Source: Acidobacteriaceae bacterium (lineage in GTDB: Bacteria; Acidobacteriota; Terriglobia; Terriglobales; Acidobacteriaceae). Taken from it: a DNA stretch of 64,000 nt. Position 1 is the first letter of the stretch; each line of letters opens with the position of its first letter. A program made the translations under genes and the position numbers. The DNA lies in NCBI GenBank assembly GCA_035944135.1, contig DASZBM010000006.1:1-64000 (forward strand), written 5' to 3'. The notes beneath the pieces are model-generated. The model saw nothing but the letters and a program-made list of their open reading frames with translations, did no database searches and was not told where the DNA came from. Of this stretch, positions 1-64,000 are shown in pieces.

Positions 1-56
1 GCGATGCCGCTCTTGCCGAGGCCAACTACGAGTACACGCTTGTTCTTGAGTTCCAT
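1..56 (-). CDS. murD: MurD, UDP-N-acetylmuramoyl-L-alanine--D-glutamate ligase (N-terminus only)
   Basis: Only the first 18 codons lie in the window. Read on the minus strand from an ATG at 56, they give MELKNKRVLVVGLGKSGI, which is the classic MurD start with the nucleotide-binding-like V-V-G-L-G-K-S-G motif. MurD adds D-glutamate to UDP-MurNAc-L-Ala in the cytoplasm. The gene begins 24 bases downstream of the mraY stop on the same strand, the usual mraY-murD order of the dcw cluster. The rest of the gene is outside the window, so nothing can be said about its integrity. Confidence 0.85.
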   Translation of the reverse strand, partial: MELKNKRVLVVGLGKSGI

Positions 57-80
57 ATTGTTCTTGAAGCTGCCTCTCGT

Positions 81-1217
81 TTATCGCAGCTTCAGCGTCG
101 TGAGTGCAAACAGGGCAAAGACGAGCGCCATGATCCAGAAGCGCGCGATCACTTTGGACTCCGACCAGCCGCCGAGCTCGAAGTGATGGTGCAGCGGGGC
201 CATGCGGAAGATGCGCTTGCCGCCGCGCAGCTTGTAGCTGCCGACCTGCAGCATGACACTGAGGGCCTCCATGATGAAGACGCCGCCGATGAAGGGCAAC
301 AGGAGCTCCTGCTTGATGCAGACCGCGACCGTGGCAATCGCGCCGCCCAGCGCGAGTGAGCCGACGTCGCCCATGAAGACCTCGGCCGGGTGCGCGTTGT
401 ACCAGAGGAAGCCGATGCTGGCGCCGACCATTGCGCCGCAGAAGACGGTGAGCTCGCTGACGGCGGGCATGCGCTGGAGTTCGAGGTAGTCCGCAAAGAC
501 GACGTGGCCGCTGACGTAGGTGAGCACGGTGAGCGCGCCGGCGGCGATGATGGTGCAGCCGATAGCGAGGCCGTCGAGCCCGTCGGTGAGGTTGACGGCG
601 TTGCTCGAGAAGGTGATGACGAGCATCACGAAGATGACGAATGGGATGAACGCCAAGCCCCACAGGTGCGGAACGCGCAGCCAGGAGTCGATCATCAGGT
701 TCGGGCGGAAGTGCTTGACGAACGGAACGATCAGCCGCGTGGAGTAGAAGCCCTGGCCTTGAAGAACGATCAGCGCAACCGCGATGGTGCCGCTGACGAT
801 GAATTGCAGCAGGAGCTTCTGAATCGACGTGAGGCCGAGATTGCGCTTCTTCGCGACCTTTGTGTAATCGTCGGCGAAGCCGATGGCGGCGAAGGCGATG
901 GTGGCGAACATCACGAGCCAGACGAATGGGTTGGAGAGATCGCTCCAGAGCAGCGTGGGAACGAGGATGGAGATGCAGATGAGCACGCCGCCCATGGTGG
1001 GCGTGCCGCCTTTTTTCTGGTGGCTCTGCGGACCTTCTTCGCGGATGTACTGGCCGATCTGGAACTGGCGGAGGCGGTCAATGACGAACGGGCCGATAAG
1101 GAGGCCGATGAGCAGCGCGGTCAGGCTCGCGAACACGCAGCGAAACGTGACGTAGCGAAAGATCCGGAAGTACCGGAAGTATGGGAAGAGCTTTTGGTAG
1201 AGCAGCCAATAGAGCAA
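81..1217 (-). CDS. mraY: MraY, phospho-N-acetylmuramoyl-pentapeptide transferase
   Basis: Integral membrane enzyme that transfers phospho-MurNAc-pentapeptide to undecaprenyl phosphate to make lipid I. The 378-residue product is close to the family length of about 360 and has ten or so hydrophobic segments. Visible motifs are GTPTMGG near residue 71, the catalytic pair D116-D117 in GFADDYTK, NLTDGLDGLA near residue 210, and the HHHFE loop near the C-terminus. The start is a TTG at 1217. It is chosen because MLYWL...FRYVTFR aligns with the extreme N-terminus of E. coli MraY and a GAGGCGG sequence precedes it. The gene follows murF in the dcw operon after a 131-base gap, the longest gap in the cluster. 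Confidence 0.97.
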   Translation of the reverse strand: MLYWLLYQKLFPYFRYFRIFRYVTFRCVFASLTALLIGLLIGPFVIDRLRQFQIGQYIREEGPQSHQKKGGTPTMGGVLICISILVPTLLWSDLSNPFVWLVMFATIAFAAIGFADDYTKVAKKRNLGLTSIQKLLLQFIVSGTIAVALIVLQGQGFYSTRLIVPFVKHFRPNLMIDSWLRVPHLWGLAFIPFVIFVMLVITFSSNAVNLTDGLDGLAIGCTIIAAGALTVLTYVSGHVVFADYLELQRMPAVSELTVFCGAMVGASIGFLWYNAHPAEVFMGDVGSLALGGAIATVAVCIKQELLLPFIGGVFIMEALSVMLQVGSYKLRGGKRIFRMAPLHHHFELGGWSESKVIARFWIMALVFALFALTTLKLR

Positions 1218-1348
1218 CGAAAGCCGCCTCGCGCGCGTTCGATCTGACCGTCCGACAAATCGCGGTTCTTCGATATCTTACGCTGGGAGCCTGCGCAAAA
1301 CCGGGGTTTGACGCGCAGCGAACCAAGCTCGCTCCCTGCGCGAAAGCG

Positions 1349-2725
1349 CTATTCCTGCAAGGCTTCGATGGCGTGTTCGAGATGCACGCCGCGCGAGCCC
1401 TTGAGGAGAACAACGTCGCCTTTGCGGAGGTTCTGCTCCAGCCAGACGCCGGCTTCGCCCGGGCTTTCCACGAACTCTGCGGTCACCCCGCTGGCACGGG
1501 CGCCTTCGACGATCTCCGACGCGAGTCCGCGCACGCCGATGACGCCGTCGAGACCGGCCATCTGCTCGCCCGCGGTGCGATGCAGCGCGGCGCCTTCAGG
1601 GCCGAGCTCGAGCATCTCGCCGGCGACGACGAAGCGGCGCGAGGCAGGCGTCTGGCGGAGAGCTTCGACCATGGACGCGAGCGCCTTCGGGTTGGAGTTA
1701 TAGGTGTCGTCGATGAGGCGGGCGCCGTGGAATTCGAGCACGCGGCCGCGCTTCTCGGTGGGACGCATCTCTTCGACGGCGGTGATGCAGGTGTCGATGT
1801 CGATGTCACTGAGCAGGCCAACGCTGATGGCGGCGAGTGCGTTGAGCACGTTGTGACGGCCGATGAGGCGGAGGTGGACCTCGCGGCGGAGCTCTTCGAC
1901 GACGAGAGCGAAGCGCGTGCCGTCGAGGCCGGCGTCGCGGATGTCGTCGGCGCGGACGTAGGAGCGCGAGTCCGTGCCGTAGAGCAGCGCGCGCTCGCCC
2001 ATACCGCGGGCGAAGGCGGCAACGCGCTCATCGTCAGCGTTGAGGATGGCATAGCCTTCGGGCGGGAGGGCGGCGACGAGCTCGTACTTGGCGCGGGCGA
2101 TGCCGGCGATGCCATCGGGAAAGAACTCGAGATGCACGGGCGCAACATTGGAGACGACGGCCCAGTCGGGCTCAGCGATCTTTGCAAGCGCGGTGAGTTC
2201 GCCCGCGTGGTTCATGCCCATTTCGAGCACGGCGACCTCATGGTGCGGCTCAAGGCGGAGTAGTTGCAGCGGGACGCCGAAGTGGTTGTTGAGGTTGCCG
2301 GTGGTCTTGAGGACTTCAAACTTTTTGGCGAGAACGGCGGCGACGCACTCTTTTGTCGTGGTCTTGCCGGCTGAGCCGGTGACGCCGATCACGCGGCCTC
2401 CCCAGACGCGGCGCACGCGATGAGCGAGGCGCTGCATGGAGAGCAAAACGCAGTCCGATTCCTCGTCAGGAACGCGCAGGAGTTTGGCGGGATCAATGTT
2501 GGGTGGCGTGAGCCACCGCATGCTGACGACTGCGGCGATGGCACCGTTCGCGAGCGCGTCCTCGACGTAATCGTGTCCATCCATGCGCTCGCCGCGGACG
2601 GCGAAGAAGAGCTCGCCGGCGTTGAGGGTGCGCGAGTCGATGGAGTAACCGACGGCAGTGAGGGTGGAGTCGAAGTCGCCCTCGGCGTGAATCCAGTCGG
2701 CAATCTGTCCCAGGGTCAGGTTCAC
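1349..2725 (-). CDS. murF: MurF, UDP-MurNAc-tripeptide--D-alanyl-D-alanine ligase
   Basis: Cytoplasmic ATP-dependent ligase that adds D-Ala-D-Ala to UDP-MurNAc-tripeptide. The 458-residue protein has the three-domain Mur ligase layout: an N-terminal substrate domain, the ATP-binding motif GVTGSAGKTTTKE with K121 in the central domain, the EMGMNHAGE segment typical of MurF, and a C-terminal domain carrying DDTYNSNPKA. The start is a GTG at 2725 overlapping the murE stop codon by four bases (GTGA), which indicates translational coupling. Length and motifs are normal. Confidence 0.97.
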   Translation of the reverse strand: MNLTLGQIADWIHAEGDFDSTLTAVGYSIDSRTLNAGELFFAVRGERMDGHDYVEDALANGAIAAVVSMRWLTPPNIDPAKLLRVPDEESDCVLLSMQRLAHRVRRVWGGRVIGVTGSAGKTTTKECVAAVLAKKFEVLKTTGNLNNHFGVPLQLLRLEPHHEVAVLEMGMNHAGELTALAKIAEPDWAVVSNVAPVHLEFFPDGIAGIARAKYELVAALPPEGYAILNADDERVAAFARGMGERALLYGTDSRSYVRADDIRDAGLDGTRFALVVEELRREVHLRLIGRHNVLNALAAISVGLLSDIDIDTCITAVEEMRPTEKRGRVLEFHGARLIDDTYNSNPKALASMVEALRQTPASRRFVVAGEMLELGPEGAALHRTAGEQMAGLDGVIGVRGLASEIVEGARASGVTAEFVESPGEAGVWLEQNLRKGDVVLLKGSRGVHLEHAIEALQE

Positions 2726-4236
2726 GCGCGCACCTCGCGGAGTTGTTGGAGGACTCGTGAGGCCTCGGCTACATCATCGAACGGAATCGCTCCGTCAGCG
2801 AAGACCTGTACCTTTTCATGTCCCTTTCCGGCGAGAAGGACGATGTCGCCCGGCGTAGCGGAGCGGATGGCGCGCTCGATCGCCGCGTGGCGGTCCGGCT
2901 CGACGATGAAGGGCGTGGCGGTGGCGCGGACACCGGGGAGGATCTCGTCGATGATGGCGGAGGGCTGCTCGCTGCGCGGGTTGTCGCTGGTGACGATGAC
3001 GAGGTCGCTGGCCTCTGCGGCTGCGCGACCCATCTTGGGGCGCTTGGTGCGGTCGCGGTCGCCGCCGCAGCCGAAGAGCGTGATGACGCGGCCGCTGTGT
3101 GCGCCGACGCTTTCGCGGGCGAGGCTGATGAGGTTGCGCAGCGCATCGTCGGTGTGGGCGTAGTCGACGACGACGCTGAAGCCGATGCGTTCGGAGCCGG
3201 AGACGACCTCGAAACGGCCGGGGACCTGCTTGAGCGTGGGAGTGGCGCGGGCGATTTGCTCAAGCGTGAGACCACGAGCGAGTGCCGCGCACATGGCGGC
3301 AAGCAGGTTGTAGACGTTCACGCGACCGCTGAGCGGGGATTGGATTGCTATTGTGCCGCTGGGCGTGACGAAGTCGAAGCGAGTTTTGCCGACGGCGAGC
3401 TGCAAGTTTGCGGCGCGATGTGTTCCGCGCGATGTGTCGACGCTGTAGGTCATCAGCTCGGCGCCGCGGAATGCTTGTTTCATCTGCGGGGCGTACGCGT
3501 CGTCCTCATTGAGGACGGCTACTCGTGGCGGCGGAGCGCCGACTCCAGCAAAGAGTTTAGCTTTCGCGCGGGCGTAGGCGTCCATGGTGCCGTGGAAGTC
3601 GAGATGGTCCTGAGTGAGGTTGGTGTAGATGGCGACGTCGACGGGAAGGCCCCACACGCGCTCCTGCTCGAGTGCGTGCGAGCTCATCTCCATCACGGCT
3701 TCGGTGCAGCCAGCGAGCACGCCTTCGGCGAATGTGGCGTAGATGTCGCGGCTCTCGGGTGTGGTGTGCTCGGTGGGGCGGACATCGCCGGCGATGTGCG
3801 TCTCGATGGTGCCGAGGAGAACGCTCTTGCGGCCAACGCTTGTGAGAAGTTGTTCGAGGAGAAAAGTTGTTGTCGTCTTTCCATTGGTACCGGTGACCGC
3901 GCTGAGCTTGAGTTTGCCCTCGGGGTGATCGAAGACAGCGGCGCTGACTTCGGCGAGTGCGCGGCGGCCATGCTCGACGAGCGCGAGTGGGAGTTCTGGA
4001 TGCGAGGTGTGGAGTTGCTCGAAGATTTCAGCGGAGTCGGTGACTAGAGCTGCCGCGCCCTGCTGCAGAGCGGTGGCGACGAAGCGATTGCCATCGGTTG
4101 ATCCACCGCGCATTGCGACGAAGACATCGCCCGGACCGACGCGGCGCGAGTCGTACTGAACACCGCTGATTTCGATGTCTGCAGGTCCGGCGACCTTCTT
4201 CGAATGCAGTTCCGCGGTGATGTCGCTCCATCTCAT
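2722..4236 (-). CDS. murE: MurE, UDP-MurNAc-L-Ala-D-Glu--meso-diaminopimelate ligase
   Basis: Cytoplasmic Mur ligase adding the third residue of the stem peptide. It has the P-loop TGTNGKTTTT near residue 115-123, the HTTPES segment, and a DNPR motif in TSDNPRSEQP. DNPR marks enzymes that use meso-diaminopimelate, so a DAP-type peptidoglycan is inferred. The reading frame extends to a TTG at 4266 that would overlap the ftsI stop codon. The ATG at 4236 is preferred because GAGGTGG lies just upstream and the product MRWSDITAEL starts like other MurE proteins. Either choice is possible. The stop overlaps the murF start by four bases. Confidence 0.95.
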   Translation of the reverse strand: MRWSDITAELHSKKVAGPADIEISGVQYDSRRVGPGDVFVAMRGGSTDGNRFVATALQQGAAALVTDSAEIFEQLHTSHPELPLALVEHGRRALAEVSAAVFDHPEGKLKLSAVTGTNGKTTTTFLLEQLLTSVGRKSVLLGTIETHIAGDVRPTEHTTPESRDIYATFAEGVLAGCTEAVMEMSSHALEQERVWGLPVDVAIYTNLTQDHLDFHGTMDAYARAKAKLFAGVGAPPPRVAVLNEDDAYAPQMKQAFRGAELMTYSVDTSRGTHRAANLQLAVGKTRFDFVTPSGTIAIQSPLSGRVNVYNLLAAMCAALARGLTLEQIARATPTLKQVPGRFEVVSGSERIGFSVVVDYAHTDDALRNLISLARESVGAHSGRVITLFGCGGDRDRTKRPKMGRAAAEASDLVIVTSDNPRSEQPSAIIDEILPGVRATATPFIVEPDRHAAIERAIRSATPGDIVLLAGKGHEKVQVFADGAIPFDDVAEASRVLQQLREVRA

Positions 4237-4262
4237 CCTGCCCACCTCAGATAAAGACGAAC

Positions 4263-6620
4263 TCAACGCGCGAAGCGCACAACGATCTCGGTCCCGGGAG
4301 GAACCATCGTGCCGGCGGTGGGCATCTGGTCGTGGGCAACACCGCTTCCGAGTGTTTCCACGCGTAGGCCGAGGTCGGTTGCGCTCTCCACGACCGAGCG
4401 CAATGCGGAGCCACGGAATTCAGGCACGGCGACACGCTTGCCCGCGTCAACGATAACGGCGCCGTTGCCTCGTGGCTGAACCGCAGGGTCAACGTGCGGC
4501 AGAGTGAGGGGCTGGTTGTTGGCCGTGTTCGCGTCAGGCATCACGGACGTGGTATCGCCGTTTGCGTGAAAGGCAGAGAGAACCTTATTCGGCAGCCCGA
4601 GAATGCCTTTCCTTGGAGGCGGTGCGTCCGCGGCTTTTTCAGCAGCCGCTGCAGTTGCGCGTTCGTCCGCGATCTCGTTCTGCTGCATCGCGGCTGCGGT
4701 TGCGGGCTGGCGCAACGGATCGTCGGCGGGCAGGCTGTTGATGTCGTCGAACATCGCGGTCAAATCGGCGTTCTCATCAGGAACGTCGTCCGGTGGCACA
4801 TTCGCTGCTAACTGCTGCATCTGCTGTTTCGTCTTGAGCGGCTGATCGTGCGGCACGCCCAGATACTCGAGGACCTGCTGCGCGACCTCGGCGAAGACCG
4901 GGGCGCTGGCCGCGCCGCCATAGTGCATATCTTCACCGCCTGCTGTGGGTGTGTCGATGACGACGGCGATTGCGATTGCGGGATCGCTGACGGGAGCAAA
5001 TCCGGCGAAGCTGGCGACGAGCTTTGTGTGCGAGTAGGTGTGTGTCGCAGGGTCGATCTTTTCCGCAGTGCCCGTCTTGCCAGCGGAGCTGTAGCCGTTG
5101 AGTGCGGCGAGTTTGCCGGTGCCCTCGATGACGATGCCCTGCATCATCGCGCGCATCTTGGCGGAGGTCATCTCCGAGATGACGCGGTGCGAGCCGTCGG
5201 GAAGATTTGCGGGAAGCTGGAACTCGGGACGGAAGGGCTCCGCCTTCAAGTTTTGGCTTCCTTTCGTGTCGTCGGTAGATGCAAGAAGGATGTGAGGTGG
5301 GATGTATTCGCCGCCGTCAGCGATGGTCGAGACCATGGTTACGAGCTGAATGGGAGTCACGCCGATCTCCTGGCCGATGGCGAGCGAGAGGATGCTGGTC
5401 GATCCCCACTTGCGCGGCGGACGGAGCAGGCCGCGCGTCTCACTCGGCAGTTCGATGCCCGTGCGGTCGCCGAAGCCGAAGGCGCGCATGTACTTGTAAA
5501 ACTTGTCGGGGCCGAGCCTGAGCGCCATCTTGGCGGCACCAACGTCGGAGGAGTGCTCGAGCGCCTGCCGGACGGTGACGACGCCCAGGTGATCCGACTT
5601 GTCGTCATGCAAGGTGCGGCCGTACATCGTCATCTGGCCGCCCTGGCAATCGACCATGTCAGTGGGCTGCACGCCCGCTCCGTCGAGCGCGGCAGAGTAG
5701 GTGACGAGCTTGAAGGTCGAACCGGGCTCGTAGATGTCGCTGACGGCGAGATCGGTCAGGTCCTGCGGATCGATGTGGCGCGAGTCGTTGGGATTGAACC
5801 GGGGCGATACAGCGAGTGCGAGGATCTGGCCGGTGTGCGGGTCCTGCACGACGACGGTGCCGTGCAACGCTTTGAGTTTTTGCACCTGCTCATCCAGCGC
5901 GCGCTCAGCCATGTATTGGATATTGGCGTCAATGGAGAGAACCAGATTTTCGCCGGGCATCGGCTCGCTCTCTTCGGAGCCCATCACGTGGCGCTTCGCA
6001 TCGACCGCGGTGAGCATGTGGCCGGGGACGCCGTGCAGTTCGTCGTCGAACTCGCGCTCCAGACCGCCGAGACCGTTGTCGTCAGTACCGACGTAGCCGA
6101 GGACGTGCGCGGCCAGGTCGGCATCGGGGTAGAAGCGCTTGAACTCTTTCTGAAAGTAGACGCCCTTGAGGTTGAGCTCGCGAACGCGGTCAGCGACATC
6201 GGGTGTGACCTTGCGCGCGACCCAGGCGAAGTTGCGCGAGTCGTTGAAGCGCGCGAGCATCTGCTGATCCGTGGTGTAGTGGTCGAGCGGATCGGTGTGG
6301 ACGATCTTCGAGAGGAGCGCGGCGTCCTCAGGACGGTTCTCGCCGAGCTCGCTGGGAACCGCGTAGATACTGTCGACGAGCACGGTCATGGCGAGCTCGC
6401 GCAGGTTGCGGTCGTAGAGAACGCCGCGACGGGGAGCGACCTCAAAGGTGCGCTGCTGCTGCATTACGGCGCGCTTGACGAAGTCGCCGTGACGGATGAC
6501 CTGCAGCCAGAAGAGACGCAGACCGATCGCCGCGGCCCAGAAGCAGAAGAACATCGCCACGTAGACGAAACGTACCCGCCGGATCGGCGCGGTCATCGTC
6601 TGACGTGGCGAGGACTTCAT
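4263..6620 (-). CDS. ftsI: FtsI-type peptidoglycan transpeptidase (PBP3) with C-terminal PASTA domain
   Basis: Septal class B penicillin-binding protein. Order of parts in 785 residues: cytoplasmic arginine-rich start, one membrane segment near 18-40, dimerisation domain with RGVLYDRN (65-72), transpeptidase domain with S301-T-F-K304, S357-S-D359 and K515-T-G517, then a linker of about 120 residues rich in Ala/Asp, and a single PASTA repeat over the last 65 residues. The second motif reads SSD where E. coli has SSN, a variation I believe is tolerated in this family. The PASTA domain and long linker are absent from E. coli FtsI. The ATG at 6620 follows AGGAA. It sits between ftsL and murE as expected. 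Confidence 0.95.
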   Translation of the reverse strand: MKSSPRQTMTAPIRRVRFVYVAMFFCFWAAAIGLRLFWLQVIRHGDFVKRAVMQQQRTFEVAPRRGVLYDRNLRELAMTVLVDSIYAVPSELGENRPEDAALLSKIVHTDPLDHYTTDQQMLARFNDSRNFAWVARKVTPDVADRVRELNLKGVYFQKEFKRFYPDADLAAHVLGYVGTDDNGLGGLEREFDDELHGVPGHMLTAVDAKRHVMGSEESEPMPGENLVLSIDANIQYMAERALDEQVQKLKALHGTVVVQDPHTGQILALAVSPRFNPNDSRHIDPQDLTDLAVSDIYEPGSTFKLVTYSAALDGAGVQPTDMVDCQGGQMTMYGRTLHDDKSDHLGVVTVRQALEHSSDVGAAKMALRLGPDKFYKYMRAFGFGDRTGIELPSETRGLLRPPRKWGSTSILSLAIGQEIGVTPIQLVTMVSTIADGGEYIPPHILLASTDDTKGSQNLKAEPFRPEFQLPANLPDGSHRVISEMTSAKMRAMMQGIVIEGTGKLAALNGYSSAGKTGTAEKIDPATHTYSHTKLVASFAGFAPVSDPAIAIAVVIDTPTAGGEDMHYGGAASAPVFAEVAQQVLEYLGVPHDQPLKTKQQMQQLAANVPPDDVPDENADLTAMFDDINSLPADDPLRQPATAAAMQQNEIADERATAAAAEKAADAPPPRKGILGLPNKVLSAFHANGDTTSVMPDANTANNQPLTLPHVDPAVQPRGNGAVIVDAGKRVAVPEFRGSALRSVVESATDLGLRVETLGSGVAHDQMPTAGTMVPPGTEIVVRFAR

Positions 6621-6676
6621 CTGTCGGGTTCCTGTTGTGTGGGAGCGAACTCCAGGGGTGACTTGCTAAATCGACG

Positions 6677-7201
6677 TTATTGAACTGCAGAGAAAATCGG
6701 CTTATGCGCCTGTGCAAGAACGGGTGTGACACCGCCCGAGCCATCCGGACGAACGACCTGTCCGGGGAGCGGCGTATTGAGTCCAAGCTGCTTGGCAATC
6801 TGATCGATGCGGCCGGGGTCGCTGAGCTGCGCTTCAGAGAGACGGAGCTGGCGGTTCTGCTCGCGAAGCTGCTCAACCTGCTGTTTTTGCGCCTCGACCT
6901 TGTAACCGACCTCGATCGCGGAGAAGTGCTGCCACACGTAGACCATCGTGAGCGCGAAGAGCAGCGTCATCACCATGGTGAAGGTGCGCATCTCGCGGTG
7001 ACGCTCGGGGTCGTCCGCCTTCACCAGGCGGGTGTTGTCGAGGTGCTTGGTGAAGAACATCTCGGGAGTGGGGCCGCGGCGACGAGCGAGCTGCGCCTCA
7101 AAGAGCTCACGATTGCGCTCAGAGATGCTGACGGTGCGCGCGTGCGCGCGCCGCGCCTGCATCTGCTCCATCCCCTGACCTGCTATTGCCATCGTCGCCA
7201 T
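6677..7201 (-). CDS. ftsL: FtsL-like septum protein (single membrane segment plus coiled coil)
   Basis: A 174-residue bitopic protein with a cytoplasmic N-terminus of about 72 residues, one hydrophobic segment (TFTMVMTLLFALTMVYVW, about 73-92), and a heptad-like stretch (VEAQKQQVEQLREQNRQLRL) typical of FtsL/DivIC coiled coils. The family recruits FtsW and FtsI to the septum. Identity rests on topology and on position between rsmH and ftsI, because FtsL sequence is poorly conserved. The N-terminal cytoplasmic part is longer than in E. coli FtsL. A strong AAAGGAGG precedes the ATG at 7201. Confidence 0.85.
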   Translation of the reverse strand: MATMAIAGQGMEQMQARRAHARTVSISERNRELFEAQLARRRGPTPEMFFTKHLDNTRLVKADDPERHREMRTFTMVMTLLFALTMVYVWQHFSAIEVGYKVEAQKQQVEQLREQNRQLRLSEAQLSDPGRIDQIAKQLGLNTPLPGQVVRPDGSGGVTPVLAQAHKPIFSAVQ

Positions 7202-7361
7202 CGCCCGCCTCCTTTCAGAGTAACGTTACTTTTGCACTACAATTCCACCGCATTTTCCACATCCGCAAAGTTTCCCGGGCCGGGGTTGCTGATGAGGAAG
7301 GGACTGTTTGTTACGGGTTGTCTTTCGCCTGAAAGCACGGCAGGACAACCCCGGCCCGATC

Positions 7362-8267
7362 TCAATTTTTTTGTGCAGCGCGGAGTTTTGCACTGCGTGA
7401 TCGCGGGTTCCGGAGCGATTCTTCCTCCGTTGCCACGACCGGTTTCTTCGTCAGCAGCTCATACTGGCCTGCCTTTGCGCCGTCTCGCAGCGCGTCCTTC
7501 ACCAGCCGGTCCTCCAGGGAGTGAAAGCTGATCAACACCAGCCTTCCGCCCGGCTTGAGCAGTGATCCCGCGCTTTTGAGCAGCGATTGGATCTCCTGCA
7601 ATTCGTCGTTCACTCGAATTCGGAGCGCCTGAAAGGTTCGGGTCGCCGGATGAATCGGGCTTCTGCCACGCTCAGCCTTTATTGGCGGGGCGACGGCCGA
7701 AACGACTCGAGCAAGCTCTGCTGTTGTCGATATCGGCCGCGCCCGCACAATAGCTCTGGCGATTCTCCGCGACCTCCTTTCCTCTCCGAATTCGTAAATC
7801 AGGTTGGCGAGCTCTTCTTCGTCCGCCTGATTTACCACTTGTTCGGCCGTCAGGGGGCTGCGCGGATCCATCCGCATGTCCAGCGGCCCTTCGGCCCGAA
7901 AACTGAATCCTCTGTGCGCCTCATCGAGCTGCAGGCTGCTGACGCCGAAGTCGGCAAGCAGACCGTCGAGCGTGCCCGGTGCGATCACTTCCGCGATCTC
8001 TGAGAACGGCCGGCTGATGTACTCAACCGTAGGCATTTCAGGACCAAGCTCTTCGGCCACCGTCGCAAGTCGCGCTTGCGCTTTGCCCATCGCTTCGGGG
8101 TCGCGATCGAAGGCGATCAGCTTGCCCTTGGCTCCGAGCCTCCGCGCAATCTCCGCGGAGTGTCCGCCGAGCCCGAGCGTCGCGTCTGCGTAGACGCCGC
8201 CTGGATGCACAGCGAGGAATTCGAGACTCTCTTCTAAAAGAACCGGTACATGCTGCGGTCTTTCCAT
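7362..8267 (-). CDS. rsmH: RsmH, 16S rRNA m4C1402 methyltransferase
   Basis: S-adenosylmethionine-dependent methyltransferase (MraW) acting on C1402 of 16S rRNA in the decoding centre. The 301 residues show the family signature HVPVLLEESLEFL at the N-terminus, the SAM motif DATLGLGGHS, DFGVSSLQLDEAHRGFSFR in the middle, and GGRLVLISFHSLEDRLVK near the C-terminus. Length is normal (about 300-315). It is the second gene of the dcw operon, 38 bases downstream of mraZ. Confidence 0.97.
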   Translation of the reverse strand: MERPQHVPVLLEESLEFLAVHPGGVYADATLGLGGHSAEIARRLGAKGKLIAFDRDPEAMGKAQARLATVAEELGPEMPTVEYISRPFSEIAEVIAPGTLDGLLADFGVSSLQLDEAHRGFSFRAEGPLDMRMDPRSPLTAEQVVNQADEEELANLIYEFGEERRSRRIARAIVRARPISTTAELARVVSAVAPPIKAERGRSPIHPATRTFQALRIRVNDELQEIQSLLKSAGSLLKPGGRLVLISFHSLEDRLVKDALRDGAKAGQYELLTKKPVVATEEESLRNPRSRSAKLRAAQKN

Positions 8268-8305
8268 CTATTCCCGCCTCATGCGCCCCCTGAGGGGCCT
8301 GAAAC

Positions 8306-8740
8306 TTACAACCCAACCACTCCCAGCGACTCGATGTCTTCGTCCGTGGCCGGGTTCTCGGTGATCTGAGCCCTGAGCCTTGCATCGTTCGCCACAACCA
8401 ACTTCTTCTCGATGCCCATCACCGCGACATCTCCGACCAGGCTTGCCGCTTCGCGCAGCAGCTGCGGAATCAGCAGCCGCCCCTGGTCGTCCATCCGTAC
8501 TGCCTGGCCGTAGTAATTCGTCGCATCGAGAAACCGTCTCTTTGCGGCGCTGGCGGGCAGCTTGGCCAGCGACTCTTCAATCTGCTCCCAGTCCTTCATG
8601 GAGTGAATCTCGGCCCGCTGTCCGTCCCGGCTGGTGATGAAGCACTCCCGGCCCTGGGCCTCCAACGCGGCCTTGAACTCCGACGGGACCTTTAACCGGC
8701 CCTTCTCGTCGACCCGCGCTGGATGATTGCCCCGAAACAT
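8306..8740 (-). CDS. mraZ: MraZ, DNA-binding transcriptional regulator of the dcw cluster
   Basis: A 144-residue protein with two SpoVT/AbrB-like halves. The first contains FRGNHPARVDEKGRLKVPSEF and the second RMDDQGRLLIPQLLRE, each with the D-x-x-G-R-L-x-[VI]-P signature. MraZ binds repeats upstream of its own gene and controls the operon. It is the first gene of the cluster, and fitting repeats lie at 8826-8860. Confidence 0.96.
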   Translation of the reverse strand: MFRGNHPARVDEKGRLKVPSEFKAALEAQGRECFITSRDGQRAEIHSMKDWEQIEESLAKLPASAAKRRFLDATNYYGQAVRMDDQGRLLIPQLLREAASLVGDVAVMGIEKKLVVANDARLRAQITENPATDEDIESLGVVGL

Positions 8741-9057
8741 GCCAGAACCTCAACTGGTACTCCGTACAGAAGCTGGGAAAAGTAGACTTGAGGAGGTCGA
8801 AATCGTTCTTCTTGCCCTCTTTTTTCTACTTTTGACCACTCAACTCCACTCATCCTCCAGTTTCCAGTGCGCCGTGTAAAGAACTAAATTGCGAGTTAGG
8901 ACGCAGTTTTCCTCGCGTTTTGTGGAAAACCGGGCATATTGCGCGGCAAATTCAAAACACCACTAGATGTAGTGTTTGGATCGTGGAGTCTTTACCAGAT
9001 GCTCACTTGCCCGAATGGGGCATGCTGGGATAGCGAAATTTAGGCGAAAGTCGCACT
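8741..9057. other. Intergenic region upstream of the dcw operon
   Basis: About 317 bases between mraZ and the DUF2127 gene, both on the minus strand, so this holds the dcw promoter. The only clear structure is the 10-bp-period repeat at 8826-8860. A possible -35 (TTTACA, minus strand, at 8876-8881) lies just beyond it, but I cannot see a convincing -10 and do not call a promoter. The stretch near the DUF2127 stop shows nothing I recognise. Confidence 0.6.
8826..8860 (-). promoter_or_regulatory. Putative MraZ-box array
   Basis: Read on the minus strand, four pentamers stand at an exact 10-base period: CTGGA (8860-8856), AGTGG (8850-8846), AGTGG (8840-8836) and AGTAG (8830-8826). Known MraZ operators are short G-rich repeats (TGGGN in E. 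coli) separated by 5 bases, giving the same period. The array ends 85 bases before the mraZ start. The repeats are seen directly. MraZ binding and autoregulation are inferred from the family. Confidence 0.6.
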
Positions 9058-9618
9058 TCAGGACGCGGGAGCGGATCGCTCCGGCCATAGTTGCTTACGG
9101 AGCAGCCAAACAAGGTATGCAAGCACGGCCAGATTCACCACCAACAGCGTGATGCGCGGGATGGTGAACTCTCGATATAACTCGAAGCATTCCCAGGGCA
9201 GCGCAAGGATGGTGAGCGTAAGCGTGAAATACTCCGCCCACCGCTTTTCGAGCATGAGACCCGTGCCTTCAATCAGGCACAGCCCGGCGTAGGTGAAGGT
9301 CAGCACACTGAAGTGCTTCAGTTGCGGCGCACCGATGAGGTCGGCCTTGCTCATCACAACGCCGACCAGGCGGTTCTCGGGGTCGATCTTCAGCACCTCG
9401 CTGATGTGCAGGATGACGCTTGCGATGTCGTGATGGAGAAGCTTGAGCGCACCCACGCCCAGGGCGACGGACAGAATCGCTTTGCTGAGCTTGAAGAGGC
9501 CGATGAGTAGCAGACCGCGCCGATGCTCCGGGCTCGCGCGCCGCGGGTCGGCGGAGCGGTCGTCCGGGTGCGCGGAGCGCTCTTCCTGCTCTTGCCTGCT
9601 GACTTTGGCCTGCAACAT
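9058..9618 (-). CDS. DUF2127-family membrane protein
   Basis: A 186-residue protein with a charged N-terminus (about 33 residues rich in E, D and R) followed by four hydrophobic segments. These start with LLLIGLFKLSKAILSVALGVGAL and end with LVVNLAVLAYLVWLLRKQLWP. The GLFKLSKA start and the W-x-E-Y-x-T centre are typical of the DUF2127 predicted membrane family. The function of that family is unknown. It stands alone on the minus strand between the dcw promoter region and the divergent fasciclin gene, and no partner is evident. Confidence 0.8.
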   Translation of the reverse strand: MLQAKVSRQEQEERSAHPDDRSADPRRASPEHRRGLLLIGLFKLSKAILSVALGVGALKLLHHDIASVILHISEVLKIDPENRLVGVVMSKADLIGAPQLKHFSVLTFTYAGLCLIEGTGLMLEKRWAEYFTLTLTILALPWECFELYREFTIPRITLLVVNLAVLAYLVWLLRKQLWPERSAPAS

Positions 9619-9804
9619 TCGTTTCTCAGCTACCAGTTGATGAGCCCTCCTGCGGCTTTGTCAACGCGCCGGACCATCAGCGGGTTCACACGGCTGAAGA
9701 AATTTCTGCAATCCGGTTGTGCATGGCGCACGTAGAGAAGATGGACGTTCTTGATTGCGGCCGCACGAGAACGGGATTCCCAACTTTCGAATGAAGGATC
9801 AATC

Positions 9805-10371
9805 ATGAAGAAGATCATCAGGAATTTGCTCGCATCTACGGCGGCCGTGTGCCTCGCGATCGGCTGTATCAGCGCCACGGCAGCAGACAAAAAGGATCCG
9901 GACGTGGGTGGCGCGCCCATGTACCCCAACAAGACTATCGTGCAAAATGCGGTGAATTCGCCCATTCATAAGACGCTCGTTGCAGCGGTAAAGGCAGCGG
10001 GCCTGGTGGATACACTGAACAGCCCCGGACCATTCACGGTCTTTGCGCCGACGGATGATGCCTTCGCAAAGCTGCCTGCGGGCACGGTCGACAACCTCGT
10101 GCAGCCGGAGAACAAGGCGACGCTGACCAAGGTCCTCACCTATCACGTTGTGCCGGGCACCTACAGCACGGCGAAGTTAATGAAGGGGATCAAGGCCGGC
10201 GGAGGCACGTTGAAGCTGAAGACCGTCGAAGGTGATGAGCTCGCCTTCACGATGGATGGCGGCAACATCAAGATCACCGACGACAAGGGCGGCTCAGCGA
10301 TGATCACGACACCGAATGTGTATCAGTCGAATGGCGTCATCCAGGTGATCGACTCGGTGTTGATGCCCTAA
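9805..10371 (+). CDS. Secreted fasciclin (FAS1) domain protein
   Basis: A 188-residue exported protein: signal peptide MKKIIRNLLASTAAVCLAIG with cleavage near SATAA, then one FAS1 domain. FAS1 hallmarks are visible: FTVFAPTDDAFAKLP (H1 motif), VLTYHVVPGTYS (YH motif) and VIQVIDSVLMP at the end. FAS1 domains mediate adhesion or interaction with matrix components. The frame extends upstream to 9751, but the ATG at 9805 is chosen because it gives a clean signal peptide and has AAGGA in front. A terminator follows at 10392, so it is probably monocistronic. Confidence 0.93.
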   Translation: MKKIIRNLLASTAAVCLAIGCISATAADKKDPDVGGAPMYPNKTIVQNAVNSPIHKTLVAAVKAAGLVDTLNSPGPFTVFAPTDDAFAKLPAGTVDNLVQPENKATLTKVLTYHVVPGTYSTAKLMKGIKAGGGTLKLKTVEGDELAFTMDGGNIKITDDKGGSAMITTPNVYQSNGVIQVIDSVLMP

Positions 10372-10391
10372 CCAGTTCCCTGACCCATGTT

Positions 10392-10427
10392 GAGGGGCGG
10401 CGAACCCAGCGCCGTCCCTCTCTTTTT
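10392..10427 (+). terminator. Rho-independent terminator after the fasciclin gene
   Basis: Inverted arms GAGGGGCGGCG (10392-10402) and CGCCGTCCCTC (10410-10420), one G-U pair, loop of 7, followed by TCTTTTT. It is placed 20 bases after the fasciclin stop. Confidence 0.8.
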
Positions 10428-10440
10428 ATGCGCGCCCGCG

Positions 10441-11136
10441 TTATATCTCCGCCCATTGACGCAGCAGGTTGTGATACACGCCCGTGAGCTGCACTGAAGT
10501 TTGCTTTACGTCTGGCGCTGATGCCTGCTCGGAACGAGCAAGACGCTGGATGCTCTCGTCGAGATCAAAGAGCAGCGTGCGGTGCGCGTCCTGGCGAACC
10601 ATACTTTGGATCCAGAAGAACGAGCTGATCCGGTTGCCGCGCGTCACGGGCTCAACGCGGTGCAGGCTCGTCGCAGGATAGAGAACCATGTCGCCGGCTG
10701 CCAGCTTCACGCTCTTCTCGCCGTAGCTGTCCTCCACGATCAGTTCGCCGCCGTCGTAGTCTTCCGGTGCGGTTAGAAAGAGCGTAGCGCTCAGGTCTGT
10801 GCGGATTCTCTGCCCCGTTGTCGCCAGCTGGCGAATCGCTGTGTCGACGTGCGTGCCGAAGGTCTGGCCGCCGGCGTAGCTATTGAACATCGGCGGAAAG
10901 ACACGCAGCGGAAGTGCGGCCGACATGAAGCGTGGAGAACGTGCGAGTGCGCCCAGAATCAAATCGCCAAGCTCTTTAGCTACCGGGGAGTCTTCGGGGA
11001 TCTGTGCGTTGCGCTTGACCTCCTGCGCCTGATAGCCAGCGGTGACTCGGCCATCCGTCCATTGTGCTGTGGCGAGCTTCACGCGCGCTATCTTCACCTG
11101 TTCCGGTGTCAGCACCTTCTCAATCGTTATCAGCAT
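10441..11136 (-). CDS. piuC: PKHD-type Fe(II)/2-oxoglutarate hydroxylase (PiuC/YbiX family)
   Basis: A 231-residue cytoplasmic oxygenase. The iron ligands H96 and D98 (in FGTHVDTA) and H159 (in TSLHRVEP), with R169 for 2-oxoglutarate, match the family, as does [10 protein letters not shown] just before. Homologues in E. coli and Pseudomonas sit beside catecholate siderophore receptors (Fiu/PiuA), and the substrate is not settled. Here it follows the receptor gene by 15 bases on the same strand, so co-expression under iron limitation is inferred. The length is normal (about 226). Confidence 0.92.
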
Positions 11137-11151
11137 CGTTTTCCTGTTGCT

Positions 11152-13761
11152 TTAGAAGCGGTAGTTCGCGCCGATCAGCGCGCTGCGGCCCGCGCCTGGG
11201 ATGAGATGGCTCGGGTGCGGCTGATCGATATAGAAGCGGTTGAGCAGGTTGTAGACGTTGGCCTGCAGTTCGAGCTTTTCAGTGATGGGGCGCTTCAGCA
11301 GCGCATTGAAGACCCAGTAGCCAGGAACCTCTTTCATCGCCGTTGCGAGTACGGGATAACATGCGGTCGCTCCGCACGGAGACGATGCGGCTGCGAACGC
11401 TTGTGCCGAACCAAACCCAATCGGCACGTACGGCACCGTGGAACTTGCGGTCCGGGCAGCGACGTAGTTGCCGCCAAATCCTGCATTAAAGTGCCAGAGA
11501 AGGTTGCGCGTGAGGAATGCGTTGAAGGTCTGGCGGGGCACGTTGGCCAGCGGATATCCGACGGAGGTCGGAAACAGTTTTGAGTAGGTGACGGCGCTGT
11601 CGAGGTATGCATAGCCGAGCACGAGATCTGTGCCGCCGTAGAATCGTCCGACTGCGCTCGCCTGCACGCCTTTCACAAGTTGATTGCCTGCGAGCACGAT
11701 GTTGTTCGAGTTCGTCGGGTCGGTCTCGCGCGCGTTATCCTTGGTTGTGTGGAACCACGCAGCTTCAAGTTGCAGACGCTCATGCGCGAGGCTGTACTTC
11801 GCTCCCGCCTCGAAGGTTTCGTTCTCTTCCGGAGGCAAGACGCTTGTCGCGACGCTGAGACTCAGCGACTCGGCGGACGGATTGAAGCTCGTGCCGTAGT
11901 CGAAGTACACGCTGCCATGCGTATTCGGTTTGAAGACAATCGCCGCGCGGTAGCTTGGCTGGCGAACCGTTTGATCAATGTAGGGTATGGGCGCGGTTGT
12001 CTTCGCTCCGGAGATGCCCGCGGGCGGAGCGTAGAGGTTGAACAGCGTGTTGAAGTAATCCCATCTCACGCCGCCCGAGAGCTCGATGAACCGGTCAAAC
12101 TTGATCGTGTCAATGAAGTAGGCGCCGGCGCTCTTCGATTTGAGGTGCGAGACCGAAGCGATGTAGCCTTCGCCACTGAAGCTATCGTGCGGATTCGGAT
12201 CGATCAGGTTCGTCGACGGCACGGAGTTGATGTTGTTCTCCGTGTAGCTGTATTTAGTTGGGTTGGAAATCTCCTGTCCGCCCTCAACGCCCGCAGCGAG
12301 GTCGTTGCGAACGCCCGCGAGTTTGAACTGCGCGGTTACTTCAGTCTGGTCCCACAGCTCGCCCTCGACGCTCTGTATCTGAATCTGGTTGCGATTAACC
12401 ACCATCTGCGAAGGTGGCGTTGCGAGTGTGTAGGGACAAGGCTTCGATGTGTTCACCGCGCTTGTCGGGAGCGCTGCAACGTACCCGCCCACCGGAATGC
12501 TGACGCTCGCGTTGGAGCAGATTTGTGGCTCGGTAATCTGCACATCGCGCGGGTAGTTCGCCCAGCGCGCGATCGTATGCACATCGACGTTGTTCGCGAA
12601 GCTATGGTTTGCCTTCACGGTAACGATGTCATCGCTCGTGCGCAGATGATTGGCGTCCGGGAAGCCAAAGTAGGCGTGGCGATCGACTCCGGGCGCAAGC
12701 TGGTTGAAGAACCACGGCAGACCGTAATCAGGCGTGTCGCTCTCGGTGAAGTGGAAGTAGCTGATCGTCAGGCGCGTCGGCTTGTTCATCCCGAAGCTGA
12801 TGGAGGGCGCAACACCGTAGCGACGGTTCTGCGCATACGGCCGGCCGGCAACGCCGCCCTCCGTGCCCATCGCGTTCAGCCGGAACGCGGAGCCGCCGGC
12901 AACATCGCTCATCGGCTCGTTGATGTCCGCCGTGATGCGACGCGTAAGGTCGGTTCCGACCTCGCCGTCGATGTGTACGAACCTGTCTGCGGCAGGAACC
13001 TTGCTCTCCTGGTTGATCACGCCGCCAGTGGACCCGCGGCCGAACTGCACGCCTGCAGGCCCTTCAAGGACCTCCACCTGGTCGTAGTCGAAGCTGTCGC
13101 GGTAATAGCTGCCGAAGTCGCGAATGCCATCCAGAAAAATGTCATTGCGCGCAGTAAATCCGCGAATGGTGAGATTGTCGCCTTGCGCGCCGCTCTCGCC
13201 CGCAGCGATGCTGATTCCCGGCACGTTGCGAACGGCGTCGGTGAGGGTACGATTCTGTTCATCCTGCAGAACAAAGTCCGGCACAACCGCCACAGTTTGC
13301 GGAGTGTGCAGAAGATCCTCGGTGAACTTGCCGATCGAGATGGCCGCCGGCAATTGCGCGGTGACGTCGACGGTGTCGGCGCGCTGCAGACCCACTGTGG
13401 CGTGGTCGGCGCCGGTGAAGGTGCAGCTAAGACCGCTGCCCTTCAGCAACTCCCGCAGAGCCGCCTGAGGCGTGTACAACCCTTGCAGACCGGCAGTTTG
13501 GAAGGCTGCGATCTCATCCTGCGCAAGCGTAATCTTCACCGCGATGCCACTCTGCTGGCGATACGCCTCGAGCGAGGTGTCCAGCGGGCCCGCAATGATG
13601 TGGAACCGGTGCACCGGGAGCTGTGCCGGGGGGGGTAACTTCCCGGCTGGATCCGTCGTTCGTTGAGCGATTGCCGACTGCCGGTTTCCGACGGCGCAGG
13701 CCGTCATAGCAGCCATTGCCAAAAGGCTCCGCCGCTTTGGTTTACTCTTGTTCAAAGCCAC
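11152..13761 (-). CDS. TonB-dependent siderophore receptor with N-terminal STN domain (Fiu-like)
   Basis: Outer-membrane receptor of 869 residues. Order: signal peptide (KPKRRSLLAMAAMTACAVG), STN domain about 50-115 (FHIIAGPLDTSLEAYRQQSG), plug about 140-270 (NVPGISIAAGESGAQGDNLTIRGF), then a 22-strand barrel ending in GANYRF with the C-terminal Phe expected for outer-membrane insertion. STN domains often signal to a FecR-type anti-sigma factor, but none is encoded nearby. The adjacent PiuC gene points to a catecholate Fe-siderophore. The start is uncertain: GTG at 13761 or TTG at 13755, the latter better spaced behind GAGGTG. Two operator-like repeats lie directly upstream. Confidence 0.94.
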   Translation of the reverse strand: MALNKSKPKRRSLLAMAAMTACAVGNRQSAIAQRTTDPAGKLPPPAQLPVHRFHIIAGPLDTSLEAYRQQSGIAVKITLAQDEIAAFQTAGLQGLYTPQAALRELLKGSGLSCTFTGADHATVGLQRADTVDVTAQLPAAISIGKFTEDLLHTPQTVAVVPDFVLQDEQNRTLTDAVRNVPGISIAAGESGAQGDNLTIRGFTARNDIFLDGIRDFGSYYRDSFDYDQVEVLEGPAGVQFGRGSTGGVINQESKVPAADRFVHIDGEVGTDLTRRITADINEPMSDVAGGSAFRLNAMGTEGGVAGRPYAQNRRYGVAPSISFGMNKPTRLTISYFHFTESDTPDYGLPWFFNQLAPGVDRHAYFGFPDANHLRTSDDIVTVKANHSFANNVDVHTIARWANYPRDVQITEPQICSNASVSIPVGGYVAALPTSAVNTSKPCPYTLATPPSQMVVNRNQIQIQSVEGELWDQTEVTAQFKLAGVRNDLAAGVEGGQEISNPTKYSYTENNINSVPSTNLIDPNPHDSFSGEGYIASVSHLKSKSAGAYFIDTIKFDRFIELSGGVRWDYFNTLFNLYAPPAGISGAKTTAPIPYIDQTVRQPSYRAAIVFKPNTHGSVYFDYGTSFNPSAESLSLSVATSVLPPEENETFEAGAKYSLAHERLQLEAAWFHTTKDNARETDPTNSNNIVLAGNQLVKGVQASAVGRFYGGTDLVLGYAYLDSAVTYSKLFPTSVGYPLANVPRQTFNAFLTRNLLWHFNAGFGGNYVAARTASSTVPYVPIGFGSAQAFAAASSPCGATACYPVLATAMKEVPGYWVFNALLKRPITEKLELQANVYNLLNRFYIDQPHPSHLIPGAGRSALIGANYRF

Positions 13762-13778
13762 CTCAGATTTCCAGGCCG

Positions 13779-13840
13779 ATGTCAGACTCAGTTGGTCCTA
13801 TATAAGACTACCCCAATATCAGACTGAATCGGACCTATAT
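13779..13840. promoter_or_regulatory. Two tandem 25-bp operator-like sites (Rrf2/IscR-type dyad)
   Basis: Sites at 13779-13803 and 13816-13840 match at 20 of 25 positions and start 37 bases apart. On the minus strand each begins ATATAGG, carries AGTCTGA in its second half and ends in AT. The outer ATA...TAT and inner GG-C...AGTC symmetry resembles the 25-bp type 1 IscR operator, an Rrf2-family motif. They lie 18 bases upstream of the TonB receptor start and 48 bases before the divergent SRPBCC gene. The repeat is seen directly, and the regulator family is a guess. Confidence 0.55.
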
Positions 13841-13887
13841 CAAAGGTCTGTGGCGATATTCGCTTAGCATTTGCTCGAGGCAGATAA

Positions 13888-14436
13888 ATGAGGCACCGTT
13901 TCCGAACGACACAGTGGCTTCCATACACCGTGGAATTCGTGTTTGCCTTTTTCGCGAATCCGGCGAATCTGCCGAAATTACTGCCCGATTGGCAGCAGGC
14001 GCGCATCGATGAGATCGAGCTCTATCCGGCGGACCACAATCGCCCGGAGGGCTCCGATGGCCTGGTTGCTGCCGGCCGCGGCACCCGCCTGACGCTGAGT
14101 TTTCGGCCCACGCCGCTAGCTCCTGTGCGTGTCTCCTGGGTCGCGCTCATCGAGGATTTTCATTGGAATGAGCGCTTCTGCGATCGTCAACTGGAGGGTC
14201 CGTTCCGCTACTGGCGGCAGTGCCATCGGGTGCAGGAGTGGCAATCCGAGACCACAGGAGAGCACGGCACGCTGCTCATCGACACCATCGAATATGAGCT
14301 TCCCTTCCGAAGGCTCGAGCGCCTAGCCAACCGGCTTGCGGTCAAACGAATGCTGACGACCGTCTTCGCCCACCGGCATAGCCGCACCGAGCAACTGCTT
14401 CGCGAACTCAGCGAAGGTGCGGAATCCCCCGAGTGA
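13888..14436 (+). CDS. SRPBCC (START/polyketide-cyclase-like) family protein
   Basis: A 182-residue protein beginning HRFRTTQWLPYTVEFVFAFFANPANLPKLLP, the strand-helix start of SRPBCC ligand-binding proteins. RFCDRQLEGPFRYWRQCHRV and LLIDTIEYELPF form later strands. Close relatives include the START-like domain found ahead of some YfcH-type proteins. The ligand is unknown. It is divergent from the TonB receptor and shares the operator-like repeats upstream. GAGG precedes its ATG. Its last 29 bases overlap the 3' end of the GMC oxidoreductase gene on the other strand. Confidence 0.82.
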   Translation: MRHRFRTTQWLPYTVEFVFAFFANPANLPKLLPDWQQARIDEIELYPADHNRPEGSDGLVAAGRGTRLTLSFRPTPLAPVRVSWVALIEDFHWNERFCDRQLEGPFRYWRQCHRVQEWQSETTGEHGTLLIDTIEYELPFRRLERLANRLAVKRMLTTVFAHRHSRTEQLLRELSEGAESPE

Positions 14437-16180
14437 ATGTGCCCGGAGGCGCGAGCGATTTGCGGCACGGAGGCTCCGCCATATCACGGCGATCGCTCGT
14501 GAAGATTGCTTCGTGCTGCGAGATCAGATAGTCGGCCGTCCGTGCAGCGAGCGCCTGAATCGTCAGCCCGGGATTGGCGGATCCCTGCGTCGGCATCACC
14601 GAGCCGTCCATCACGAACAGGTTGGGCACATCCCAGGTGCGGCCGAACTTGTCGCACACTCCGGCGTCCGGAGTCTTACTCATCCGGCAGGCCCCCACGA
14701 GGTGCGCATAGCGAGACTCCTGCACGACCTCTACAGCACCGGCCGCCCACATGATCTCCATCACCTTGTTCTTGCCGAACTCGATCATCTTCTTGTCGTT
14801 GTCTTTAAGGCTGAAGGTGACCTGCGCAACGGGTAGACCGAAGCGGTCGCGCGCATCCTGCCGGCCGTCGCGCCCATCGGCCAACTCAATCCGGTTGTCC
14901 TCCCACGGCAGAATCTCGCCGAGCAGACCGAGCGGCGACCAGTGGTTGTAGTCCATCATGTTGCGGCGCATGCCCCATCCCCACGCGCCTTTGGCAGCCA
15001 TCATCTGCTTGGCGAACGCAATGGGCAGTGGACCCACGGTCTGCACGGCAAATCCGCGCGCGAAGTCCCGCTTCGGGTCCGTCTCGTAGAACTCCTCCGT
15101 CAGCGCATGCGCCGGCGGCGCCTTGTACATCCGGACAAGATTTTCAAATCGCCCGAGGATAACGTTGCCCGCCTGCGCCATCAGGTACTTCCCTAGCGTC
15201 CCCGAGGAGTTTGCGAGTCCTCGCTCATGCCCCGGGCACGCGGAGTTGAGCAGAAGGCGTGGCGTCTCCAGGGCGTATCCGGAAACGATCACCGCACGCG
15301 CGCGCTGGAAGTGCTCTTTACCTTCGGCGTCGAAGTAGACGACGCCATCTGTCCGTCCGTCTTTGCCCATCGAGACGCGGCTGACCATGCAGCAGTCGCG
15401 GATCTCTGCGCCGTTGTTCAGAGCGTCCGGCACATGGGTCACGAGCGTCGACGCCTTCGCTCCCACCTTGCATCCCTGGATGCAGAACCCGCGATAGATG
15501 CAGTGCGGCCGATCGCCATGCGACGCGGAGAGGATTGCGACTGGGCCACCTGCACTGACCCGAATGCCCAGCTTGGTACAGCCATCGATGAGTGTGTCGC
15601 CAACGCCGCCCATCGGATGCGGAGCGTATGGATGCCCGTGCGGCTTGCCCCACGGATACCACGCCGGGCCTGCGACCGGAATCTCCTGCTCGAGCAGATC
15701 GTAATAGGGCTCGATATCGTCATAAGTTATCGGCCAGTCTGCACCGACGCCATCACGCGTGTAGACCTCGAAGTCCGATGGATGAAAGCGCGGAACAAAC
15801 GCAGCCCAGTGAACTGACCCTCCGCCAACGCCCTTGCCGCTGTTGTTCGCGCCCAGCGCGAGCGGATGGTCTCCGCCTGTGATGCGCAGATCATTCCAGT
15901 AAAGCTTGTGCGATCCCGTCTCGTCCGAGACCCAATCGCGCTCCGTATCCCAGAACGGGCCCGCCTCGAATCCGACCACCTTGAAGCCTGCGCGTGCGAG
16001 CCGTTGCAGCAACACGCCGCCAGCGGAACCTACACCGACAATCGCGAAATCGATGACGTCAGTGTCTTTGAACCGCCGCGGCGGCACCTTGATCTGTTGC
16101 ATCGATCCAAGACGATGCACGTCGTCCTTCGGCTTCTCGAAGGCTCCTCCCAGCGGCGCATTGTGTTCGAACAAGCTCAA
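14408..16180 (-). CDS. GMC-family FAD oxidoreductase (gluconate/sugar-alcohol dehydrogenase large subunit type)
   Basis: A 590-residue flavoprotein. The FAD-binding dinucleotide fold DFAIVGVGSAGGVLLQRL lies near residue 40. Later come GAGPFW-type FAD contacts, GVGGGSVHW, IYRGFCIQGC, the GYALETPRLLLNSA segment, and a C-terminal motif with H and N (SANPGLTIQALAARTADYL). Such enzymes oxidise sugar alcohols or aldonates with a subunit-3 partner, and here that partner is the gene immediately upstream. The frame runs further upstream, but a TTG at 16180 in an ATTGA overlap with the previous stop, behind AGG, is the likeliest start. No signal peptide is visible. Confidence 0.9.
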   Translation of the reverse strand: MSLFEHNAPLGGAFEKPKDDVHRLGSMQQIKVPPRRFKDTDVIDFAIVGVGSAGGVLLQRLARAGFKVVGFEAGPFWDTERDWVSDETGSHKLYWNDLRITGGDHPLALGANNSGKGVGGGSVHWAAFVPRFHPSDFEVYTRDGVGADWPITYDDIEPYYDLLEQEIPVAGPAWYPWGKPHGHPYAPHPMGGVGDTLIDGCTKLGIRVSAGGPVAILSASHGDRPHCIYRGFCIQGCKVGAKASTLVTHVPDALNNGAEIRDCCMVSRVSMGKDGRTDGVVYFDAEGKEHFQRARAVIVSGYALETPRLLLNSACPGHERGLANSSGTLGKYLMAQAGNVILGRFENLVRMYKAPPAHALTEEFYETDPKRDFARGFAVQTVGPLPIAFAKQMMAAKGAWGWGMRRNMMDYNHWSPLGLLGEILPWEDNRIELADGRDGRQDARDRFGLPVAQVTFSLKDNDKKMIEFGKNKVMEIMWAAGAVEVVQESRYAHLVGACRMSKTPDAGVCDKFGRTWDVPNLFVMDGSVMPTQGSANPGLTIQALAARTADYLISQHEAIFTSDRRDMAEPPCRKSLAPPGTFTRGIPHLR

Positions 16181-16953
16181 TGTGTACCTGCCTGTCCTGA
16201 GTGAACCTGATGCTCCCCGGCACCTTGCGCGTGCATCTCTTCTACGTTGCTGATCGAATCCGCAGGCGCATCCCACTCGTAGCGCTGTTCGTCGACCTCC
16301 CACGGCTCCGGCTCGCCTTCTTCAAGCCGCATATAGCCGCGCGGATAAGCCGGCCCACCGAAGCCGATCTCATCCCACGCCCACGGATGCGCGTAATACA
16401 CGCTGACCACATCGCTCAGCAGCATCGTCCAGAAGCGCTCGATGTTCATCTGCTTCCAAAGTTCCTGCGCCGCTTGCGGTTTTGCCTGATGGATGGACTT
16501 GAGAATCTCCTCCTGCTCGCGAACCGTCAGCTCATGAAACGCGCGGCCGTGCAGCGTCTGCGCCATCTGCTCAAACGCGCGCGCTGCGATTCGATAAGCC
16601 TCCTGATCAGGCGGCATGTCTTCGAAGCGATAGCCGTCCAGCCGGTTCTCATAAAGCCGCTCGTCGATGCCGGGCAGAATGGGAATGCGGCGCTCGTCGA
16701 TGCGATCCTCCTGCGGCAGCATGCGGTCGACGACCGCCTCCATCGTGCGCGCCTCCTCGGGCGTAAAGAACCGGATGGGCTTTTCGCGCGAGACTCGCTC
16801 TTCAACAACCTTGCGCGTGGCGGCATCCCAGTAACGCTTCTGTTTCAGGGTGCTGAAGCCCGGGTAGTAGCCCGGCTGCTCGCGTTTCGGCAGCGGCCGT
16901 CCACTTGCCGGATCCGTCAGCGGCATGCGTTCGTTCGGTTGATCTCGTGCCAT
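16177..16953 (-). CDS. Gluconate 2-dehydrogenase subunit 3 family protein
   Basis: A 258-residue protein with the subunit-3 signature. RFFTPEEARTMEAVVDRMLPQED (about 56-78) leads into a helical region with FHELTVREQEEILKSIH and FWTMLLSDVVSVYYAHPWAWDEIGFGGPAYPRGY. In known complexes subunit 3 is the small partner of a GMC flavoprotein and often carries a Tat signal, which is absent here, so a cytoplasmic-face complex is inferred. The longer upstream frame is rejected because it overlaps the neighbouring gene. The ATG at 16953 lies two bases after that gene's stop. The stop overlaps the GMC start. Confidence 0.88.
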   Translation of the reverse strand: MARDQPNERMPLTDPASGRPLPKREQPGYYPGFSTLKQKRYWDAATRKVVEERVSREKPIRFFTPEEARTMEAVVDRMLPQEDRIDERRIPILPGIDERLYENRLDGYRFEDMPPDQEAYRIAARAFEQMAQTLHGRAFHELTVREQEEILKSIHQAKPQAAQELWKQMNIERFWTMLLSDVVSVYYAHPWAWDEIGFGGPAYPRGYMRLEEGEPEPWEVDEQRYEWDAPADSISNVEEMHAQGAGEHQVHSGQAGTH

Positions 16954-16955
16954 CG

Positions 16956-17906
16956 TCAACGCTCCCGCCTCATCAGATAGGCCATCATGCCGAGCAAGCC
17001 GCACGCTGCGACGAGCAGCGGCGCGAAGATCGGCGGCCCATAGAGGATGTTGTAAAGCGGCTTCTTCTTGCCCCCTGACCGCTTCAAAATTCCGCGAATG
17101 TGATATCCGAAGCCGATCGTTCCGTCCAGCATCAGGAGCGCGGACACCGCAGGCAGCGCCGTATTTGCCAGGCGCTTGCTCCTCCGCGCGCCAAGCGTCG
17201 CAGCCAGCATCAACGGCGTCAGCAGGATCGGCGACCACTGCACCTTGTACTTGAAATTGTCCTTGTAGTGCGAGTACCAGCTCTCCATTCCGGAGCACAC
17301 GGTCCACACCGCGGCTACGAGGCAAAGGTGCTTCTGGAATCTGCCGGTGCGGATGTCATCACGAAAGTCTCGCTTGCGCAATCGTGTTGTCGCAGCAACA
17401 ACGCGGCTCCGCATGCCGTAATCTTCTTCGCGCTGAAGATACGAGGCGATCACTCCCAGGTACGCGCTGGTGCCGAAGAGTAACGGTGCGAAGAGCGGCG
17501 GTCCCATCACGACGTTCGTCACCGGCATGCGCCATCCGCCCGGTTTGCGTGCAACACCGCGAATATGGAAGCAGAATCCGACAACGCCATCGACAAGCGT
17601 GATGTAGCTCAGCCACCGCATCCACGTGTTTGCAGCGCGCTCGCTGAACACACCCGCGGTCGCCGCGATCGTGAGCGCACCGCCAAGAGTCACCGGCGTA
17701 TACATCACCGGATTCGAATAGCTCCCGCGATAGTGCTCGTATCCAACTTCGATCGTGCTGACGAGACTGCTGCCTGCAACCAGCAGCGCCATCGAACGCT
17801 GGAAGCACCCACTCTGGATGTGATCCAGGGCCGCCTCCGCGAAGCGGCGTACCGGCTTTGGCACACTCTTCACCAAGGCGCGCGGAGTCGTGTCCGGCAA
17901 CATCAT
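16956..17906 (-). CDS. Membrane protein with a perfect-register internal duplication
   Basis: Not a family I recognise. The 316 residues hold two copies of a roughly 125-residue unit (about 35-160 and 190-315) that align at a constant offset of 155 residues without gaps. Examples are E53/E208, YEHY/YSHY (56/211), FCFHIRG/FGYHIRG (111/266) and GPPLFAPLL/GPPIFAPLL (135/290). Each copy has about four hydrophobic segments and conserved His, Arg and Pro. Wedged between the enolase-type gene and the subunit-3 gene with 2- and 21-base gaps, it could anchor the GMC/subunit-3 pair or carry electrons or substrate. That role is inference only. Confidence 0.8.
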   Translation of the reverse strand: MMLPDTTPRALVKSVPKPVRRFAEAALDHIQSGCFQRSMALLVAGSSLVSTIEVGYEHYRGSYSNPVMYTPVTLGGALTIAATAGVFSERAANTWMRWLSYITLVDGVVGFCFHIRGVARKPGGWRMPVTNVVMGPPLFAPLLFGTSAYLGVIASYLQREEDYGMRSRVVAATTRLRKRDFRDDIRTGRFQKHLCLVAAVWTVCSGMESWYSHYKDNFKYKVQWSPILLTPLMLAATLGARRSKRLANTALPAVSALLMLDGTIGFGYHIRGILKRSGGKKKPLYNILYGPPIFAPLLVAACGLLGMMAYLMRRER

Positions 17907-17927
17907 CGCGAACTCCGTTCAGCAGGC

Positions 17928-19034
17928 TTACACATCATCGCGATATTGCTCCGCATCTGCACGTTTGAACTCCAGCCCAATTCCCGGCCTGGACAAGTCG
18001 GGATACATCACACCCTCTTTAGCCGGTCGAAATCCATCGAACAGCATGCTCTCGATACGAACGTGATCGTGGAAGTACTCGACATGCCGCAGCGGACGCG
18101 CTGCACATGCGAGGTGGAGATGCACCGACGGGCCGCAGTGCGCAGAGAGCGGCAGAGGATGCGCATCGGCGATTGCCGCTGCGTCCATGAAGCCGGTGAC
18201 GCCGCCGCAACGCGTCGCGTCTGCCTGGATCACATCCACCGCTTCGGCTTCGATCATGTTGCGCAGATACATCGCGGTCCATCCATACTCACCGGCCGCA
18301 ATGTCCATCCCCTCAGGCGCGCGATCACGCATCAGCTTCAGCCCGGCGAGATCGTCTGAGCTCACGGGCTCTTCAAACCACGTCACGTTGTAGTCGCGAA
18401 CGAATCGCTCGGCGAACTCAAGCGCCTGCTTGCGCGAGTATGCACCGTTGGCGTCCACAAAAAGCTCTGCGTCTTTGCCGATGGCCTCGCGCGCCACCTT
18501 CACGCGCCGCAGATCGTCTTCCGGATGCGTACCAATCTTCATCTTCACGCGCGGAATTCCATCGCGAACCCAACCGCCGAGTTGAGCTCGAAGCTGCTCA
18601 TCCGAATAAGTTGTGAATCCACCCGACCCATACACCGGCGCACCTGGGCGCATCTGCCCGAGCACCGCGCACAGCGGCGCGCCGACCAGCTTCGCCTTGA
18701 GGTCCCACAGCGCGATGTCGATCGCCGACAGTGCGGTCGCGGCAATCCCATCGCGGCCATAGTTGCGCTGGGCCTTGCGCATCGACGAAAAGAGTGCGTT
18801 CGTGTCGAACGGGGAGCGGCCGTAAACATGCTCCTTCATCAGCTCACGAGCGAGTGGTGCAGCCGTCTTATGCGAGTACGTGTACCCAACACCGGTACTC
18901 TGCTCGCACCGGATCTCCACCACGATCAACGTGGTCTTGTTCCACGCAAACGTTCCGTCCGCCTCCGGCGCATCCGTCGGAATCGTGTACGCAACCGCAC
19001 TGGTTTCCGCGATCTTCGGCTCAGAAGAGGTCAT
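17928..19034 (-). CDS. Mandelate racemase/muconate lactonizing enzyme family protein (enolase superfamily)
   Basis: A 368-residue metal-dependent acid-sugar dehydratase or racemase candidate. Catalytic K164-M-K166 is in RVKMKIG, metal ligands lie in DANGAY, FEEPVS and AGEYGW, and a possible acid/base His is in SAHCGPSVH. The KxK motif with a late His is typical of the mandelate-racemase-like subgroups acting on sugar acids. The product is usually a 2-keto-3-deoxy acid, but the exact substrate cannot be read from sequence. The ATG at 19034 is chosen over the upstream frame because of GAGAG in front and alignment to family starts. It lies in the same operon as the GMC oxidoreductase. Confidence 0.88.
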   Translation of the reverse strand: MTSSEPKIAETSAVAYTIPTDAPEADGTFAWNKTTLIVVEIRCEQSTGVGYTYSHKTAAPLARELMKEHVYGRSPFDTNALFSSMRKAQRNYGRDGIAATALSAIDIALWDLKAKLVGAPLCAVLGQMRPGAPVYGSGGFTTYSDEQLRAQLGGWVRDGIPRVKMKIGTHPEDDLRRVKVAREAIGKDAELFVDANGAYSRKQALEFAERFVRDYNVTWFEEPVSSDDLAGLKLMRDRAPEGMDIAAGEYGWTAMYLRNMIEAEAVDVIQADATRCGGVTGFMDAAAIADAHPLPLSAHCGPSVHLHLACAARPLRHVEYFHDHVRIESMLFDGFRPAKEGVMYPDLSRPGIGLEFKRADAEQYRDDV

Positions 19035-19088
19035 CGTTCTCTCGGTAGGTTGGCAAAGTGCGTTGGCCCGTGATGACATTCCGCGGCT

Positions 19089-20837
19089 TCACACAACCTG
19101 GCGCACCGTGTCGCTCGCCGCTGTCAGAGCAATCCGCATCCGATGCGGCTCACCCTTAATCAGCGCTTCCGAGAACTTCACTGCCTGCTGCGGTGTGATT
19201 TTCGCGGGCAGCATCGCTGTGTACTGATCCACGACCGCCTCAATAATCACGGGTCCGGGCATCGCAAGTGCCTTTTCAAACTGAGAACCCGCCATCTTGG
19301 GATCGTCGATCTTCACGCCCTGTGCCCCAACCGCCTTCGCCAGCGCAACAAAATCAATCGGGAACAGCTCGCACTGATACTCCGGATTGCCTTCGAAGAC
19401 CATCTGCTCCCACTTGATCTGTCCCAGCGTATTGTTCTTGATGATCACGAACTTGATCGGCAGTTTGTACGCGACCGCCGTAATGATCTCCCCCATCAGC
19501 ATCGTGAACCCGCCATCGCCAACCACCGCGATTACCTGCCTGTCGGGAAATGCAATCTGCGCCGCAATGGCGTACGGCATCCCGCACGCCATCGTTGCAA
19601 GATTCCCGGAGCAGGAGTGCATCTGCCCCTTCTTCGCCTGCATGTAACGCGCCCAGACAGTGGTGTTGGTGCCGGAATCCGACACGATAATCGCGTTTTC
19701 CTTGGTGTACTTCGAAAGCTCCCACCCCACCACCTGCGGCTTCATGGGTGTCGCCGTGCTCGTGCCTTCCTTCTCTATCACTTCGCGCCAGGCTTTCATG
19801 CCCTTCTGCGCGCCTTCCAGGAATCGCCGGTAACTATTGCGTTTTAGCAGCGGCAGCAGCATGTTCAAAGTCTTCTTCGAGTCACCCACCAATCCAACCT
19901 CGACCGGGCAACGCAAACCGATCCGCTGCGCATTCGAATCGATCTGAATACACCGGCAATCGCCGGGTTTAGGCAGGTACTCAATGTACGGGTACGAGGT
20001 GCCGACCATAATTAACGTGTCGCATTCCTCCAACACCTCTTCAGAAGGCTTGGTGCCCAGCAACCCGATTCCGCCCGTCGTATACGGCGAATCGTCCGGC
20101 ACACATCCCTTGCCCAGCAGCGGCTTCACGATCGGCGCTCCCAGCAACTCGGCAAGTTGAATCAGTTCATCGCCGGCATGCAGCGCTCCCTGGCCTGCAA
20201 GAATTGCAATGCGCTTGCCATCTTTGATCACCGCAGCCGCAGCCTTCAGATCCTCCGGCGTAGGCACGTTGCCGCTGATCGCATAGCTGCTCGACGAATG
20301 GTGCGGCCGGTTTCTCTGCGACCTGTCGTGCTTCCCCACCTCCATCATCTGCACGTCGATCGGGATTGTGATGTGCGCAACCTGCCGCTTATCGATCGCC
20401 GAACGTATCGCCAGGTCGACCGTTGGCTCCATGTGCGGGGCGCTCATCACGCGATTGTTGTAACAGGCAACATCCATAAACAGCTTGTCCAGCTCGACAT
20501 CCTGCTGCTGGAAGGTGCCCGTCACGTCATTGAACTGCATGCCTGTAATCGCGAGCACAGGTTGCTGATCCAGCTTCGCGTCATACAAGCCGTTCAGCAG
20601 ATGAATGCCGCCCGGGCCTGAGGTCGCCAGGCACACGCCCAGCCGCCCCGTGAACTTCGCATACGCGCACGCCATGAACGCGGCCGATTCTTCATGGCGC
20701 ACGTGGATGAACCGGATCTTCTTCTGCTGCTTGCGCAGGGCCTCCATCACTCCGTTGATCCCGTCTCCGGGAAGGCCAAAGATCGTGTCCACGCCCCACT
20801 CAATCAGCTTCTCAACCAACACATCGGCCGCAGTCAT
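19089..20837 (-). CDS. Thiamine-diphosphate-dependent enzyme (pyruvate oxidase/acetolactate-synthase-like)
   Basis: A 582-residue protein with three domains. The N-terminal TPP PYR domain has the catalytic Glu in HVRHEESAAFMA. The middle domain includes AILAGQGALHAGDEL, and the C-terminal PP domain has GDGGFTMLMGEI...KNNTLGQIKWEQM (Mg-TPP motif). It most resembles the PoxB/pyruvate-oxidase-like branch, but the C-terminal lipid-binding tail of PoxB is not evident, so specificity is open. AAGGAG precedes the ATG at 20837. It heads the five-gene operon, and the next gene starts 54 bases after its stop. Confidence 0.88.
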   Translation of the reverse strand: MTAADVLVEKLIEWGVDTIFGLPGDGINGVMEALRKQQKKIRFIHVRHEESAAFMACAYAKFTGRLGVCLATSGPGGIHLLNGLYDAKLDQQPVLAITGMQFNDVTGTFQQQDVELDKLFMDVACYNNRVMSAPHMEPTVDLAIRSAIDKRQVAHITIPIDVQMMEVGKHDRSQRNRPHHSSSSYAISGNVPTPEDLKAAAAVIKDGKRIAILAGQGALHAGDELIQLAELLGAPIVKPLLGKGCVPDDSPYTTGGIGLLGTKPSEEVLEECDTLIMVGTSYPYIEYLPKPGDCRCIQIDSNAQRIGLRCPVEVGLVGDSKKTLNMLLPLLKRNSYRRFLEGAQKGMKAWREVIEKEGTSTATPMKPQVVGWELSKYTKENAIIVSDSGTNTTVWARYMQAKKGQMHSCSGNLATMACGMPYAIAAQIAFPDRQVIAVVGDGGFTMLMGEIITAVAYKLPIKFVIIKNNTLGQIKWEQMVFEGNPEYQCELFPIDFVALAKAVGAQGVKIDDPKMAGSQFEKALAMPGPVIIEAVVDQYTAMLPAKITPQQAVKFSEALIKGEPHRMRIALTAASDTVRQVV

Positions 20838-20981
20838 TGTGCTCCTTCCGCAGGAATCGCAAGCAATCCCTTAAGCCGATAGACGCCCTGCGTGTAAAGC
20901 GGGGTTTGCTGCGGAGCACGATGAATCGTGCCGACAATCGCACGACCTCACGAATTTTGTCGGCGCTTTCACGCCATGAAT

Positions 20982-21893
20982 TCAGTCCACCTTCTCTTCG
21001 CCGCGTCCCAGCCGGTCGCGGTGTTCTCGCACGAGCCGCAGAAATTCCAGCAGCGCCGGCCCCTCGCGGCGCGGATCCCACACCGCTGACAACCCCGCCG
21101 ACAACGCGCCCGCAAACGGCCGAAAAACCAGCCCGCGAATTCGCAACGTCCGCACGCCTGACGGAACCAGCGCGATGCCTTCGCCGGCCTCCACCAGCGT
21201 CAGAACGCCGGACCATGTTCCTGAGGTGTTCACAATCTGCGGAGAGAATCCCTCGGCCGCGCAAACCGCCACGACATTGTCAAAGAACTCGATGTTGGAT
21301 TGCCGTTCCACGCAAACCAATCGTTCCTCTGCCAGATCGCGAACCTCCACTGTCCGATCAGCAAGCCGGTGATCCGGCCGCATCACCACTACTGCGGGAT
21401 CGCGGAACAGCAGCTCCGACCGAAAGATCCTGTCGAGCGGTGGCTGCAGCGGTCGCGTGAGTGCGACATCGATCCTGCCGGCCTCGAGCGCGCCAACCTG
21501 CTGCGTCGCATGCATATCCACCAGCGAGAGCCGTATCCCCGGACGGAGCTTGCGGAATTCCCGGATGATGCGCGGGAAGAACCCGGCAGTTCCCCATAGA
21601 AAGAACCCGATCGACAGCGTCCCGACCTCTCCGTGCGCCGCCCTCTGGGTTACATCAATGGCTCGCTGAGCTGCCTCCAGTGTCCGCCTCGCCTCAACGA
21701 GAAAAACCTGTCCCTGCGGCGTAAGCTTAATCTTGCGGCCAGACCGATCCAGCAGAGCGCAACCCAGCTCATGCTCCAGATCGCGAACCTGCTCGCTGAT
21801 AGCTGACTGCGAAACGTACAGCCGTCGGGCCGCCGCCGTCACGCTGCCAAGCTCTGCAACTGCTTGAAAATACCGGAGATGTCGAAGCTCCAT
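20982..21893 (-). CDS. LysR-family transcriptional regulator
   Basis: A 303-residue regulator: winged helix-turn-helix at 1-60 (MELRHLRYFQAVAELGSVTAAARRLYVSQSAISEQVRDLE, given here in outline by its first and last residues M1 and E40) and a periplasmic-binding-like effector domain from about 90. The gene is divergent from the RND efflux operon (112 bases between starts), the common arrangement for a LysR regulator and its target. A T-N11-A dyad lies 11 bases upstream of its own start and overlaps the AGGA ribosome site, which suggests autoregulation. The TPP-enzyme operon downstream on the same strand is an alternative target. Confidence 0.93.
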   Translation of the reverse strand: MELRHLRYFQAVAELGSVTAAARRLYVSQSAISEQVRDLEHELGCALLDRSGRKIKLTPQGQVFLVEARRTLEAAQRAIDVTQRAAHGEVGTLSIGFFLWGTAGFFPRIIREFRKLRPGIRLSLVDMHATQQVGALEAGRIDVALTRPLQPPLDRIFRSELLFRDPAVVVMRPDHRLADRTVEVRDLAEERLVCVERQSNIEFFDNVVAVCAAEGFSPQIVNTSGTWSGVLTLVEAGEGIALVPSGVRTLRIRGLVFRPFAGALSAGLSAVWDPRREGPALLEFLRLVREHRDRLGRGEEKVD

Positions 21894-21904
21894 AAAATCA
21901 TCCT

Positions 21905-21919
21905 ATCGGTTTTTCCGAT
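21905..21919. promoter_or_regulatory. LysR-type T-N11-A operator
   Basis: Perfect dyad ATCGG-TTTTT-CCGAT, which contains T-N11-A, the core of LysR-type binding sites. It lies in the intergenic region between the LysR gene and the RND permease gene. Confidence 0.6.
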
Positions 21920-22005
21920 GACAAACCCCGGAAAGAACTGCGTATCCCCGGCGTAATCTGTGATGTGCTTTTAACTGGGGCGGCTTTGTCCCACGGGAGC
22001 AATAA

Positions 22006-25000
22006 ATGTCGATCGTGCGTCTGGCTCTGGACAGACCCTATACCTTCATCGTGCTGGCAATTCTGATTCTGATTGCCGCGCCGGTGGTCATTCTGCGCAC
22101 GCCGACGGACATCTTTCCCGAGATCAATATCCCAGTCGTTTCAGTCGCATGGCAGTACACCGGCCTCAGTCCCGAAGAGCTCGAGGGCCGGCTCACCACG
22201 CCATATGAGAAGGCCCTCACGAATCTTGTCGACAACGTTCAGCATATCGAGTCCACAACCCTGAACGGACAGGCCATCATCAAGATTTACCTGCAGCCGG
22301 GCGCGTCACTCGACACCGCCAACGCCCAGGTCTCCGCCGCCTCTCAGTACATGCTGCGCCAGTTGCCGCCCGGCATTCTTCCCCCGCAGATCATCAACTT
22401 CTCCGCTTCCAGTGTCCCCATCCTGCAGCTCGGAATCTCTGGTAAAGGACTCTCGGAACAGCAGCTAAACGATTACGCAACGAACTTCATCCGCCCGCAG
22501 CTCGTCACCGTGCCGGGAGCTGTTCTTCCCAACGCCTACGGCGGCAAGCAGCGCTCCATCATGGTCTATCTCGAGCCCAAGGCGTTGCAGGCCAAGGGGC
22601 TCGCACCCAGTGACGTGCTCAACGCCCTCGCCCAGCAGAACGTGGTCGAGCCCGGCGGTACGGCCAAGATCGGCTCGGCCGAGTACGACGTCCGCCTCAA
22701 CAGCAGCGCCGAGACCATCAAGGAGCTCGGCGATATGCCGATTCGCCAGGTCAATGGCGCCATGGTCTACGTGCGCGACGTAGCCTCCGTCGCCGACGGA
22801 TCGATCCCGCAGACCAACATCGTGCGCCAGGACGGCCATCGTGGCGTGCTGATCACTGTCTTGAAGTCCGGCACCGCCTCTACTCTCAGCGTCGTGCAGG
22901 GAGTGCTCGGCTTGTTACCGCGAGTGAAGTCCACGCTTCCTTCCAATCTGACGATCACGCCCCTCGCCAACCAGGCCACCTTTGTCCGTGGATCGATCAG
23001 CGGCGTGGTTCGCGAAGGCATTATTGCCGCGGCGCTCACCGGCCTGATGATTTTGCTGTTCCTCGGATCGTGGCGTTCGACCATCATCATCGCCGTCTCC
23101 ATCCCGTTGTCGGTGCTGACGTCCATCATCATCCTCAGCCTCCTCGGCGAAACCATCAACATCATGACGCTGGGCGGTCTCTCTCTTGCCGTCGGCATCC
23201 TGGTCGATAACGCTACCGTTACGATCGAAAACGTCGAGCGCTACCTTGAGGAAGGCCACGACCTGCGCAGTGCGATCCTCGAGGGCTGCGCCCAGATCAC
23301 AATCCCGATTTTGGTCGCCACTCTCTGTATCTGCATCGTGTTCGTGCCGATGTTCTTCCTGGCGGGCGTCTCGCGTTATCTGTTCGTCCCTTTCGCCGAG
23401 GCGGCCTGCTTCGCTGTCCTGGCGTCGTTTGTGCTGTCGCAGACACTCGTGCCAACCATGGCGATGTACCTGCTGAAGGCCCACGACGAGCATGCAGTGC
23501 CGTCAACCAATATCCTGGCTCGGTTCCAGCGAGGCTTCGAGCGCGGATTCGAGCGGGTGCGCGGCAGCTACAGCGTTCTGCTGGAGCGCGTCGTTGCTAG
23601 CCGCAAACTATTCATCCCTGTATTTCTCGGCTGCATCGCGCTCACGCTCCTGCTGATTCCATTCCTCGGCCAGAACTTCTTCCCTTCCTCTGACAATGGC
23701 TCGTTCATCCTGCACATCCGCGCCAAGACTGGCACACGTATCGAAGAAACTGCGCGGCTCTGCGATGAGATCGAAAACCAGATCCGCGCCACAATTCCGC
23801 CCGATCAGATGAACAACATCCTCGACAACATTGGCCTCCCCTACTCGGTCATGAACACGCAGCACGCTACCAGCGGACTCTTTGGCGCCGGCGATGCCGA
23901 TATCCTGGTTTCGCTCAATGAGAAGCACTCGCCTACGGCCGACTTCGTCCGCACCCTGCGCCAGAAGCTTCCCCACGAGTTCCCCGGCACCACGTTCTAC
24001 TTCCTGCCCTCCGATATCGTCACGCAAATCCTGAACTTCGGTCTGCCCGCGCCGCTGGACATTCAGATCGACGGGACCGACAACGCCGGCAACCGTCAGG
24101 TTGCCAATCACATTCTGCAGCAGCTTCGGCAGGTTCCCGGCGTGGTGGACGCCCGCCTCCAGCAGCCTGACGATTATCCGGTCATCAATCTCACCGTGGA
24201 CCGCACCAAGGCCCAGAACGGCGGCTACACCGAAAAGGATGTGGGCTCTTCGGTGCTCAATATGTTGTCCGGCTCCTCGCAACTAAGCCCGATGTTCTTC
24301 CTGAACAAGCGCAACGGCGTGGTCTACCCGATCATTGCGGAAAGCCCGCAGTATCGGATTCAATCGCTGCAGGATCTCGAGAACATCCCCATGACCTCGC
24401 CCGGCGCCAAGGAACCCGAGATCCTGGCCGATGTCGCCGGCGTCTCCCGCTCCTCCGAAGTTCCCATCATCTCCCATTACGGCATTCGTCGCACCCTCGA
24501 CATCTACGCCGGCGTGCAGGACCGCGACCTCGGCGCTGTCGCCAGTGATGTGCAGCGCATCATCGATCAGAACAGGCCTTCCCTCTCGCGCGGCAACTTC
24601 ATCACCATGCGCGGACAGGTGGAGACCATGCGCAGCTCCTATACCGGCCTGCTGTTCGGCCTGGTCTTCTCCATCGTTCTCGTGTACCTGCTCATCGTCG
24701 TGAACTTCCAATCCTGGCTGGATCCGTTCATCATCATTACGGCGCTACCGGCCGCCATCGCCGGCATCATCCTGCTGCTCTTCCTCTCGCACACCACATT
24801 ATCGGTGCCGGCGCTGATGGGAGCGATTATGTGTATGGGCGTAGCCACGGCGAACTCGATTCTTGTGGTCGCCTTTGCCAAGGACCGCCTGCAAGAGACT
24901 GGCGACGCAATCCGTTCCGCGATCGAAGCCGGAGCCACGCGCTTCCGCCCCGTACTCATGACCGCGCTCGCCATGATCATCGGTATGATTCCGATGGCGC

Positions 25001-25185
25001 TTGGGCTCGGCGAAGGCGGAGAGCAAAATGCTCCCCTTGGCCGCGCGGTCATCGGCGGCCTGTGCCTCGCAACTGTGGCCACGCTGATTTTTGTTCCTTC
25101 CGTGTTCGCGCTGCTTCACGGCCGCGGCCACGGCAATCAATCCACATCCGAGCCGGCTGAGGCCGACGCGCACATGCTCGCCTGA
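22006..25185 (+). CDS. RND efflux transporter, inner-membrane permease
   Basis: A 1059-residue AcrB-type pump with two repeats of six membrane segments and large periplasmic loops. It begins DRPYTFIVLAILILIAAPVVIL, with PTDIFPEINIPVV after the first helix as in this family. The TM4 relay reads D401-N402 (AVGILVDNATV) where AcrB has Asp-Asp, and the TM10 Lys940 position reads Ala (VATANSIL, residues 946-953). The proton path therefore differs from AcrB, as in some less studied RND branches. GGGAG precedes the ATG. It is first in a three-gene operon with an adaptor and an outer-membrane factor. The substrate is unknown. Confidence 0.95.
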   Translation: MSIVRLALDRPYTFIVLAILILIAAPVVILRTPTDIFPEINIPVVSVAWQYTGLSPEELEGRLTTPYEKALTNLVDNVQHIESTTLNGQAIIKIYLQPGASLDTANAQVSAASQYMLRQLPPGILPPQIINFSASSVPILQLGISGKGLSEQQLNDYATNFIRPQLVTVPGAVLPNAYGGKQRSIMVYLEPKALQAKGLAPSDVLNALAQQNVVEPGGTAKIGSAEYDVRLNSSAETIKELGDMPIRQVNGAMVYVRDVASVADGSIPQTNIVRQDGHRGVLITVLKSGTASTLSVVQGVLGLLPRVKSTLPSNLTITPLANQATFVRGSISGVVREGIIAAALTGLMILLFLGSWRSTIIIAVSIPLSVLTSIIILSLLGETINIMTLGGLSLAVGILVDNATVTIENVERYLEEGHDLRSAILEGCAQITIPILVATLCICIVFVPMFFLAGVSRYLFVPFAEAACFAVLASFVLSQTLVPTMAMYLLKAHDEHAVPSTNILARFQRGFERGFERVRGSYSVLLERVVASRKLFIPVFLGCIALTLLLIPFLGQNFFPSSDNGSFILHIRAKTGTRIEETARLCDEIENQIRATIPPDQMNNILDNIGLPYSVMNTQHATSGLFGAGDADILVSLNEKHSPTADFVRTLRQKLPHEFPGTTFYFLPSDIVTQILNFGLPAPLDIQIDGTDNAGNRQVANHILQQLRQVPGVVDARLQQPDDYPVINLTVDRTKAQNGGYTEKDVGSSVLNMLSGSSQLSPMFFLNKRNGVVYPIIAESPQYRIQSLQDLENIPMTSPGAKEPEILADVAGVSRSSEVPIISHYGIRRTLDIYAGVQDRDLGAVASDVQRIIDQNRPSLSRGNFITMRGQVETMRSSYTGLLFGLVFSIVLVYLLIVVNFQSWLDPFIIITALPAAIAGIILLLFLSHTTLSVPALMGAIMCMGVATANSILVVAFAKDRLQETGDAIRSAIEAGATRFRPVLMTALAMIIGMIPMALGLGEGGEQNAPLGRAVIGGLCLATVATLIFVPSVFALLHGRGHGNQSTSEPAEADAHMLA

Positions 25186-25216
25186 TAGCCTGAGCCACCC
25201 GGAGAATCAGATACAA

Positions 25217-26479
25217 ATGCCGATCGACATCAATACGGAAATGACCTCACCCGCTGTCAACGCTCACGGCGCTCCGTTGCCGCACACTTCGCCGCATCCC
25301 GACCCCGCTCACGCCCTTCCCCGTCCTCGCAGCTCCCGCCTCGGCTGGGTCGTGCTCGTCATCATCGCCGTCATTGTGGTCGCGGGCATCGTCTGGGGCA
25401 TCCTGCTGCGTTCAGCCGATGAGCACCATCTCGCGCAAACCACTGACGCCAATGCTGCCCTTACCGTCAAGGTCATGCATCCCTCTGTCACGGGTTCAGA
25501 GGCTGAAATCGCGCTCCCCGGTAACACCCAGGCATTCGACGACACGCCTATTTACTCCCGCACCAGCGGCTACCTGAAGCAGTTCTTCGTCGACATCGGC
25601 CAGCACGTCAAGCAGGGCCAGCTCATGGCCATCATCGAAACCCCCGAGGTCGATCAGCAACTCCAGGTCGCCCAGGCCGATCTCAAAAGCTCGCAGGCGG
25701 ATCTCTCGCTCGCGGAGGTGACCGCGAAGCGTTATCAGAATCTGCTCACGTCCGACTCCGTCTCTAAGCAGGAGACCGACGTCGCTGTCAGCGGCGCCGC
25801 AGCCAAGCGCGCGTCGGTGGAAGCCGCCGAGGCCAACGTTCGACGCCTGCAGCAGCTGCAGTCGTTCGAGCGAATCTACGCGCCGTTCTCCGGCGTCGTC
25901 ACTGCGCGCAACACCGACATCGGCGACCTCATCAACGCCGGCACCGGCGACGCCGCACCCGACGCACACAAAGATCTCTTCCGCATCGCAGCCACCGGCA
26001 AGCTGCGTGTCTTCGTCGCCGTCCCTGAGGTCTACGCTCCCGACATCCATGACGGCGACACCGCCGCGCTCACGCTCGACGAGTACCCGGGCCAGCAGTT
26101 TTTCGGCCGCGTCGCCCGTAACTCTAACGCCATCGACATGGCGTCCCGCACACTCAACGTTGAGGTCGACGTCGACAATCCGCAGAACAAGCTGCTCCCC
26201 GGTGCTTATGTCTTCGTCCACTTCAAGCTGCCACAGCAGCAGGCCAAGCTCTCCGTGCCCGCAAACGCTCTGCTCTTCCGTTCGGAAGGTCTTCGCGTTG
26301 CCGTCGTTCGTGACGGCCATGTGCACCTCCAGCCCATCACTATCGCGAAAGACAACGGAGCTACGCTCGAGGTCGCGTCCGGCGTCAAGCCCGAGGATCA
26401 GGTCATTCTTGATCCGCCCGACTCGCTCGCTGAAGGCCAGCCGGTCCGCGTCAATCCCAACGGAGTTGCCGTACGATGA
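25217..26479 (+). CDS. RND efflux periplasmic adaptor (membrane-fusion protein)
   Basis: A 420-residue adaptor of the HlyD/AcrA type. A Pro-rich N-terminal tail of about 45 residues is followed by one membrane anchor (LGWVVLVIIAVIVVAGIVWGI). Then come a barrel-sandwich/lipoyl half (RTSGYLKQFFVDIGQHVKQGQLMA), a coiled-coil hairpin (about 150-215), the second lipoyl half (IYAPFSGVVTARNTDIGDLI) and a beta-barrel domain. It is anchored by a helix rather than a lipid. The ATG at 25217 is preferred to the longer frame, which overlaps the permease gene. The stop overlaps the next gene by four bases (ATGA). Confidence 0.94.
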   Translation: MPIDINTEMTSPAVNAHGAPLPHTSPHPDPAHALPRPRSSRLGWVVLVIIAVIVVAGIVWGILLRSADEHHLAQTTDANAALTVKVMHPSVTGSEAEIALPGNTQAFDDTPIYSRTSGYLKQFFVDIGQHVKQGQLMAIIETPEVDQQLQVAQADLKSSQADLSLAEVTAKRYQNLLTSDSVSKQETDVAVSGAAAKRASVEAAEANVRRLQQLQSFERIYAPFSGVVTARNTDIGDLINAGTGDAAPDAHKDLFRIAATGKLRVFVAVPEVYAPDIHDGDTAALTLDEYPGQQFFGRVARNSNAIDMASRTLNVEVDVDNPQNKLLPGAYVFVHFKLPQQQAKLSVPANALLFRSEGLRVAVVRDGHVHLQPITIAKDNGATLEVASGVKPEDQVILDPPDSLAEGQPVRVNPNGVAVR

Positions 26480-27948
26480 CGCGTCGCACTCAGTCCCTCA
26501 CGCTCTTCGCAGCTCCGTTGCTTCTCGCCGGCTGCATGGTCGGTCCCAAGTACATCGTGCCGAAAACGGGGATGGCTCCCTCCTTCAAGGAGGCTGGCCC
26601 CGTGCCGTACAAGGAGACCGCGGCCGATGGAACCACATGGCAAACCGCCACGCCGGAAGACGCAATTCCCCGCGGCTCATGGTGGACGCTGTTCAATGAT
26701 GCCGAGTTGAACACGCTCGAGCCGAAGGTCGAGCAGGCCAACCAGACACTCAAGCAGGCCGACGCCAACCTCCGCGCCGCACGCGCGGAAATCAACGTCC
26801 GCAAGGCCGACCGCTTCCCAACCGTCGGCGTCAACCCCGTCTTCGGAGCGCAGCGCTACTCCGGCAACCCCTACTTCAACCCGTCTCCAGGCTTCACGCC
26901 AACACAGACCGTGCAGTATCCGTTTGAGGTCAACTATGAGGTCGACCTCTGGGGACAGGTTCGTCACAACATCGCCGCCGGCAAAGAGGAGTTCCAGGCG
27001 ACTGCGGCCGAGCGAGCGAACGTGCTGCTCTCTCTCCAGGCCGAGCTCGCCTTCGACTACTTCAACCTCCGCACCGACGACACGCTGCACCAGCTCCTCA
27101 ACGACACTGTCACGCAATACAAGGAAGCTGTTCGCATCACCACCAACCGCTACAACGGCGGCCTCGCCATAAAGAGCGACGTTACCCAGGCCGAGACTCA
27201 GCTCCAGACTGCCATCGTTGCTGCGTCCGACGTCACTATCGAACGCGCGCAGTACGAGCACGCCATCGCAAACCTCATCGGCGTCGCGCCCGCCTCGCTC
27301 ACAATTCCATTCTCTCCGCTGCCCGAGGACACCACACCTCCCGTTGTTCCCCCCGGTCTTCCCTCAGAGCTGCTCGAGCGCCGTCCTGATGTCGCCGCCG
27401 CTGAGCGCCGCGCCAACGATGCCAACGAAGCAATCGGCATCGCCCAGGCCGCCTTCTATCCCTCCATCAATCTCAGCGGAGCCCTTGGCTTTCAGTCGAA
27501 CGCCGCCGTGCAATCCATCTTCTCGCCGGCAAGCGTCGTGTACTCGCTCGGCCCCGGCCTCGCGTACACCTTCTTCGACGGCGGCCGCCGCCGCGGAATT
27601 AAAGAAGAATCTCTCGCACTGTTCGACCGCAACTCCGCGACCTATAAGCAAACCGTTCTCGACGCCGTGCAGCAGGTTGAAGACAACCTCGTCTCCCTAC
27701 GCGTTCTTCAGCAGGAAGCCGCGCAGCAGCGCGCTGGCACGACGGCAGCGCAGGAGTCCGAACGCATCTTCAACAACCGCTACGTCGGCGGCGTCGATAC
27801 CTACCTCCAGGTCGTCACCGCCCAGACCGCCGCTCTCAACAGCGAAGTCAACGACATCAACATCCTTCGCCGCCGCATGGACGACACCGTTCTGCTCGTC
27901 AAAGTGCTGGGCGGCGGCTGGGACCGCTCACAGCTCCCGACGCCGTAA
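26476..27948 (+). CDS. NodT-family outer-membrane efflux lipoprotein
   Basis: A 490-residue TolC-like outer-membrane channel of the OprM/NodT type. A lipoprotein signal ends in LLLAGC (lipobox, Cys 20), followed by MVGPKYIVP, the usual VGPxY start. The two outer-membrane efflux repeats contain YNGGLAIKSDVTQAETQL and RYVGGVDTYLQVVTAQTAAL. It completes the tripartite pump. Its start codon overlaps the adaptor stop. The heptamer repeat and hairpin at 27955-28042 lie directly downstream. Confidence 0.95.
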   Translation: MTRRTQSLTLFAAPLLLAGCMVGPKYIVPKTGMAPSFKEAGPVPYKETAADGTTWQTATPEDAIPRGSWWTLFNDAELNTLEPKVEQANQTLKQADANLRAARAEINVRKADRFPTVGVNPVFGAQRYSGNPYFNPSPGFTPTQTVQYPFEVNYEVDLWGQVRHNIAAGKEEFQATAAERANVLLSLQAELAFDYFNLRTDDTLHQLLNDTVTQYKEAVRITTNRYNGGLAIKSDVTQAETQLQTAIVAASDVTIERAQYEHAIANLIGVAPASLTIPFSPLPEDTTPPVVPPGLPSELLERRPDVAAAERRANDANEAIGIAQAAFYPSINLSGALGFQSNAAVQSIFSPASVVYSLGPGLAYTFFDGGRRRGIKEESLALFDRNSATYKQTVLDAVQQVEDNLVSLRVLQQEAAQQRAGTTAAQESERIFNNRYVGGVDTYLQVVTAQTAALNSEVNDINILRRRMDDTVLLVKVLGGGWDRSQLPTP

Positions 27949-27954
27949 AAGACA

Positions 27955-28004
27955 GTGGTTAGTAGTTATCGTTAGTGGCTAGTAGTTAGTGGTTAGTGGT
28001 TAGT
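27955..28004. repeat. Heptamer repeat patch, (GTGGTTA)n type
   Basis: Seven near-identical units follow the stop of the outer-membrane factor gene: GTGGTTA, GTAGTTA, a 6-base TCGTTA, GTGGCTA, GTAGTTA, GTGGTTA, GTGGTTA. The reverse complement of the same word recurs at 36053-36080. Confidence 0.85.
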
Positions 28005-28005
28005 T

Positions 28006-28042
28006 CCCCATTCATGACGACGTTTTTTCGTCATGGGTGGGG
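28006..28042. repeat. Dispersed palindromic element, copy 1
   Basis: Imperfect hairpin with arms CCCCATTCATGACGACG and CGTCATGGGTGGGG around a T-rich loop. A close copy is at 62987-63027. Both follow stop codons, so they may also act as transcript ends. No transposase is nearby. Confidence 0.75.
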
Positions 28043-28085
28043 TCGCACATTTTCCAACCACGCGTCCGTGCTACCCTCACACCGA

Positions 28086-29255
28086 ATGCCGCGCGCGCAT
28101 CTCACTCGTCGCCACTTCCTCACGCTCACCGGCGCAACGCTTACCGCTCCCCTTCTCCCCGCACAAACCCCCACGGCACGCATCAACGTCGCCGACGCCG
28201 AGCGCCCACGCATTCTCGCCGAAGCTCCTCACGCGCTCGCGGCTCCCGTCACTCCGATCACCGCAACCCCTGCGCCGCACGTCGATGGCAACACCTTCGT
28301 CTCCGACATCGAGCCGGAGCGCGGAGTCAGCGACCCGCACACCAGCAGCAAGCTCTTCCGCGCGCACGCCATCGCGCTTCGCAATGCATCCGTAAACATC
28401 GCCTGTCTCTCTGCGGCGTTCGTTCTCACGCACGACGAGCAATACGCTCGCCGCGCCGGCGCACACCTCCGCGCCTGGTTCGTCACTCCCAACACTCGCA
28501 TGCTTCCCAACGCCGATCTCGCCGGTCGCGAGTATGGCTCCGACACGGGAACGCCCGGCGGAATTGTCGACCTCACTCCACTCGCCGAACTTGTCCGCTC
28601 CACCAGCTTCCTCGTCGATTCCAAAGCACTCGAAGAGGATGAGCTCGATACCATGAACCAGTGGTTCCTCGACTTCGCCGAATGGCAGGACAACAACCGG
28701 AACGCACGCATCGCGCGCGATACGAAAGATCATCGCGCTTCCGCGTGGCTGCTCATTCGCTCGGCCATCGCGCGCGCCACGCGCAAAGATGAGGACATCG
28801 ATGCCTGCCGCAAACGGTTCCGCGCACCGACTCTGCGCAATCAAATCAACGAACTCGGCGTCTTCCCGCAGGAGGTCGCCACACCCAACCCCTACCGCAA
28901 CACGCTCTTCAACTTCGATCTCCTCGCCGGCGCCTGCCAGCTTCTGGCCTCACCGTTCGATCTCCTCTGGGACTACGAGCTCCAGGACGGCCCCGGCATG
29001 CGCTCCGTCGCCGCGCATCTCTATCCCATGATCCTCCACCCCGAAAAATGGAACTACATGGCCGACGCCGACCACTTTACGGAACTCCCCGGCCCGCGCC
29101 CCGCGCTGCTCTTCGCTGGCCGCGCGTACGAACGCCCCGAGTACGTCGATCTCTGGCGCAAGCTCGATGCCCAACCCGTCCCCGCCGACCTCGCCGAGTT
29201 CTTCCCCATCCGCCAGCCACTCCTCTGGACCGAACGCGCGCTACACGGCTACTAG
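28086..29255 (+). CDS. Alginate lyase family protein, Tat-exported
   Basis: A 389-residue protein with a twin-arginine signal (TRRHFLTLTGA, cleavage near PAQTP) and an alpha/alpha-barrel alginate-lyase domain (PF05426-like). Visible landmarks are HTSSKLFRAHAIALRNASVN, TPNTRMLPNADLAGREYGSDTG, FLDFAEWQDNNRNARIARDTKDHRA with candidate catalytic Asn, Arg and His, and ELGVFPQEVATPNPYRNTLFN. It would act on uronate polymers in the periplasm or outside. KDG kinase and KDPG aldolase, which handle the resulting keto-deoxy sugar, are encoded next door. Its TAG stop shares the CTAG palindrome with the stop of the convergent barstar gene. Exact substrate unknown. Confidence 0.85.
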   Translation: MPRAHLTRRHFLTLTGATLTAPLLPAQTPTARINVADAERPRILAEAPHALAAPVTPITATPAPHVDGNTFVSDIEPERGVSDPHTSSKLFRAHAIALRNASVNIACLSAAFVLTHDEQYARRAGAHLRAWFVTPNTRMLPNADLAGREYGSDTGTPGGIVDLTPLAELVRSTSFLVDSKALEEDELDTMNQWFLDFAEWQDNNRNARIARDTKDHRASAWLLIRSAIARATRKDEDIDACRKRFRAPTLRNQINELGVFPQEVATPNPYRNTLFNFDLLAGACQLLASPFDLLWDYELQDGPGMRSVAAHLYPMILHPEKWNYMADADHFTELPGPRPALLFAGRAYERPEYVDLWRKLDAQPVPADLAEFFPIRQPLLWTERALHGY

Positions 29256-29542
29256 TTACGCTCGACGGTTATTTCGACAGGACACCCGTTCTCGGCGAGT
29301 CGGTTAACGAGATGCTCGAACTTCATCGCAATGGTCCGAGCGTCCGCCGATGCCCCCGATAGCCCGCGGATCGCAATACGGTAAGGAACTTCGATCTGAT
29401 TGATATCGCCAGTACCGATGCTGTCGTTCAGAGCATCGAAATTCCGCCCGTGCCAGGAAGGCGCACCCACAGCACGAAAGAAGGAATCGTAAAAGTCGTC
29501 GACCGTTCGCCATTCAGTAGCAACCAGTACGATCTCCCGCAT
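29252..29542 (-). CDS. Barstar-family protein (orphan ribonuclease-inhibitor homologue)
   Basis: A 96-residue acidic protein with the barstar core: DDFYDSFFRAVGAPSWHGRNFDALNDSI, where the F-x-x-x-x-G-x-P-x-x-x-G-x-N-x-D-A-L pattern is diagnostic. Barstar inhibits the RNase barnase in the cytoplasm. No barnase-like or other secreted RNase gene is in the window, so this is an orphan inhibitor and may protect against toxins of other cells or have another role. It starts 15 bases after the eda stop on the same strand, so it may ride on the kdgK-eda transcript. Confidence 0.85.
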   Translation of the reverse strand: MREIVLVATEWRTVDDFYDSFFRAVGAPSWHGRNFDALNDSIGTGDINQIEVPYRIAIRGLSGASADARTIAMKFEHLVNRLAENGCPVEITVERN

Positions 29543-29557
29543 TTCTCTTCTCCGTGG

Positions 29558-30205
29558 TCAGCCCTTCCGAAACTCCCGCACGATCTCCAAATACTTTTTC
29601 GCGCTCTCCGTAATCTTCTCCGGCTTGCCTTCGGCCATCGCCTTCGTATCGACAAGATCCGCACCCACTCCGAGCGCAAACGACCCCGCCTCCAGGAACT
29701 CCTTCGCCGTCGCCAGCGACACACCGCCCGTCGGAATCATCTCCACCTGCGGCAGCGGCGCCTTCAGCGACTTCAGATACTTCGCCCCACCCAGCGCGCT
29801 CGCCGGAAAAACCTTGATCACATCCGCGCCCGCCTGCCACGCCGTCACAACCTCCGTCGGCGTCAGCGCACCGGGCAGCACCGGAATCGAGTAGCGGTGA
29901 CACATCTCGATCGTCTGCAGATTCAGCGCCGGACTCACCACAAACTGCGCACCCTCCAGCATGCACATGCGCGCCGTCTCCGCGTCCAGCACCGTGCCCG
30001 CGCCGATCAAAATGTCGGGGCGCTCTTTCGTCAGCCGCGACATCACGCGAATCGCGCCCGGCACCGTCATCGTGATCTCCAGCACCGTCACGCCGCCATC
30101 GGCAATCGCCGACGCGATCCCCAGCGCCTGCTCCTCACTCTCCGCGCGCAACACGGGCACCAGACCAATCTCGCGCAGCTTCCCAACAATCTCTTCCTTA
30201 CGCAT
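29558..30205 (-). CDS. eda: KDPG/KHG aldolase
   Basis: A 215-residue class I aldolase that splits 2-keto-3-deoxy-6-phosphogluconate to pyruvate and glyceraldehyde-3-phosphate. Family features are GLVPVLRAESEEQAL, the base Glu in LEITMTVPGAI, IGAGTVLDAETA, FVVSPALN, the Schiff-base Lys in ADVIKVFPASALGG and MIPTGGVS. The length is normal. The ATG at 30205 is preferred to a GTG one codon earlier. It lies 42 bases downstream of kdgK on the same strand, and the gap between them is mostly a 14-bp direct repeat. Confidence 0.94.
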   Translation of the reverse strand: MRKEEIVGKLREIGLVPVLRAESEEQALGIASAIADGGVTVLEITMTVPGAIRVMSRLTKERPDILIGAGTVLDAETARMCMLEGAQFVVSPALNLQTIEMCHRYSIPVLPGALTPTEVVTAWQAGADVIKVFPASALGGAKYLKSLKAPLPQVEMIPTGGVSLATAKEFLEAGSFALGVGADLVDTKAMAEGKPEKITESAKKYLEIVREFRKG

Positions 30206-30216
30206 CACTTCCCCCG

Positions 30217-30243
30217 ATCTCTGTTCTCTAATCTCTGTTCTCT
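30217..30243. repeat. 14-bp-period direct repeat between kdgK and eda
   Basis: ATCTCTGTTCTCT occurs at 30217-30229 and again, identical, at 30231-30243, giving a period of 14. The repeat fills most of the 42-base gap. It belongs to the intergenic heptamer-type patches. Confidence 0.8.
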
Positions 30244-30247
30244 CGCC

Positions 30248-31369
30248 TTATCTCTGAACGCGAGCGCCGCCGCCCTTCATCAGCCGCTGCACCTCATCGA
30301 ACGTCGCCATCGTCGTATCGCCCGGTGTCGTCATCGCCAGCGCTCCATGCGCGCATCCGCAGTTCACCGCCCAGTCCGCGCCCTTCTCATTCAGGAACCC
30401 ATAAATCAGCCCCGAGGCAAACGAATCCCCACCACCCACACGATCGTAGATCTCCAGATCCGGCATCGGCCGCGCCTCGTGGAACGCGCCCTCGTAATAG
30501 CAGATCGCGCCCCAGTCATTCACGCTCGCCGTCTTCGCATGCCGCAGCGTTGTTCCCACCGCCTTGAAGTTGGGATACTCCTTCACTGCGGTCTCAATCA
30601 TCTTGCGGAAGCTCGCACTCTCCAGCTCCGCGAGCGTGTCACTCACACCCTCCACATGAAATCCCAGCGCCGCCGTGAAGTCCTCTTCGTTGCCGATCAT
30701 CACATCCACAAACTTCGCCAGCTCGCGGTTCACTTCCGTCGACTTCGCCTTTCCGCCAATCGACTTCCACAACGAGTCGCGATAGTTCAGGTCATAGCTG
30801 ATGATGGTCCCGTGCTTACGCGCCGCAGCCATCGCCTCGCGCGCCACCTCCGGCGTCGTCTCGCTCAGCGCGCAGAAGATGCCGCCCGTGTGAAACCACC
30901 GCGCTCCCTCTTTGCCGAAGATCTCATCCCAATCGATATCGCCTGGCTTCAACTGACTCACTGCCGTGTTTCCGCGGTCCGAACACCCCAGTGCCGCGCG
31001 CACTCCGAATCCGCGTTCAGTGAAGTTCAGCCCATTGCGAACTGTCCGCCCCACGCCGTCATACTTCACCCACTTCACGTGCGACTGGTCCACGCCGCCC
31101 TGCAGCATCAGATCCTCAACCAGTCGCCCCACAGGATTATCCGCAAGCGCCGTCACAATCGCCGTCTTCAGCCCGAAGCACCGCCGCAGACCGCGCGCCA
31201 CGTTGTACTCGCCGCCACCCTCCCACACATCGAAGCAGCGCGTCGTTGCGATCCGCACATTGCCCGGATCCAGCCGCAGCATCACCTCGCCGAGGCTCAC
31301 CAAGTCCCACTTGCACTCTTCTTTCGGCCGCAGCTTCAGGCTCCTGGAATCCGTCTTCTTCGCACTCAT
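30248..31369 (-). CDS. kdgK: PfkB-family sugar kinase, probable 2-keto-3-deoxygluconate kinase
   Basis: A 373-residue ribokinase-fold enzyme. The N-terminal strand LVSLGEVMLRLDPG is followed by the substrate loop WEGGGEYNVARGLRRCFG and, near the C-terminus, the anion hole and base DRVGGGDSFASGLIYG. KDG kinase activity is inferred from the adjacent eda gene and the nearby alginate-lyase-family gene, which together give a route from uronate polymer to pyruvate and triose phosphate. The ATG at 31369 with GGAG 8 bases upstream is preferred over a GTG three codons earlier. It is slightly longer than typical KdgK (about 310-340). Confidence 0.88.
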   Translation of the reverse strand: MSAKKTDSRSLKLRPKEECKWDLVSLGEVMLRLDPGNVRIATTRCFDVWEGGGEYNVARGLRRCFGLKTAIVTALADNPVGRLVEDLMLQGGVDQSHVKWVKYDGVGRTVRNGLNFTERGFGVRAALGCSDRGNTAVSQLKPGDIDWDEIFGKEGARWFHTGGIFCALSETTPEVAREAMAAARKHGTIISYDLNYRDSLWKSIGGKAKSTEVNRELAKFVDVMIGNEEDFTAALGFHVEGVSDTLAELESASFRKMIETAVKEYPNFKAVGTTLRHAKTASVNDWGAICYYEGAFHEARPMPDLEIYDRVGGGDSFASGLIYGFLNEKGADWAVNCGCAHGALAMTTPGDTTMATFDEVQRLMKGGGARVQR

Positions 31370-31491
31370 GCGCCGCACTCCGCTGAAACAGGTTGAAATT
31401 GCAATGCTTTCTATATTGCAGCCTGAACCGCACCTCTGTCTCGCAGATCTGGTTCCCGCTCGTACCCACCCCTCAACGCGGTGCCCAAACG

Positions 31492-31514
31492 AAAAAGCAC
31501 GGCCTCAGCCGTGC
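31492..31514 (-). terminator. Rho-independent terminator of mreB
   Basis: Stem GCACGG/CCGTGC (31497-31514) with a 6-base loop. On the minus strand it is followed by TTTTT (31496-31492). It lies 33 bases after the mreB stop. Confidence 0.85.
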
Positions 31515-31519
31515 CCTTT

Positions 31520-31544
31520 CTACTGTCTACCCTCTACTGTCTAC
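31520..31544. repeat. 14-bp-period direct repeat after mreB
   Basis: CTACTGTCTAC occurs at 31520-31530 and 31534-31544 (period 14), between the mreB stop codon and its terminator hairpin. It is a member of the intergenic heptamer-type patches. Confidence 0.8.
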
Positions 31545-31546
31545 TC

Positions 31547-32611
31547 TTAGTCGATCGAAATCTTTCGCAGCAGCCGGAAGTCGCTCAGCATCTTGCCGGT
31601 GCCCAGCACCACGCTGGCCAGCGGATCATCCGCAATCGAAACCGGCAGCCCCGTCTCCTCACGAATGCGCTTGTCAAGATTCTTGATCAGCGCACCGCCG
31701 CCCGTCAGCACAATGCCACGATCGGAAATGTCCGCCGACAACTCCGGCGGCGTCCTCTCGAGTGCCACGCGAATCGCGTTCATGATCGTCGCAATGGATT
31801 CGCCCAGCGCCTCACGAATCTCCGAGTCCTCAATCGTGATCGTCTTCGGCACGCCCTCAATCAGGTTGCGGCCCTTGATCTCCATCGTCAGCGGCTTGTC
31901 CAGCGGGTACGCCGACCCCAACTCCATCTTGATCTGTTCAGCCGTGCGCTCGCCCACCAGCAGGTTGTACTTCCGCTTCAGGTACGTCATCACGGCCTCG
32001 TCCATCTGGTTGCCGGCCATCCGAACCGAACGCGAGTACACAATGCCCGCCAGCGAGATCACCGCGATATCCGTCGTCCCGCCGCCAATGTCGACGACCA
32101 TGTTGCCGCCCGGCTCCGTGATCGGCAGCCCCGCGCCGATCGCCGCCACCATGGCCTGTTCTACAAGGTGTACTTCGCTTGCCTTGGCGCGGTACGCCGA
32201 GTCCATAACCGCGCGCTTCTCCACCTGCGTAATCTCGCTCGGCACGCCGATCACGATGCGCGGGTGAACCATCATCTTCCGGCCGTGCGCCTTCTGGATG
32301 AAGTAGTTCAGCATCTTTTCGGTCTGCTTGAAGTCGGCGATCACGCCATCCTTCATCGGCTTGATGGCGATAATGTTGCCCGGCGTACGCCCGAGCATAT
32401 CCTTCGCCTCCTTGCCCACCGCCTCAACCTCGTTCGTGACGCGATTTACGGCAATAATCGAGGGCTCATTGACGATAATTCCCTTGCCGTGCGCATACAC
32501 CAGCGTATTCGCCGTTCCAAGGTCGATCGCCAGATCGCTCGAAAATAGCGAGAAGATCGACCGCATATTGCTTACGCGCGAGCTACGCGACGAGTAGTTT
32601 TTTGAGGACAT
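31547..32611 (-). CDS. mreB: MreB, rod-shape-determining actin homologue
   Basis: A 354-residue actin-fold ATPase that organises lateral wall synthesis under the inner membrane. Signature segments are SSDLAIDLGTANTLVYAHGKGI (phosphate 1), AVGKEAKDMLGRTPGNI, MVVDIGGGTTDIAVISL (phosphate 2) and RGIVLTGGGALIKNLD (adenosine). MreC, MreD and RodA genes are not beside it. The frame extends to a GTG at 32647. The ATG at 32611, with CAGG in front, gives a normal length with a short N-terminal tail. MRSIF at 32566 is another candidate. Confidence 0.96.
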   Translation of the reverse strand: MSSKNYSSRSSRVSNMRSIFSLFSSDLAIDLGTANTLVYAHGKGIIVNEPSIIAVNRVTNEVEAVGKEAKDMLGRTPGNIIAIKPMKDGVIADFKQTEKMLNYFIQKAHGRKMMVHPRIVIGVPSEITQVEKRAVMDSAYRAKASEVHLVEQAMVAAIGAGLPITEPGGNMVVDIGGGTTDIAVISLAGIVYSRSVRMAGNQMDEAVMTYLKRKYNLLVGERTAEQIKMELGSAYPLDKPLTMEIKGRNLIEGVPKTITIEDSEIREALGESIATIMNAIRVALERTPPELSADISDRGIVLTGGGALIKNLDKRIREETGLPVSIADDPLASVVLGTGKMLSDFRLLRKISID

Positions 32612-32795
32612 GAACCTGATTAATCCTGACCTGACAGTCTTTGTCACCCTTATTGTACTGGCGGGAATCTAGCGCTGCACATGCACCTTCGGTCGCATCC
32701 ACCTCTACAACACTGCCCCGGCCGCAACCACGTCCACCTCCACCCGTCGCACGAATCCGCCCATTTGGGTACGATACTCAGGCGAGGTTTTGAGC

Positions 32796-33911
32796 ATGAT
32801 TATTGGTGTACCCAAAGAAGTTAAGGACCACGAGAGCCGCGTAGGCATTACTCCCGCCGGCGCCAAGGCCCTCACCGAAGCCGGCCACAAGGTGCTCGTC
32901 GAGCACAACGCCGGCCACCTCTCCAGCTTCCCCGATGACGACTACCAGGCCGTCGGCGCCGAGATTGTCGGCTCTGCGACAGACCTCTGGCGCACCTCTG
33001 AAATGGTCGTCAAGGTCAAGGAACCCGTCGAAAAGGAGTACCATAACTTCCGCGACGGCCTCGTCCTCTTCACCTACCTGCACCTGGCTCCGCTCAACGA
33101 ACTCACCGACATCCTGCTCAAAAAGGGTGTCACTGGCATTGCCTACGAAACGGTCAAAGACCGCACCAACGCGCTCCCGCTGCTCACTCCCATGTCCGAG
33201 GTCGCCGGCCGTCTCTCCGTCCAGATCGGCGCCGCCTACCTCGAAAAGGAACACGGCGGCCGCGGCGTCCTGCTAGGCGGCGTCCCCGGCGTCCCTCCCG
33301 GCAACGTCTGCATCATCGGCGGAGGCATCGTCGGCACCAACGCCGCCAAAATGGCCCTCGGCCTCGGCGCCAAGGTCACCCTCGTCGACCTCAACCTCAA
33401 CCGCCTCCGCGAGCTCGACGACATCTTCAACGGCCGCGTCTTCACCCTCGCCTCCAACTCCTACAACATCGAGCGCGCCGCTCGCGAGGCCGACCTCCTC
33501 ATCGGCGGAGTCCTCATCCCGGGAGCCGCCGCGCCCAAGATCGTCACCCGCGCCATGGTCTCCAAAATGAAAAAAGGCGCCGTCATCGTCGACGTCGCCA
33601 TCGACCAGGGCGGCTGCATCGAAACCGCCAAGCCCACCACGCACTCCAACCCCAGCTACGAAGTCGATGGCGTCGTCCACTACTGCGTCACCAACATGCC
33701 CGCCGCGGTGCCCAACACCTCCACGCTCGCCCTCACCAACGCGACCTTCCCCTACGTCCTCAAGCTCGCCAACCTCGGCGCCGAAGCCGCCCTCAAGTCC
33801 GACCCCGGCTTCGCCGAAGGCCTCAACACCTACAAAGGCAAGCTCACCTACAAAGCCGTCGCCGACAACCAGAAGCGCGAATTCACCTCCGCAAATTCGC
33901 TGCTGCAATAA
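32796..33911 (+). CDS. ald: Alanine dehydrogenase
   Basis: NAD-dependent enzyme interconverting L-alanine and pyruvate plus ammonia. The 371-residue length is exactly usual. It shows [19 protein letters not shown] at the N-terminus, catalytic Lys in [16 protein letters not shown]-like substrate region FTYLHLAPL, the NAD motif [18 protein letters not shown] and [12 protein letters not shown]. The start is the ATG at 32796 (AGG upstream) rather than a TTG two codons earlier. It is divergent from mreB and followed by a clear terminator, so probably monocistronic. Confidence 0.96.
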
Positions 33912-33944
33912 CGCACGTGCGCAACACGCTTGGCTTCTAGGTAG

Positions 33945-33970
33945 CCCGACCCTTTTAGGGTCGGGTTTCT
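33945..33970 (+). terminator. Rho-independent terminator of ald
   Basis: Perfect stem CCCGACCC / GGGTCGGG (33945-33965) with loop TTTTA, followed by TTTCTT. Confidence 0.88.
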
Positions 33971-34052
33971 TAGCCCCAAACATCTAGCGGCTTTAGCTCC
34001 TGAGGTATGCTTTCGCTCAATCGGCTAGCACGCCTTTTGGGACGGCGACGAC

Positions 34053-34511
34053 ATGCAAAAAGATCTCCTGCTACTCATCCTCGAGCAGAACCGCTACACC
34101 AGCCACTTCTCATTCGACAAAGTCACAGCCGAAACCGCGCCACTCCGCCTCAACGAAAAGACCGCATCCATCGGCTTCATCTATCGCCACATAGGCGAAA
34201 CGATGAATCTCTTTGGCCAGTTCTTCGGCATCCCGACCGACGTGAAAAACAGCACCATGGGCCAAACCGACACCGGCCAACCCTTCGACGTCGACTACAG
34301 CCGCGAACTCATCTCACGTGGCTACGAAGCGCTAAAAACTCTCATCGAAAACAGCGCTGACGAAGATTGGCTCAAACCCATCGACACTCCCTTCTTCGGC
34401 ACAGTCCCGCGCATCAGGCTCTTCGCTCACGTTCTATTTCACAACTCACATCACGCCGGCCAGATATCCCTGACCTTGTCGAAAGGAAGCGTCTGGCCCC
34501 GCCACGACTAA
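34053..34511 (+). CDS. DinB-family protein
   Basis: A 152-residue four-helix-bundle protein of the DinB/YfiT superfamily. The three metal-binding His are visible: one in FIYRHIGETMN (about 47) and two in LFHNSHHAGQISL near residue 131-135. These proteins are metal-dependent thiol transferases or unknown hydrolases, induced by stress in some bacteria. No neighbour hints at a substrate. GACGGCGACGAC before the ATG is not a good ribosome site. Confidence 0.88.
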   Translation: MQKDLLLLILEQNRYTSHFSFDKVTAETAPLRLNEKTASIGFIYRHIGETMNLFGQFFGIPTDVKNSTMGQTDTGQPFDVDYSRELISRGYEALKTLIENSADEDWLKPIDTPFFGTVPRIRLFAHVLFHNSHHAGQISLTLSKGSVWPRHD

Positions 34512-34586
34512 ATCGGATCCGATGCGGCCGTCCATGCGTTTGCACGGATGCATGAGCCGATGATGTATGAGCCACCACAAGCCAAG

Positions 34587-34666
34587 TGCTGAAGGCGCGT
34601 CCCATACCAGCCCAGGGCGCAGCCATGGGTTTCTTGCACATAGAAAGCAGAGGGCTGAAGGCCCGA
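34587..34666. repeat. Possible interspersed element with two CTGAAGGC words and a hairpin
   Basis: Between the DinB and DoxX-like genes, GTGCTGAAGGCGCG (34587-34600) and GGGCTGAAGGCCCG (34653-34666) flank a hairpin with arms CCCAGGGC and GCCATGGG (34611-34629). Only one copy is present in the window, so calling it an interspersed element is tentative. Confidence 0.35.
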
Positions 34667-34667
34667 C

Positions 34668-35525
34668 CTATCGCTCCTCACCTGCAACTCCCCACCCCGC
34701 CAGCAACACCGTCGCCGCAAACAGCAACGTATCGCCGACATAGTTCAACCCCTCCACCGCTAGCTTCGTATGCATCTCGCCCAACAAAATCGGCACATAG
34801 AAGAACACCACCAGTAGCACCAGCACCGCGCCCGCAAACGCCGTCGCAACCCTCGCTGTCCGCCGCGCAAACATCCCCACTCCGCAAACGAGCAGCACCA
34901 ATCCCACAATCCACGCGATCGCCACCGCCCCTGGAATCCACCCCGGGGTCATCTTCTCCAGCGGCACGCCCGGCACATTGCGCGGATGCAAAAAGTGCTC
35001 GATCGCATAGAACACCATTACCACCCCGACGATCACCCGACCCACACGCACCAGCACGGCCCGGCCCCACACACTCCCCGCCAGCACCAGCGCTGCCGCG
35101 CCAAAGCACGTCTCCCGCACCGTCAGAATCCAGAAGAACCGGTCGTGCATCTCCTTCGACAGTCCCGGCAAATCAACCACCAGCACGATGATCCAGAAGA
35201 AAAGGACCAGCCCCACGCTTGACCACCGCACACCGCGCCACACCACCAAGCTGATCGCCGCCGCCGCCAGCGCCACGCCGAAGAAGTAAGTCCAGAACAG
35301 CGGCCCCGGCAGCCACTTCGGCACAATTCCCATCAACTCCCGCGATGCCGTAAAGTGCTCCGCGGCAAACATGCCAAGCGCGACAGCCTCAAACACCGGC
35401 CCCAGCACCAGAATCTTCCCCACGCCGGCAGCCGCCCGAAACCTTGCCCCCAGCAGCACGATGCCCACAATCAGCGCAGCCACGCCCGCCGCCATCATCG
35501 CCCAGACCTCTACAGACATACGCAT
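34668..35525 (-). CDS. Multi-spanning membrane protein, DoxX-like
   Basis: A 285-residue protein with seven to eight hydrophobic segments and few polar motifs. VGRVIVGVVMVFYAIEHFLHPRNVPGVPLEKMTPGWIP near the middle resembles the DoxX-like family pattern (G-x-x-F-x-x-x-G-x-x-H-F plus P-x-x-x-P). MFAAEHFTASRELMGIVPKWLPGP in the first half looks like a second copy of the same pattern, which suggests an internal duplication. The function is unknown. It ends beside the possible repeat element at 34587-34666. An AGGAG-like GGAGATGCG region covers the start. Confidence 0.8.
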   Translation of the reverse strand: MRMSVEVWAMMAAGVAALIVGIVLLGARFRAAAGVGKILVLGPVFEAVALGMFAAEHFTASRELMGIVPKWLPGPLFWTYFFGVALAAAAISLVVWRGVRWSSVGLVLFFWIIVLVVDLPGLSKEMHDRFFWILTVRETCFGAAALVLAGSVWGRAVLVRVGRVIVGVVMVFYAIEHFLHPRNVPGVPLEKMTPGWIPGAVAIAWIVGLVLLVCGVGMFARRTARVATAFAGAVLVLLVVFFYVPILLGEMHTKLAVEGLNYVGDTLLFAATVLLAGWGVAGEER

Positions 35526-35739
35526 CTCCTCTGGTCGATGACAAAAAACAAACTTGTTTCAAAGGGAGCAACAGACTACCACTCAAAACCCTCTTCTTTG
35601 ACCACGCTCGCGATACACTTGCCCCGCTCACCGTTATGCGTCTCTTTCGCTCTCGCCGGACCTACCTCGCGTTCTTCGCCCTTTTCGCCTACACCGCTTG
35701 GCGCAGCGCTTTCCCGCGCCACCATCAACCATCCATTGA

Positions 35740-36057
35740 ATGGCATCCAGTCTTCTTTGGCATCGAGTTCGCGGTGACCATGCGTTCGCCATCTGCCTCG
35801 CTCTCGGCGCCGCTCAACTCACCTCCGTTCTCGTCGAGAGAGCGGCGCTTGCTCTGCTGGCGATCGGGTTCCTTCTATCCATGGTTGTCGATCTCCACTC
35901 AGCAAACCTGCTCCACGTGCCCGTACCTTCTTTTCGACTCGTCTTTCTAACACTGAACAATCTGGTGGCTCTGCTCCTCGCGATCCGATTCGTCCAGGTT
36001 CTTCGCGAACCACCTTTACGAGGCATCCTCAGCCGAACTCCCACTCCGAAACACTAA
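35740..36057 (+). CDS. Small membrane protein, possibly the 3' part of a frameshifted gene
   Basis: A 105-residue frame rich in hydrophobic helices (AICLALGAAQLTSVLVERAALALLAIGFLLSMVV, then FLTLNNLVALLLAIRFVQVL). The ATG directly follows a TGA in its own frame, and no ribosome site is seen. A second frame from an ATG at 35636 encodes a plausible beginning (LAFFALFAYTAWRSAF...HPVFFGIEFAV) that turns into low-quality sequence near 35770. Joining the two frames there would give one membrane protein of about 140 residues. Either the gene is broken, a base is wrong, or only one frame is real. The first units of the downstream heptamer patch overlap the stop. Confidence 0.4.
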   Translation: MASSLLWHRVRGDHAFAICLALGAAQLTSVLVERAALALLAIGFLLSMVVDLHSANLLHVPVPSFRLVFLTLNNLVALLLAIRFVQVLREPPLRGILSRTPTPKH

Positions 36058-36080
36058 CGACGAACCACTAACCACTCGCA
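36053..36080. repeat. Heptamer repeat patch before the NtrY-like gene
   Basis: Four 7-base units: ACTAACG, ACGAACC, ACTAACC, ACTCGCA. The word is the reverse complement (circularly permuted) of the GTGGTTA units at 27955. Confidence 0.75.
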
Positions 36081-36101
36081 TCAACGAGTAAACTTCCCCC
36101 C

Positions 36102-38459
36102 ATGGGCACATCCAACAGCCGCCGCAACCTCCTCATCGGTCTCGGCGTGTGCCTCATACTCTTCATCGTCCTTGCGACGCTCAACGCCTTCAACGTCAGC
36201 TTCCTCAACCCAGCCTCTCCGCTCCAGACGCTGGTCTTCATCACCCTCTCGACGCTCGCCTTTGTCCTCTTCGTCGTTGTCCTCGTCCTCCTCGTCCGCA
36301 ATTTCCTGCGCCTCTACGCCGACCAGCGCAGCCGCATCCTCGGCACCCGTCTCCGCACCCGCATGCTCTGGGGAGCCGTCCTCGTCTCCCTCGTCCCGCT
36401 CGGCTTCATGTTCGCCTTCAGCTATCTGCTGATGAACCGCGCCGTCGACCGCTGGTTCTCTCAGCCCGTCACCCAGATGCGCGACGACGCCAATCGCGCC
36501 ACCCTCGAGCTCTTCCGCTACGCCGCCGCCAACGCCCGCTCCGAAGCCGACTCCATCGCTGTCGAACTCAACAGCCTTAACCTGAGCGCGCACCCCGACA
36601 CCGCCGCCATCAACCGCGTCCTCGACCGCCACTCCCTCACGCTGCAGGGCGGCTTCGCCATCGTCTACAACGACCGCCGTCCCATCGCCACCATCCATGT
36701 CCCCGTCAGCTCCGGCCCCGCCGAGCTCCGCTCCCTCCTGCCGCCCGACATCGCCTCCGCCTCCGACGAGAGCCCGCAACCGACAGAACCGATCCAGCGC
36801 ACCCCCGTCCACGGCCCGCTGCCCTCAGTCGTCCTTCAAGCCGCCCAGCAGACCGACCAGCCCTTCTACTCCATCGGCTCCACGGACTACTCACTCGCCT
36901 CCGCCGGCCTTCAGCACGGCGGGCTCGTCGTCGTCGCGCTTCCCATCCCCGCCGGCATCTCGGAAACCGCCGCACAGCTCCGCTCCGCCGCTGACACCTA
37001 CTGGACACTCTTCCGCGAACGCCGCCAGGTCCGCGCGCTCTACATGCTCTACCTGCTGTTGATGACCGGCCTCGCTCTCTTCGCCTGCTGCTGGCTCGCG
37101 CTCAACCTTTCCAAGCAGGTCACGCGCCCCATCGAAACTCTTGCCGACGCAATGGAAGCCATCGCTGCCGGCGACTACGCCCGCCGCGTCTCGCCCTCCG
37201 CCACCGAGGAGCTCGGTGAACTCACCGCCAGCTTCAACGCCATGGCCACCGACCTCGAATCCTCACGCGCCCTCGCCGAGCAGTCCCGCGCCCAGCTCTC
37301 CGAACTCAACGCCGCTCTTCAGCAGCGCCGCGCCGAGCTCGAAACCATCATCGAAACCATCCCGAATGGCGTCGTCACCCTCTCGCCCACCCTCCGCATC
37401 GTCCTCGCCAACCGAGCCTTCTCCGAACTCCTCGACCCCGGTGGCCAGAAACACTTCATCGGCTCGCGCCTCCACGAGGTCTTCCCCGCCGAGATCACCG
37501 ACACCCTCGACCGCCTTCTCCGCCGCTCGCATCGCATGGGCACAGCGTCCGACGAGGTCCAGATGTCCTCACCCTCCGGCCCGCTGCAAATCTCCGCCAC
37601 CGTCGCGCTCCTCGAAGGCACCACAACGGATGTCCATGAACACCTCGGTTACGTGCTCGTCCTCGAAGACGTCTCCGAGCTCCTCCGCGCACAAAAGCAA
37701 TCCGCCTGGAAAGAGGTCGCCCGCCGCGTCGCCCACGAGATCAAAAACCCCCTCACACCCATCTCCCTCAACGCCGAGCTCATCCAGCGCCACATCGGCC
37801 GCCTCAAGCCTCTGCTCACCGAACACAACGTCGAATCCAACTCCCCCGCCGTCATCGAACGCGCCACTGAGGTCATCTCATCGTCGGTCTCAACGATGAG
37901 ATCCTTGGTAGACCAGTTCGCTACCCTCGCCGAGTTCCCCACCTCGCGCCTTCGCCCCGCGGACATCAACGGGATCGTAGAAAACTCACTCGCGCTCTTC
38001 GCCGGCCGCCTCGGCAACATCCGCGTCCGCCGCGCCCTCGCGCCCAACCTCCCACTCGTCTCCGCCGACCCCGAAGCCCTCCGCCGCGCACTTTCCAACC
38101 TCATCGACAACGCCGCCGAAGCCATGCACGACTCCCTCCACCGCGAGCTCACCCTCTCCACTCGCCTGCTCCCCTCCGGTCTCATCGAGCTCTGCGTCGC
38201 CGACACCGGCCCCGGCCTCACGGACGAGCTCCGCGAGCGCCTCTTCCTCCCCTACTTCTCCACCAAGCAGCGCGGCACCGGCCTCGGCCTCTCCATCGCC
38301 GCCAAAATCATCCAGGAGCACCAAGGCACCATCCGCGCCGAAAAAAACGTCCCCGCCGGCGCCAAATTCATCATCGAACTCCGCCCCGCCACCACCTCAA
38401 CCACCGACTCCGACTCGGAAGCCACTACAATCCCAACAACCGAACGCACCCCCGCATGA
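36102..38459 (+). CDS. NtrY-like sensor histidine kinase
   Basis: A 785-residue membrane kinase. Two or three N-terminal membrane segments (about 10-30, 45-68 and 88-110) are followed by an extracytoplasmic region, another segment near 310-332 (ALYMLYLLLMTGLALFACCWLAL), a HAMP domain (about 333-390), a PAS-like domain (about 405-520), then HisKA with phospho-acceptor H545 in RRVAHEIKNPLTPISLNAE. The HATPase domain has SNLIDNAAEAM, ADTGPGL and GTGLGLSIAAKI. NtrY kinases respond to nitrogen or redox cues in proteobacteria, and the signal here is unknown. It is followed by its cognate response regulator after a 48-base gap that contains a heptamer repeat. Confidence 0.92.
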   Translation: MGTSNSRRNLLIGLGVCLILFIVLATLNAFNVSFLNPASPLQTLVFITLSTLAFVLFVVVLVLLVRNFLRLYADQRSRILGTRLRTRMLWGAVLVSLVPLGFMFAFSYLLMNRAVDRWFSQPVTQMRDDANRATLELFRYAAANARSEADSIAVELNSLNLSAHPDTAAINRVLDRHSLTLQGGFAIVYNDRRPIATIHVPVSSGPAELRSLLPPDIASASDESPQPTEPIQRTPVHGPLPSVVLQAAQQTDQPFYSIGSTDYSLASAGLQHGGLVVVALPIPAGISETAAQLRSAADTYWTLFRERRQVRALYMLYLLLMTGLALFACCWLALNLSKQVTRPIETLADAMEAIAAGDYARRVSPSATEELGELTASFNAMATDLESSRALAEQSRAQLSELNAALQQRRAELETIIETIPNGVVTLSPTLRIVLANRAFSELLDPGGQKHFIGSRLHEVFPAEITDTLDRLLRRSHRMGTASDEVQMSSPSGPLQISATVALLEGTTTDVHEHLGYVLVLEDVSELLRAQKQSAWKEVARRVAHEIKNPLTPISLNAELIQRHIGRLKPLLTEHNVESNSPAVIERATEVISSSVSTMRSLVDQFATLAEFPTSRLRPADINGIVENSLALFAGRLGNIRVRRALAPNLPLVSADPEALRRALSNLIDNAAEAMHDSLHRELTLSTRLLPSGLIELCVADTGPGLTDELRERLFLPYFSTKQRGTGLGLSIAAKIIQEHQGTIRAEKNVPAGAKFIIELRPATTSTTDSDSEATTIPTTERTPA

Positions 38460-38467
38460 CCCTTAAC

Positions 38468-38495
38468 CCCTAACTCCTCACCCCTAACCCCTCAC
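38468..38495. repeat. 14-bp direct repeat (CCCTAAC type) between kinase and regulator genes
   Basis: CCCTAACTCCTCAC (38468-38481) is followed at once by CCCTAACCCCTCAC (38482-38495), 13 of 14 identical. A further partial unit CCTTAAC precedes it. Confidence 0.85.
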
Positions 38496-38507
38496 TCGTC
38501 TCCCCCT

Positions 38508-39941
38508 ATGCCCCACGTCCTCATCGTCGACGACGAAGCCGACATCCGCGAATCCCTCGAGGCCATCCTCCGCGAAGAGGACTACGCCATCACATCCGCC
38601 GGCACGCTCGCCGAAGCCCGCACCATCCTCCGCGACGCCGACTTCCAGGCCGTGCTCCTCGACATCTGGCTCCCCGACGGCGATGGCCTCGACCTCCTCG
38701 CTCAAATTCACAACAACCAGCTCCGCGGCACCACGGACGGCCCGCGCCCACCCGCGCCCGAAGTCATCATGATCTCCGGCCACGGCACCATCGAGTCGGC
38801 CGTCCGCGCCACCAAGCTCGGCGCCTACGACTTCCTCGAAAAGCCCCTCTCGCTCGACCGCACCCTCCTCGTCCTCCGCAACGCCATCAACGCCCACAAA
38901 CTCCGCCTCGAAAACCAGGAGTTCTCCACCCAGCTCACCGCGCGCGCCTCCATCACCGGCGATTCCATCTCCATCAAGGCCCTCCGCCAGCAGATCAAGC
39001 TCATGGCCCCCACTAACGGCCGCGTGCTCGTCATCGGCGAATCCGGCACCGGCAAAGAGCTCATCGCCCGCACCATCCATGCCGAATCCCTCCGCCGCGA
39101 CCGCGTCTTCGTCGAGCTCAACTGCGCCGCCATCCCCGAAGACTTCATCGAGACCGAGCTCTTCGGCTACCGCCACGGCGCCGGCCCCCAGGCCTCGCAG
39201 TCGCCCGACCGCCCCACCGAAAAGCGCGGCACCTTCGAGCGCGCCGACTCCGGCACTCTCTTCCTCGACGAAGTCGGCGACATGAGCCTCAAAACCCAGG
39301 CCAAAGTTCTCCGCGCCTTAGACGAGCAGCGCTTCTATCCCGTCGGCGCGAGCACCCCAACGCACGTCGACGTCCGCGTCATCGCCGCCACCAACAAAGA
39401 TCTCGAAGAAGAGATCGCCCGCGGCAACTTCCGCGAAGACCTCTTCTACCGCCTCAACGTCATCCCCTTCTACGTCCCGCCACTGCGCGACCGCAAAGAA
39501 GACATCCCCTCGCTCGCCCGCGAGTTCCTCGCCGAGCTCGGCCAGGAGTACGGCCGCGCCCGCGTCGAAATCTCCGACACCGCCATCAATCAGCTCAAGG
39601 CCTACCACTGGCCCGGCAACGTCCGCGAGCTCCGCAACGTCATCGAGCGCGTCCTCATCCTCAACCCCAAGGCCCAGCGCATCGAAGCCAAACACCTCCC
39701 CATGCTCGTCCAGCGCACCGACGGCGCCTCGCTCACCAACCCCTCGACATCCACCACCCGCACCGGCCGCGAAGAGTTCAGCACTCTGCAAGCCGCCCGC
39801 GAAGCCTACGAGCGTGACTACATCTTGAAAGAACTCGACCGCAGCCACGGCAATATCTCCCGCGCCGCCGAATCCCTCGGCCTCGAACGCTCCCACCTCT
39901 ACCGCAAAATGAAAACCCTCGGCATCCAGTTAGGCGAGTAA
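38508..39941 (+). CDS. NtrX/NtrC-type response regulator lacking the GAFTGA loop
   Basis: A 477-residue regulator: receiver domain 1-125 with phospho-acceptor D52 (LLDIWLPDGDG), AAA+ domain about 145-385 with Walker A GESGTGKE, Walker B GTLFLDEVGD and arginine-finger segment FREDLFYRLNVIP, and a Fis-type helix-turn-helix at the C-terminus (GNISRAAESLGLERSHLYRKMK). Where sigma-54 activators have G-A-F-T-G-A, this protein reads GYRHGAGPQASQSPDRPTEKRGTFE (from G220; the stretch continues to about 243). Without the sigma-54 contact loop it may act with the housekeeping sigma factor, as reported for GAFTGA-less NtrC of Rhodobacter. Paired with the kinase gene upstream. Confidence 0.92.
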   Translation: MPHVLIVDDEADIRESLEAILREEDYAITSAGTLAEARTILRDADFQAVLLDIWLPDGDGLDLLAQIHNNQLRGTTDGPRPPAPEVIMISGHGTIESAVRATKLGAYDFLEKPLSLDRTLLVLRNAINAHKLRLENQEFSTQLTARASITGDSISIKALRQQIKLMAPTNGRVLVIGESGTGKELIARTIHAESLRRDRVFVELNCAAIPEDFIETELFGYRHGAGPQASQSPDRPTEKRGTFERADSGTLFLDEVGDMSLKTQAKVLRALDEQRFYPVGASTPTHVDVRVIAATNKDLEEEIARGNFREDLFYRLNVIPFYVPPLRDRKEDIPSLAREFLAELGQEYGRARVEISDTAINQLKAYHWPGNVRELRNVIERVLILNPKAQRIEAKHLPMLVQRTDGASLTNPSTSTTRTGREEFSTLQAAREAYERDYILKELDRSHGNISRAAESLGLERSHLYRKMKTLGIQLGE

Positions 39942-40035
39942 AGCCGACGCACCGTAGGAATGCAAGATAGCTCGCGCTTCAGGTTCGCGGCATAGCGCGT
40001 GTCGATCCGCACGGCACCGATTGCCCTCCGCTACT

Positions 40036-40266
40036 TCAGCCCGGGTCACTCGTGCTTTCGCCGCTGGCGGAGAGAAGCAGTTCATTCTCGGTGGGCCGAT
40101 ATCCGCAATCTTCGCAGTCGAAGAAGTTATCGTCATATTCGTTGGTCCGTTCGTCCGCCAGTTCAAGCTGCCCCTCGTCATTGACTACCGGCCTTCGAAG
40201 GACGTATGCATCGGTATAGTGCAGGAGAGAATCGCTTCCACAACGCGGACACGGAACTTCCTTCAT
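40036..40266 (-). CDS. Small zinc-ribbon protein
   Basis: A 76-residue acidic protein with two CxxC pairs, CPRCG near residue 6-10 and DCEDCGY near residue 51-57, forming one zinc ribbon. YTDAYVLRRPVVNDEGQLELADERTNEYDD lies between them. No function is known to me. The ATG at 40266 with AGGTG six bases upstream is chosen. The longer frame runs through the intergenic gap and into the gene upstream. It follows the DpnI-like gene by 37 bases on the same strand and may be co-transcribed. Confidence 0.7.
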   Translation of the reverse strand: MKEVPCPRCGSDSLLHYTDAYVLRRPVVNDEGQLELADERTNEYDDNFFDCEDCGYRPTENELLLSASGESTSDPG

Positions 40267-40303
40267 CGCGGCACCTGATCGGGCATATTGTTGAGTGAGT
40301 GAT

Positions 40304-41071
40304 TCAGAGCAGCAACCGGTAAGTTCCCGCCCCACAGAATTCCAGATATCCCAAGTCGCGCAGAACCTGCAATTGCTGTCTGACCTTAGCGCGTATATTT
40401 CGGTTATCAGGGTACACCGAAGAGAAAAGGTGTTCTCTGTTGTAAATTTCAGCAAGAGAGAACTCCGACGTGTGTAACCCACGCAGCACGGAGAGAGTTA
40501 GCGCCGTCCAGCCACGCCGCTCAATTGGAACCTCTCGCAGTCGATTGAACCTTCGAAATTGCTCGCGAACGGATTCGCGGGGACGCGAAACGCCATCCTT
40601 GATTATCTCAATTGCCGCGTCGTTTCCCATCAGATCGAGCCGTATGTTGCATCCGACCCATCCTGCGCGACGCGCGGTCGAAGACAACGGCTTGCGTTTC
40701 TCCACTATGTCGGGAGTGAGAAACATCGGATGTATTGCGGTAAGTCCGGAGATACTCCAGCCGGAACTGCGCTCGATGAGCATGAGCGTGGGCGCGGCTC
40801 CGCATTGGAGACGCGAAATGAGCGCGCCATAAGCTCCGTCGATAAGCCTTTTCGCGGGCTTCCTCCGAAAGGCCTTTAGCTCATAGCTGCCGCTACAACT
40901 TCGGCACACGAAGTCACAAGCTTTTGTGTTGTTGGCCGTCGGCTCGAGCGCCTCGCAATCGCAAGCCAGACAAAACCCATTTCGTCGAAACCAAGCCTCC
41001 GACAGAATACGGGATATTTGAAGTGGGCTGGTATATCCGATGGCCGCGGAGAGGTCACAATTCAGTTCCAT
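40304..41071 (-). CDS. DpnI-like methyl-directed restriction endonuclease (G6mATC)
   Basis: A 255-residue protein that matches Streptococcus DpnI along its whole length, including numbering of key residues. These are the PD-(D/E)xK active site D53, E64, K66 (in ACDFVCRSCSGSYELKA), the structural zinc site C34, C37, C56, C59, the RRAGWVGCNI segment, and a C-terminal winged helix (GWTALTLSVL ... RQQLQVLRDLGYLEF). DpnI cuts GATC only when the adenine is methylated. No DNA methyltransferase is encoded nearby, and none would be needed. The start overlaps the upstream ORF by 10 bases and lacks a ribosome site, suggesting coupling. Base composition looks AT-richer than its neighbours, a sign of transfer. 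Confidence 0.93.
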   Translation of the reverse strand: MELNCDLSAAIGYTSPLQISRILSEAWFRRNGFCLACDCEALEPTANNTKACDFVCRSCSGSYELKAFRRKPAKRLIDGAYGALISRLQCGAAPTLMLIERSSGWSISGLTAIHPMFLTPDIVEKRKPLSSTARRAGWVGCNIRLDLMGNDAAIEIIKDGVSRPRESVREQFRRFNRLREVPIERRGWTALTLSVLRGLHTSEFSLAEIYNREHLFSSVYPDNRNIRAKVRQQLQVLRDLGYLEFCGAGTYRLLL

Positions 41072-41307
41072 GGGGCTGTCCGTGCCAATTTATTCTGTTT
41101 TGCGATATCGCCGCGATTTCCACCTGCAACCAACCAACGGGACGGATCAAGGCTGAATGAACCCAAGACAGAAACGATATCGGCCCATTCAGCCGGACAT
41201 ACAGAACGAAGCACTGCAGCGGCAGAACTGGTTTCAAGAAATGCCCAGCGTGCTCGAATCGCAGGATCAAGCACTAGAGGATCATCATATGTGGCTGTTT
41301 CAAACAT
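41062..41307 (-). CDS. Short ORF resembling the N-terminus of a BglII-family endonuclease (truncated)
   Basis: An 81-residue frame ending in FSLDPSRWLVAGGNRGDIAK followed by a short tail and a stop inside the start of the DpnI-like gene. The W-x-x-I-x-x-V-L-x-x-F...[PA]GGN[KR]-x-x-I-[AS]-K pattern is what I recall from the N-terminal part of BglII/BstYI-like type II enzymes, which should continue for well over 100 residues more. The catalytic part is missing, so this is a remnant, a fusion scar, or a separate small partner. The identification is tentative. No ribosome site is seen before the ATG at 41307. Confidence 0.45.
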   Translation of the reverse strand: MFETATYDDPLVLDPAIRARWAFLETSSAAAVLRSVCPAEWADIVSVLGSFSLDPSRWLVAGGNRGDIAKQNKLARTAPWN

Positions 41308-41681
41308 GGCCGTAGTCTAAATGCGCCCAAAGCGGGGGCTGTGTACTCCGGACACACACCCGATGCGAAAATTCTCACATGCGCATCGACCTCAAATCTG
41401 CGCTCTCGTCTCTGCCTCTACCCCCAACCACCCACCTGGCCTGAGGGCGTCTGGAAAGACCACCTTCCTTCTCCCACGACACCATGCCCGTCCTCATCTC
41501 CACACCGCGAAAACCCTCAGCATTCACCCCGGCGAGTAGCCCACAAGACTCATCGCGTAATAGATACGTAATTCCCGACCGAATCCGCATCGAAAGCAGG
41601 ACTTTGTCCGCCACAAAGCGTCTAATCTATAGATACGGGCAGCTCTCGGATAATTCGTCTGCGACCTCGTGGAGGTGTCAG
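41308..41681. other. Intergenic region between the DpnI-like island and the response regulator gene
   Basis: About 374 bases with divergent genes at its ends. Apart from one possible promoter at 41604-41633 I see no gene, repeat or strong hairpin. Several short open frames here have no coding character. Confidence 0.5.
41604..41633 (+). promoter_or_regulatory. Possible sigma-70 promoter for the response regulator gene
   Basis: TTGTCC (41604-41609, counting TTGTCC from t41604) and TATAGA (41628-41633) are separated by 18 bases, 49 bases before the ATG at 41682. The -10 lies in the palindrome ATCTATAGAT. Prediction by eye only. Confidence 0.3.
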
Positions 41682-42512
41682 ATGGCGCTCGCTCGTGTGT
41701 TGGTGGTTGACGATAATGAAGCAGTCCGTGTCAGTCTTTGCGCCATTCTTGAAAAGCATGACTTTGAGGCCACCTCTGCAGCCGACGTCAGCGCAGCGCT
41801 AAAGTTCATCAGTTCCGAGAAATACGATGTCCTCTTGACTGATCTACACATGCCTGGCGCCGGGGACGGACTTACCGTCGTGAGTGCCATGCGTCACGCG
41901 AACCCCGAAGCTGTGACCTTGCTCTTGAGTTCATTTCCCGAAATGTCCGCGGCCGCCAACGCGATCTTGATGCAAACCGACGAGATCCTCGTCAAACCAA
42001 TGAATATCCCCGACCTCATCGAGGCGATCACGCAACGGCTCGCCAAGGGGCCGCTCCATAAGCGCAAGGTCGAAACGCTGGCCACAATTCTCGAACGTAC
42101 CACCGAGGCGGGAATAGCTGATTGGTATGAACTGGTAGAGAAAGAGGACACCTTGATGGCGATTCCTCTCAGCCGGGCGGCGCGCTGCCAGCACCTGCCC
42201 CAGCTCTTCAGCGATCTCGGAAAGCGCCTGCGAGCCCTCAAGCCGCTCGGCACCAAAGAACTGAAGTCCGAAGCGGCCTCGAATCATGGGACTGCGCGGC
42301 GCAAACAGGGTTACACCGCCGCGATGATGGTGGAAGAAAGCCGCATTCTCCAGGTCACCATCTTCCATACACTTCAGAAAAACCTGGGCACGATCGACTT
42401 CAGCGTCCTGCTTCTCGGCGTCATGACGATTGCCGATGAGGTGGATTCGCAGTTGAGTCAATCGATGAAAAGCTACCTCGCGGAGTCCATTCAAGATGCA
42501 CTGCCTGCGTAA
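41682..42512 (+). CDS. Response regulator with RsbRD-like output region
   Basis: A 276-residue protein. Receiver domain 1-125: ARVLVVDDNEAVR with the acidic pair, phospho-acceptor Asp in VLLTDLHMPGAGDG and Lys in ILVKPMN. From about 140 a helical region (ILERTTEAGIADWYELVEKED...LSRAARCQHLPQLFSDLGKRLR...HGTARRKQGY) resembles the RsbRD N-terminal-like domain often seen in acidobacterial receiver proteins. No DNA-binding domain is visible, so a protein-protein output is inferred. The start is the ATG at 41682 with GGAGG just upstream. No kinase gene is adjacent. Confidence 0.85.
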   Translation: MALARVLVVDDNEAVRVSLCAILEKHDFEATSAADVSAALKFISSEKYDVLLTDLHMPGAGDGLTVVSAMRHANPEAVTLLLSSFPEMSAAANAILMQTDEILVKPMNIPDLIEAITQRLAKGPLHKRKVETLATILERTTEAGIADWYELVEKEDTLMAIPLSRAARCQHLPQLFSDLGKRLRALKPLGTKELKSEAASNHGTARRKQGYTAAMMVEESRILQVTIFHTLQKNLGTIDFSVLLLGVMTIADEVDSQLSQSMKSYLAESIQDALPA

Positions 42513-42693
42513 GCGCCGGGCACCCTAAGTCTCCAAAGAGACGTGAGTTCGCAGTACGCAATTCCCGTGGCCACAAGCACGATCCGCCTCGCAAAACTGT
42601 TCTTAATTGACCACTCAAGGATTACAGAAGTACGACGAACGCGAATGCTTCTTCAGTGATCGAATAAGTACGGCGATAAGGAGCCCAGTACGT

Positions 42694-43623
42694 ATGGCCA
42701 CCGTAGTTCCAGCTCTCGAAACACTTCAGGTCTCAACCATTACCAACGAGTCCATACGTCCCGCAGGCCACAAATCAACTGTCCCGCCGCCAGCCATGCT
42801 CCTCGGCCGAACCTCACAGCGTCGATCACTCAACTGGCTGGTCTTTCTCTTCATGCTGCTCTTCCACATCGGAGCCATCGCAGCCTTCTTCTTCTTCAGC
42901 TGGTCCGCTCTTACCATCGCCATCGTCTTCTACGTCCTTGCCATCAACGTCGGCATCGGCATGGGCTATCATCGCCTGCTCACCCATCGCGGTTACAAAG
43001 TCCCCAGGTGGATCGAGTACACGATGGCCGTCTGCGCGACCCTCAGCCTCGAAGGCGGACCGCTGATCTGGGTTGCTACCCATCGCGTCCATCATCAGAA
43101 CACCGATGTCCTTGGCGACCCCCACTCTCCGCACGAAGGCGGCTGGTGGTCCCACGCCGGTTGGATCATCTATGGTGCCGGCGCGGCCGGTGAGCCCGCG
43201 ATCCTCGCCAAGTACGCTCCCGACATCGCCAAAGACCGTTTCTACGTCTGGCTGACTCGCTTCCACTGGGTTCCGCTCGTCGCTCTCGCGCTGATTCTCC
43301 TCGCGGTCGGCGGTTGGCCATGGGTCCTCTGGGGCATCTTCCTCCGCGTCACCGTCGGTCTGCACGCCACCTGGCTCGTTAACTCCGCCACGCACATGTG
43401 GGGATCAAAGCGCTTCCCCACCAAAGACGACTCCCGCAACAACTGGTGGGTCGCCCTCCTCACCGGAGGCGAAGGCTGGCACAACAACCACCACGCGCAT
43501 CCCGTCTCCGCCCGCCACGGCCTCGCCTGGTACGAGTTCGACGTCAACTACTACGGCATCTGGCTGCTCGAAAAGATCGGCCTCGCCCGCAAGGTCCACG
43601 TCGAGCACCTCGAGCACGACTAA
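42694..43623 (+). CDS. Acyl-CoA/fatty-acid delta-9 desaturase
   Basis: A 309-residue membrane di-iron enzyme introducing a double bond into fatty acyl chains. All three His boxes are present: HRLLTH (about 94), HRVHHQ (about 132) and HNNHH (about 270), with GGEGWHNNHHAHPVSARHG around the last. Four hydrophobic segments fit the family fold. The ATG at 42694 behind AAGGAG is preferred to the longer upstream frame. It stands alone between the response regulator gene and the convergent TonB gene. A role in membrane-fluidity adjustment is inferred. Confidence 0.93.
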   Translation: MATVVPALETLQVSTITNESIRPAGHKSTVPPPAMLLGRTSQRRSLNWLVFLFMLLFHIGAIAAFFFFSWSALTIAIVFYVLAINVGIGMGYHRLLTHRGYKVPRWIEYTMAVCATLSLEGGPLIWVATHRVHHQNTDVLGDPHSPHEGGWWSHAGWIIYGAGAAGEPAILAKYAPDIAKDRFYVWLTRFHWVPLVALALILLAVGGWPWVLWGIFLRVTVGLHATWLVNSATHMWGSKRFPTKDDSRNNWWVALLTGGEGWHNNHHAHPVSARHGLAWYEFDVNYYGIWLLEKIGLARKVHVEHLEHD

Positions 43624-43749
43624 AATCTTCGCCGGCCGCCCGGATCAATGACGACCCCGCAGCACGGTCCGAACGCCAGTCCGCCAACTTGACAAAGCCC
43701 TCCCCCAACACCCCCTGTGCGCGAGCGGGAACGTCTGCGTCGGCACATC

Positions 43750-43813
43750 AGGTCCAAGCCTAAATTCTTTCGATTGAAGATTTTGCGCAAAAACAGGGGG
43801 GGAGGGGGGTACC
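43750..43813. repeat. TTTTGCGCAAAA plus G-tract element, copy A
   Basis: The order AGGTCCA, CTAAATTC, AGATTTTGCGCAAAAA, long G-tract interrupted by one A, then GTACC matches 63142-63210. The palindrome TTTTGCGCAAAA is at 43781-43792 and the G-tract at 43796-43809. A degenerate relative is at 48321. Confidence 0.8.
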
Positions 43814-43820
43814 CCCTGTT
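43789..43820 (-). terminator. Terminator of the TonB gene, built from the G-tract element
   Basis: On the minus strand AACAGGGGG (43820-43812) pairs with CCCCCTGTT (43800-43792), followed by TTTTT (43793-43789). The 5' arm overlaps the last bases of the gene's stop codon region, so the stem begins at the stop. Confidence 0.65.
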
Positions 43821-45183
43821 ACTTGGCGAACTTGAAATCCAGGATCGCCGTCGTCGTCACCGCGATCGGCTTGCCATTGTCGAGCAGAGGGCTATATCGC
43901 CAGCGCTGCACCGCCTGTTGCGCTGCGTCCCGCAGCAGAGGCGGCCCACTCACCGCACGTGCATAGATCACGTTGCCATCAGGGTCCACAACCGCGTGCA
44001 CCGTCACCTGACCATGGACGCGAGCCGCTGCCGCATCAGCGGGATACTCCGGCGCCGGGCTGAAGATCACACTCGCAGGCGTGATCCCCGCCGCTCCCTG
44101 CGGCACAATGGACCGCGTCTTCGCGCTGGATTGCGTGACGTCCTGTTGCCCTCCGGAGTCCGGTGCCCCCTTCGACGAAGCCGTAACCACCTGCTTCACC
44201 ACGGTCATCGGCACTGCAGAACCCTGTGCCCCCCGCGCTACAGACCCGACCTGAACAGCCGCCGGCTGAACCGCTGCCTGATCGCCCTGCGTTACAGGGG
44301 CCGTCTGCGCTGCTCCGGAACCCGCTTCACTGTCCAGCCGCTCTGGCGGCTCCATCGGCGCAATCGAGCGAACCATCTTCGGTTTGTTCGGAGAACTCGA
44401 GGCACGCACCGCCACATGCATCTCCGCTGCAGAAACAACACGGTGGAACATCAGACCCAGGCCCACCCCCACCAGCATGCACACCACCCCAACAATCCAG
44501 ACCGCGTGATTCCTCCACCACGAAGCTTCCGGCTCCTGCTGCGCAGCAAACAACCCACCCGTACGGAATGGCGAAAGCACCACATCCTCTGCTTCACGGC
44601 CGTCGGCCTCAACGACAGCGACCGGAGGCTCGTCCGGCTTCAGTTCAAGTTTCTTCGAGTTCGAAAATGGCGCGGACTCGACCCCCCTCGCCAGCAGTAC
44701 CGGCTCGGAGATTGCCGGCGCCGCCTCTCGACGCTCAGCTTCAACCGCGCCTGTCGTCTCCTCTAATTCTGACTCCGGCTGGAACGTCGAACGGCGTGAC
44801 TGCAGGAGAAAGCGCAGCATCTCGCGGACGTCTGCCTCCTGCGAATCGCTCTTCAGATCATGCCCGCTCCCTGCAGCGGCAGTCACCAGAATGCCAAGCA
44901 GGTCCTCATAGCCGATCCCCTCGCGCTCCTCATACAGGATGGCGCGCATTAGCGATGCGACATCCGCGCGGAAGCGAACATCCGTTTCGAGACGCTTCGA
45001 CAGCTGCGGAATCGCTTCCGGCGAGTCGACCGGCAGCTTTTCCTTCAGCAGGAAGCCCCGTATCTCCTGCACGTGGCCTGAGAAGCGGCTCGAAATTTCC
45101 GTAAGCTGAGAAGCCAGAAACACCCGGGTTCGACCTTCTAATTCTCCGCCGCCGACGCGACGGCCTAAGATCCCCTGTCGCAC
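43819..45183 (-). CDS. TonB-family energy transducer with a large cytoplasmic N-terminal domain
   Basis: A 454-residue protein. About 225 residues precede a single membrane segment (NHAVWIVGVVCMLVGVGLGLMF). A variable Pro/Ala/Gln-rich periplasmic linker follows, then a C-terminal TonB domain (ASVIFSPAPEYPADAAAARVHGQVTVHAVVDPDGNVIYARAVSG...AVQRWRYSPLLDNGKPI). Ordinary TonB has only a short cytoplasmic start. Here the extra part is helical, with ISSRFSGHVQEIRGFLLKEKLP and MRAILYEEREGIGYEDLLGIL. No ExbB/ExbD genes are nearby. The start is taken as the GTG at 45183, but a downstream start cannot be excluded. Confidence 0.85.
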   Translation of the reverse strand: MRQGILGRRVGGGELEGRTRVFLASQLTEISSRFSGHVQEIRGFLLKEKLPVDSPEAIPQLSKRLETDVRFRADVASLMRAILYEEREGIGYEDLLGILVTAAAGSGHDLKSDSQEADVREMLRFLLQSRRSTFQPESELEETTGAVEAERREAAPAISEPVLLARGVESAPFSNSKKLELKPDEPPVAVVEADGREAEDVVLSPFRTGGLFAAQQEPEASWWRNHAVWIVGVVCMLVGVGLGLMFHRVVSAAEMHVAVRASSSPNKPKMVRSIAPMEPPERLDSEAGSGAAQTAPVTQGDQAAVQPAAVQVGSVARGAQGSAVPMTVVKQVVTASSKGAPDSGGQQDVTQSSAKTRSIVPQGAAGITPASVIFSPAPEYPADAAAARVHGQVTVHAVVDPDGNVIYARAVSGPPLLRDAAQQAVQRWRYSPLLDNGKPIAVTTTAILDFKFAK

Positions 45184-45311
45184 AGCGGGGCTATGACATT
45201 AAGACGGTATGAGCGGCCCGATGTTACCCCGCTATGACCTCCGGTTGTGCGCCGCGACGAAGGATCAACAACTTGCAGTCGACTCAAAAAACATTTTCCG
45301 AGCAGCCCACG

Positions 45312-48137
45312 TCATTTGCCCGCCACACTGCAGTGAAGATCCTGAAGCATCTCTGGTTCATATTTGCTCGGTTGATGGCTTTTCCACTGCGTCACAATAT
45401 CTTCGCGTTGCGTGCGGAGCAGATGCCAGGAAAGCGGCGCTCTGTCATCCGCCGAATAATGGAAGTACACCGGCTTAATCTTGTCCTGAATCTCCGGATT
45501 AAATCCCAGGTCATCCATAGTCGCATGCAGCTCGATGTCCGCCCTCGTCTCCTGTGAGCTCGTCCGCACCGCCAGCAACGTTCCTACCGGCGCAACAATC
45601 TGCCGTTGCCAACTCCACACGCCGCCAGCGCTCTTCTCTGAGGACATCGCGTCGATAATCACCAGATATACCGGATGACCTTTCAGCTTAGGGCCCGCCC
45701 CCATCAGCCACTGCAGCGCGCTCAATAGCCCGGAGTTGTCGTAGTATCCGCCGTCACCCAGATGCAGTTGCGCGTATTTCAGATCCGTGTCCGGGCGGCT
45801 CATCGGTGAAACGAATGGAAACGTCGCGGAGACCCTCGCCGCCGTGCTCACATCCATGTCCTCTTTGGTGAACGTGGGAAAGAACTGCAATGCGGCTGGG
45901 CGGCCTTCCGCCGGCTGCTCGTACAACCCCGTGGTGGCGGCCATGAATCGATTTCCGGTCTCGGAAATCGTCGCGTTGAAAATGACCGCGGGCCGCGTGC
46001 CTCTTCCAACGTCATCGTTCCATTCACTCAACTGCGGAGGCGCGGCATGAGACTTCCAATGCGTTACCCATTCCCGCTCCAGAGCCGAACCGCGATCGAA
46101 ATTTTGCGGCACCAAAAAGTTCACACCCGGAACCGTCCTGAGCAGGTCCGGATAGACAAGCCCCCAACCAACTGCGCCCAGATCCGTCCTCGCCGATTCA
46201 TCGAAGATCGTTCCGCTCTGCTTCGGATCCGTGTTGCCGTTGCCGTCATACCATCCGGCAAAATACATCGCGCCCTCACTGCCGCCGGAAACTGAGCTAA
46301 TCAGCACGACTGACGACGTGAACGCATTCTGTGTCCCATCGGCAGACTCGCAGTCATCCGCGAGCCCCGTAAGCACCTCCGTCGTCCATGCCGAGGCGCG
46401 AATTCCTCCTCCCGCCGTCGCAACCACCACGATCGGCGCTTGCTCGCGCTTCCGGAAGTTCGCCCATGCATCGATCACATGCGATGGATCCTGCACGGAC
46501 ACCACCGACTGCAGCGGATGCAATTCGAACACATGATCCGTTCGCCAACCGGCAGCCAGCACCATCGATATTCCAAGCACCGCCGTCAGCACTGGCACGC
46601 GCAGCTTGTCCAGAAAGAACGCCACGCCGGAGAAGAACCACGTCAGCAGACAAAGCAGCAGCAGGACGTAGAACATCGCTGCCGGGTTGCTGATCCTGCT
46701 GCTCGGCGAAGTGAAATAGCCGACTACGGCATAGATCAACAGCGTGGCGATCAGCGCAATCGTTCCAACCCGATGCCCCGATCGCAGCACGAGCTCCGTC
46801 TTTCCGCCAACAATTTGTTGCCGGATATACCCCGCGTCGAGATTGCCCGGTAAGACCCTGTCCATCGCTTCCGCAGTCCCGGTAGAAAGCGCATTCGGCG
46901 GTGCACCATGCGCATTGAGTCCGCGGAACGGCGGATAGATAAAGCAGACCGTATTCGATCCTGCGGTCTCCTCCAGCCACGCGTGGAACTGCGCCGTCGC
47001 ATACAGAAACGCGAGCGCAGCCAATGCTGCCAGAACAACGCCCGCAACCCTCAACCATGCGGAGAAAGGGTCGGAAAGGCTTCCCCGCCATGTCATCACC
47101 ACCATGGGCACAGCCAGCAGCGAAAACAGAATCGTCGGCCACCATGAACTGCGCACCCAAGGCCGCGTGTCACTCACATCATCAAACCGGTCCGGTGCGT
47201 ATGCCAGCGTGATGCGCGCGGTGATCATGATGATGATCGCCAGAAGAAATGCGGCGAAGCAGATCAGAAAGAACGAAAACGGCACCATCGCATCGAACAG
47301 TCCATAGAAGATCGAAGGCGCATAGAAGTAGCCCGCCGGAAGCACCACGGCGAGCAGCAACCCATTGATGATCGGAAATCGAAGCAGGTATGCGTAGATG
47401 AGAAACGTTGCGACCACTTTTCCCTTGGGGCGCCTCCAGGGAAAGTAGCTCACCAGTGCAATCGGCATCGCGATAAAGAGTCCGATCGGAATTGGATTTT
47501 TGCATGCCAGAGTTCCGACCAGCGTCAAGAGACCTGACACCGCCAGCAATCCGCCAATTACCTTGCGAAGACGCAGCTTCTCGGCAACGAAACAATGAAT
47601 GCCCAACGCCGTCGTCGCGGCCCCGAAGACGCACCACTTCACGGTCGATACCACTCCGGAAGTCACAAAATTCAGATTGCCCTCTTTGATTTGACAGAAG
47701 CCGGCCAGCATCAACTGGTTTTCACGAAGATCCAGGCCGGCTGCCACCGTGATCAAAATCGCGACCGCGGCTCCGAGCCACCTTGTCCGTGGATCGGTCT
47801 TCCCCAGCACCCAAGCAAACGCCAGGAACGTCAGCCAGTAGAGCGTGATGAACGCATAATCTTCATGAGTATTCCGAACCGCGAGCCTGAGGTTCTCAGG
47901 GCCGTCGGCCGTCGCGTCCGGTGAAGTGCTCTTCATCGGGCCGATCAGGCTCGCAAAGCACGCCGAAGTTTTGCTTAACTCGATCTGCGCGATCGGCGGC
48001 GTTTTCTTGTTCGCGCAATCGGGCGGAAGCTCCGTGCCAAAGCGGCTCGGCTGCTTCACATATCCCGCCATCTCCACTTGCATGATGGCGCCCCAAACCA
48101 CTGTCGCGAGAAGCAGGAACCAAAAGATCTTTTGCAT
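45312..48137 (-). CDS. Large membrane protein with C-terminal patatin-like phospholipase domain
   Basis: A 941-residue protein. The first 540 or so residues hold about ten to twelve hydrophobic segments, and the remainder is a patatin/cPLA2-like hydrolase domain. It has the oxyanion-hole G576-G-G-I-R580, nucleophile S617 in ISSVSGGSEGA and catalytic D795 in LGDGGYYDNSGL. The elbow lacks the Gly two residues before the Ser (SVSGG instead of GxSxG). Phospholipase or acyl hydrolase activity at the inner membrane is inferred. GGAGG nine bases before the ATG at 48137 supports the start. No partner is evident in the neighbourhood. Confidence 0.85.
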   Translation of the reverse strand: MQKIFWFLLLATVVWGAIMQVEMAGYVKQPSRFGTELPPDCANKKTPPIAQIELSKTSACFASLIGPMKSTSPDATADGPENLRLAVRNTHEDYAFITLYWLTFLAFAWVLGKTDPRTRWLGAAVAILITVAAGLDLRENQLMLAGFCQIKEGNLNFVTSGVVSTVKWCVFGAATTALGIHCFVAEKLRLRKVIGGLLAVSGLLTLVGTLACKNPIPIGLFIAMPIALVSYFPWRRPKGKVVATFLIYAYLLRFPIINGLLLAVVLPAGYFYAPSIFYGLFDAMVPFSFFLICFAAFLLAIIIMITARITLAYAPDRFDDVSDTRPWVRSSWWPTILFSLLAVPMVVMTWRGSLSDPFSAWLRVAGVVLAALAALAFLYATAQFHAWLEETAGSNTVCFIYPPFRGLNAHGAPPNALSTGTAEAMDRVLPGNLDAGYIRQQIVGGKTELVLRSGHRVGTIALIATLLIYAVVGYFTSPSSRISNPAAMFYVLLLLCLLTWFFSGVAFFLDKLRVPVLTAVLGISMVLAAGWRTDHVFELHPLQSVVSVQDPSHVIDAWANFRKREQAPIVVVATAGGGIRASAWTTEVLTGLADDCESADGTQNAFTSSVVLISSVSGGSEGAMYFAGWYDGNGNTDPKQSGTIFDESARTDLGAVGWGLVYPDLLRTVPGVNFLVPQNFDRGSALEREWVTHWKSHAAPPQLSEWNDDVGRGTRPAVIFNATISETGNRFMAATTGLYEQPAEGRPAALQFFPTFTKEDMDVSTAARVSATFPFVSPMSRPDTDLKYAQLHLGDGGYYDNSGLLSALQWLMGAGPKLKGHPVYLVIIDAMSSEKSAGGVWSWQRQIVAPVGTLLAVRTSSQETRADIELHATMDDLGFNPEIQDKIKPVYFHYSADDRAPLSWHLLRTQREDIVTQWKSHQPSKYEPEMLQDLHCSVAGK

Positions 48138-48320
48138 GCGCTAACCCTCCGTGAACGAACCAGGGACCGGAGAATCACAACCTTGCAATGAAGCAGGAGT
48201 TTGCCGGCGCGCATGGCGACGCGTCCGAAGAAGACTCCCCACAAACGCAGCGTCGGGAACCGCAAACCACCTGTCTGGGAAATCCACGCCACTGTACCAC
48301 CGCTGCGCTTTTCGCCAGCT

Positions 48321-48355
48321 GCCTAAATTCCAGAGATTTTGCGTAAAAAAGACGG
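48321..48355. repeat. TTTTGCG-TAAAA element, degenerate copy C
   Basis: GCCTAAATTC followed by AGATTTTGCGTAAAAA matches copy A at 43750 but lacks the G-tract (GACGGCG instead). It lies between the divergent patatin and thioredoxin genes. Confidence 0.5.
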
Positions 48356-48403
48356 CGCCGGCGTGCGCCGCGCATCCATACAGTAGATTGCTGGAGGCGT
48401 CCG

Positions 48404-48844
48404 ATGCCGCTCATCCGCTCCTGCCCGAACTGCAGCACCAAAAACCGCATCCCCGCAGCCCATCTCGCGGACACCGGCCGCTGCGGCAACTGCAAAAATC
48501 CGCTGCCGCCCATCGCAGAACCGATCGCTGCGGACACCGCGCTCTTCGATGAGATCATCGCGAGCGCGCGCGTTCCCGTGCTCGTCGACTTCTGGGCCGC
48601 ATGGTGCGGGCCCTGCCGCATGGCCGCCCCGCACGTCGAGCGCACCGCTCGCGAAATCGCAGGCCACGGCATCGTCCTCAAGGTCGACACGGAAGCCAAC
48701 CCGCAACTCGCCGCGCGTTACAACGTCCGCGGCATCCCGAATTTCGCCGTCTTCTCAAACGGCCGCCTGGTCCAGCAGCAGGCCGGTCTCGTCGACTCCG
48801 GACAGATGCTCCAGTGGCTGCGCGCTGCGGCCGTTTCAGCCTGA
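48404..48844 (+). CDS. trxC: Thioredoxin 2 with N-terminal zinc ribbon
   Basis: A 146-residue TrxC-type protein. N-terminal zinc ribbon C7-P-N-C10 and C27-G-N-C30 precedes a thioredoxin fold with the active site W67-C-G-P-C71 and the cis-Pro in RGIPNFAVF. It reduces disulfides in the cytoplasm, and family members respond to oxidative stress. The length matches E. coli TrxC (139). It is divergent from the patatin gene and convergent with the GNAT gene, only 4 bases between stops. Confidence 0.95.
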   Translation: MPLIRSCPNCSTKNRIPAAHLADTGRCGNCKNPLPPIAEPIAADTALFDEIIASARVPVLVDFWAAWCGPCRMAAPHVERTAREIAGHGIVLKVDTEANPQLAARYNVRGIPNFAVFSNGRLVQQQAGLVDSGQMLQWLRAAAVSA

Positions 48845-48848
48845 GGCT

Positions 48849-49394
48849 TCATCGCCTGCGCTGATAACGCACCGTGCCTTCGTCCTCGCCCGGCCCAACA
48901 TACGTCATCCCGCAACGCTCCATCACCTTGATTGATTCCGGCAGCCGCGGGTACGTCTGCGCACTCACGCTCTTCACATCCCTCTGCGTCAGCAGCCAGT
49001 CCACCAACGCGCGCGCGGCCTCGGTTGCATATCCTTTGCGCTGATAGCTCGGCACCGTCGAGTAGCCGATCTCCACATCGCCTTCCAGCTTCGGAAATCC
49101 ACCTACCGCACCCACTAACGTATAGCGCGTCGCTCCGCCGGCCCAATTCAGCAGCAGCACATACCTGTTCCATCCGCGCGTTCGCGGCTCTTCCTCATAC
49201 TGTTTGGCGATGAACTGATAGACATGCGGCTCCCAGTGCTCCGGCGGCCACTCAGGCGTCACCTCCGCACCGAGAATTTTTCCTAATGAGCCATCTGCCT
49301 TCTGATCCGCGTCCAGCATCGCAGGCGTGATCGCCACCAGCCGCAGCCGCTGCGTCTTCAGATCGCCGATCCTCCGGCGCAGCAGCCCAATCAT
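48849..49394 (-). CDS. GNAT-family N-acetyltransferase (RimJ/RimL-like)
   Basis: A 181-residue acetyltransferase of the type acting on N-terminal amines or antibiotics. It has LKTQRLRLVAITPAMLDA at the start, VEIGYSTVPSYQRKGYATEAARALVDW (acetyl-CoA binding loop Q/R-x-x-G-x-A) and ESIKVMERCGM, the Asn/Ser-x-x-x-x-E-x-x-G-F-like end motif. The substrate is unknown. The ATG overlaps the era stop by four bases, so it is the last gene of the ybeY-corC-era transcript. Confidence 0.88.
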   Translation of the reverse strand: MIGLLRRRIGDLKTQRLRLVAITPAMLDADQKADGSLGKILGAEVTPEWPPEHWEPHVYQFIAKQYEEEPRTRGWNRYVLLLNWAGGATRYTLVGAVGGFPKLEGDVEIGYSTVPSYQRKGYATEAARALVDWLLTQRDVKSVSAQTYPRLPESIKVMERCGMTYVGPGEDEGTVRYQRRR

Positions 49395-50473
49395 TCGGCC
49401 TCGTCCTCTTCCTCCTGCTTCTTTGCCGCCTGGCCCTGCTTCTCCGCGATGTGCTCAAGCTGCCTGCGCCAGTCCAGCTCTTCCACAAATCCGCGCGACG
49501 CCCGCCACTCGCTCTCCACCTTCACAAACAGCTCCAGAAACACACGCGTGCCCAGCAGCGATTCGATCTCCTTGCGCGCGGCCGTGCCAATCCGCTTCAG
49601 CATCTCGCCGCCGCGACCGATCAGAATCGCCTTTTGCCCGTTGCGCTCACAGTAGATCGCCGCTGCAATCTTCGTCACCGGTAGTTTGCCGTCCTTCGTC
49701 TTCTTCGTCGAAGCCGGCTCCTCGTATCGCTCAATCACCACCGCCGCCGCATACGGGACCTCTTCACCGGTAAGCATCAGCACCTTCTCGCGAATCAGCT
49801 CCGCCACAAGAAACCGCTCCGGCTGGTCGGTCAACTGATCCTTCGGGAAGTACCTCTGGCCCTCCGGCAGCAGGGCCACGACCTTATCCAGCAGCAGATC
49901 CAATCCCTGTTTCTTCTTCGCCGAGATCGGAATCACTTCCGCAAACGTATGTTGCTTGCTCCAGTGCGCAATCAGGGGCAGCAGCGCTGGCTTCGGCACC
50001 GCATCGATCTTGTTCAGCACCAGCACCACAGGACAATCCAGCCGCTTCACCAACTGCAGCGCAAACTCATCCTCTGCCTTCGACATCGATCTGCGCTGCT
50101 GCCCAGGCGTCTTCGGCCCGCCCTCTCGCGACTCGACCTCGTGCAATCTATGCGTCGCGTCGACAATGAACAGCACCGCATCCCGCGACTCCAGCGCGTC
50201 CTGCACCTCCTGCATCATGCGCCGGTCGAGCTGGGTCGACGGCTTATGCACGCCCGGCGTGTCCACCAGCACCACCTGCGCCGCCGGCCTTCCCGCCTCC
50301 GTCTTCGTCTTCTTGCGAAGCGGAAGCTCCAGCACCCCGAGGATCCGCGTCCTTGTCGTCTGCGGCTTATGCGTCACAATCGCGAGCTTCTGTCCCAGCA
50401 GCGCATTCAGCAGCGTACTCTTGCCCGCGTTGGGCCTTCCCACAATCGACACAAATCCTGTACGCAACGCCAT
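49391..50473 (-). CDS. era: Era, ribosome-assembly GTPase
   Basis: A 360-residue GTPase that helps 30S maturation. G1 GRPNAGKS, G3 DTPG, G4 NKID and G5 SAK are present, then a KH domain (RGGEMLKRIGTAARKEIESLLG, VFLELFVKVES). It is about 60 residues longer than E. coli Era. Basic insertions lie near 52-62 (KKTKTEAGRPA) and about 110-135, another near 255 (ASTKKTKDGK), plus an acidic C-terminal tail. The ATG at 50473 follows a repeat-filled 105-base gap after the CorC-like gene. Confidence 0.96.
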   Translation of the reverse strand: MALRTGFVSIVGRPNAGKSTLLNALLGQKLAIVTHKPQTTRTRILGVLELPLRKKTKTEAGRPAAQVVLVDTPGVHKPSTQLDRRMMQEVQDALESRDAVLFIVDATHRLHEVESREGGPKTPGQQRRSMSKAEDEFALQLVKRLDCPVVLVLNKIDAVPKPALLPLIAHWSKQHTFAEVIPISAKKKQGLDLLLDKVVALLPEGQRYFPKDQLTDQPERFLVAELIREKVLMLTGEEVPYAAAVVIERYEEPASTKKTKDGKLPVTKIAAAIYCERNGQKAILIGRGGEMLKRIGTAARKEIESLLGTRVFLELFVKVESEWRASRGFVEELDWRRQLEHIAEKQGQAAKKQEEEDEAE

Positions 50474-50482
50474 CCCGCTATT

Positions 50483-50579
50483 GTAGAGAACAGAAATCGG
50501 GACAGTAGAGAACAGGGATCAGCGATCGATTTCATCCTGCACACCCTGACCTGTTCTCTGATCTCTGATTTCTGATCTC
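50483..50579. repeat. Composite short-repeat patch upstream of era
   Basis: GTAGAGAACAG occurs at 50483-50493 and 50505-50515. Its core returns inverted as CTGTTCTCT at 50551-50559 and runs into the 7-base units TGATCTC, TGATTTC, TGATCTC (50559-50579). The patch occupies nearly the whole gap between the corC-like gene and era, and the last unit touches the corC-like stop codon. Confidence 0.8.
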
Positions 50580-51922
50580 TAGCTGGCGACGGCCACCCTC
50601 ACCCGCTCGACCTTCCTGTCGGTCGACTGCAGTACTTCGATCCGCAGCGGCCCATCTTCCACCACCTCGCCGGGCAGCGGAATATGCCCTGCGATCTCAC
50701 TCACCAAGCCGCCCACCGTCGCCGCTTCATACGCCGTCAGCAATTGCGGAAGCACCTGCTCCGGCCCCTCTTCACCAAACTCCAAACCGTCTTCCGCCTC
50801 CGCCGCTTCGCTCGGCGGAGCTCTTCGCACCGGCTGCCGCTGTTCTTCAAACAGCCCGCGCAGCCGGCTCACTTCAAAGCTCCCGGGCACGACATAGCTT
50901 CCATCCGGCTCCTTCACGGGCTCATCCCCCGCCGGTGCCAGGTCGTGCTCATCCTCAATGTTTCCTACGATTGCCTCCAGCAAATCCTCGATCGTCACCA
51001 GCCCCGCCACGCCGCCATATTCATCGATCACGATGCTCATGTGCTGCTTCTCGCGCTGCATCTCGCGCAGCAGTTCATTCACCTTCTTCGTCTCCGGCAC
51101 AAACATCGCTGGCCGCGCCAGATGCTTTACGGTTGTCCGCTTGACCGCGACACCTTCCACCTCCAGCAGGTCGCGCGCAAACGCAATCCCCACAATCTCG
51201 TCCACCGACGCGCCATACACCGGCACGCGGGAGAATCCATGCTCCCTCACCTCGCGCCTGAACTCCTCCAGTGACATCGTCTGCGGCACCACAAACATTC
51301 CCGGCCGTGGCGTCATCACCTCGCGCACCACCTTGTCGCCGAACTCCACAACGCTGCGCACCAGCTCGCGGTCGCTCTCCTCCAGGATTCCCTCTTCCTC
51401 ACCAGCCTCGAGCAGCGCATCTACGGCCTCACTCGGATGCTCCGGCACTGCCTCTTCCTTCTCGGCCAAACCCACAATCGACAGCAGCAAGCCAATCGTC
51501 AGCGTGACGGGCAACACCACATAGAACAGACCCTGCAGCAACACGCCAATTCGCCCCACCCAGACGCCGCGCGTCCGCGTGAACAGCAACTGCGGAATCA
51601 GCCGGTCGAAGAACACAATCACCAGCAGAAGTTCGAAGATCGTGCGTGCCAGCGCAGCCGGACTGTGTTGCACACGCCACTGCAACCTGGTCACCAGCAG
51701 AAAGGTCAGTGCCACCAGCACAATCTGCCGCAGCACAGACGCCGACATCGCCGCCGACTCACGGCTCAACCGCAGCCGCGGCTCAACCGTCCGCTCCCAG
51801 GCCTCTACGTTGTCCGCATACTCCCGCGACAAAAACTTGCCCATCACGGTGTAGACCTCATCCGCATACGAGGCCAGCGCCAGCAGCAACAGCAGCACGA
51901 AGAACGCGATTCCCCAACTCAT
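50579..51922 (-). CDS. CNNM/CorC-type transporter-associated protein with paired CBS domains
   Basis: A 447-residue membrane protein (hemolysin/CorC family). N-terminal hydrophobic region with four segments up to about 150, then VVEFGDKVVREVMTPRPGMFVV, two CBS domains about 205-325 (GFSRVPVYGASVDEIVGIAFARDLL, HMSIVIDEYGGVAGLVTIEDLLEAIVGNI), and a CorC/HlyC C-terminal domain about 350-445 with an extra acidic loop (EAAEAEDGLEFGEEGPEQ). Members affect Mg/Co transport. It overlaps the ybeY stop by four bases, and ybeY-corC-era is a common conserved order. Confidence 0.93.
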   Translation of the reverse strand: MSWGIAFFVLLLLLALASYADEVYTVMGKFLSREYADNVEAWERTVEPRLRLSRESAAMSASVLRQIVLVALTFLLVTRLQWRVQHSPAALARTIFELLLVIVFFDRLIPQLLFTRTRGVWVGRIGVLLQGLFYVVLPVTLTIGLLLSIVGLAEKEEAVPEHPSEAVDALLEAGEEEGILEESDRELVRSVVEFGDKVVREVMTPRPGMFVVPQTMSLEEFRREVREHGFSRVPVYGASVDEIVGIAFARDLLEVEGVAVKRTTVKHLARPAMFVPETKKVNELLREMQREKQHMSIVIDEYGGVAGLVTIEDLLEAIVGNIEDEHDLAPAGDEPVKEPDGSYVVPGSFEVSRLRGLFEEQRQPVRRAPPSEAAEAEDGLEFGEEGPEQVLPQLLTAYEAATVGGLVSEIAGHIPLPGEVVEDGPLRIEVLQSTDRKVERVRVAVAS

Positions 51923-52488
51923 CGCTTCACCCTCTTCGCCCCTGCTTTTGTTCTTGCTCCTCCGGTTTTAATCCCCGCAGGGGATCTGCTTTTCTTTCCT
52001 GCAGCCGACAACCCCTCGACCCGCGCAATCAACCCGCTCGGCAACCGCAACCTCTTCCGCAGCTCCGCCTCTCTAGCCGCCATCTCGCCCCGGTCCGTCT
52101 CATGATCCATCCCGCTGAGATGCAGCAACCCATGCAGCAGCAGCACGCGGACCTCATCGCGCAGCGAATGACCATGCTCTCTGGCCTGCCGGGCCGCCGT
52201 CTCCAGCGAAATGGCCAGATCACCGGCAAAGCCACCCGCGTGCTCCGCCGCGAAGTCCTGCAGCGCCGGAAAGCTCAACACATCCGTAGCCTTATCCTTA
52301 CCCCGAAACTCGCGGTTCAGCCGCCGCAGCGTTCTGTCGCCCGCCAGCAGAACATCCACCTCGCCCAGCAGTCCCACGGCCGCCTGCGCCGTCTTCATAA
52401 ACCGGGCCAGCCCTGCGCGCGACAACCCCGCGGCGCTCCATGGATCGTCACCGACAGCCAGACCTCGCGGAGGTTCCATCGTCACCAT
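51919..52488 (-). CDS. ybeY: YbeY, rRNA-processing endoribonuclease
   Basis: A 189-residue zinc-dependent RNase for 16S rRNA 3' maturation. The three-His zinc site is in LLLHGLLHLSGMDHE, and NREFRGKDKATDVLSFP precedes it. The core ends near residue 150. The last 35 residues form a Lys/Arg-rich tail (GKKSRSPAGIKTGGARTKAG) not present in E. coli YbeY and possibly RNA-binding. In many genomes phoH lies directly upstream. Here phoH is 4.4 kb away with opposite-strand genes between. Confidence 0.94.
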   Translation of the reverse strand: MVTMEPPRGLAVGDDPWSAAGLSRAGLARFMKTAQAAVGLLGEVDVLLAGDRTLRRLNREFRGKDKATDVLSFPALQDFAAEHAGGFAGDLAISLETAARQAREHGHSLRDEVRVLLLHGLLHLSGMDHETDRGEMAAREAELRKRLRLPSGLIARVEGLSAAGKKSRSPAGIKTGGARTKAGAKRVKR

Positions 52489-52696
52489 GCGTCCCTACAT
52501 GCTAACGCCTGAGGATTTTTCCTGAAGGTGTGGTCAAGGCCAACACCGTTGGTGTCGTTTTCTCTCAAGGAAAACGACCTCCACAGATTCTCCCGAAACT
52601 GGTGTGTCAGGGAGAAATGCTCTAACGAAACTTCGCTTCTGTTTTGCGCACCCGGGCAACAGCTCTCGACGCCAATTCCATCCCTAAAGGAACGAC

Positions 52697-53590
52697 ATGC
52701 AGAACCGCATGCCCAATCTGTGGACTCTCGCCGGCCTGTCCGTCCCTGAACTGCTTCGCCGTACCATCGTTGAATCCTGGCGCGACGACGTCTTCGGTCA
52801 GGGCGGGCGGATGGCGTTCTACCAGTTCCTGGCCATCTTCCCGTCCCTTCTGATCGCCTTCACGCTCGTCAGCCACATCCCTCATCTCAGCCAGCACCTT
52901 CGCAACACGCTTCACGATCTCTCCACACAGCTCTTCCCCACCCAGGTCTCTCAGCTCTTTCAGGGGATGATCACCGACTTCAAACAGCGTCCGCGCGTCG
53001 GCCTTCGCCTGCTCGGCGTCTTCGCCGCCTCGGTCTGGGCTGCACACAACGGAACATGGGCGATGATCTGGGGCCTCAACCGCGCGTACGAGGTCGAAGA
53101 GAGCCGCTCCTGGTGGAACCTCACCATCACCATCGTTCTGCTGACAATCTGCCTCATCGCAATGGTGTGCATCGCTCTTCTGCTGCTCTTCACAAGCGCC
53201 TTCCTGCAGGAGCATGTCCATGGCAACACATTTTTCCTTCGCGCCCTGGAATGGCTCACAGTCGCCGTCTGTCTCTACTTCTCCTTCGCCGTTCTCTATC
53301 GCTTCGCTCCCAACCTTCGTGACCACGCCATTCGCTGGAGCACGCCCGGGGCGCTCTGCGCGCTGATCCTGTGGCTCGCGTCCACCTTCTCCGCGCAGAT
53401 CTACTTCGACCACATCAACGACTACACGCGAAGCTACGGCCCGCTGAACGGAGTCGTCATGCTCCTGCTCTGGCTCTACGCCTCAAACGGTGCCCTGCTC
53501 ATCGGCGGCGAAATGAACTCTGAGATCCAAAAGTCCGAAGCCGGCCGCTCCGGCGCCCGCACCGATCGCCACGCTGCTCGCCGCTCATAA
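52697..53590 (+). CDS. YihY/BrkB-family membrane protein
   Basis: A 297-residue protein with six hydrophobic segments and the YihY pattern: DDVFGQGGRMAFYQFLAIFPSLLIAFTLV at the N-terminal side, GVFAASVWAAHNGTWAMIWGLNRAYEVEESRSWW, and ARTYGPLNG-like TRSYGPLNGVVMLLLWLYASNGALLIGGEMNSEI near the end. The function of the family is not settled. It was once annotated as RNase BN. AAAGGA precedes the ATG. It reads away from ybeY and starts the opposite-strand insert in the phoH-ybeY block. Confidence 0.92.
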   Translation: MQNRMPNLWTLAGLSVPELLRRTIVESWRDDVFGQGGRMAFYQFLAIFPSLLIAFTLVSHIPHLSQHLRNTLHDLSTQLFPTQVSQLFQGMITDFKQRPRVGLRLLGVFAASVWAAHNGTWAMIWGLNRAYEVEESRSWWNLTITIVLLTICLIAMVCIALLLLFTSAFLQEHVHGNTFFLRALEWLTVAVCLYFSFAVLYRFAPNLRDHAIRWSTPGALCALILWLASTFSAQIYFDHINDYTRSYGPLNGVVMLLLWLYASNGALLIGGEMNSEIQKSEAGRSGARTDRHAARRS

Positions 53591-53710
53591 CGCCCGCCCC
53601 AATTTTCCCCCCACAACTCCAATCCGCGCCGAGTATATTGCTCTCCATCACTTCAGTTGAGTCACGGCCCGCGCTAAACGCTCGAGCACAAATCCTCGCC
53701 CGGAGTCCAC

Positions 53711-55000
53711 ATGCGCCCGCAGCCTCGCGTCTTCTACGGCTGGATCATCGTCCTCATCAGCGCCCTGGGCCTGTTCCTCGGGGCTCCCGTCGCCGTCTTC
53801 TCGTTCGGTATCTTCTTCAAGCCGCTCGTCGAAGACTTCCACGCCAGCCGCGCCGCCGTCTCCCTTGTCTTCTCGATCGCCAACTTTGTCGGCGCGCTCT
53901 CGCTTCCGCTTACAGGCATTCTCATCGACCGGTTCAGTCCTAAACGCGTCATCCTCATCTCCACCGTGCTCTTCGGAGCCGTCTTGTGCTCCGCACTTCT
54001 GGTCGGCACCGGCCTGTGGCAGCTATATGTCCTGTTCTCGCTGCTCGGAGTCACCATGTCCGGCGGCCCCGCGCCCGTCCCCTACACCGCAGTCATCACT
54101 CACTGGTTCGACCGCCGCCGCGGATTCGCGCTCGCCCTGTGCATGATGGGTATCGGCATCGGCGCAATTGTCGTTCCCATGCTCTCGCAGCGCCTCATCA
54201 GCGCGTACAACTGGCGCGTGGCGCTCGCCATCTTTGGCGCAGCCGTTCTCCTGGTCCCCTCGCCTGCAATCGCCATCTTCCTCAAGAACGATCCAGCACA
54301 ACTCGGTCTGCATCCCGACGGCGACATTCTCGCCACAGCGCCGCGTTCACACCGGCAGAACACGGTCGGCCTTTCCTGGCACGAGATCTGGCACAGCCCC
54401 ACCTACTGGCTTCTCCTCTGCATCTTCGTTCTGGTCGGCGTCGCGATGCACGGCTCCGTCCTGCATCTTGCCGCTATCCTCACCGATCGCGGCATCACCG
54501 CGCAGCGCGCAGCGCTTGCAACCTCGGTGGTTGGAGCTGCAGTCCTGATCGGCCGAATCGGCTCCGGCTATCTCATGGACTTCTTCTTCGCTCCGCGCGT
54601 CGCCATGCTCTTCTTCGGCGCATCGACCCTTGGCATCGCCATCCTCTGCACATCCGCCGATGGAGTTCTCACACTCCCGGCATCATTTCTCATCGGCCTC
54701 GGAACCGGAGCGGAAGTCGAAACTCTCGGCTACATGATCAGCCGCTACTTCGGCCTGCGCTGCTTCGGAACGGCATACGGCATCGCATTTGGCGCCTTCA
54801 TGACCGCCGGATCTGCCGGCGTCCTGCTCATGGGCGCCGGCTACGATCACTTCCATTCCTACACGGTCACTCTCATCGCACTCGCCGCAGCCATGCTCGC
54901 CGCTGTCCTCCTGCTCATGCTTCTCGGCCCATACCGTTTCGCTCCGGAATCGCGCGCCGATGCCCCACACGAGCCGCTCGAACTTCCCCACCCCGCGTGA
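53711..55000 (+). CDS. MFS transporter (monocarboxylate/oxalate-formate antiporter-like)
   Basis: A 429-residue major-facilitator protein with 12 hydrophobic segments. It begins FYGWIIVLISALGLFLGAPVAVFSFGIFFKPLVEDF. The loop LTGILIDRFSPKRVI after TM2 is the G-x-x-x-D-R-x-x-x-R motif, and WFDRRRGFALALCMMGIGIGA is typical of the monocarboxylate branch. The substrate is unknown. It is followed after 33 bases by an O-methyltransferase gene on the same strand, which hints at export of a methylated small molecule, an inference from neighbourhood only. Confidence 0.92.
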   Translation: MRPQPRVFYGWIIVLISALGLFLGAPVAVFSFGIFFKPLVEDFHASRAAVSLVFSIANFVGALSLPLTGILIDRFSPKRVILISTVLFGAVLCSALLVGTGLWQLYVLFSLLGVTMSGGPAPVPYTAVITHWFDRRRGFALALCMMGIGIGAIVVPMLSQRLISAYNWRVALAIFGAAVLLVPSPAIAIFLKNDPAQLGLHPDGDILATAPRSHRQNTVGLSWHEIWHSPTYWLLLCIFVLVGVAMHGSVLHLAAILTDRGITAQRAALATSVVGAAVLIGRIGSGYLMDFFFAPRVAMLFFGASTLGIAILCTSADGVLTLPASFLIGLGTGAEVETLGYMISRYFGLRCFGTAYGIAFGAFMTAGSAGVLLMGAGYDHFHSYTVTLIALAAAMLAAVLLLMLLGPYRFAPESRADAPHEPLELPHPA

Positions 55001-55033
55001 TCCCACTTGAGCCCTTCATCCAAGGAGAACTGA

Positions 55034-56056
55034 ATGTTCCCGCAGAATCCCTTAACAGCTCCCGCAATCCTGCTCAACGCGCGCAACGGGCTCATCCTTC
55101 ATCAGACCCTGTATGCCGTTGCCCGGCTGGGTGTCGCTGATTGCCTCGACAGCGGTTGGCGCACCGCCGCAGATCTCGCCCGCGAACTCCGCGTAAATGA
55201 GGACGCACTCTATCGCGTCCTGCGCCTGCTTTCCAGCCAGGGCGTCTTCGAAGAAAATGGCGACCGATCCTTCCGCAACACCGATGTCTCCTACTTTCTG
55301 CGCTCGGACGTCCCCGGTTCTCTGCGTCGCCTCTTCATCTTCTGGGGCAGCGACTACAGCTACTCCAGCCTTTCCCAAATGATGCGCACTCTCGAGACCG
55401 GACAATGTGCGCCTATGCTGCTCTCCGGCACCGACAGTTTCGAAAAACTTCGCCGCGACCCCGAGCAGGCACGCATCTTTGACGATGCCATGACCACCAT
55501 GTCCCAGCTCTCCGGCCCAGCCATCGCCGCAGCCTACGACTTCGGCGCGTGGGATAGCTTGATGGACGTCGGCGGAGGCAGCGGCATCCTCCTTTCCTGC
55601 ATCCTCCGCGCTCATCCGAATCTTCGCGGCGTTCTTGCCGACCAGGAACACGTCCTTGAACGTGCACGCGAGCGTGACTTCCTCGGCGGCGACCTTGCAC
55701 CGCGCGCTTCGATGCAACCCTGCAACTTCTTTGAAGGCATCCCTTCAGGCTGCAGAGCTTATGTCATGAAAAACATCATCCATGACTGGGACGACGAACA
55801 ATCGCGCGCGATCCTCGCCAACTGCCGCCAGGCTGTCCCTTCAAACGGCGCACTCCTCCTCGTCGAGCTTTTGGTCGGCGCCGCGAACATCCCATCCCTC
55901 GGCAAGTTCCTCGACATCGCCATGCTTTCGCTGACCGGAGGCCGCGAACGCACCGAACCCGAATACGCCACACTGCTGTCGAGTGCAGGTTTCCGGCTCA
56001 ATCGTGTCGTGCCCGTCAACTCCCAGTTCTGCGTCATCGAAGCTGTCCCGGTATAA
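55034..56056 (+). CDS. SAM-dependent O-methyltransferase (hydroxyneurosporene/plant COMT-like)
   Basis: A 340-residue enzyme. A winged-helix dimerisation domain occupies about 10-90 (LYAVARLGVADCLDSG...LARELRVNEDALYRVLRLLSSQGVF), and a Rossmann SAM domain from about 165 has LMDVGGGSGILLSCIL, followed by LADQEHVLERAR, MKNIIHDWDDEQSRAIL with the catalytic His/Asp, and LLLVELLV. The substrate is probably a hydroxylated aromatic or polyketide-like compound. AAGGAG lies before the ATG. No biosynthetic genes other than the MFS transporter are adjacent. Confidence 0.92.
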   Translation: MFPQNPLTAPAILLNARNGLILHQTLYAVARLGVADCLDSGWRTAADLARELRVNEDALYRVLRLLSSQGVFEENGDRSFRNTDVSYFLRSDVPGSLRRLFIFWGSDYSYSSLSQMMRTLETGQCAPMLLSGTDSFEKLRRDPEQARIFDDAMTTMSQLSGPAIAAAYDFGAWDSLMDVGGGSGILLSCILRAHPNLRGVLADQEHVLERARERDFLGGDLAPRASMQPCNFFEGIPSGCRAYVMKNIIHDWDDEQSRAILANCRQAVPSNGALLLVELLVGAANIPSLGKFLDIAMLSLTGGRERTEPEYATLLSSAGFRLNRVVPVNSQFCVIEAVPV

Positions 56057-56071
56057 CCGTCCGCTGACTCG

Positions 56072-56581
56072 CTAGTGCACCGCCGGTCGCGAATGCAGCA
56101 GCGTGCGATGACGTCGCATCAGCAGCACCAGAGCGCGTCGCAGATACAGCGCGATCAAGGGCATCGCAATCGACGCCACAAGGCCCCACACAATCAGTGC
56201 ATGCCACTCCCACCGCCATATCTCGTGAAACAAACGCAACGGATGATGGCTCAGATGTTCAATCTGCCTCCTGCTCAGCGGAAGCCTTCCCGTGTGGAAC
56301 AGATGCACGCCGAGATCGATGAACGGAATAAACAGAATCAGGTGCAGCGGCGCCACCACATGTGTCCCAACCAGCGACGCCACCTGATTCAGCCCCAGTA
56401 TCCACGCCAGCATCACCACCAGCACTGTCGTAAGCCCCACTGACGGATTGATCCCGATCACCATCCCCAGCGCCAGGCTCCATGCCATTCGCTTCGGCGT
56501 CACGCCACCGCGCAGCTGACGCAGCACCGGACGCAGCAACTTGCACCGAACAAACTCGCGGACAAACTCGGGCACCAGCAC
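56072..56581 (-). CDS. DUF2062-family membrane protein
   Basis: A 169-residue protein with the DUF2062 signature. SPKRMAWSLALGMVIGINPSVGLTTVLVVMLAWILGLNQVASLVGTHVVAPLHLILF is the core (here residues about 28-84, starting TPKRMAW), with three hydrophobic segments and a fourth near 125-148. The function is unknown. It starts with a GTG at 56581. On the minus strand it lies between the O-methyltransferase stop (15 bases) and the phoH terminator, so it has its own promoter somewhere in 56582-56786. Confidence 0.88.
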   Translation of the reverse strand: MLVPEFVREFVRCKLLRPVLRQLRGGVTPKRMAWSLALGMVIGINPSVGLTTVLVVMLAWILGLNQVASLVGTHVVAPLHLILFIPFIDLGVHLFHTGRLPLSRRQIEHLSHHPLRLFHEIWRWEWHALIVWGLVASIAMPLIALYLRRALVLLMRRHRTLLHSRPAVH

Positions 56582-56786
56582 AGAAACATAGGATGCTACG
56601 CCGCACCTTGAGCGCAGTGCTACAGCTCAGTTTCCAAGGGGGTTCGCAGGAGCCATTTTTCCTATGGGTCCCTGTACCTGGGAAATGTTTTCGAGCGCGG
56701 TGGTGAGTCAGCCGTCTTGTATATCCTTCAGCAAATTGATTGACGGACGCTACCGGGTGAATTCCGACTTAGAGCGCCTCTGTCTC

Positions 56787-56820
56787 AAAACAAAAGCCGC
56801 CGCCACTCGGGCGACGGCTC
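56787..56820 (-). terminator. Rho-independent terminator of phoH
   Basis: On the minus strand GCCGTCGCC (56818-56810) pairs with GGCGGCGGC (56804-56796), loop CGAGT, followed by TTTTGTTTTG. Confidence 0.85.
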
Positions 56821-56846
56821 TCAACTCTAATATCTAATCTCTGCTT
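56819..56846. repeat. Heptamer repeat patch between phoH stop and its terminator
   Basis: Four 7-base units: TCTCAAC, TCTAATA, TCTAATC, TCTGCTT, ending at the stop codon of phoH. The layout is the same as after mreB (repeat between stop codon and hairpin). Confidence 0.7.
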
Positions 56847-57871
56847 TACTGCTTCAACACCGGCTTTCGCTGCGGCTCGGAGAGCGGAATCGGCTCGGCG
56901 TCCATCGCCAACGGAAGCTGCTCGGCCTGCTTGTAGCTGTCGTACGCGCGCACAATCCGCTGCACCAGCGCATGCCGCACCACGTCGACATCCTCGAAAT
57001 GGCAGAATCGAATCCCCTCCACTCCCTCGAGCACGTGCAGCGCCTGTAGCAGGCCGCTCCTGTTCGGGTTCGGCAAATCCGTCTGCGTTAGGTCGCCCGT
57101 AATCACAGCCTTCGACGAGTTCCCCAACCGCGTCAGGAACATCTTCATCTGTTCGATCGTCGTGTTCTGCGCCTCGTCCATGATGATGAACGCATCGTTT
57201 AGGGTGCGCCCGCGCATAAACGCCAGCGGCGCAACTTCGATCACGTTCGTCTCCAGCATCTTGTCGACCTTCGCCGGATCCAGCAGATCGTACAGCGCGT
57301 CGTACAGCGGCCGAAGATAGGGATCTACCTTTTCCTGCAAACTTCCCGGCAGGAATCCCAGCCGCTCGCCCGCCTCAACCGCCGGCCGCACCAGCACAAT
57401 GCGCGAAACCTTCTTCGCCATCAGCGCGCTCACAGCCATTGCCACCGCCAGGTACGTCTTTCCCGTACCCGCCGGCCCCAGGCCAAACACCATGTCATGG
57501 ACCTCGATGGCCTCAACATACTTCCGCTGATTCGGCGTCCGCGGCTGCACCACCCGCTTCGCTCCCACGGCCCGCTGCTTGCCACTCTCCACCAGCGAGC
57601 GCAGCGTCACTGTCGAGTCCGCCACCACCATCTTCAGCAGCCCGTGCAGCTCGCCATTGTGCGGATGTACGCCGTTCCGCCGCAGGTACTCAAAATCCGC
57701 AAATATCCCCTCCACCCGGGCCACCTCTGCCGCCTCGCCCAGCACATGGATTGAATCCGAACGGAGGTCAATCTGCACCCCCAGGCCGTCTTCCATCAGC
57801 CGAAGGTTCTCGTCGCGAGTGCCGTACAGCGGCTCGATTCCGGGGGTAAGCTGCAGCGATTTTTTCACCAA
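56846..57871 (-). CDS. phoH: PhoH-family ATPase
   Basis: A 341-residue P-loop protein of the PhoH/YbeZ type: Walker A GLGPAGTGKTYLA (about 132-144), RPAVEAGERLGFLPGSLQEKVDPYLRPLYDAL, Walker B FIIMDEAQNTT, and sensor-like GDLTQTDLPN. It works with YbeY in rRNA processing or RNA decay in other bacteria. The start is a TTG at 57871 or GTG at 57868, both weak. The usual partner ybeY is present but 4.4 kb downstream, after oppositely oriented genes. Confidence 0.95.
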   Translation of the reverse strand: MVKKSLQLTPGIEPLYGTRDENLRLMEDGLGVQIDLRSDSIHVLGEAAEVARVEGIFADFEYLRRNGVHPHNGELHGLLKMVVADSTVTLRSLVESGKQRAVGAKRVVQPRTPNQRKYVEAIEVHDMVFGLGPAGTGKTYLAVAMAVSALMAKKVSRIVLVRPAVEAGERLGFLPGSLQEKVDPYLRPLYDALYDLLDPAKVDKMLETNVIEVAPLAFMRGRTLNDAFIIMDEAQNTTIEQMKMFLTRLGNSSKAVITGDLTQTDLPNPNRSGLLQALHVLEGVEGIRFCHFEDVDVVRHALVQRIVRAYDSYKQAEQLPLAMDAEPIPLSEPQRKPVLKQ

Positions 57872-58322
57872 GGTTGGACCTGACCTCCAGCAGAGAACTG
57901 CCGTTTGTTTGTCTGAGGATTAGATGTTGAAAACAGGACACAGTTGCGGATCGCGAAAGGACAATCAGCGGACGCATCACGGCTCTGGACCTGGCCGCCG
58001 CGCCTGCTTCCCGCCGCAGCCCCTGTCCCACCCGTAATGGTCAGAATTCCCAAATCTGTGCCGATTGTTGGCTGTACAGTAACCCCGCCACTTTCCCTCG
58101 TCAAGCACCATTGTGTGAAAAGAGGTACCCAACTCACTCCGTTACCTTTGGATCGCTGCACGACTACGTTCCCGGCTGGCTCGCTAACCCGCTGACTTGC
58201 TAACACACTCCCTCCCACGTTATCCTTAGGTGTTGCAGAGGATGCGGCCGCGCTGTGTCCACACCAGCCCTCCGGCCTGCAGCCCAATCTCCCGCTAAGT
58301 CCGGGTAAAAAGAGAGTTTTCG
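57872..58322. other. Intergenic region between phoH and rpsT
   Basis: About 451 bases with divergent genes at its ends, so it must hold both promoters. I see one candidate promoter for rpsT (58197-58226) and no coding frame of quality. The long leader before rpsT could carry autoregulatory structure, but I cannot define one. Confidence 0.5.
58197..58226 (+). promoter_or_regulatory. Possible sigma-70 promoter of rpsT
   Basis: TTGCTA (58197-58202) and TATCCT (58221-58226) with an 18-base spacer, 97 bases before the rpsT start. Prediction by eye. Confidence 0.3.
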
Positions 58323-58598
58323 ATGGCAAATCATGTCTCATCCTTGAAGCGCGCCCGCCAGACCGTCACCCGCACGGCCGTCAACCGCGCCAACAAGTCC
58401 AAGCTCCGCAGCGCCCTCCGCTCCATGCGCGAGTCCATCACTGCCGGCGACCACAAGTCCGCCACCGAGGCCTACCGTTCGACCGTCTCCATCCTCGACA
58501 AGAGCGTCCAGAAGGGCGTGCTCCACAAGAACACTGCCAGCCGCTACAAGGGCCGCCTCAACGCCCGCGTCAAGGCCATCGCCCCCAAGGCCGCCTAA
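58323..58598 (+). CDS. rpsT: Ribosomal protein S20
   Basis: A 91-residue basic protein of the small ribosomal subunit: [20 protein letters not shown] at the start, [19 protein letters not shown], and [19 protein letters not shown] at the end are all S20 signatures. The length is normal (about 87). It is a single gene with its own terminator, as is usual for rpsT. Immediately upstream is AAAAAGAGAG, a weak ribosome site. Confidence 0.97.
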
Positions 58599-58619
58599 GC
58601 GTCTTCCACCCGACACACC

Positions 58620-58645
58620 AAGGCCGGCATCAGCCGGCCTTTCTG
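58620..58645 (+). terminator. Rho-independent terminator of rpsT
   Basis: Stem AAGGCCGG / CCGGCCTT (58620-58641) with loop CATCAG, then TTTCT. Confidence 0.88.
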
Positions 58646-58665
58646 ATTCCGCCATCCCGAGTCCG

Positions 58666-60465
58666 CTACCTCGAGCTCGACTGCTGCGTTGGTGGCGATT
58701 TCACCTTCTCCACCGTCTCGCCCGGCCCCAGCAGCGTCGGCGGCTTGCGCCTCGCCGCATCGCCCGGTCCCGCATCACTCGCCGCTGCTCCCGCATCCCC
58801 ACCTGCCGGACCATCTGCTGCCGCGCTCTGATTCGAGTGCGCAACATCCTTCCTCATCGCGGCCATGGCTGCCTCATCGCTGATCGAACTCGCCGACTCA
58901 TCCGCAGCCGCAACCTTCCCGCCGCCATCCCCGCTGCCACCAGACCCGCCCGCGGCCGGCCCCGTCAGCGACACATCCTCCTTCTTCGCCTCCGCCGCAG
59001 GCGCCGCGCTCGCACTCGCCGGAGCCGGCGTCGCCGAAGAAGCCACATCCGTCGTCGTCGCACTATCGCCAGCCTCGCCCGCCTCTTCCATCTTGGCGAG
59101 CGTCACCTGCGCCTCAGACTTCGGCGGCGAGAAACTCTTCGCCAGCTCCAGGTCCTTCACGTCCTGCGCGCTCGGCTGCGGCAGCTTGAACACCATCACC
59201 GTCCCTGCGCTCACCGCGGCAGCCACCATTCCGTCGTCACTCAGGTCGAAGTTCTCCGCGAACCGGGTCACCGGCGTCGTGGGCACCCTCAGCAGCAGGT
59301 CTCCGCTCTCCGTCTGGTACACCCGCATCTCCTGCGTCGCTCCATCCGGAATCATCGACCCCAGCATCAGGTCTCCGGTCGGTGACACGATCCGGCTCAT
59401 CGCGAACCTGCCCGCCTCCGGCGCAAACACCATCTCCGGTACGCCGTACGTTCCATTCAGCGTCTCTTCCCAGGTCTCGTGCCCATCCATCCCGAACGAC
59501 TGCATCCTCGACCGCGTGTCCGACACCCTGCACGTGAACGCCAGAAATTCGAAACGGCTCACCATCTGCAACCGGGGCAGGCAGCTCGAATCCAGTTGCG
59601 TGATCTTCACCTCGCGCCCGCCGAACTCGTTGAACGTCACCGGCCAGCGCCCATGTCCACCATCATCCGGCCACAGGTATCCGTCCCCATCCATCGGCAG
59701 CAACACCGGCTGCGGTGATTTCACCACTCCTGCCGGCCTCACTTTGAGCGGAACATCCGGGGCATCGCCCCCGCTCACCCGATAAAAATCCACCATCACT
59801 ACCTGCCGCGGGTCGGTCACAATCATCCCGCTCTTCGAAGGCACCACCATGTCCTTCGTCTTCGGCGCGATCGTCTCAACCGTCACCACGCTCTTGTCCG
59901 GCGAGATCATCGCCGCTACCGGAATTCCCTCCCGCTTCGGAAACGGTATGAGTCGCAGGGGATCATCCGCGTGCAGTCTGTTCTCCGGCAACAGCAGAAA
60001 CAGGTTGTTCTTCCTGCGCACCAGGAAGCGGCCCTTGCCCAACCGCCACAGGTAGCGGCTGTGGTCGTTCATCTTCCAGTCCGCGCGTGCCAGGATCCTT
60101 CCCGTCGGCAGCTCCACCAGCTCCGCGGCCACCATGCGGCACTCTTCTTCAGGAGAGTCACTCGGGTCGCGCGGCACCAGCCCGCGCGAGCTGAACGTCA
60201 GCAGCAGATGCGTGTCATCCACCAGGTCCAGCGTCAGCATCGAGCTGCCCACCTGCAGAAACGCCTGTGGAATCGCGGGCACACCCAGCGTCCCCAGCGA
60301 CATCGTCACCCATGGCTGTATTGTTGGGTCTCGTCTATCTGCAGGCCGCTCCGCACCCCACGCGGTCGCGCTCAACATCACCAGCGCCGCCGTCACGCAC
60401 GCGCCAATCAATCTGCCGCCAACCCGGCAGGCAGAGCCTTCCGTTTGTACGCTGGCCCGGATCAT
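58666..60465 (-). CDS. Exported protein of unknown function, probable beta-propeller with low-complexity tail
   Basis: A protein of about 599 residues with an N-terminal signal sequence (GRLIGACVTAALVMLSATAWG) and a body of repeated beta-strand blades. Each has patterns like L-x-D-x-T-x-L-L-x-F, ISPDKSVVTVETI and FDLSDDGMVAAAVSAGTVMVFKLP, which resemble WD40/YVTN-type propellers. The last 130 residues are Ala/Gly/Ser/Glu-rich and probably disordered. No enzymatic motif is seen. The frame extends to 60693, but the ATG at 60465 behind GGCGG (or 60480) gives a proper signal peptide. Many acidobacterial exported proteins look like this. Confidence 0.65.
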   Translation of the reverse strand: MIRASVQTEGSACRVGGRLIGACVTAALVMLSATAWGAERPADRRDPTIQPWVTMSLGTLGVPAIPQAFLQVGSSMLTLDLVDDTHLLLTFSSRGLVPRDPSDSPEEECRMVAAELVELPTGRILARADWKMNDHSRYLWRLGKGRFLVRRKNNLFLLLPENRLHADDPLRLIPFPKREGIPVAAMISPDKSVVTVETIAPKTKDMVVPSKSGMIVTDPRQVVMVDFYRVSGGDAPDVPLKVRPAGVVKSPQPVLLPMDGDGYLWPDDGGHGRWPVTFNEFGGREVKITQLDSSCLPRLQMVSRFEFLAFTCRVSDTRSRMQSFGMDGHETWEETLNGTYGVPEMVFAPEAGRFAMSRIVSPTGDLMLGSMIPDGATQEMRVYQTESGDLLLRVPTTPVTRFAENFDLSDDGMVAAAVSAGTVMVFKLPQPSAQDVKDLELAKSFSPPKSEAQVTLAKMEEAGEAGDSATTTDVASSATPAPASASAAPAAEAKKEDVSLTGPAAGGSGGSGDGGGKVAAADESASSISDEAAMAAMRKDVAHSNQSAAADGPAGGDAGAAASDAGPGDAARRKPPTLLGPGETVEKVKSPPTQQSSSR

Positions 60466-60852
60466 AGGAACCGCCTGCATTACTCTTGCACAAATCCCCC
60501 GCGCTCTGCCAGTGCCGGGGTCCCCGTGGAACTGTGCGCTGGGGGACGGAGTGCTCAGGTCCGGCGGGTGCTCGAAGAACCCCAACTCTGCCCTTGCCGC
60601 GAAAACCGCTCGAGCCTTTTCCACCCGATCCAACAACCAGCAGAACTGGCACATTTCCCGCCGGCCAACAGCGTACACGCCTTCGCTCCTCATATTGTCA
60701 TCCGAATGTCATCCCGGCCACGAGGGCCTGGGAACCTGGCACTGGACCCGAAACCTGGCCGTTGGTCACCGAAACCCCCGTCACGGAACCACAGCCCCAT
60801 CCATTCGTATACAAATATCAAGGCTACCCGCCACACCTCGGAGACTCTCGTT
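60466..60852. other. Divergent promoter region between the propeller protein and the M13 peptidase
   Basis: About 387 bases. The propeller gene frame stays open through 60693, so part may be coding if the longer start is used. That part has no protein-like character. No repeat or clear promoter was seen. Confidence 0.4.
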
Positions 60853-62967
60853 ATGCCGCATCTCCGGTCGTCTTTCGCGACCTCCTCGCTCGTCACGCTT
60901 TCGTTCGTCCTTGCCTGTACGCCTCTCCTTCGCGCCCAGACCGGAGCGACACCCGCAGCCACCCCGGCCTCTCCTGCGACCGCCGCCGCGCCTGTCACTC
61001 ACTATGTGCCCGGGCCAGCCTTCGACGCCTCCGCCATCAACAAGGCCGCGGATCCCTGCACCGATTTCTATAAGTTCGCCTGCGGAAACTTCGCGGTCGA
61101 GCATCCCATCCCCGCCGACCAGACCGGCGTCGACCAGTTCTATCTCCTCTACAACGTCAACACTCAGGAGCTGAACGGAATCCTGACCAAGTACTCCGAC
61201 CCCGCCAACCAGAAGAGCTCCAACGAGCAGAAGATCGGCGACTATTACGCCGCCTGCATGAACACCGACCTTATCAACCAGAAGCAACTGGCGCCTATCC
61301 AGCCGTTCTTCGATCAGATCGACAAGGTATCCAAGCACGGCCTCGCCTATCTTGCAGGTGAGCTTCAGCGCGACGGTGTCAACGTCTTCTTCGGCTTCGG
61401 CGAGATGCAGGATTTCAAGGATTCGACCAAACAGATCGCCGTCGCTTCCCAGGGCGGCCTTGGTCTTCCCGAGCGCGACTACTACACCCGCACGGGCGAC
61501 AAGGACGTCAAGCTTCGCCAGCAGTACGTTGACCACATCGCGAAAATGCTCACCTTCGCCGGCGAAACACCCGAGCAGGCCGCCACCGACGCGAAGAACA
61601 TCCTCGCCTTTGAGACGAAACTCGCCGAAGCATCACTCACAATCACCGAACAGCGCGACCCGCAGAAAATCTACCATCCCACGACACTCGCCGACTTTGA
61701 GAAGACCGAGCTCAGCAACGTTCCCTTCGCCAGCTTCCTCGAAGCCATTCACGCGCCCCAGTTCACAACACTCAATGACTACAGCCCCGGGTTTTTCCCC
61801 GCGATGGTCCAGGCTGTCAGCGATACGGACATGCAAACCCTGCGTGCCTACATGAAGTTCCACACGATGAGCGATTTCGCATACGATCTTCCTTCGCAGA
61901 TCGATGCCGAGCACTTCAACTTCTACGGCCGCATCCTCTCCGGTCAGCCCGAGGAAAAACCGCGCTGGAAGCGCTGCTCCGCCGGTGTTGATGGCGCTCT
62001 TGGGGAGGCTCTTGGTCAGGTCTACGTCGACCAGTACTTCCCCGGCGATGAGAAGGCCAAAACCCTGCAGATGGTCCACGACATCGAAGCCGCGATGGAT
62101 AAGGACCTCGACACGCTTCCATGGATGAGCCCCGAGACGAAGGAGAAGGCCAAGGCCAAGCTCCACGCCGTCGCCGACAAGATCGGCTACCCCGAGCATT
62201 GGCGTGACTACTCCAAACTCGAAATCTCCCACACCGATGCCCTCGGCAATCTCGAGCGCGCCAATGCCTTCGAGAACGACCGCGAGCTCAACAAAATCGG
62301 ACAGCCGGTCGACAAACTCGAATGGGACATGTCGCCGCCCACCGTCAATGCCAACTACAACCCGTCGATGAACAACATCAACTTCCCCGCCGGAATTCTG
62401 CAGCCCGGTTTCTATGATCCCAAGGCCGACCTGGCGACCAACTACGGCCATATCGGCTCCATCATCGGCCACGAACTCACTCATGGCTTCGACGATGAGG
62501 GCAGCCAGTTCGACGCCACCGGCAACCTCAGCGACTGGTGGACCGCCGCCGACAAGAAGAACTTCGAGGCCCGCACCGGCTGCCTCGTCAACGAGTACGG
62601 CAGCTTCGTCGCCGTCGACGACCTCCACATCAATGGCAAGCTCACCCTCGGCGAAAACACCGCCGACAATGGCGGGCTCCTGCTCGCCTACATGGCCTAC
62701 CTCGACCGCGCAAAGAAGGATGGCCTCGACATCAACAAGAAGATCAACGGCTTCACCGGCCCGCAGCGCTTCTATATCGCCTACGCGCAGAACTGGTGCG
62801 AGAACGCCCGCCCCGAACAGGTCCGTGAACAGGTCCAGACCGACCCCCACTCACCGGATCACTTCCGCGCCGACGGTGCCATCGTCAACCAGCCCGGCTT
62901 CGGCCCGGCCTTCGGCTGCAAAGAGGGCCAGCCCATGACCCCGGCCAAAAACTGCCGCGTCTGGTAG
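60853..62967 (+). CDS. M13-family zinc endopeptidase (neprilysin-like), exported
   Basis: A 704-residue protein with a signal peptide (TLSFVLACTPLLRAQ) followed by an Ala/Pro/Thr-rich linker, the M13 N-terminal domain (DPCTDFYKFACGNF) and the catalytic domain. The latter has NANYNPSMNNINFPAGIL, zinc motif H540-E541-L-T-H544, third ligand E601 in GENTADNGG and the terminal C-R-V-W, the conserved CxxW end. It cleaves peptides in the periplasm or outside. Acidobacteria commonly carry several copies. The ATG at 60853 is behind GGAG. The much longer upstream frame is not coding. Confidence 0.95.
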   Translation: MPHLRSSFATSSLVTLSFVLACTPLLRAQTGATPAATPASPATAAAPVTHYVPGPAFDASAINKAADPCTDFYKFACGNFAVEHPIPADQTGVDQFYLLYNVNTQELNGILTKYSDPANQKSSNEQKIGDYYAACMNTDLINQKQLAPIQPFFDQIDKVSKHGLAYLAGELQRDGVNVFFGFGEMQDFKDSTKQIAVASQGGLGLPERDYYTRTGDKDVKLRQQYVDHIAKMLTFAGETPEQAATDAKNILAFETKLAEASLTITEQRDPQKIYHPTTLADFEKTELSNVPFASFLEAIHAPQFTTLNDYSPGFFPAMVQAVSDTDMQTLRAYMKFHTMSDFAYDLPSQIDAEHFNFYGRILSGQPEEKPRWKRCSAGVDGALGEALGQVYVDQYFPGDEKAKTLQMVHDIEAAMDKDLDTLPWMSPETKEKAKAKLHAVADKIGYPEHWRDYSKLEISHTDALGNLERANAFENDRELNKIGQPVDKLEWDMSPPTVNANYNPSMNNINFPAGILQPGFYDPKADLATNYGHIGSIIGHELTHGFDDEGSQFDATGNLSDWWTAADKKNFEARTGCLVNEYGSFVAVDDLHINGKLTLGENTADNGGLLLAYMAYLDRAKKDGLDINKKINGFTGPQRFYIAYAQNWCENARPEQVREQVQTDPHSPDHFRADGAIVNQPGFGPAFGCKEGQPMTPAKNCRVW

Positions 62968-62986
62968 CGTTCTACAGCGCTGGGTG

Positions 62987-63027
62987 CCCCCATTCATGGC
63001 GACGTCTTTTGTCGTCATGGGTGGGGG
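62987..63027. repeat. Dispersed palindromic element, copy 2
   Basis: Arms CCCCCATTCATGGCGAC and GTCGTCATGGGTGGGGG around a short T-rich loop, with three mismatches between the arms. It matches 28006-28042 almost base for base. It lies 20 bases after the M13 peptidase stop. Confidence 0.8.
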
Positions 63028-63093
63028 TCCACAGAGCCACCTGAGGAAATCCCCTTGACGCCGCCGATATACTTAACTTAAGGGAACAACTCT

Positions 63094-63119
63094 GGCCCGG
63101 CCCACGCCGGGCCTTCGCT
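63094..63119 (+). terminator. Terminator-like hairpin downstream of the M13 peptidase gene
   Basis: Perfect stem GGCCCGGC / GCCGGGCC (63094-63113) with a 4-base loop, followed by TTCGCTTTT. Confidence 0.6.
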
Positions 63120-63141
63120 TTTGAGCCTCCGGAGACGCCTT

Positions 63142-63210
63142 AGGTCCACCCCTAAAGTCTCTCGTTCCAAGATTTTGCGCAAAAAGTACGGGGGGGGGGG
63201 AGGGGGTACC
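63142..63210. repeat. TTTTGCGCAAAA plus G-tract element, copy B
   Basis: AGGTCCA, CCCTAAAGTC, AAGATTTTGCGCAAAAA, a 12-base-class G-tract, A, GGGGG and GTACC in the same order as at 43750. The palindrome is at 63173-63184. It ends one codon before the presumed start of the EamA transporter gene, so its GGGGAGGGGG could serve as a ribosome site. Confidence 0.8.
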
Positions 63211-63211
63211 A

Positions 63212-64000
63212 CTGGAGCCGCACGAAAAAACACAACGCTCCCTCGGCTTCGCCGCCTGCTGCCTCGCCAGCATGTTCTGGGGCTGTGGATTCTTCTTCGG
63301 CAAAATCGCCCTCGCCGAGATGAACTCCGGAGCGATGGTTTTCTACCGGTTCGTCTTCTGCGCCCTCGCCCTGACTCCTTTCCTCATCACGCATCGCCCA
63401 GGCCTGAACCGCCGCGAGTGGCTCATCCTGCTGCTCGCCTCGGTCCTGGGCGTTCCGCTCCAGTTCCTCTTCCAGTTCCACGGCCTCGCGCTCACCACCG
63501 TCTCCCACGCCTCGCTCATGGTCGGCACGATGCCCGTAATCCTCGCCGTCGGCGCCACCATCTTCGCCCACGAGCGCCTCCACCGCCTCGGCTGGATCGC
63601 CCTCTTCGTCTCCACCACGGGCGCCGCGCTGATCGCCCTCGGCGGAACCCACCACGCCTCCGCCAACGGCCCAACCCTCCGCGGCGACCTGTACGTCGTC
63701 TTCTCCCTCTGCATCGCGCTCTTCTGGGTGCTGCTCAACCAGCACCTCGTCATGACCCACAGCGCCGTGGTCGTGACAGCGTACGGTCTCTGCGCCGGGA
63801 CGCTGATGCTCATCGTCGTCGTACCGCCGCTCTACGGCCTTCCCCCCATCCACCACATCTCGCTGAAGGCCTGGCTCGCGCTGGCCGCCAGCGGTCTGCT
63901 CTGCACAGCATCCTCCACCTTCCTCTGGAACTGGGGAATGACCAAGGTTCCGGCCTCACAGGCCGGAGTCCTGCTCAACATGGAGCCCCTCATCGGCTCG
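63212..64000 (+). CDS. EamA/DMT-superfamily transporter (3' end outside the window)
   Basis: 263 codons are visible and the frame is still open at the window edge. There are at least eight hydrophobic segments. LGFAACCLASMFWGCGFFFGKIAL is TM1, LTTVSHASLMVGTMPVILAVGATIFAHERL is the usual EamA TM3-TM4 region, and VPASQAGVLLNMEPLIGS begins the second-repeat counterpart. Family members export or import small metabolites. No ATG, GTG or TTG is in frame between an upstream stop and TM1. The first ATG (63272) would cut TM1 in half, so a CTG at 63212 is proposed, or the G-tract carries an indel. Confidence 0.85.
   Translation, partial: MEPHEKTQRSLGFAACCLASMFWGCGFFFGKIALAEMNSGAMVFYRFVFCALALTPFLITHRPGLNRREWLILLLASVLGVPLQFLFQFHGLALTTVSHASLMVGTMPVILAVGATIFAHERLHRLGWIALFVSTTGAALIALGGTHHASANGPTLRGDLYVVFSLCIALFWVLLNQHLVMTHSAVVVTAYGLCAGTLMLIVVVPPLYGLPPIHHISLKAWLALAASGLLCTASSTFLWNWGMTKVPASQAGVLLNMEPLIGS

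Follow-up and report, generated by a model that had tools for sequence, protein, structure and literature searches.

The closest described counterparts of the locus reported here come from Streptococcus, Neisseria and Pectobacterium. In Streptococcus pneumoniae, one locus can be occupied by the DpnI, the DpnII or the DpnIII cassette (accessible part of PMC12707154). In Neisseria, the DpnI-family gene drg (NmeBII) is inserted at a GATC methyltransferase locus, which it inactivates (available excerpts of PMC516771 and PMC4269198), and dam and drg were found to be mutually exclusive in 84 of 84 meningococci (PMC516771, same excerpt). In Pectobacterium, the modification enzyme of the PcaRCI/PcaRCII pair sets the very mark that a methylation-dependent endonuclease of that cell targets (PMC8989522, text accessible in part). 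Within the literature covered by our search, outside of which lay most subscription journals, the replacement of dam is in print only for Neisseria, and no paper on a pairing of MT-A70 methyltransferases with BglII-type nucleases was found. Here we analyse a 64,000-nucleotide stretch of an Acidobacteriaceae genome (contig DASZBM010000006.1, positions 1 to 64,000; hereafter the window), in which a DpnI gene probably took over a GATC-type restriction-modification (RM) operon, comparable to the replacement of dam by drg in Neisseria.

The DpnI gene of the window (Table 1) is an intact frame with an ATG start, and its product combines a PD-(D/E)XK catalytic domain, including a zinc site, with a C-terminal winged helix. 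An earlier note, made from the letters of the DNA, had described it as a chromosomal DpnI homologue matching DpnI end to end and predicted to cleave G6mATC, and domains, residues and fold all support this description. Both Pfam domains are found (DpnI, PF06044, E 7.6e-47, profile positions 1-182 of 183; DpnI_C, PF17726, E 1.8e-21), phmmer aligns residues 1-253 with PDB 4esj (DpnI) in a single ungapped stretch (E 6.5e-49), and PADLOC assigns the protein to its class mREase_II (E 1.9e-58). The active-site residues D53, E64 and K66 and the zinc cysteines C34, C37, C56 and C59 are all present, at the very numbers given before. The methyl-binding cleft likewise keeps L129, R135, W138 and G140, and the winged helix keeps K229/R231 (roles according to the accessible part of PMC4117772). 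The AlphaFold model has a pLDDT of 94.6, and Foldseek returned only three matches with E below 0.001, namely 4kyw (E 4.4e-26, but with an rmsd of 8.0 and a TM of 0.65) and two chains of 4esj (TM 0.80-0.83). As far as the sequence tells, this is an intact DpnI, which, judged by its fold and residues, would most likely cut fully methylated G6mATC. The AT-richer pocket in which the gene had been placed is confirmed by a GC content of 0.54-0.56 over 40001-43000, compared with mostly 0.58-0.65 in the rest of the window, and GATC sites show a mild deficit (385 observed vs 474 expected).

By itself the DpnI gene is ordinary, one of many. A search with an alignment including more distant members yielded at least 572 relatives, the best 80 of which come from many phyla, and a scan of the genome-contig collection with the window protein alone gave no match. 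Within the order, 45 of 397 sampled genomes contain a DpnI match, and the genome studied here is the sole member of its genus among them; given this patchy distribution the gene was probably acquired, in agreement with the earlier note. A phage or plasmid home is unsupported: the viral and the phage collection contributed one partial match each, and the plasmid collection six records, four of them partial (26% of the query) and two chromosome-like Neisseria records of 2.17 Mb. The NtrC-type gene upstream has a match in all 28 genomes of the genus, paralogues included, and blastn of 20 stretches downstream of it found none resembling window 40000-46000. Since no clean empty site is thus available at this place, the comparison was made with the operon of a congener (genome G087, locus L167) located elsewhere.

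This comparison reveals what lies under DpnI. The 81-aa ORF next to it consists of the N-terminal stump (71 residues) of a BglII/BstYI-type enzyme followed by 10 unrelated residues, with a 10-bp overlap between its TGA stop and the DpnI start (ATGGAACTGA). On the stump alone, the BglII profile PF09195 scores E 2.5e-4 and 21.3 bits, under the cut-off of 26; in the scan with the R profile of this study the match spans positions 8-67 of 203, and the catalytic half is missing. The intact enzyme of the congener is 93% identical over 74 codons, three of which precede the start. By its sequence, then, the stump is a remnant rather than a member of the BglII family, recognised through its intact congener. 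At the DNA level, the relic comprises the 5' part of the restriction (R) gene and 40 bp upstream of its start, and a comparison of the junction sequences places the end of congener homology at 41094, 22 bp ahead of the DpnI start. With the overlapping stump and the loss of homology at 41094, DpnI is located in, and truncates, an RM gene in the manner of drg. The earlier note had held that DpnI stands without a methyltransferase and had taken this as suggestive of acquired defence; its first part stands, as profiles for MT-A70, BglII, Dam and DpnA-like genes run over 34000-48000 found the R stump and no methyltransferase, and what it missed is the underlying RM-operon stump, along with a zinc-ribbon ORF. 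On its other side, 37 bp downstream and on the same strand, DpnI is accompanied by a small zinc-ribbon ORF (start picked by homology), and zinc-ribbon genes of two types occur beside DpnI in 18 of the 41 order loci described below. A conserved small ORF of ~80 aa (MNKIFVTVSGG... type) adjoins DpnI in four of these 41 loci (L031, L059, L061, L062); a Pfam scan of one such ORF gave no match.

Table 1. Coordinates of features in the window and in compared loci (R, restriction gene; M, methyltransferase gene).
Feature	Location	Strand	Evidence or remark
DpnI-type methyl-directed restriction endonuclease, 255 aa	window 40304..41071	-	PF06044, PF17726, 4esj, AlphaFold, Foldseek
81-aa ORF, putative BglII/BstYI-type restriction endonuclease stump	window 41062..41307	-	PF09195 below cut-off; congener identity
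254-bp relic, probably of an older restriction-modification operon	window 41094..41347	.	89% identity to L167 5480-5732
Small zinc-ribbon ORF, 76 aa	window 40036..40266	-	homologues beside DpnI in L052, weaker in L051
941-aa protein	window 45312-48137		patatin-like match below threshold (PF01734, E 9e-6, 26.5 vs 27.7 bits)
Intact congener R gene, 235 aa (G087)	L167 4986-5693		95 bits to PF09195
RM operon (G415)	L274 719-1740		R split over two frames, M cut short, no DpnI nearby
Intact Dam-family methyltransferase with cut-off DpnI (order)	L058 5915-7831		DpnI ends at about residue 140
PF01555 methyltransferase beside 374-aa ORF (own genome)	L172 362-2385

In the congener, the intact BglII-type gene stands beside a gene for an MT-A70 methyltransferase at L167 4258-4989. 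Among 20 PF09195 loci of the order read with their flanks (mostly better matches, and hence biased to intact genes), 13 have full-length BglII-type and full-length MT-A70 genes side by side, and seven are without an MT-A70 match; the MT-A70 and BglII profiles were built from the 13 paired loci. The methyltransferase matches solved MT-A70/METTL3 enzymes, its solved relatives being mostly of the METTL3-METTL14 type, and three of the pieces are recognised by Pfam MT-A70. The best PDB match of the R profile is BstYI (E 6e-4). BstYI recognises RGATCY, and the methyltransferases of the BglII and BstYI systems are N4-cytosine enzymes. We read the pair as a putative type II RM operon. Its two genes are arranged in no fewer than three ways, with M preceding R, R preceding M, or both convergent. 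In genus g142, from another part of the phylum, 12 of 13 genomes (L255-L262, L264-L267) have the MT-A70 gene without a BglII-type gene in its 1.5-kb flanks, L254 being the only one with such a gene there; the MT-A70 genes of those 12 are possibly solitary methylases.

Debris of this operon recurs beside DpnI within the order. The 41 DpnI loci read with flanks comprise 40 fetched loci and the window (G195, G233, G306 and G345 were left out), and the profile scan detected operon pieces in nine of them: R alone in the window, L052 and L031, M alone in L059, L056 and L032, and both genes in L050, L034 and L064. All pieces are partial, with their nearest edge at most 515 bp from DpnI and none elsewhere in the flanks; 32 of the 41 loci lack such a remnant, and the same scan of 20 control loci gave no match. 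The MT-A70, BglII, Dam, DpnA-like and zinc-ribbon profiles were built from loci later scanned with them, and the Pfam scan of neighbours covered 145 of 208 ORFs and the first 25 of 111 families. A single three-gene system of BglII-type enzyme, MT-A70 and DpnI was considered and dropped, as every DpnI-adjacent MT-A70 or BglII gene in the order is truncated. Two comparisons within genera keep both flanks: between L161 and L050, 557 bp across the M-R junction correspond to 1154 bp with DpnI and a zinc ribbon, and between L168 and L064, 637 bp correspond to 1167 bp. Beyond the operon itself, the compared loci have hardly any flanking sequence in common, or none.

The relationships among these loci point to more than one event. 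The window and its sister locus L052 contain stumps of different R alleles, each nearest to the intact gene of its own genus, and the orientation of the stump relative to DpnI differs between the two, which points to separate events. On a DpnI protein tree of 99 rows, three of them partial, the label of an MT-A70/BglII remnant (the nine loci and L193, see below) requires eight gains or losses, a count that does not separate the two and may consist of losses; L065 and the loci with truncated DpnI (L058, L060, L061, L062) were left out of this tree. The junctions are also alike. The 10-bp overlap of stop and start recurs in L064, the truncated methyltransferase ORF of L050 ends 10 bp before the DpnI start as listed, and such ORFs close 0-19 bp ahead of DpnI in L227, L242, L244, L245 and L250, loci of other groups. 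Over seven loci, the truncated genes end from 10 bp inside to 19 bp before DpnI, so the start signals of the stump may serve DpnI. The mirror case is L058 (Table 1), which would be the reverse outcome of the conflict between DpnI and methyltransferase.

A search of the 397 order genomes with the MT-A70 protein of the congener (E up to 1e-10) found the gene in 31. In 25 of them it is whole, defined as a match that spans the conserved core, 175 or more of the 243 residues (in G239 and G009 a stop is flagged inside the match, yet the core lies in one open frame), and none of these 25 is among the 45 genomes with DpnI. In the other six (G148, G281, G291, G313, G335 and G375) the gene is truncated, and all six have DpnI, adjoining the truncated piece. 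Truncation is associated with the presence of DpnI (Fisher 1.4e-6). Taken on its own, the non-overlap of whole MT-A70 and DpnI is marginal (0 genomes against 2.8 expected, p 0.045). In 381 further genomes of the phylum, 21 possess the methyltransferase (that of G658 only 42% identical), one of them truncated and without DpnI (G415), and there is no overlap with the 11 DpnI genomes of this sample, in which both are too few to inform. Combined, truncated genes occur six times with and once without DpnI, and whole genes never with and 45 times without it (p 3.4e-7). For the nuclease, PF09195 matches reaching 155 of 163 positions, a limit set after seeing the matches, number 0 of 5 next to DpnI vs 28 of 37 elsewhere (p 0.0024). 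All these p-values are optimistic because the genomes are related and many are MAGs.

Outside the order, the same arrangement involves other methyltransferases. Removal of 17 Acidobacteriales records as duplicates of the order set (L175 among them may not be one) reduced the 80 best relatives to 63 named DpnI loci, which with few exceptions belong to other groups (L225 among them is probably the order genome G195). In ten of the 63, a broken gene for an adenine methyltransferase lies no more than 1 kb from DpnI. Dam and DpnA-like enzymes are families known for GATC. Dam-family pieces are found in L227 and L245 (mild truncation, the last 15 and 10 positions of TIGR00571, respectively, being unmatched), L249 (a piece of 37 positions) and L221, and in L244 a Dam N-terminal piece lies upstream of DpnI and a DpnA-like C-terminal piece downstream. 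DpnA-like debris occurs in L250 (C-terminal part lost, with a Sau3AI/MutH-like nuclease beyond DpnI), L242, L232 and L231 (at 988 bp, lacking the N-terminal part), and L193, a Chloroflexota MAG, contains an MT-A70 remnant; a piece at a contig end (L222) stands outside this count. These loci also supplied the sequences for the local Dam and DpnA-like profiles; the Pfam and NCBIfam checks are independent of them. In two of the 63 loci, L233 and L234, an intact-looking DpnA-like gene (enzymes 55% and 56% identical to that of L250) lies beside an intact DpnI; these stand as counter-examples to strict incompatibility, unless the methylases are silent or act at a different site. Scanning the surroundings of DpnI in 104 loci for a motif of 5mC methyltransferases gave no match, and a broader motif matched just once, in a spurious-looking way, in the remainder of the 1.8 Mb, leaving no usable control.

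The genome of the window itself contains no gene of the Dam family (D12, PF02086), a search suggested by the earlier note and with a control positive in 4 of 14 genomes. A search for the MT-A70 family likewise found none there, which is weak evidence as the control was silent everywhere, and the MT-A70 protein of the congener (E up to 1e-10), which matched in 31 relatives, has no match in this genome at a sensitivity that smaller pieces would escape. Two PF01555 methyltransferases are present, 21-29% identical to the DpnA-like ones. That the strain "cannot carry Dam-type methylation", as had been stated, therefore agrees with the absence of a D12 gene and is to be taken as a prediction, given these two methyltransferases. 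The 374-aa ORF beside the second PF01555 gene (Table 1) gave no match in a Pfam scan and is perhaps an undescribed restriction partner.

The sequence of events that would account best for these observations begins with a resident BglII/BstYI-type RM operon with an MT-A70-family methyltransferase, which the ancestor of the window DpnI would have taken over, with loss of the methyltransferase and of everything in the R enzyme after residue 71. Following the R-gene stump and overlapping its stop, DpnI may use the expression signals of the old operon. The likely reason for the pattern would be a conflict over the target: presumably no cell can contain a G6mATC methyltransferase and DpnI both in active form. 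By this incompatibility, loss of the methyltransferase would be a condition for DpnI to establish itself, and a landing inside the RM operon would bring the gain of DpnI and the loss of the methyltransferase at once. If DpnI displaced the MT-A70 operon for this reason, the MT-A70 enzyme should methylate the inner A of a GATC-containing site; from the takeover pattern we consider it rather likely, with somewhat less confidence than the takeover itself, that the MT-A70 methyltransferase of these bacteria does so. A broader generalisation, which we regard as nearly evenly balanced, is that DpnI spreads by seizing operons that make its own target mark. On that generalisation, broken Dam, DpnA-like and MT-A70 genes in several phyla, often with DpnI as the next cistron, would be wrecks whose identity reveals the specificity of the lost methyltransferase, and G6mATC would be the mark of the MT-A70 branch (METTL3 relatives) working with BglII/BstYI-type nucleases.

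RM operons could also be favoured landing places, i.e. a defence hot spot, into which DpnI came by chance or recombination, and the debris would then be silent on the target of the methyltransferase. Operons of this type do decay without DpnI, since that of G415 is broken and 9 of the 37 R matches away from DpnI are partial. The near lack of common flanking sequence indicates that they are mobile, and L039 and L046 have two short pieces of another amino-methyltransferase adjoining DpnI. Against such indifference to the target speak the remaining assignable methyltransferase debris, which is Dam or DpnA-like (in L250 with a Sau3AI/MutH-like neighbour), and the strict partition in the order, where 25 of 25 whole MT-A70 genes are in DpnI-free genomes and 6 of 6 truncated ones touch DpnI; we regard a mere hot spot as unlikely.

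Plain acquired defence against Dam-methylated phage or plasmid DNA, with the R stump as a passive passenger on the same piece of DNA, would agree with the patchy occurrence in order and genus, the AT-richer pocket and the intact catalytic and methyl-pocket residues. It leaves unexplained both the closeness of the stump to the congener gene (89% at the DNA level) and the recurrent replacement of MT-A70/BglII operons across several genera, and as the whole explanation it appears quite improbable; it is compatible with an operon takeover, as selection for defence may keep DpnI in place. Least probable of all, and hardly to be expected, is that stump and DpnI form one unit, in which DpnI is under the control of the 81-residue peptide or of its translation, or that the locus is a dying, inactive relic. 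A unit would fit the 10-bp overlap in the window and L064 and the truncated ORFs closing before DpnI elsewhere, but the catalytic half of the enzyme is absent from the stump; a relic is at odds with an intact DpnI frame and a conserved active site, which are unlike decay. Takeover of a GATC-type operon by DpnI thus remains our preferred reading. What matters on that reading is the wreck under DpnI more than the DpnI homologue, one of many. The wreck suggests that dam replacement may be a general, repeated entry route of methyl-directed nucleases into methylated genomes. Close relatives keep both states of the switch, and from the pattern follows a prediction, cheap to test, of which DNA site bacterial MT-A70 methyltransferases modify.

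Compared with the known systems, the window protein resembles R.DpnI of Streptococcus pneumoniae in its full-length homology, its catalytic, zinc and methyl-pocket residues and its fold, at about one third identity (35% in the Foldseek alignment to 4kyw). Unlike in the DpnI cassette, its partner is a zinc ribbon, and the stump of the displaced MT-A70/BglII-type operon is still in place. With the BglII/BstYI family (PF09195), which the congener R gene matches, the window shares only the 71 residues it keeps, and the neighbour of these nucleases in the relatives is an MT-A70 enzyme. The conflict of mark and nuclease in PcaRCI/PcaRCII is, according to the accessible text, solved by silencing of the endonuclease, whereas in the window it would have been solved by loss of the methyltransferase. 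A further analogue is drg, likewise a DpnI-family gene at a broken methyltransferase or RM locus. However, drg displaces dam, whose specificity is known, while the window DpnI would have displaced an operon with a methyltransferase of another family, in another phylum and, with its relatives, in several genera; the repeated takeover of the MT-A70/BglII-type operon, and the prediction for its methyltransferase that results, is the part that is new.
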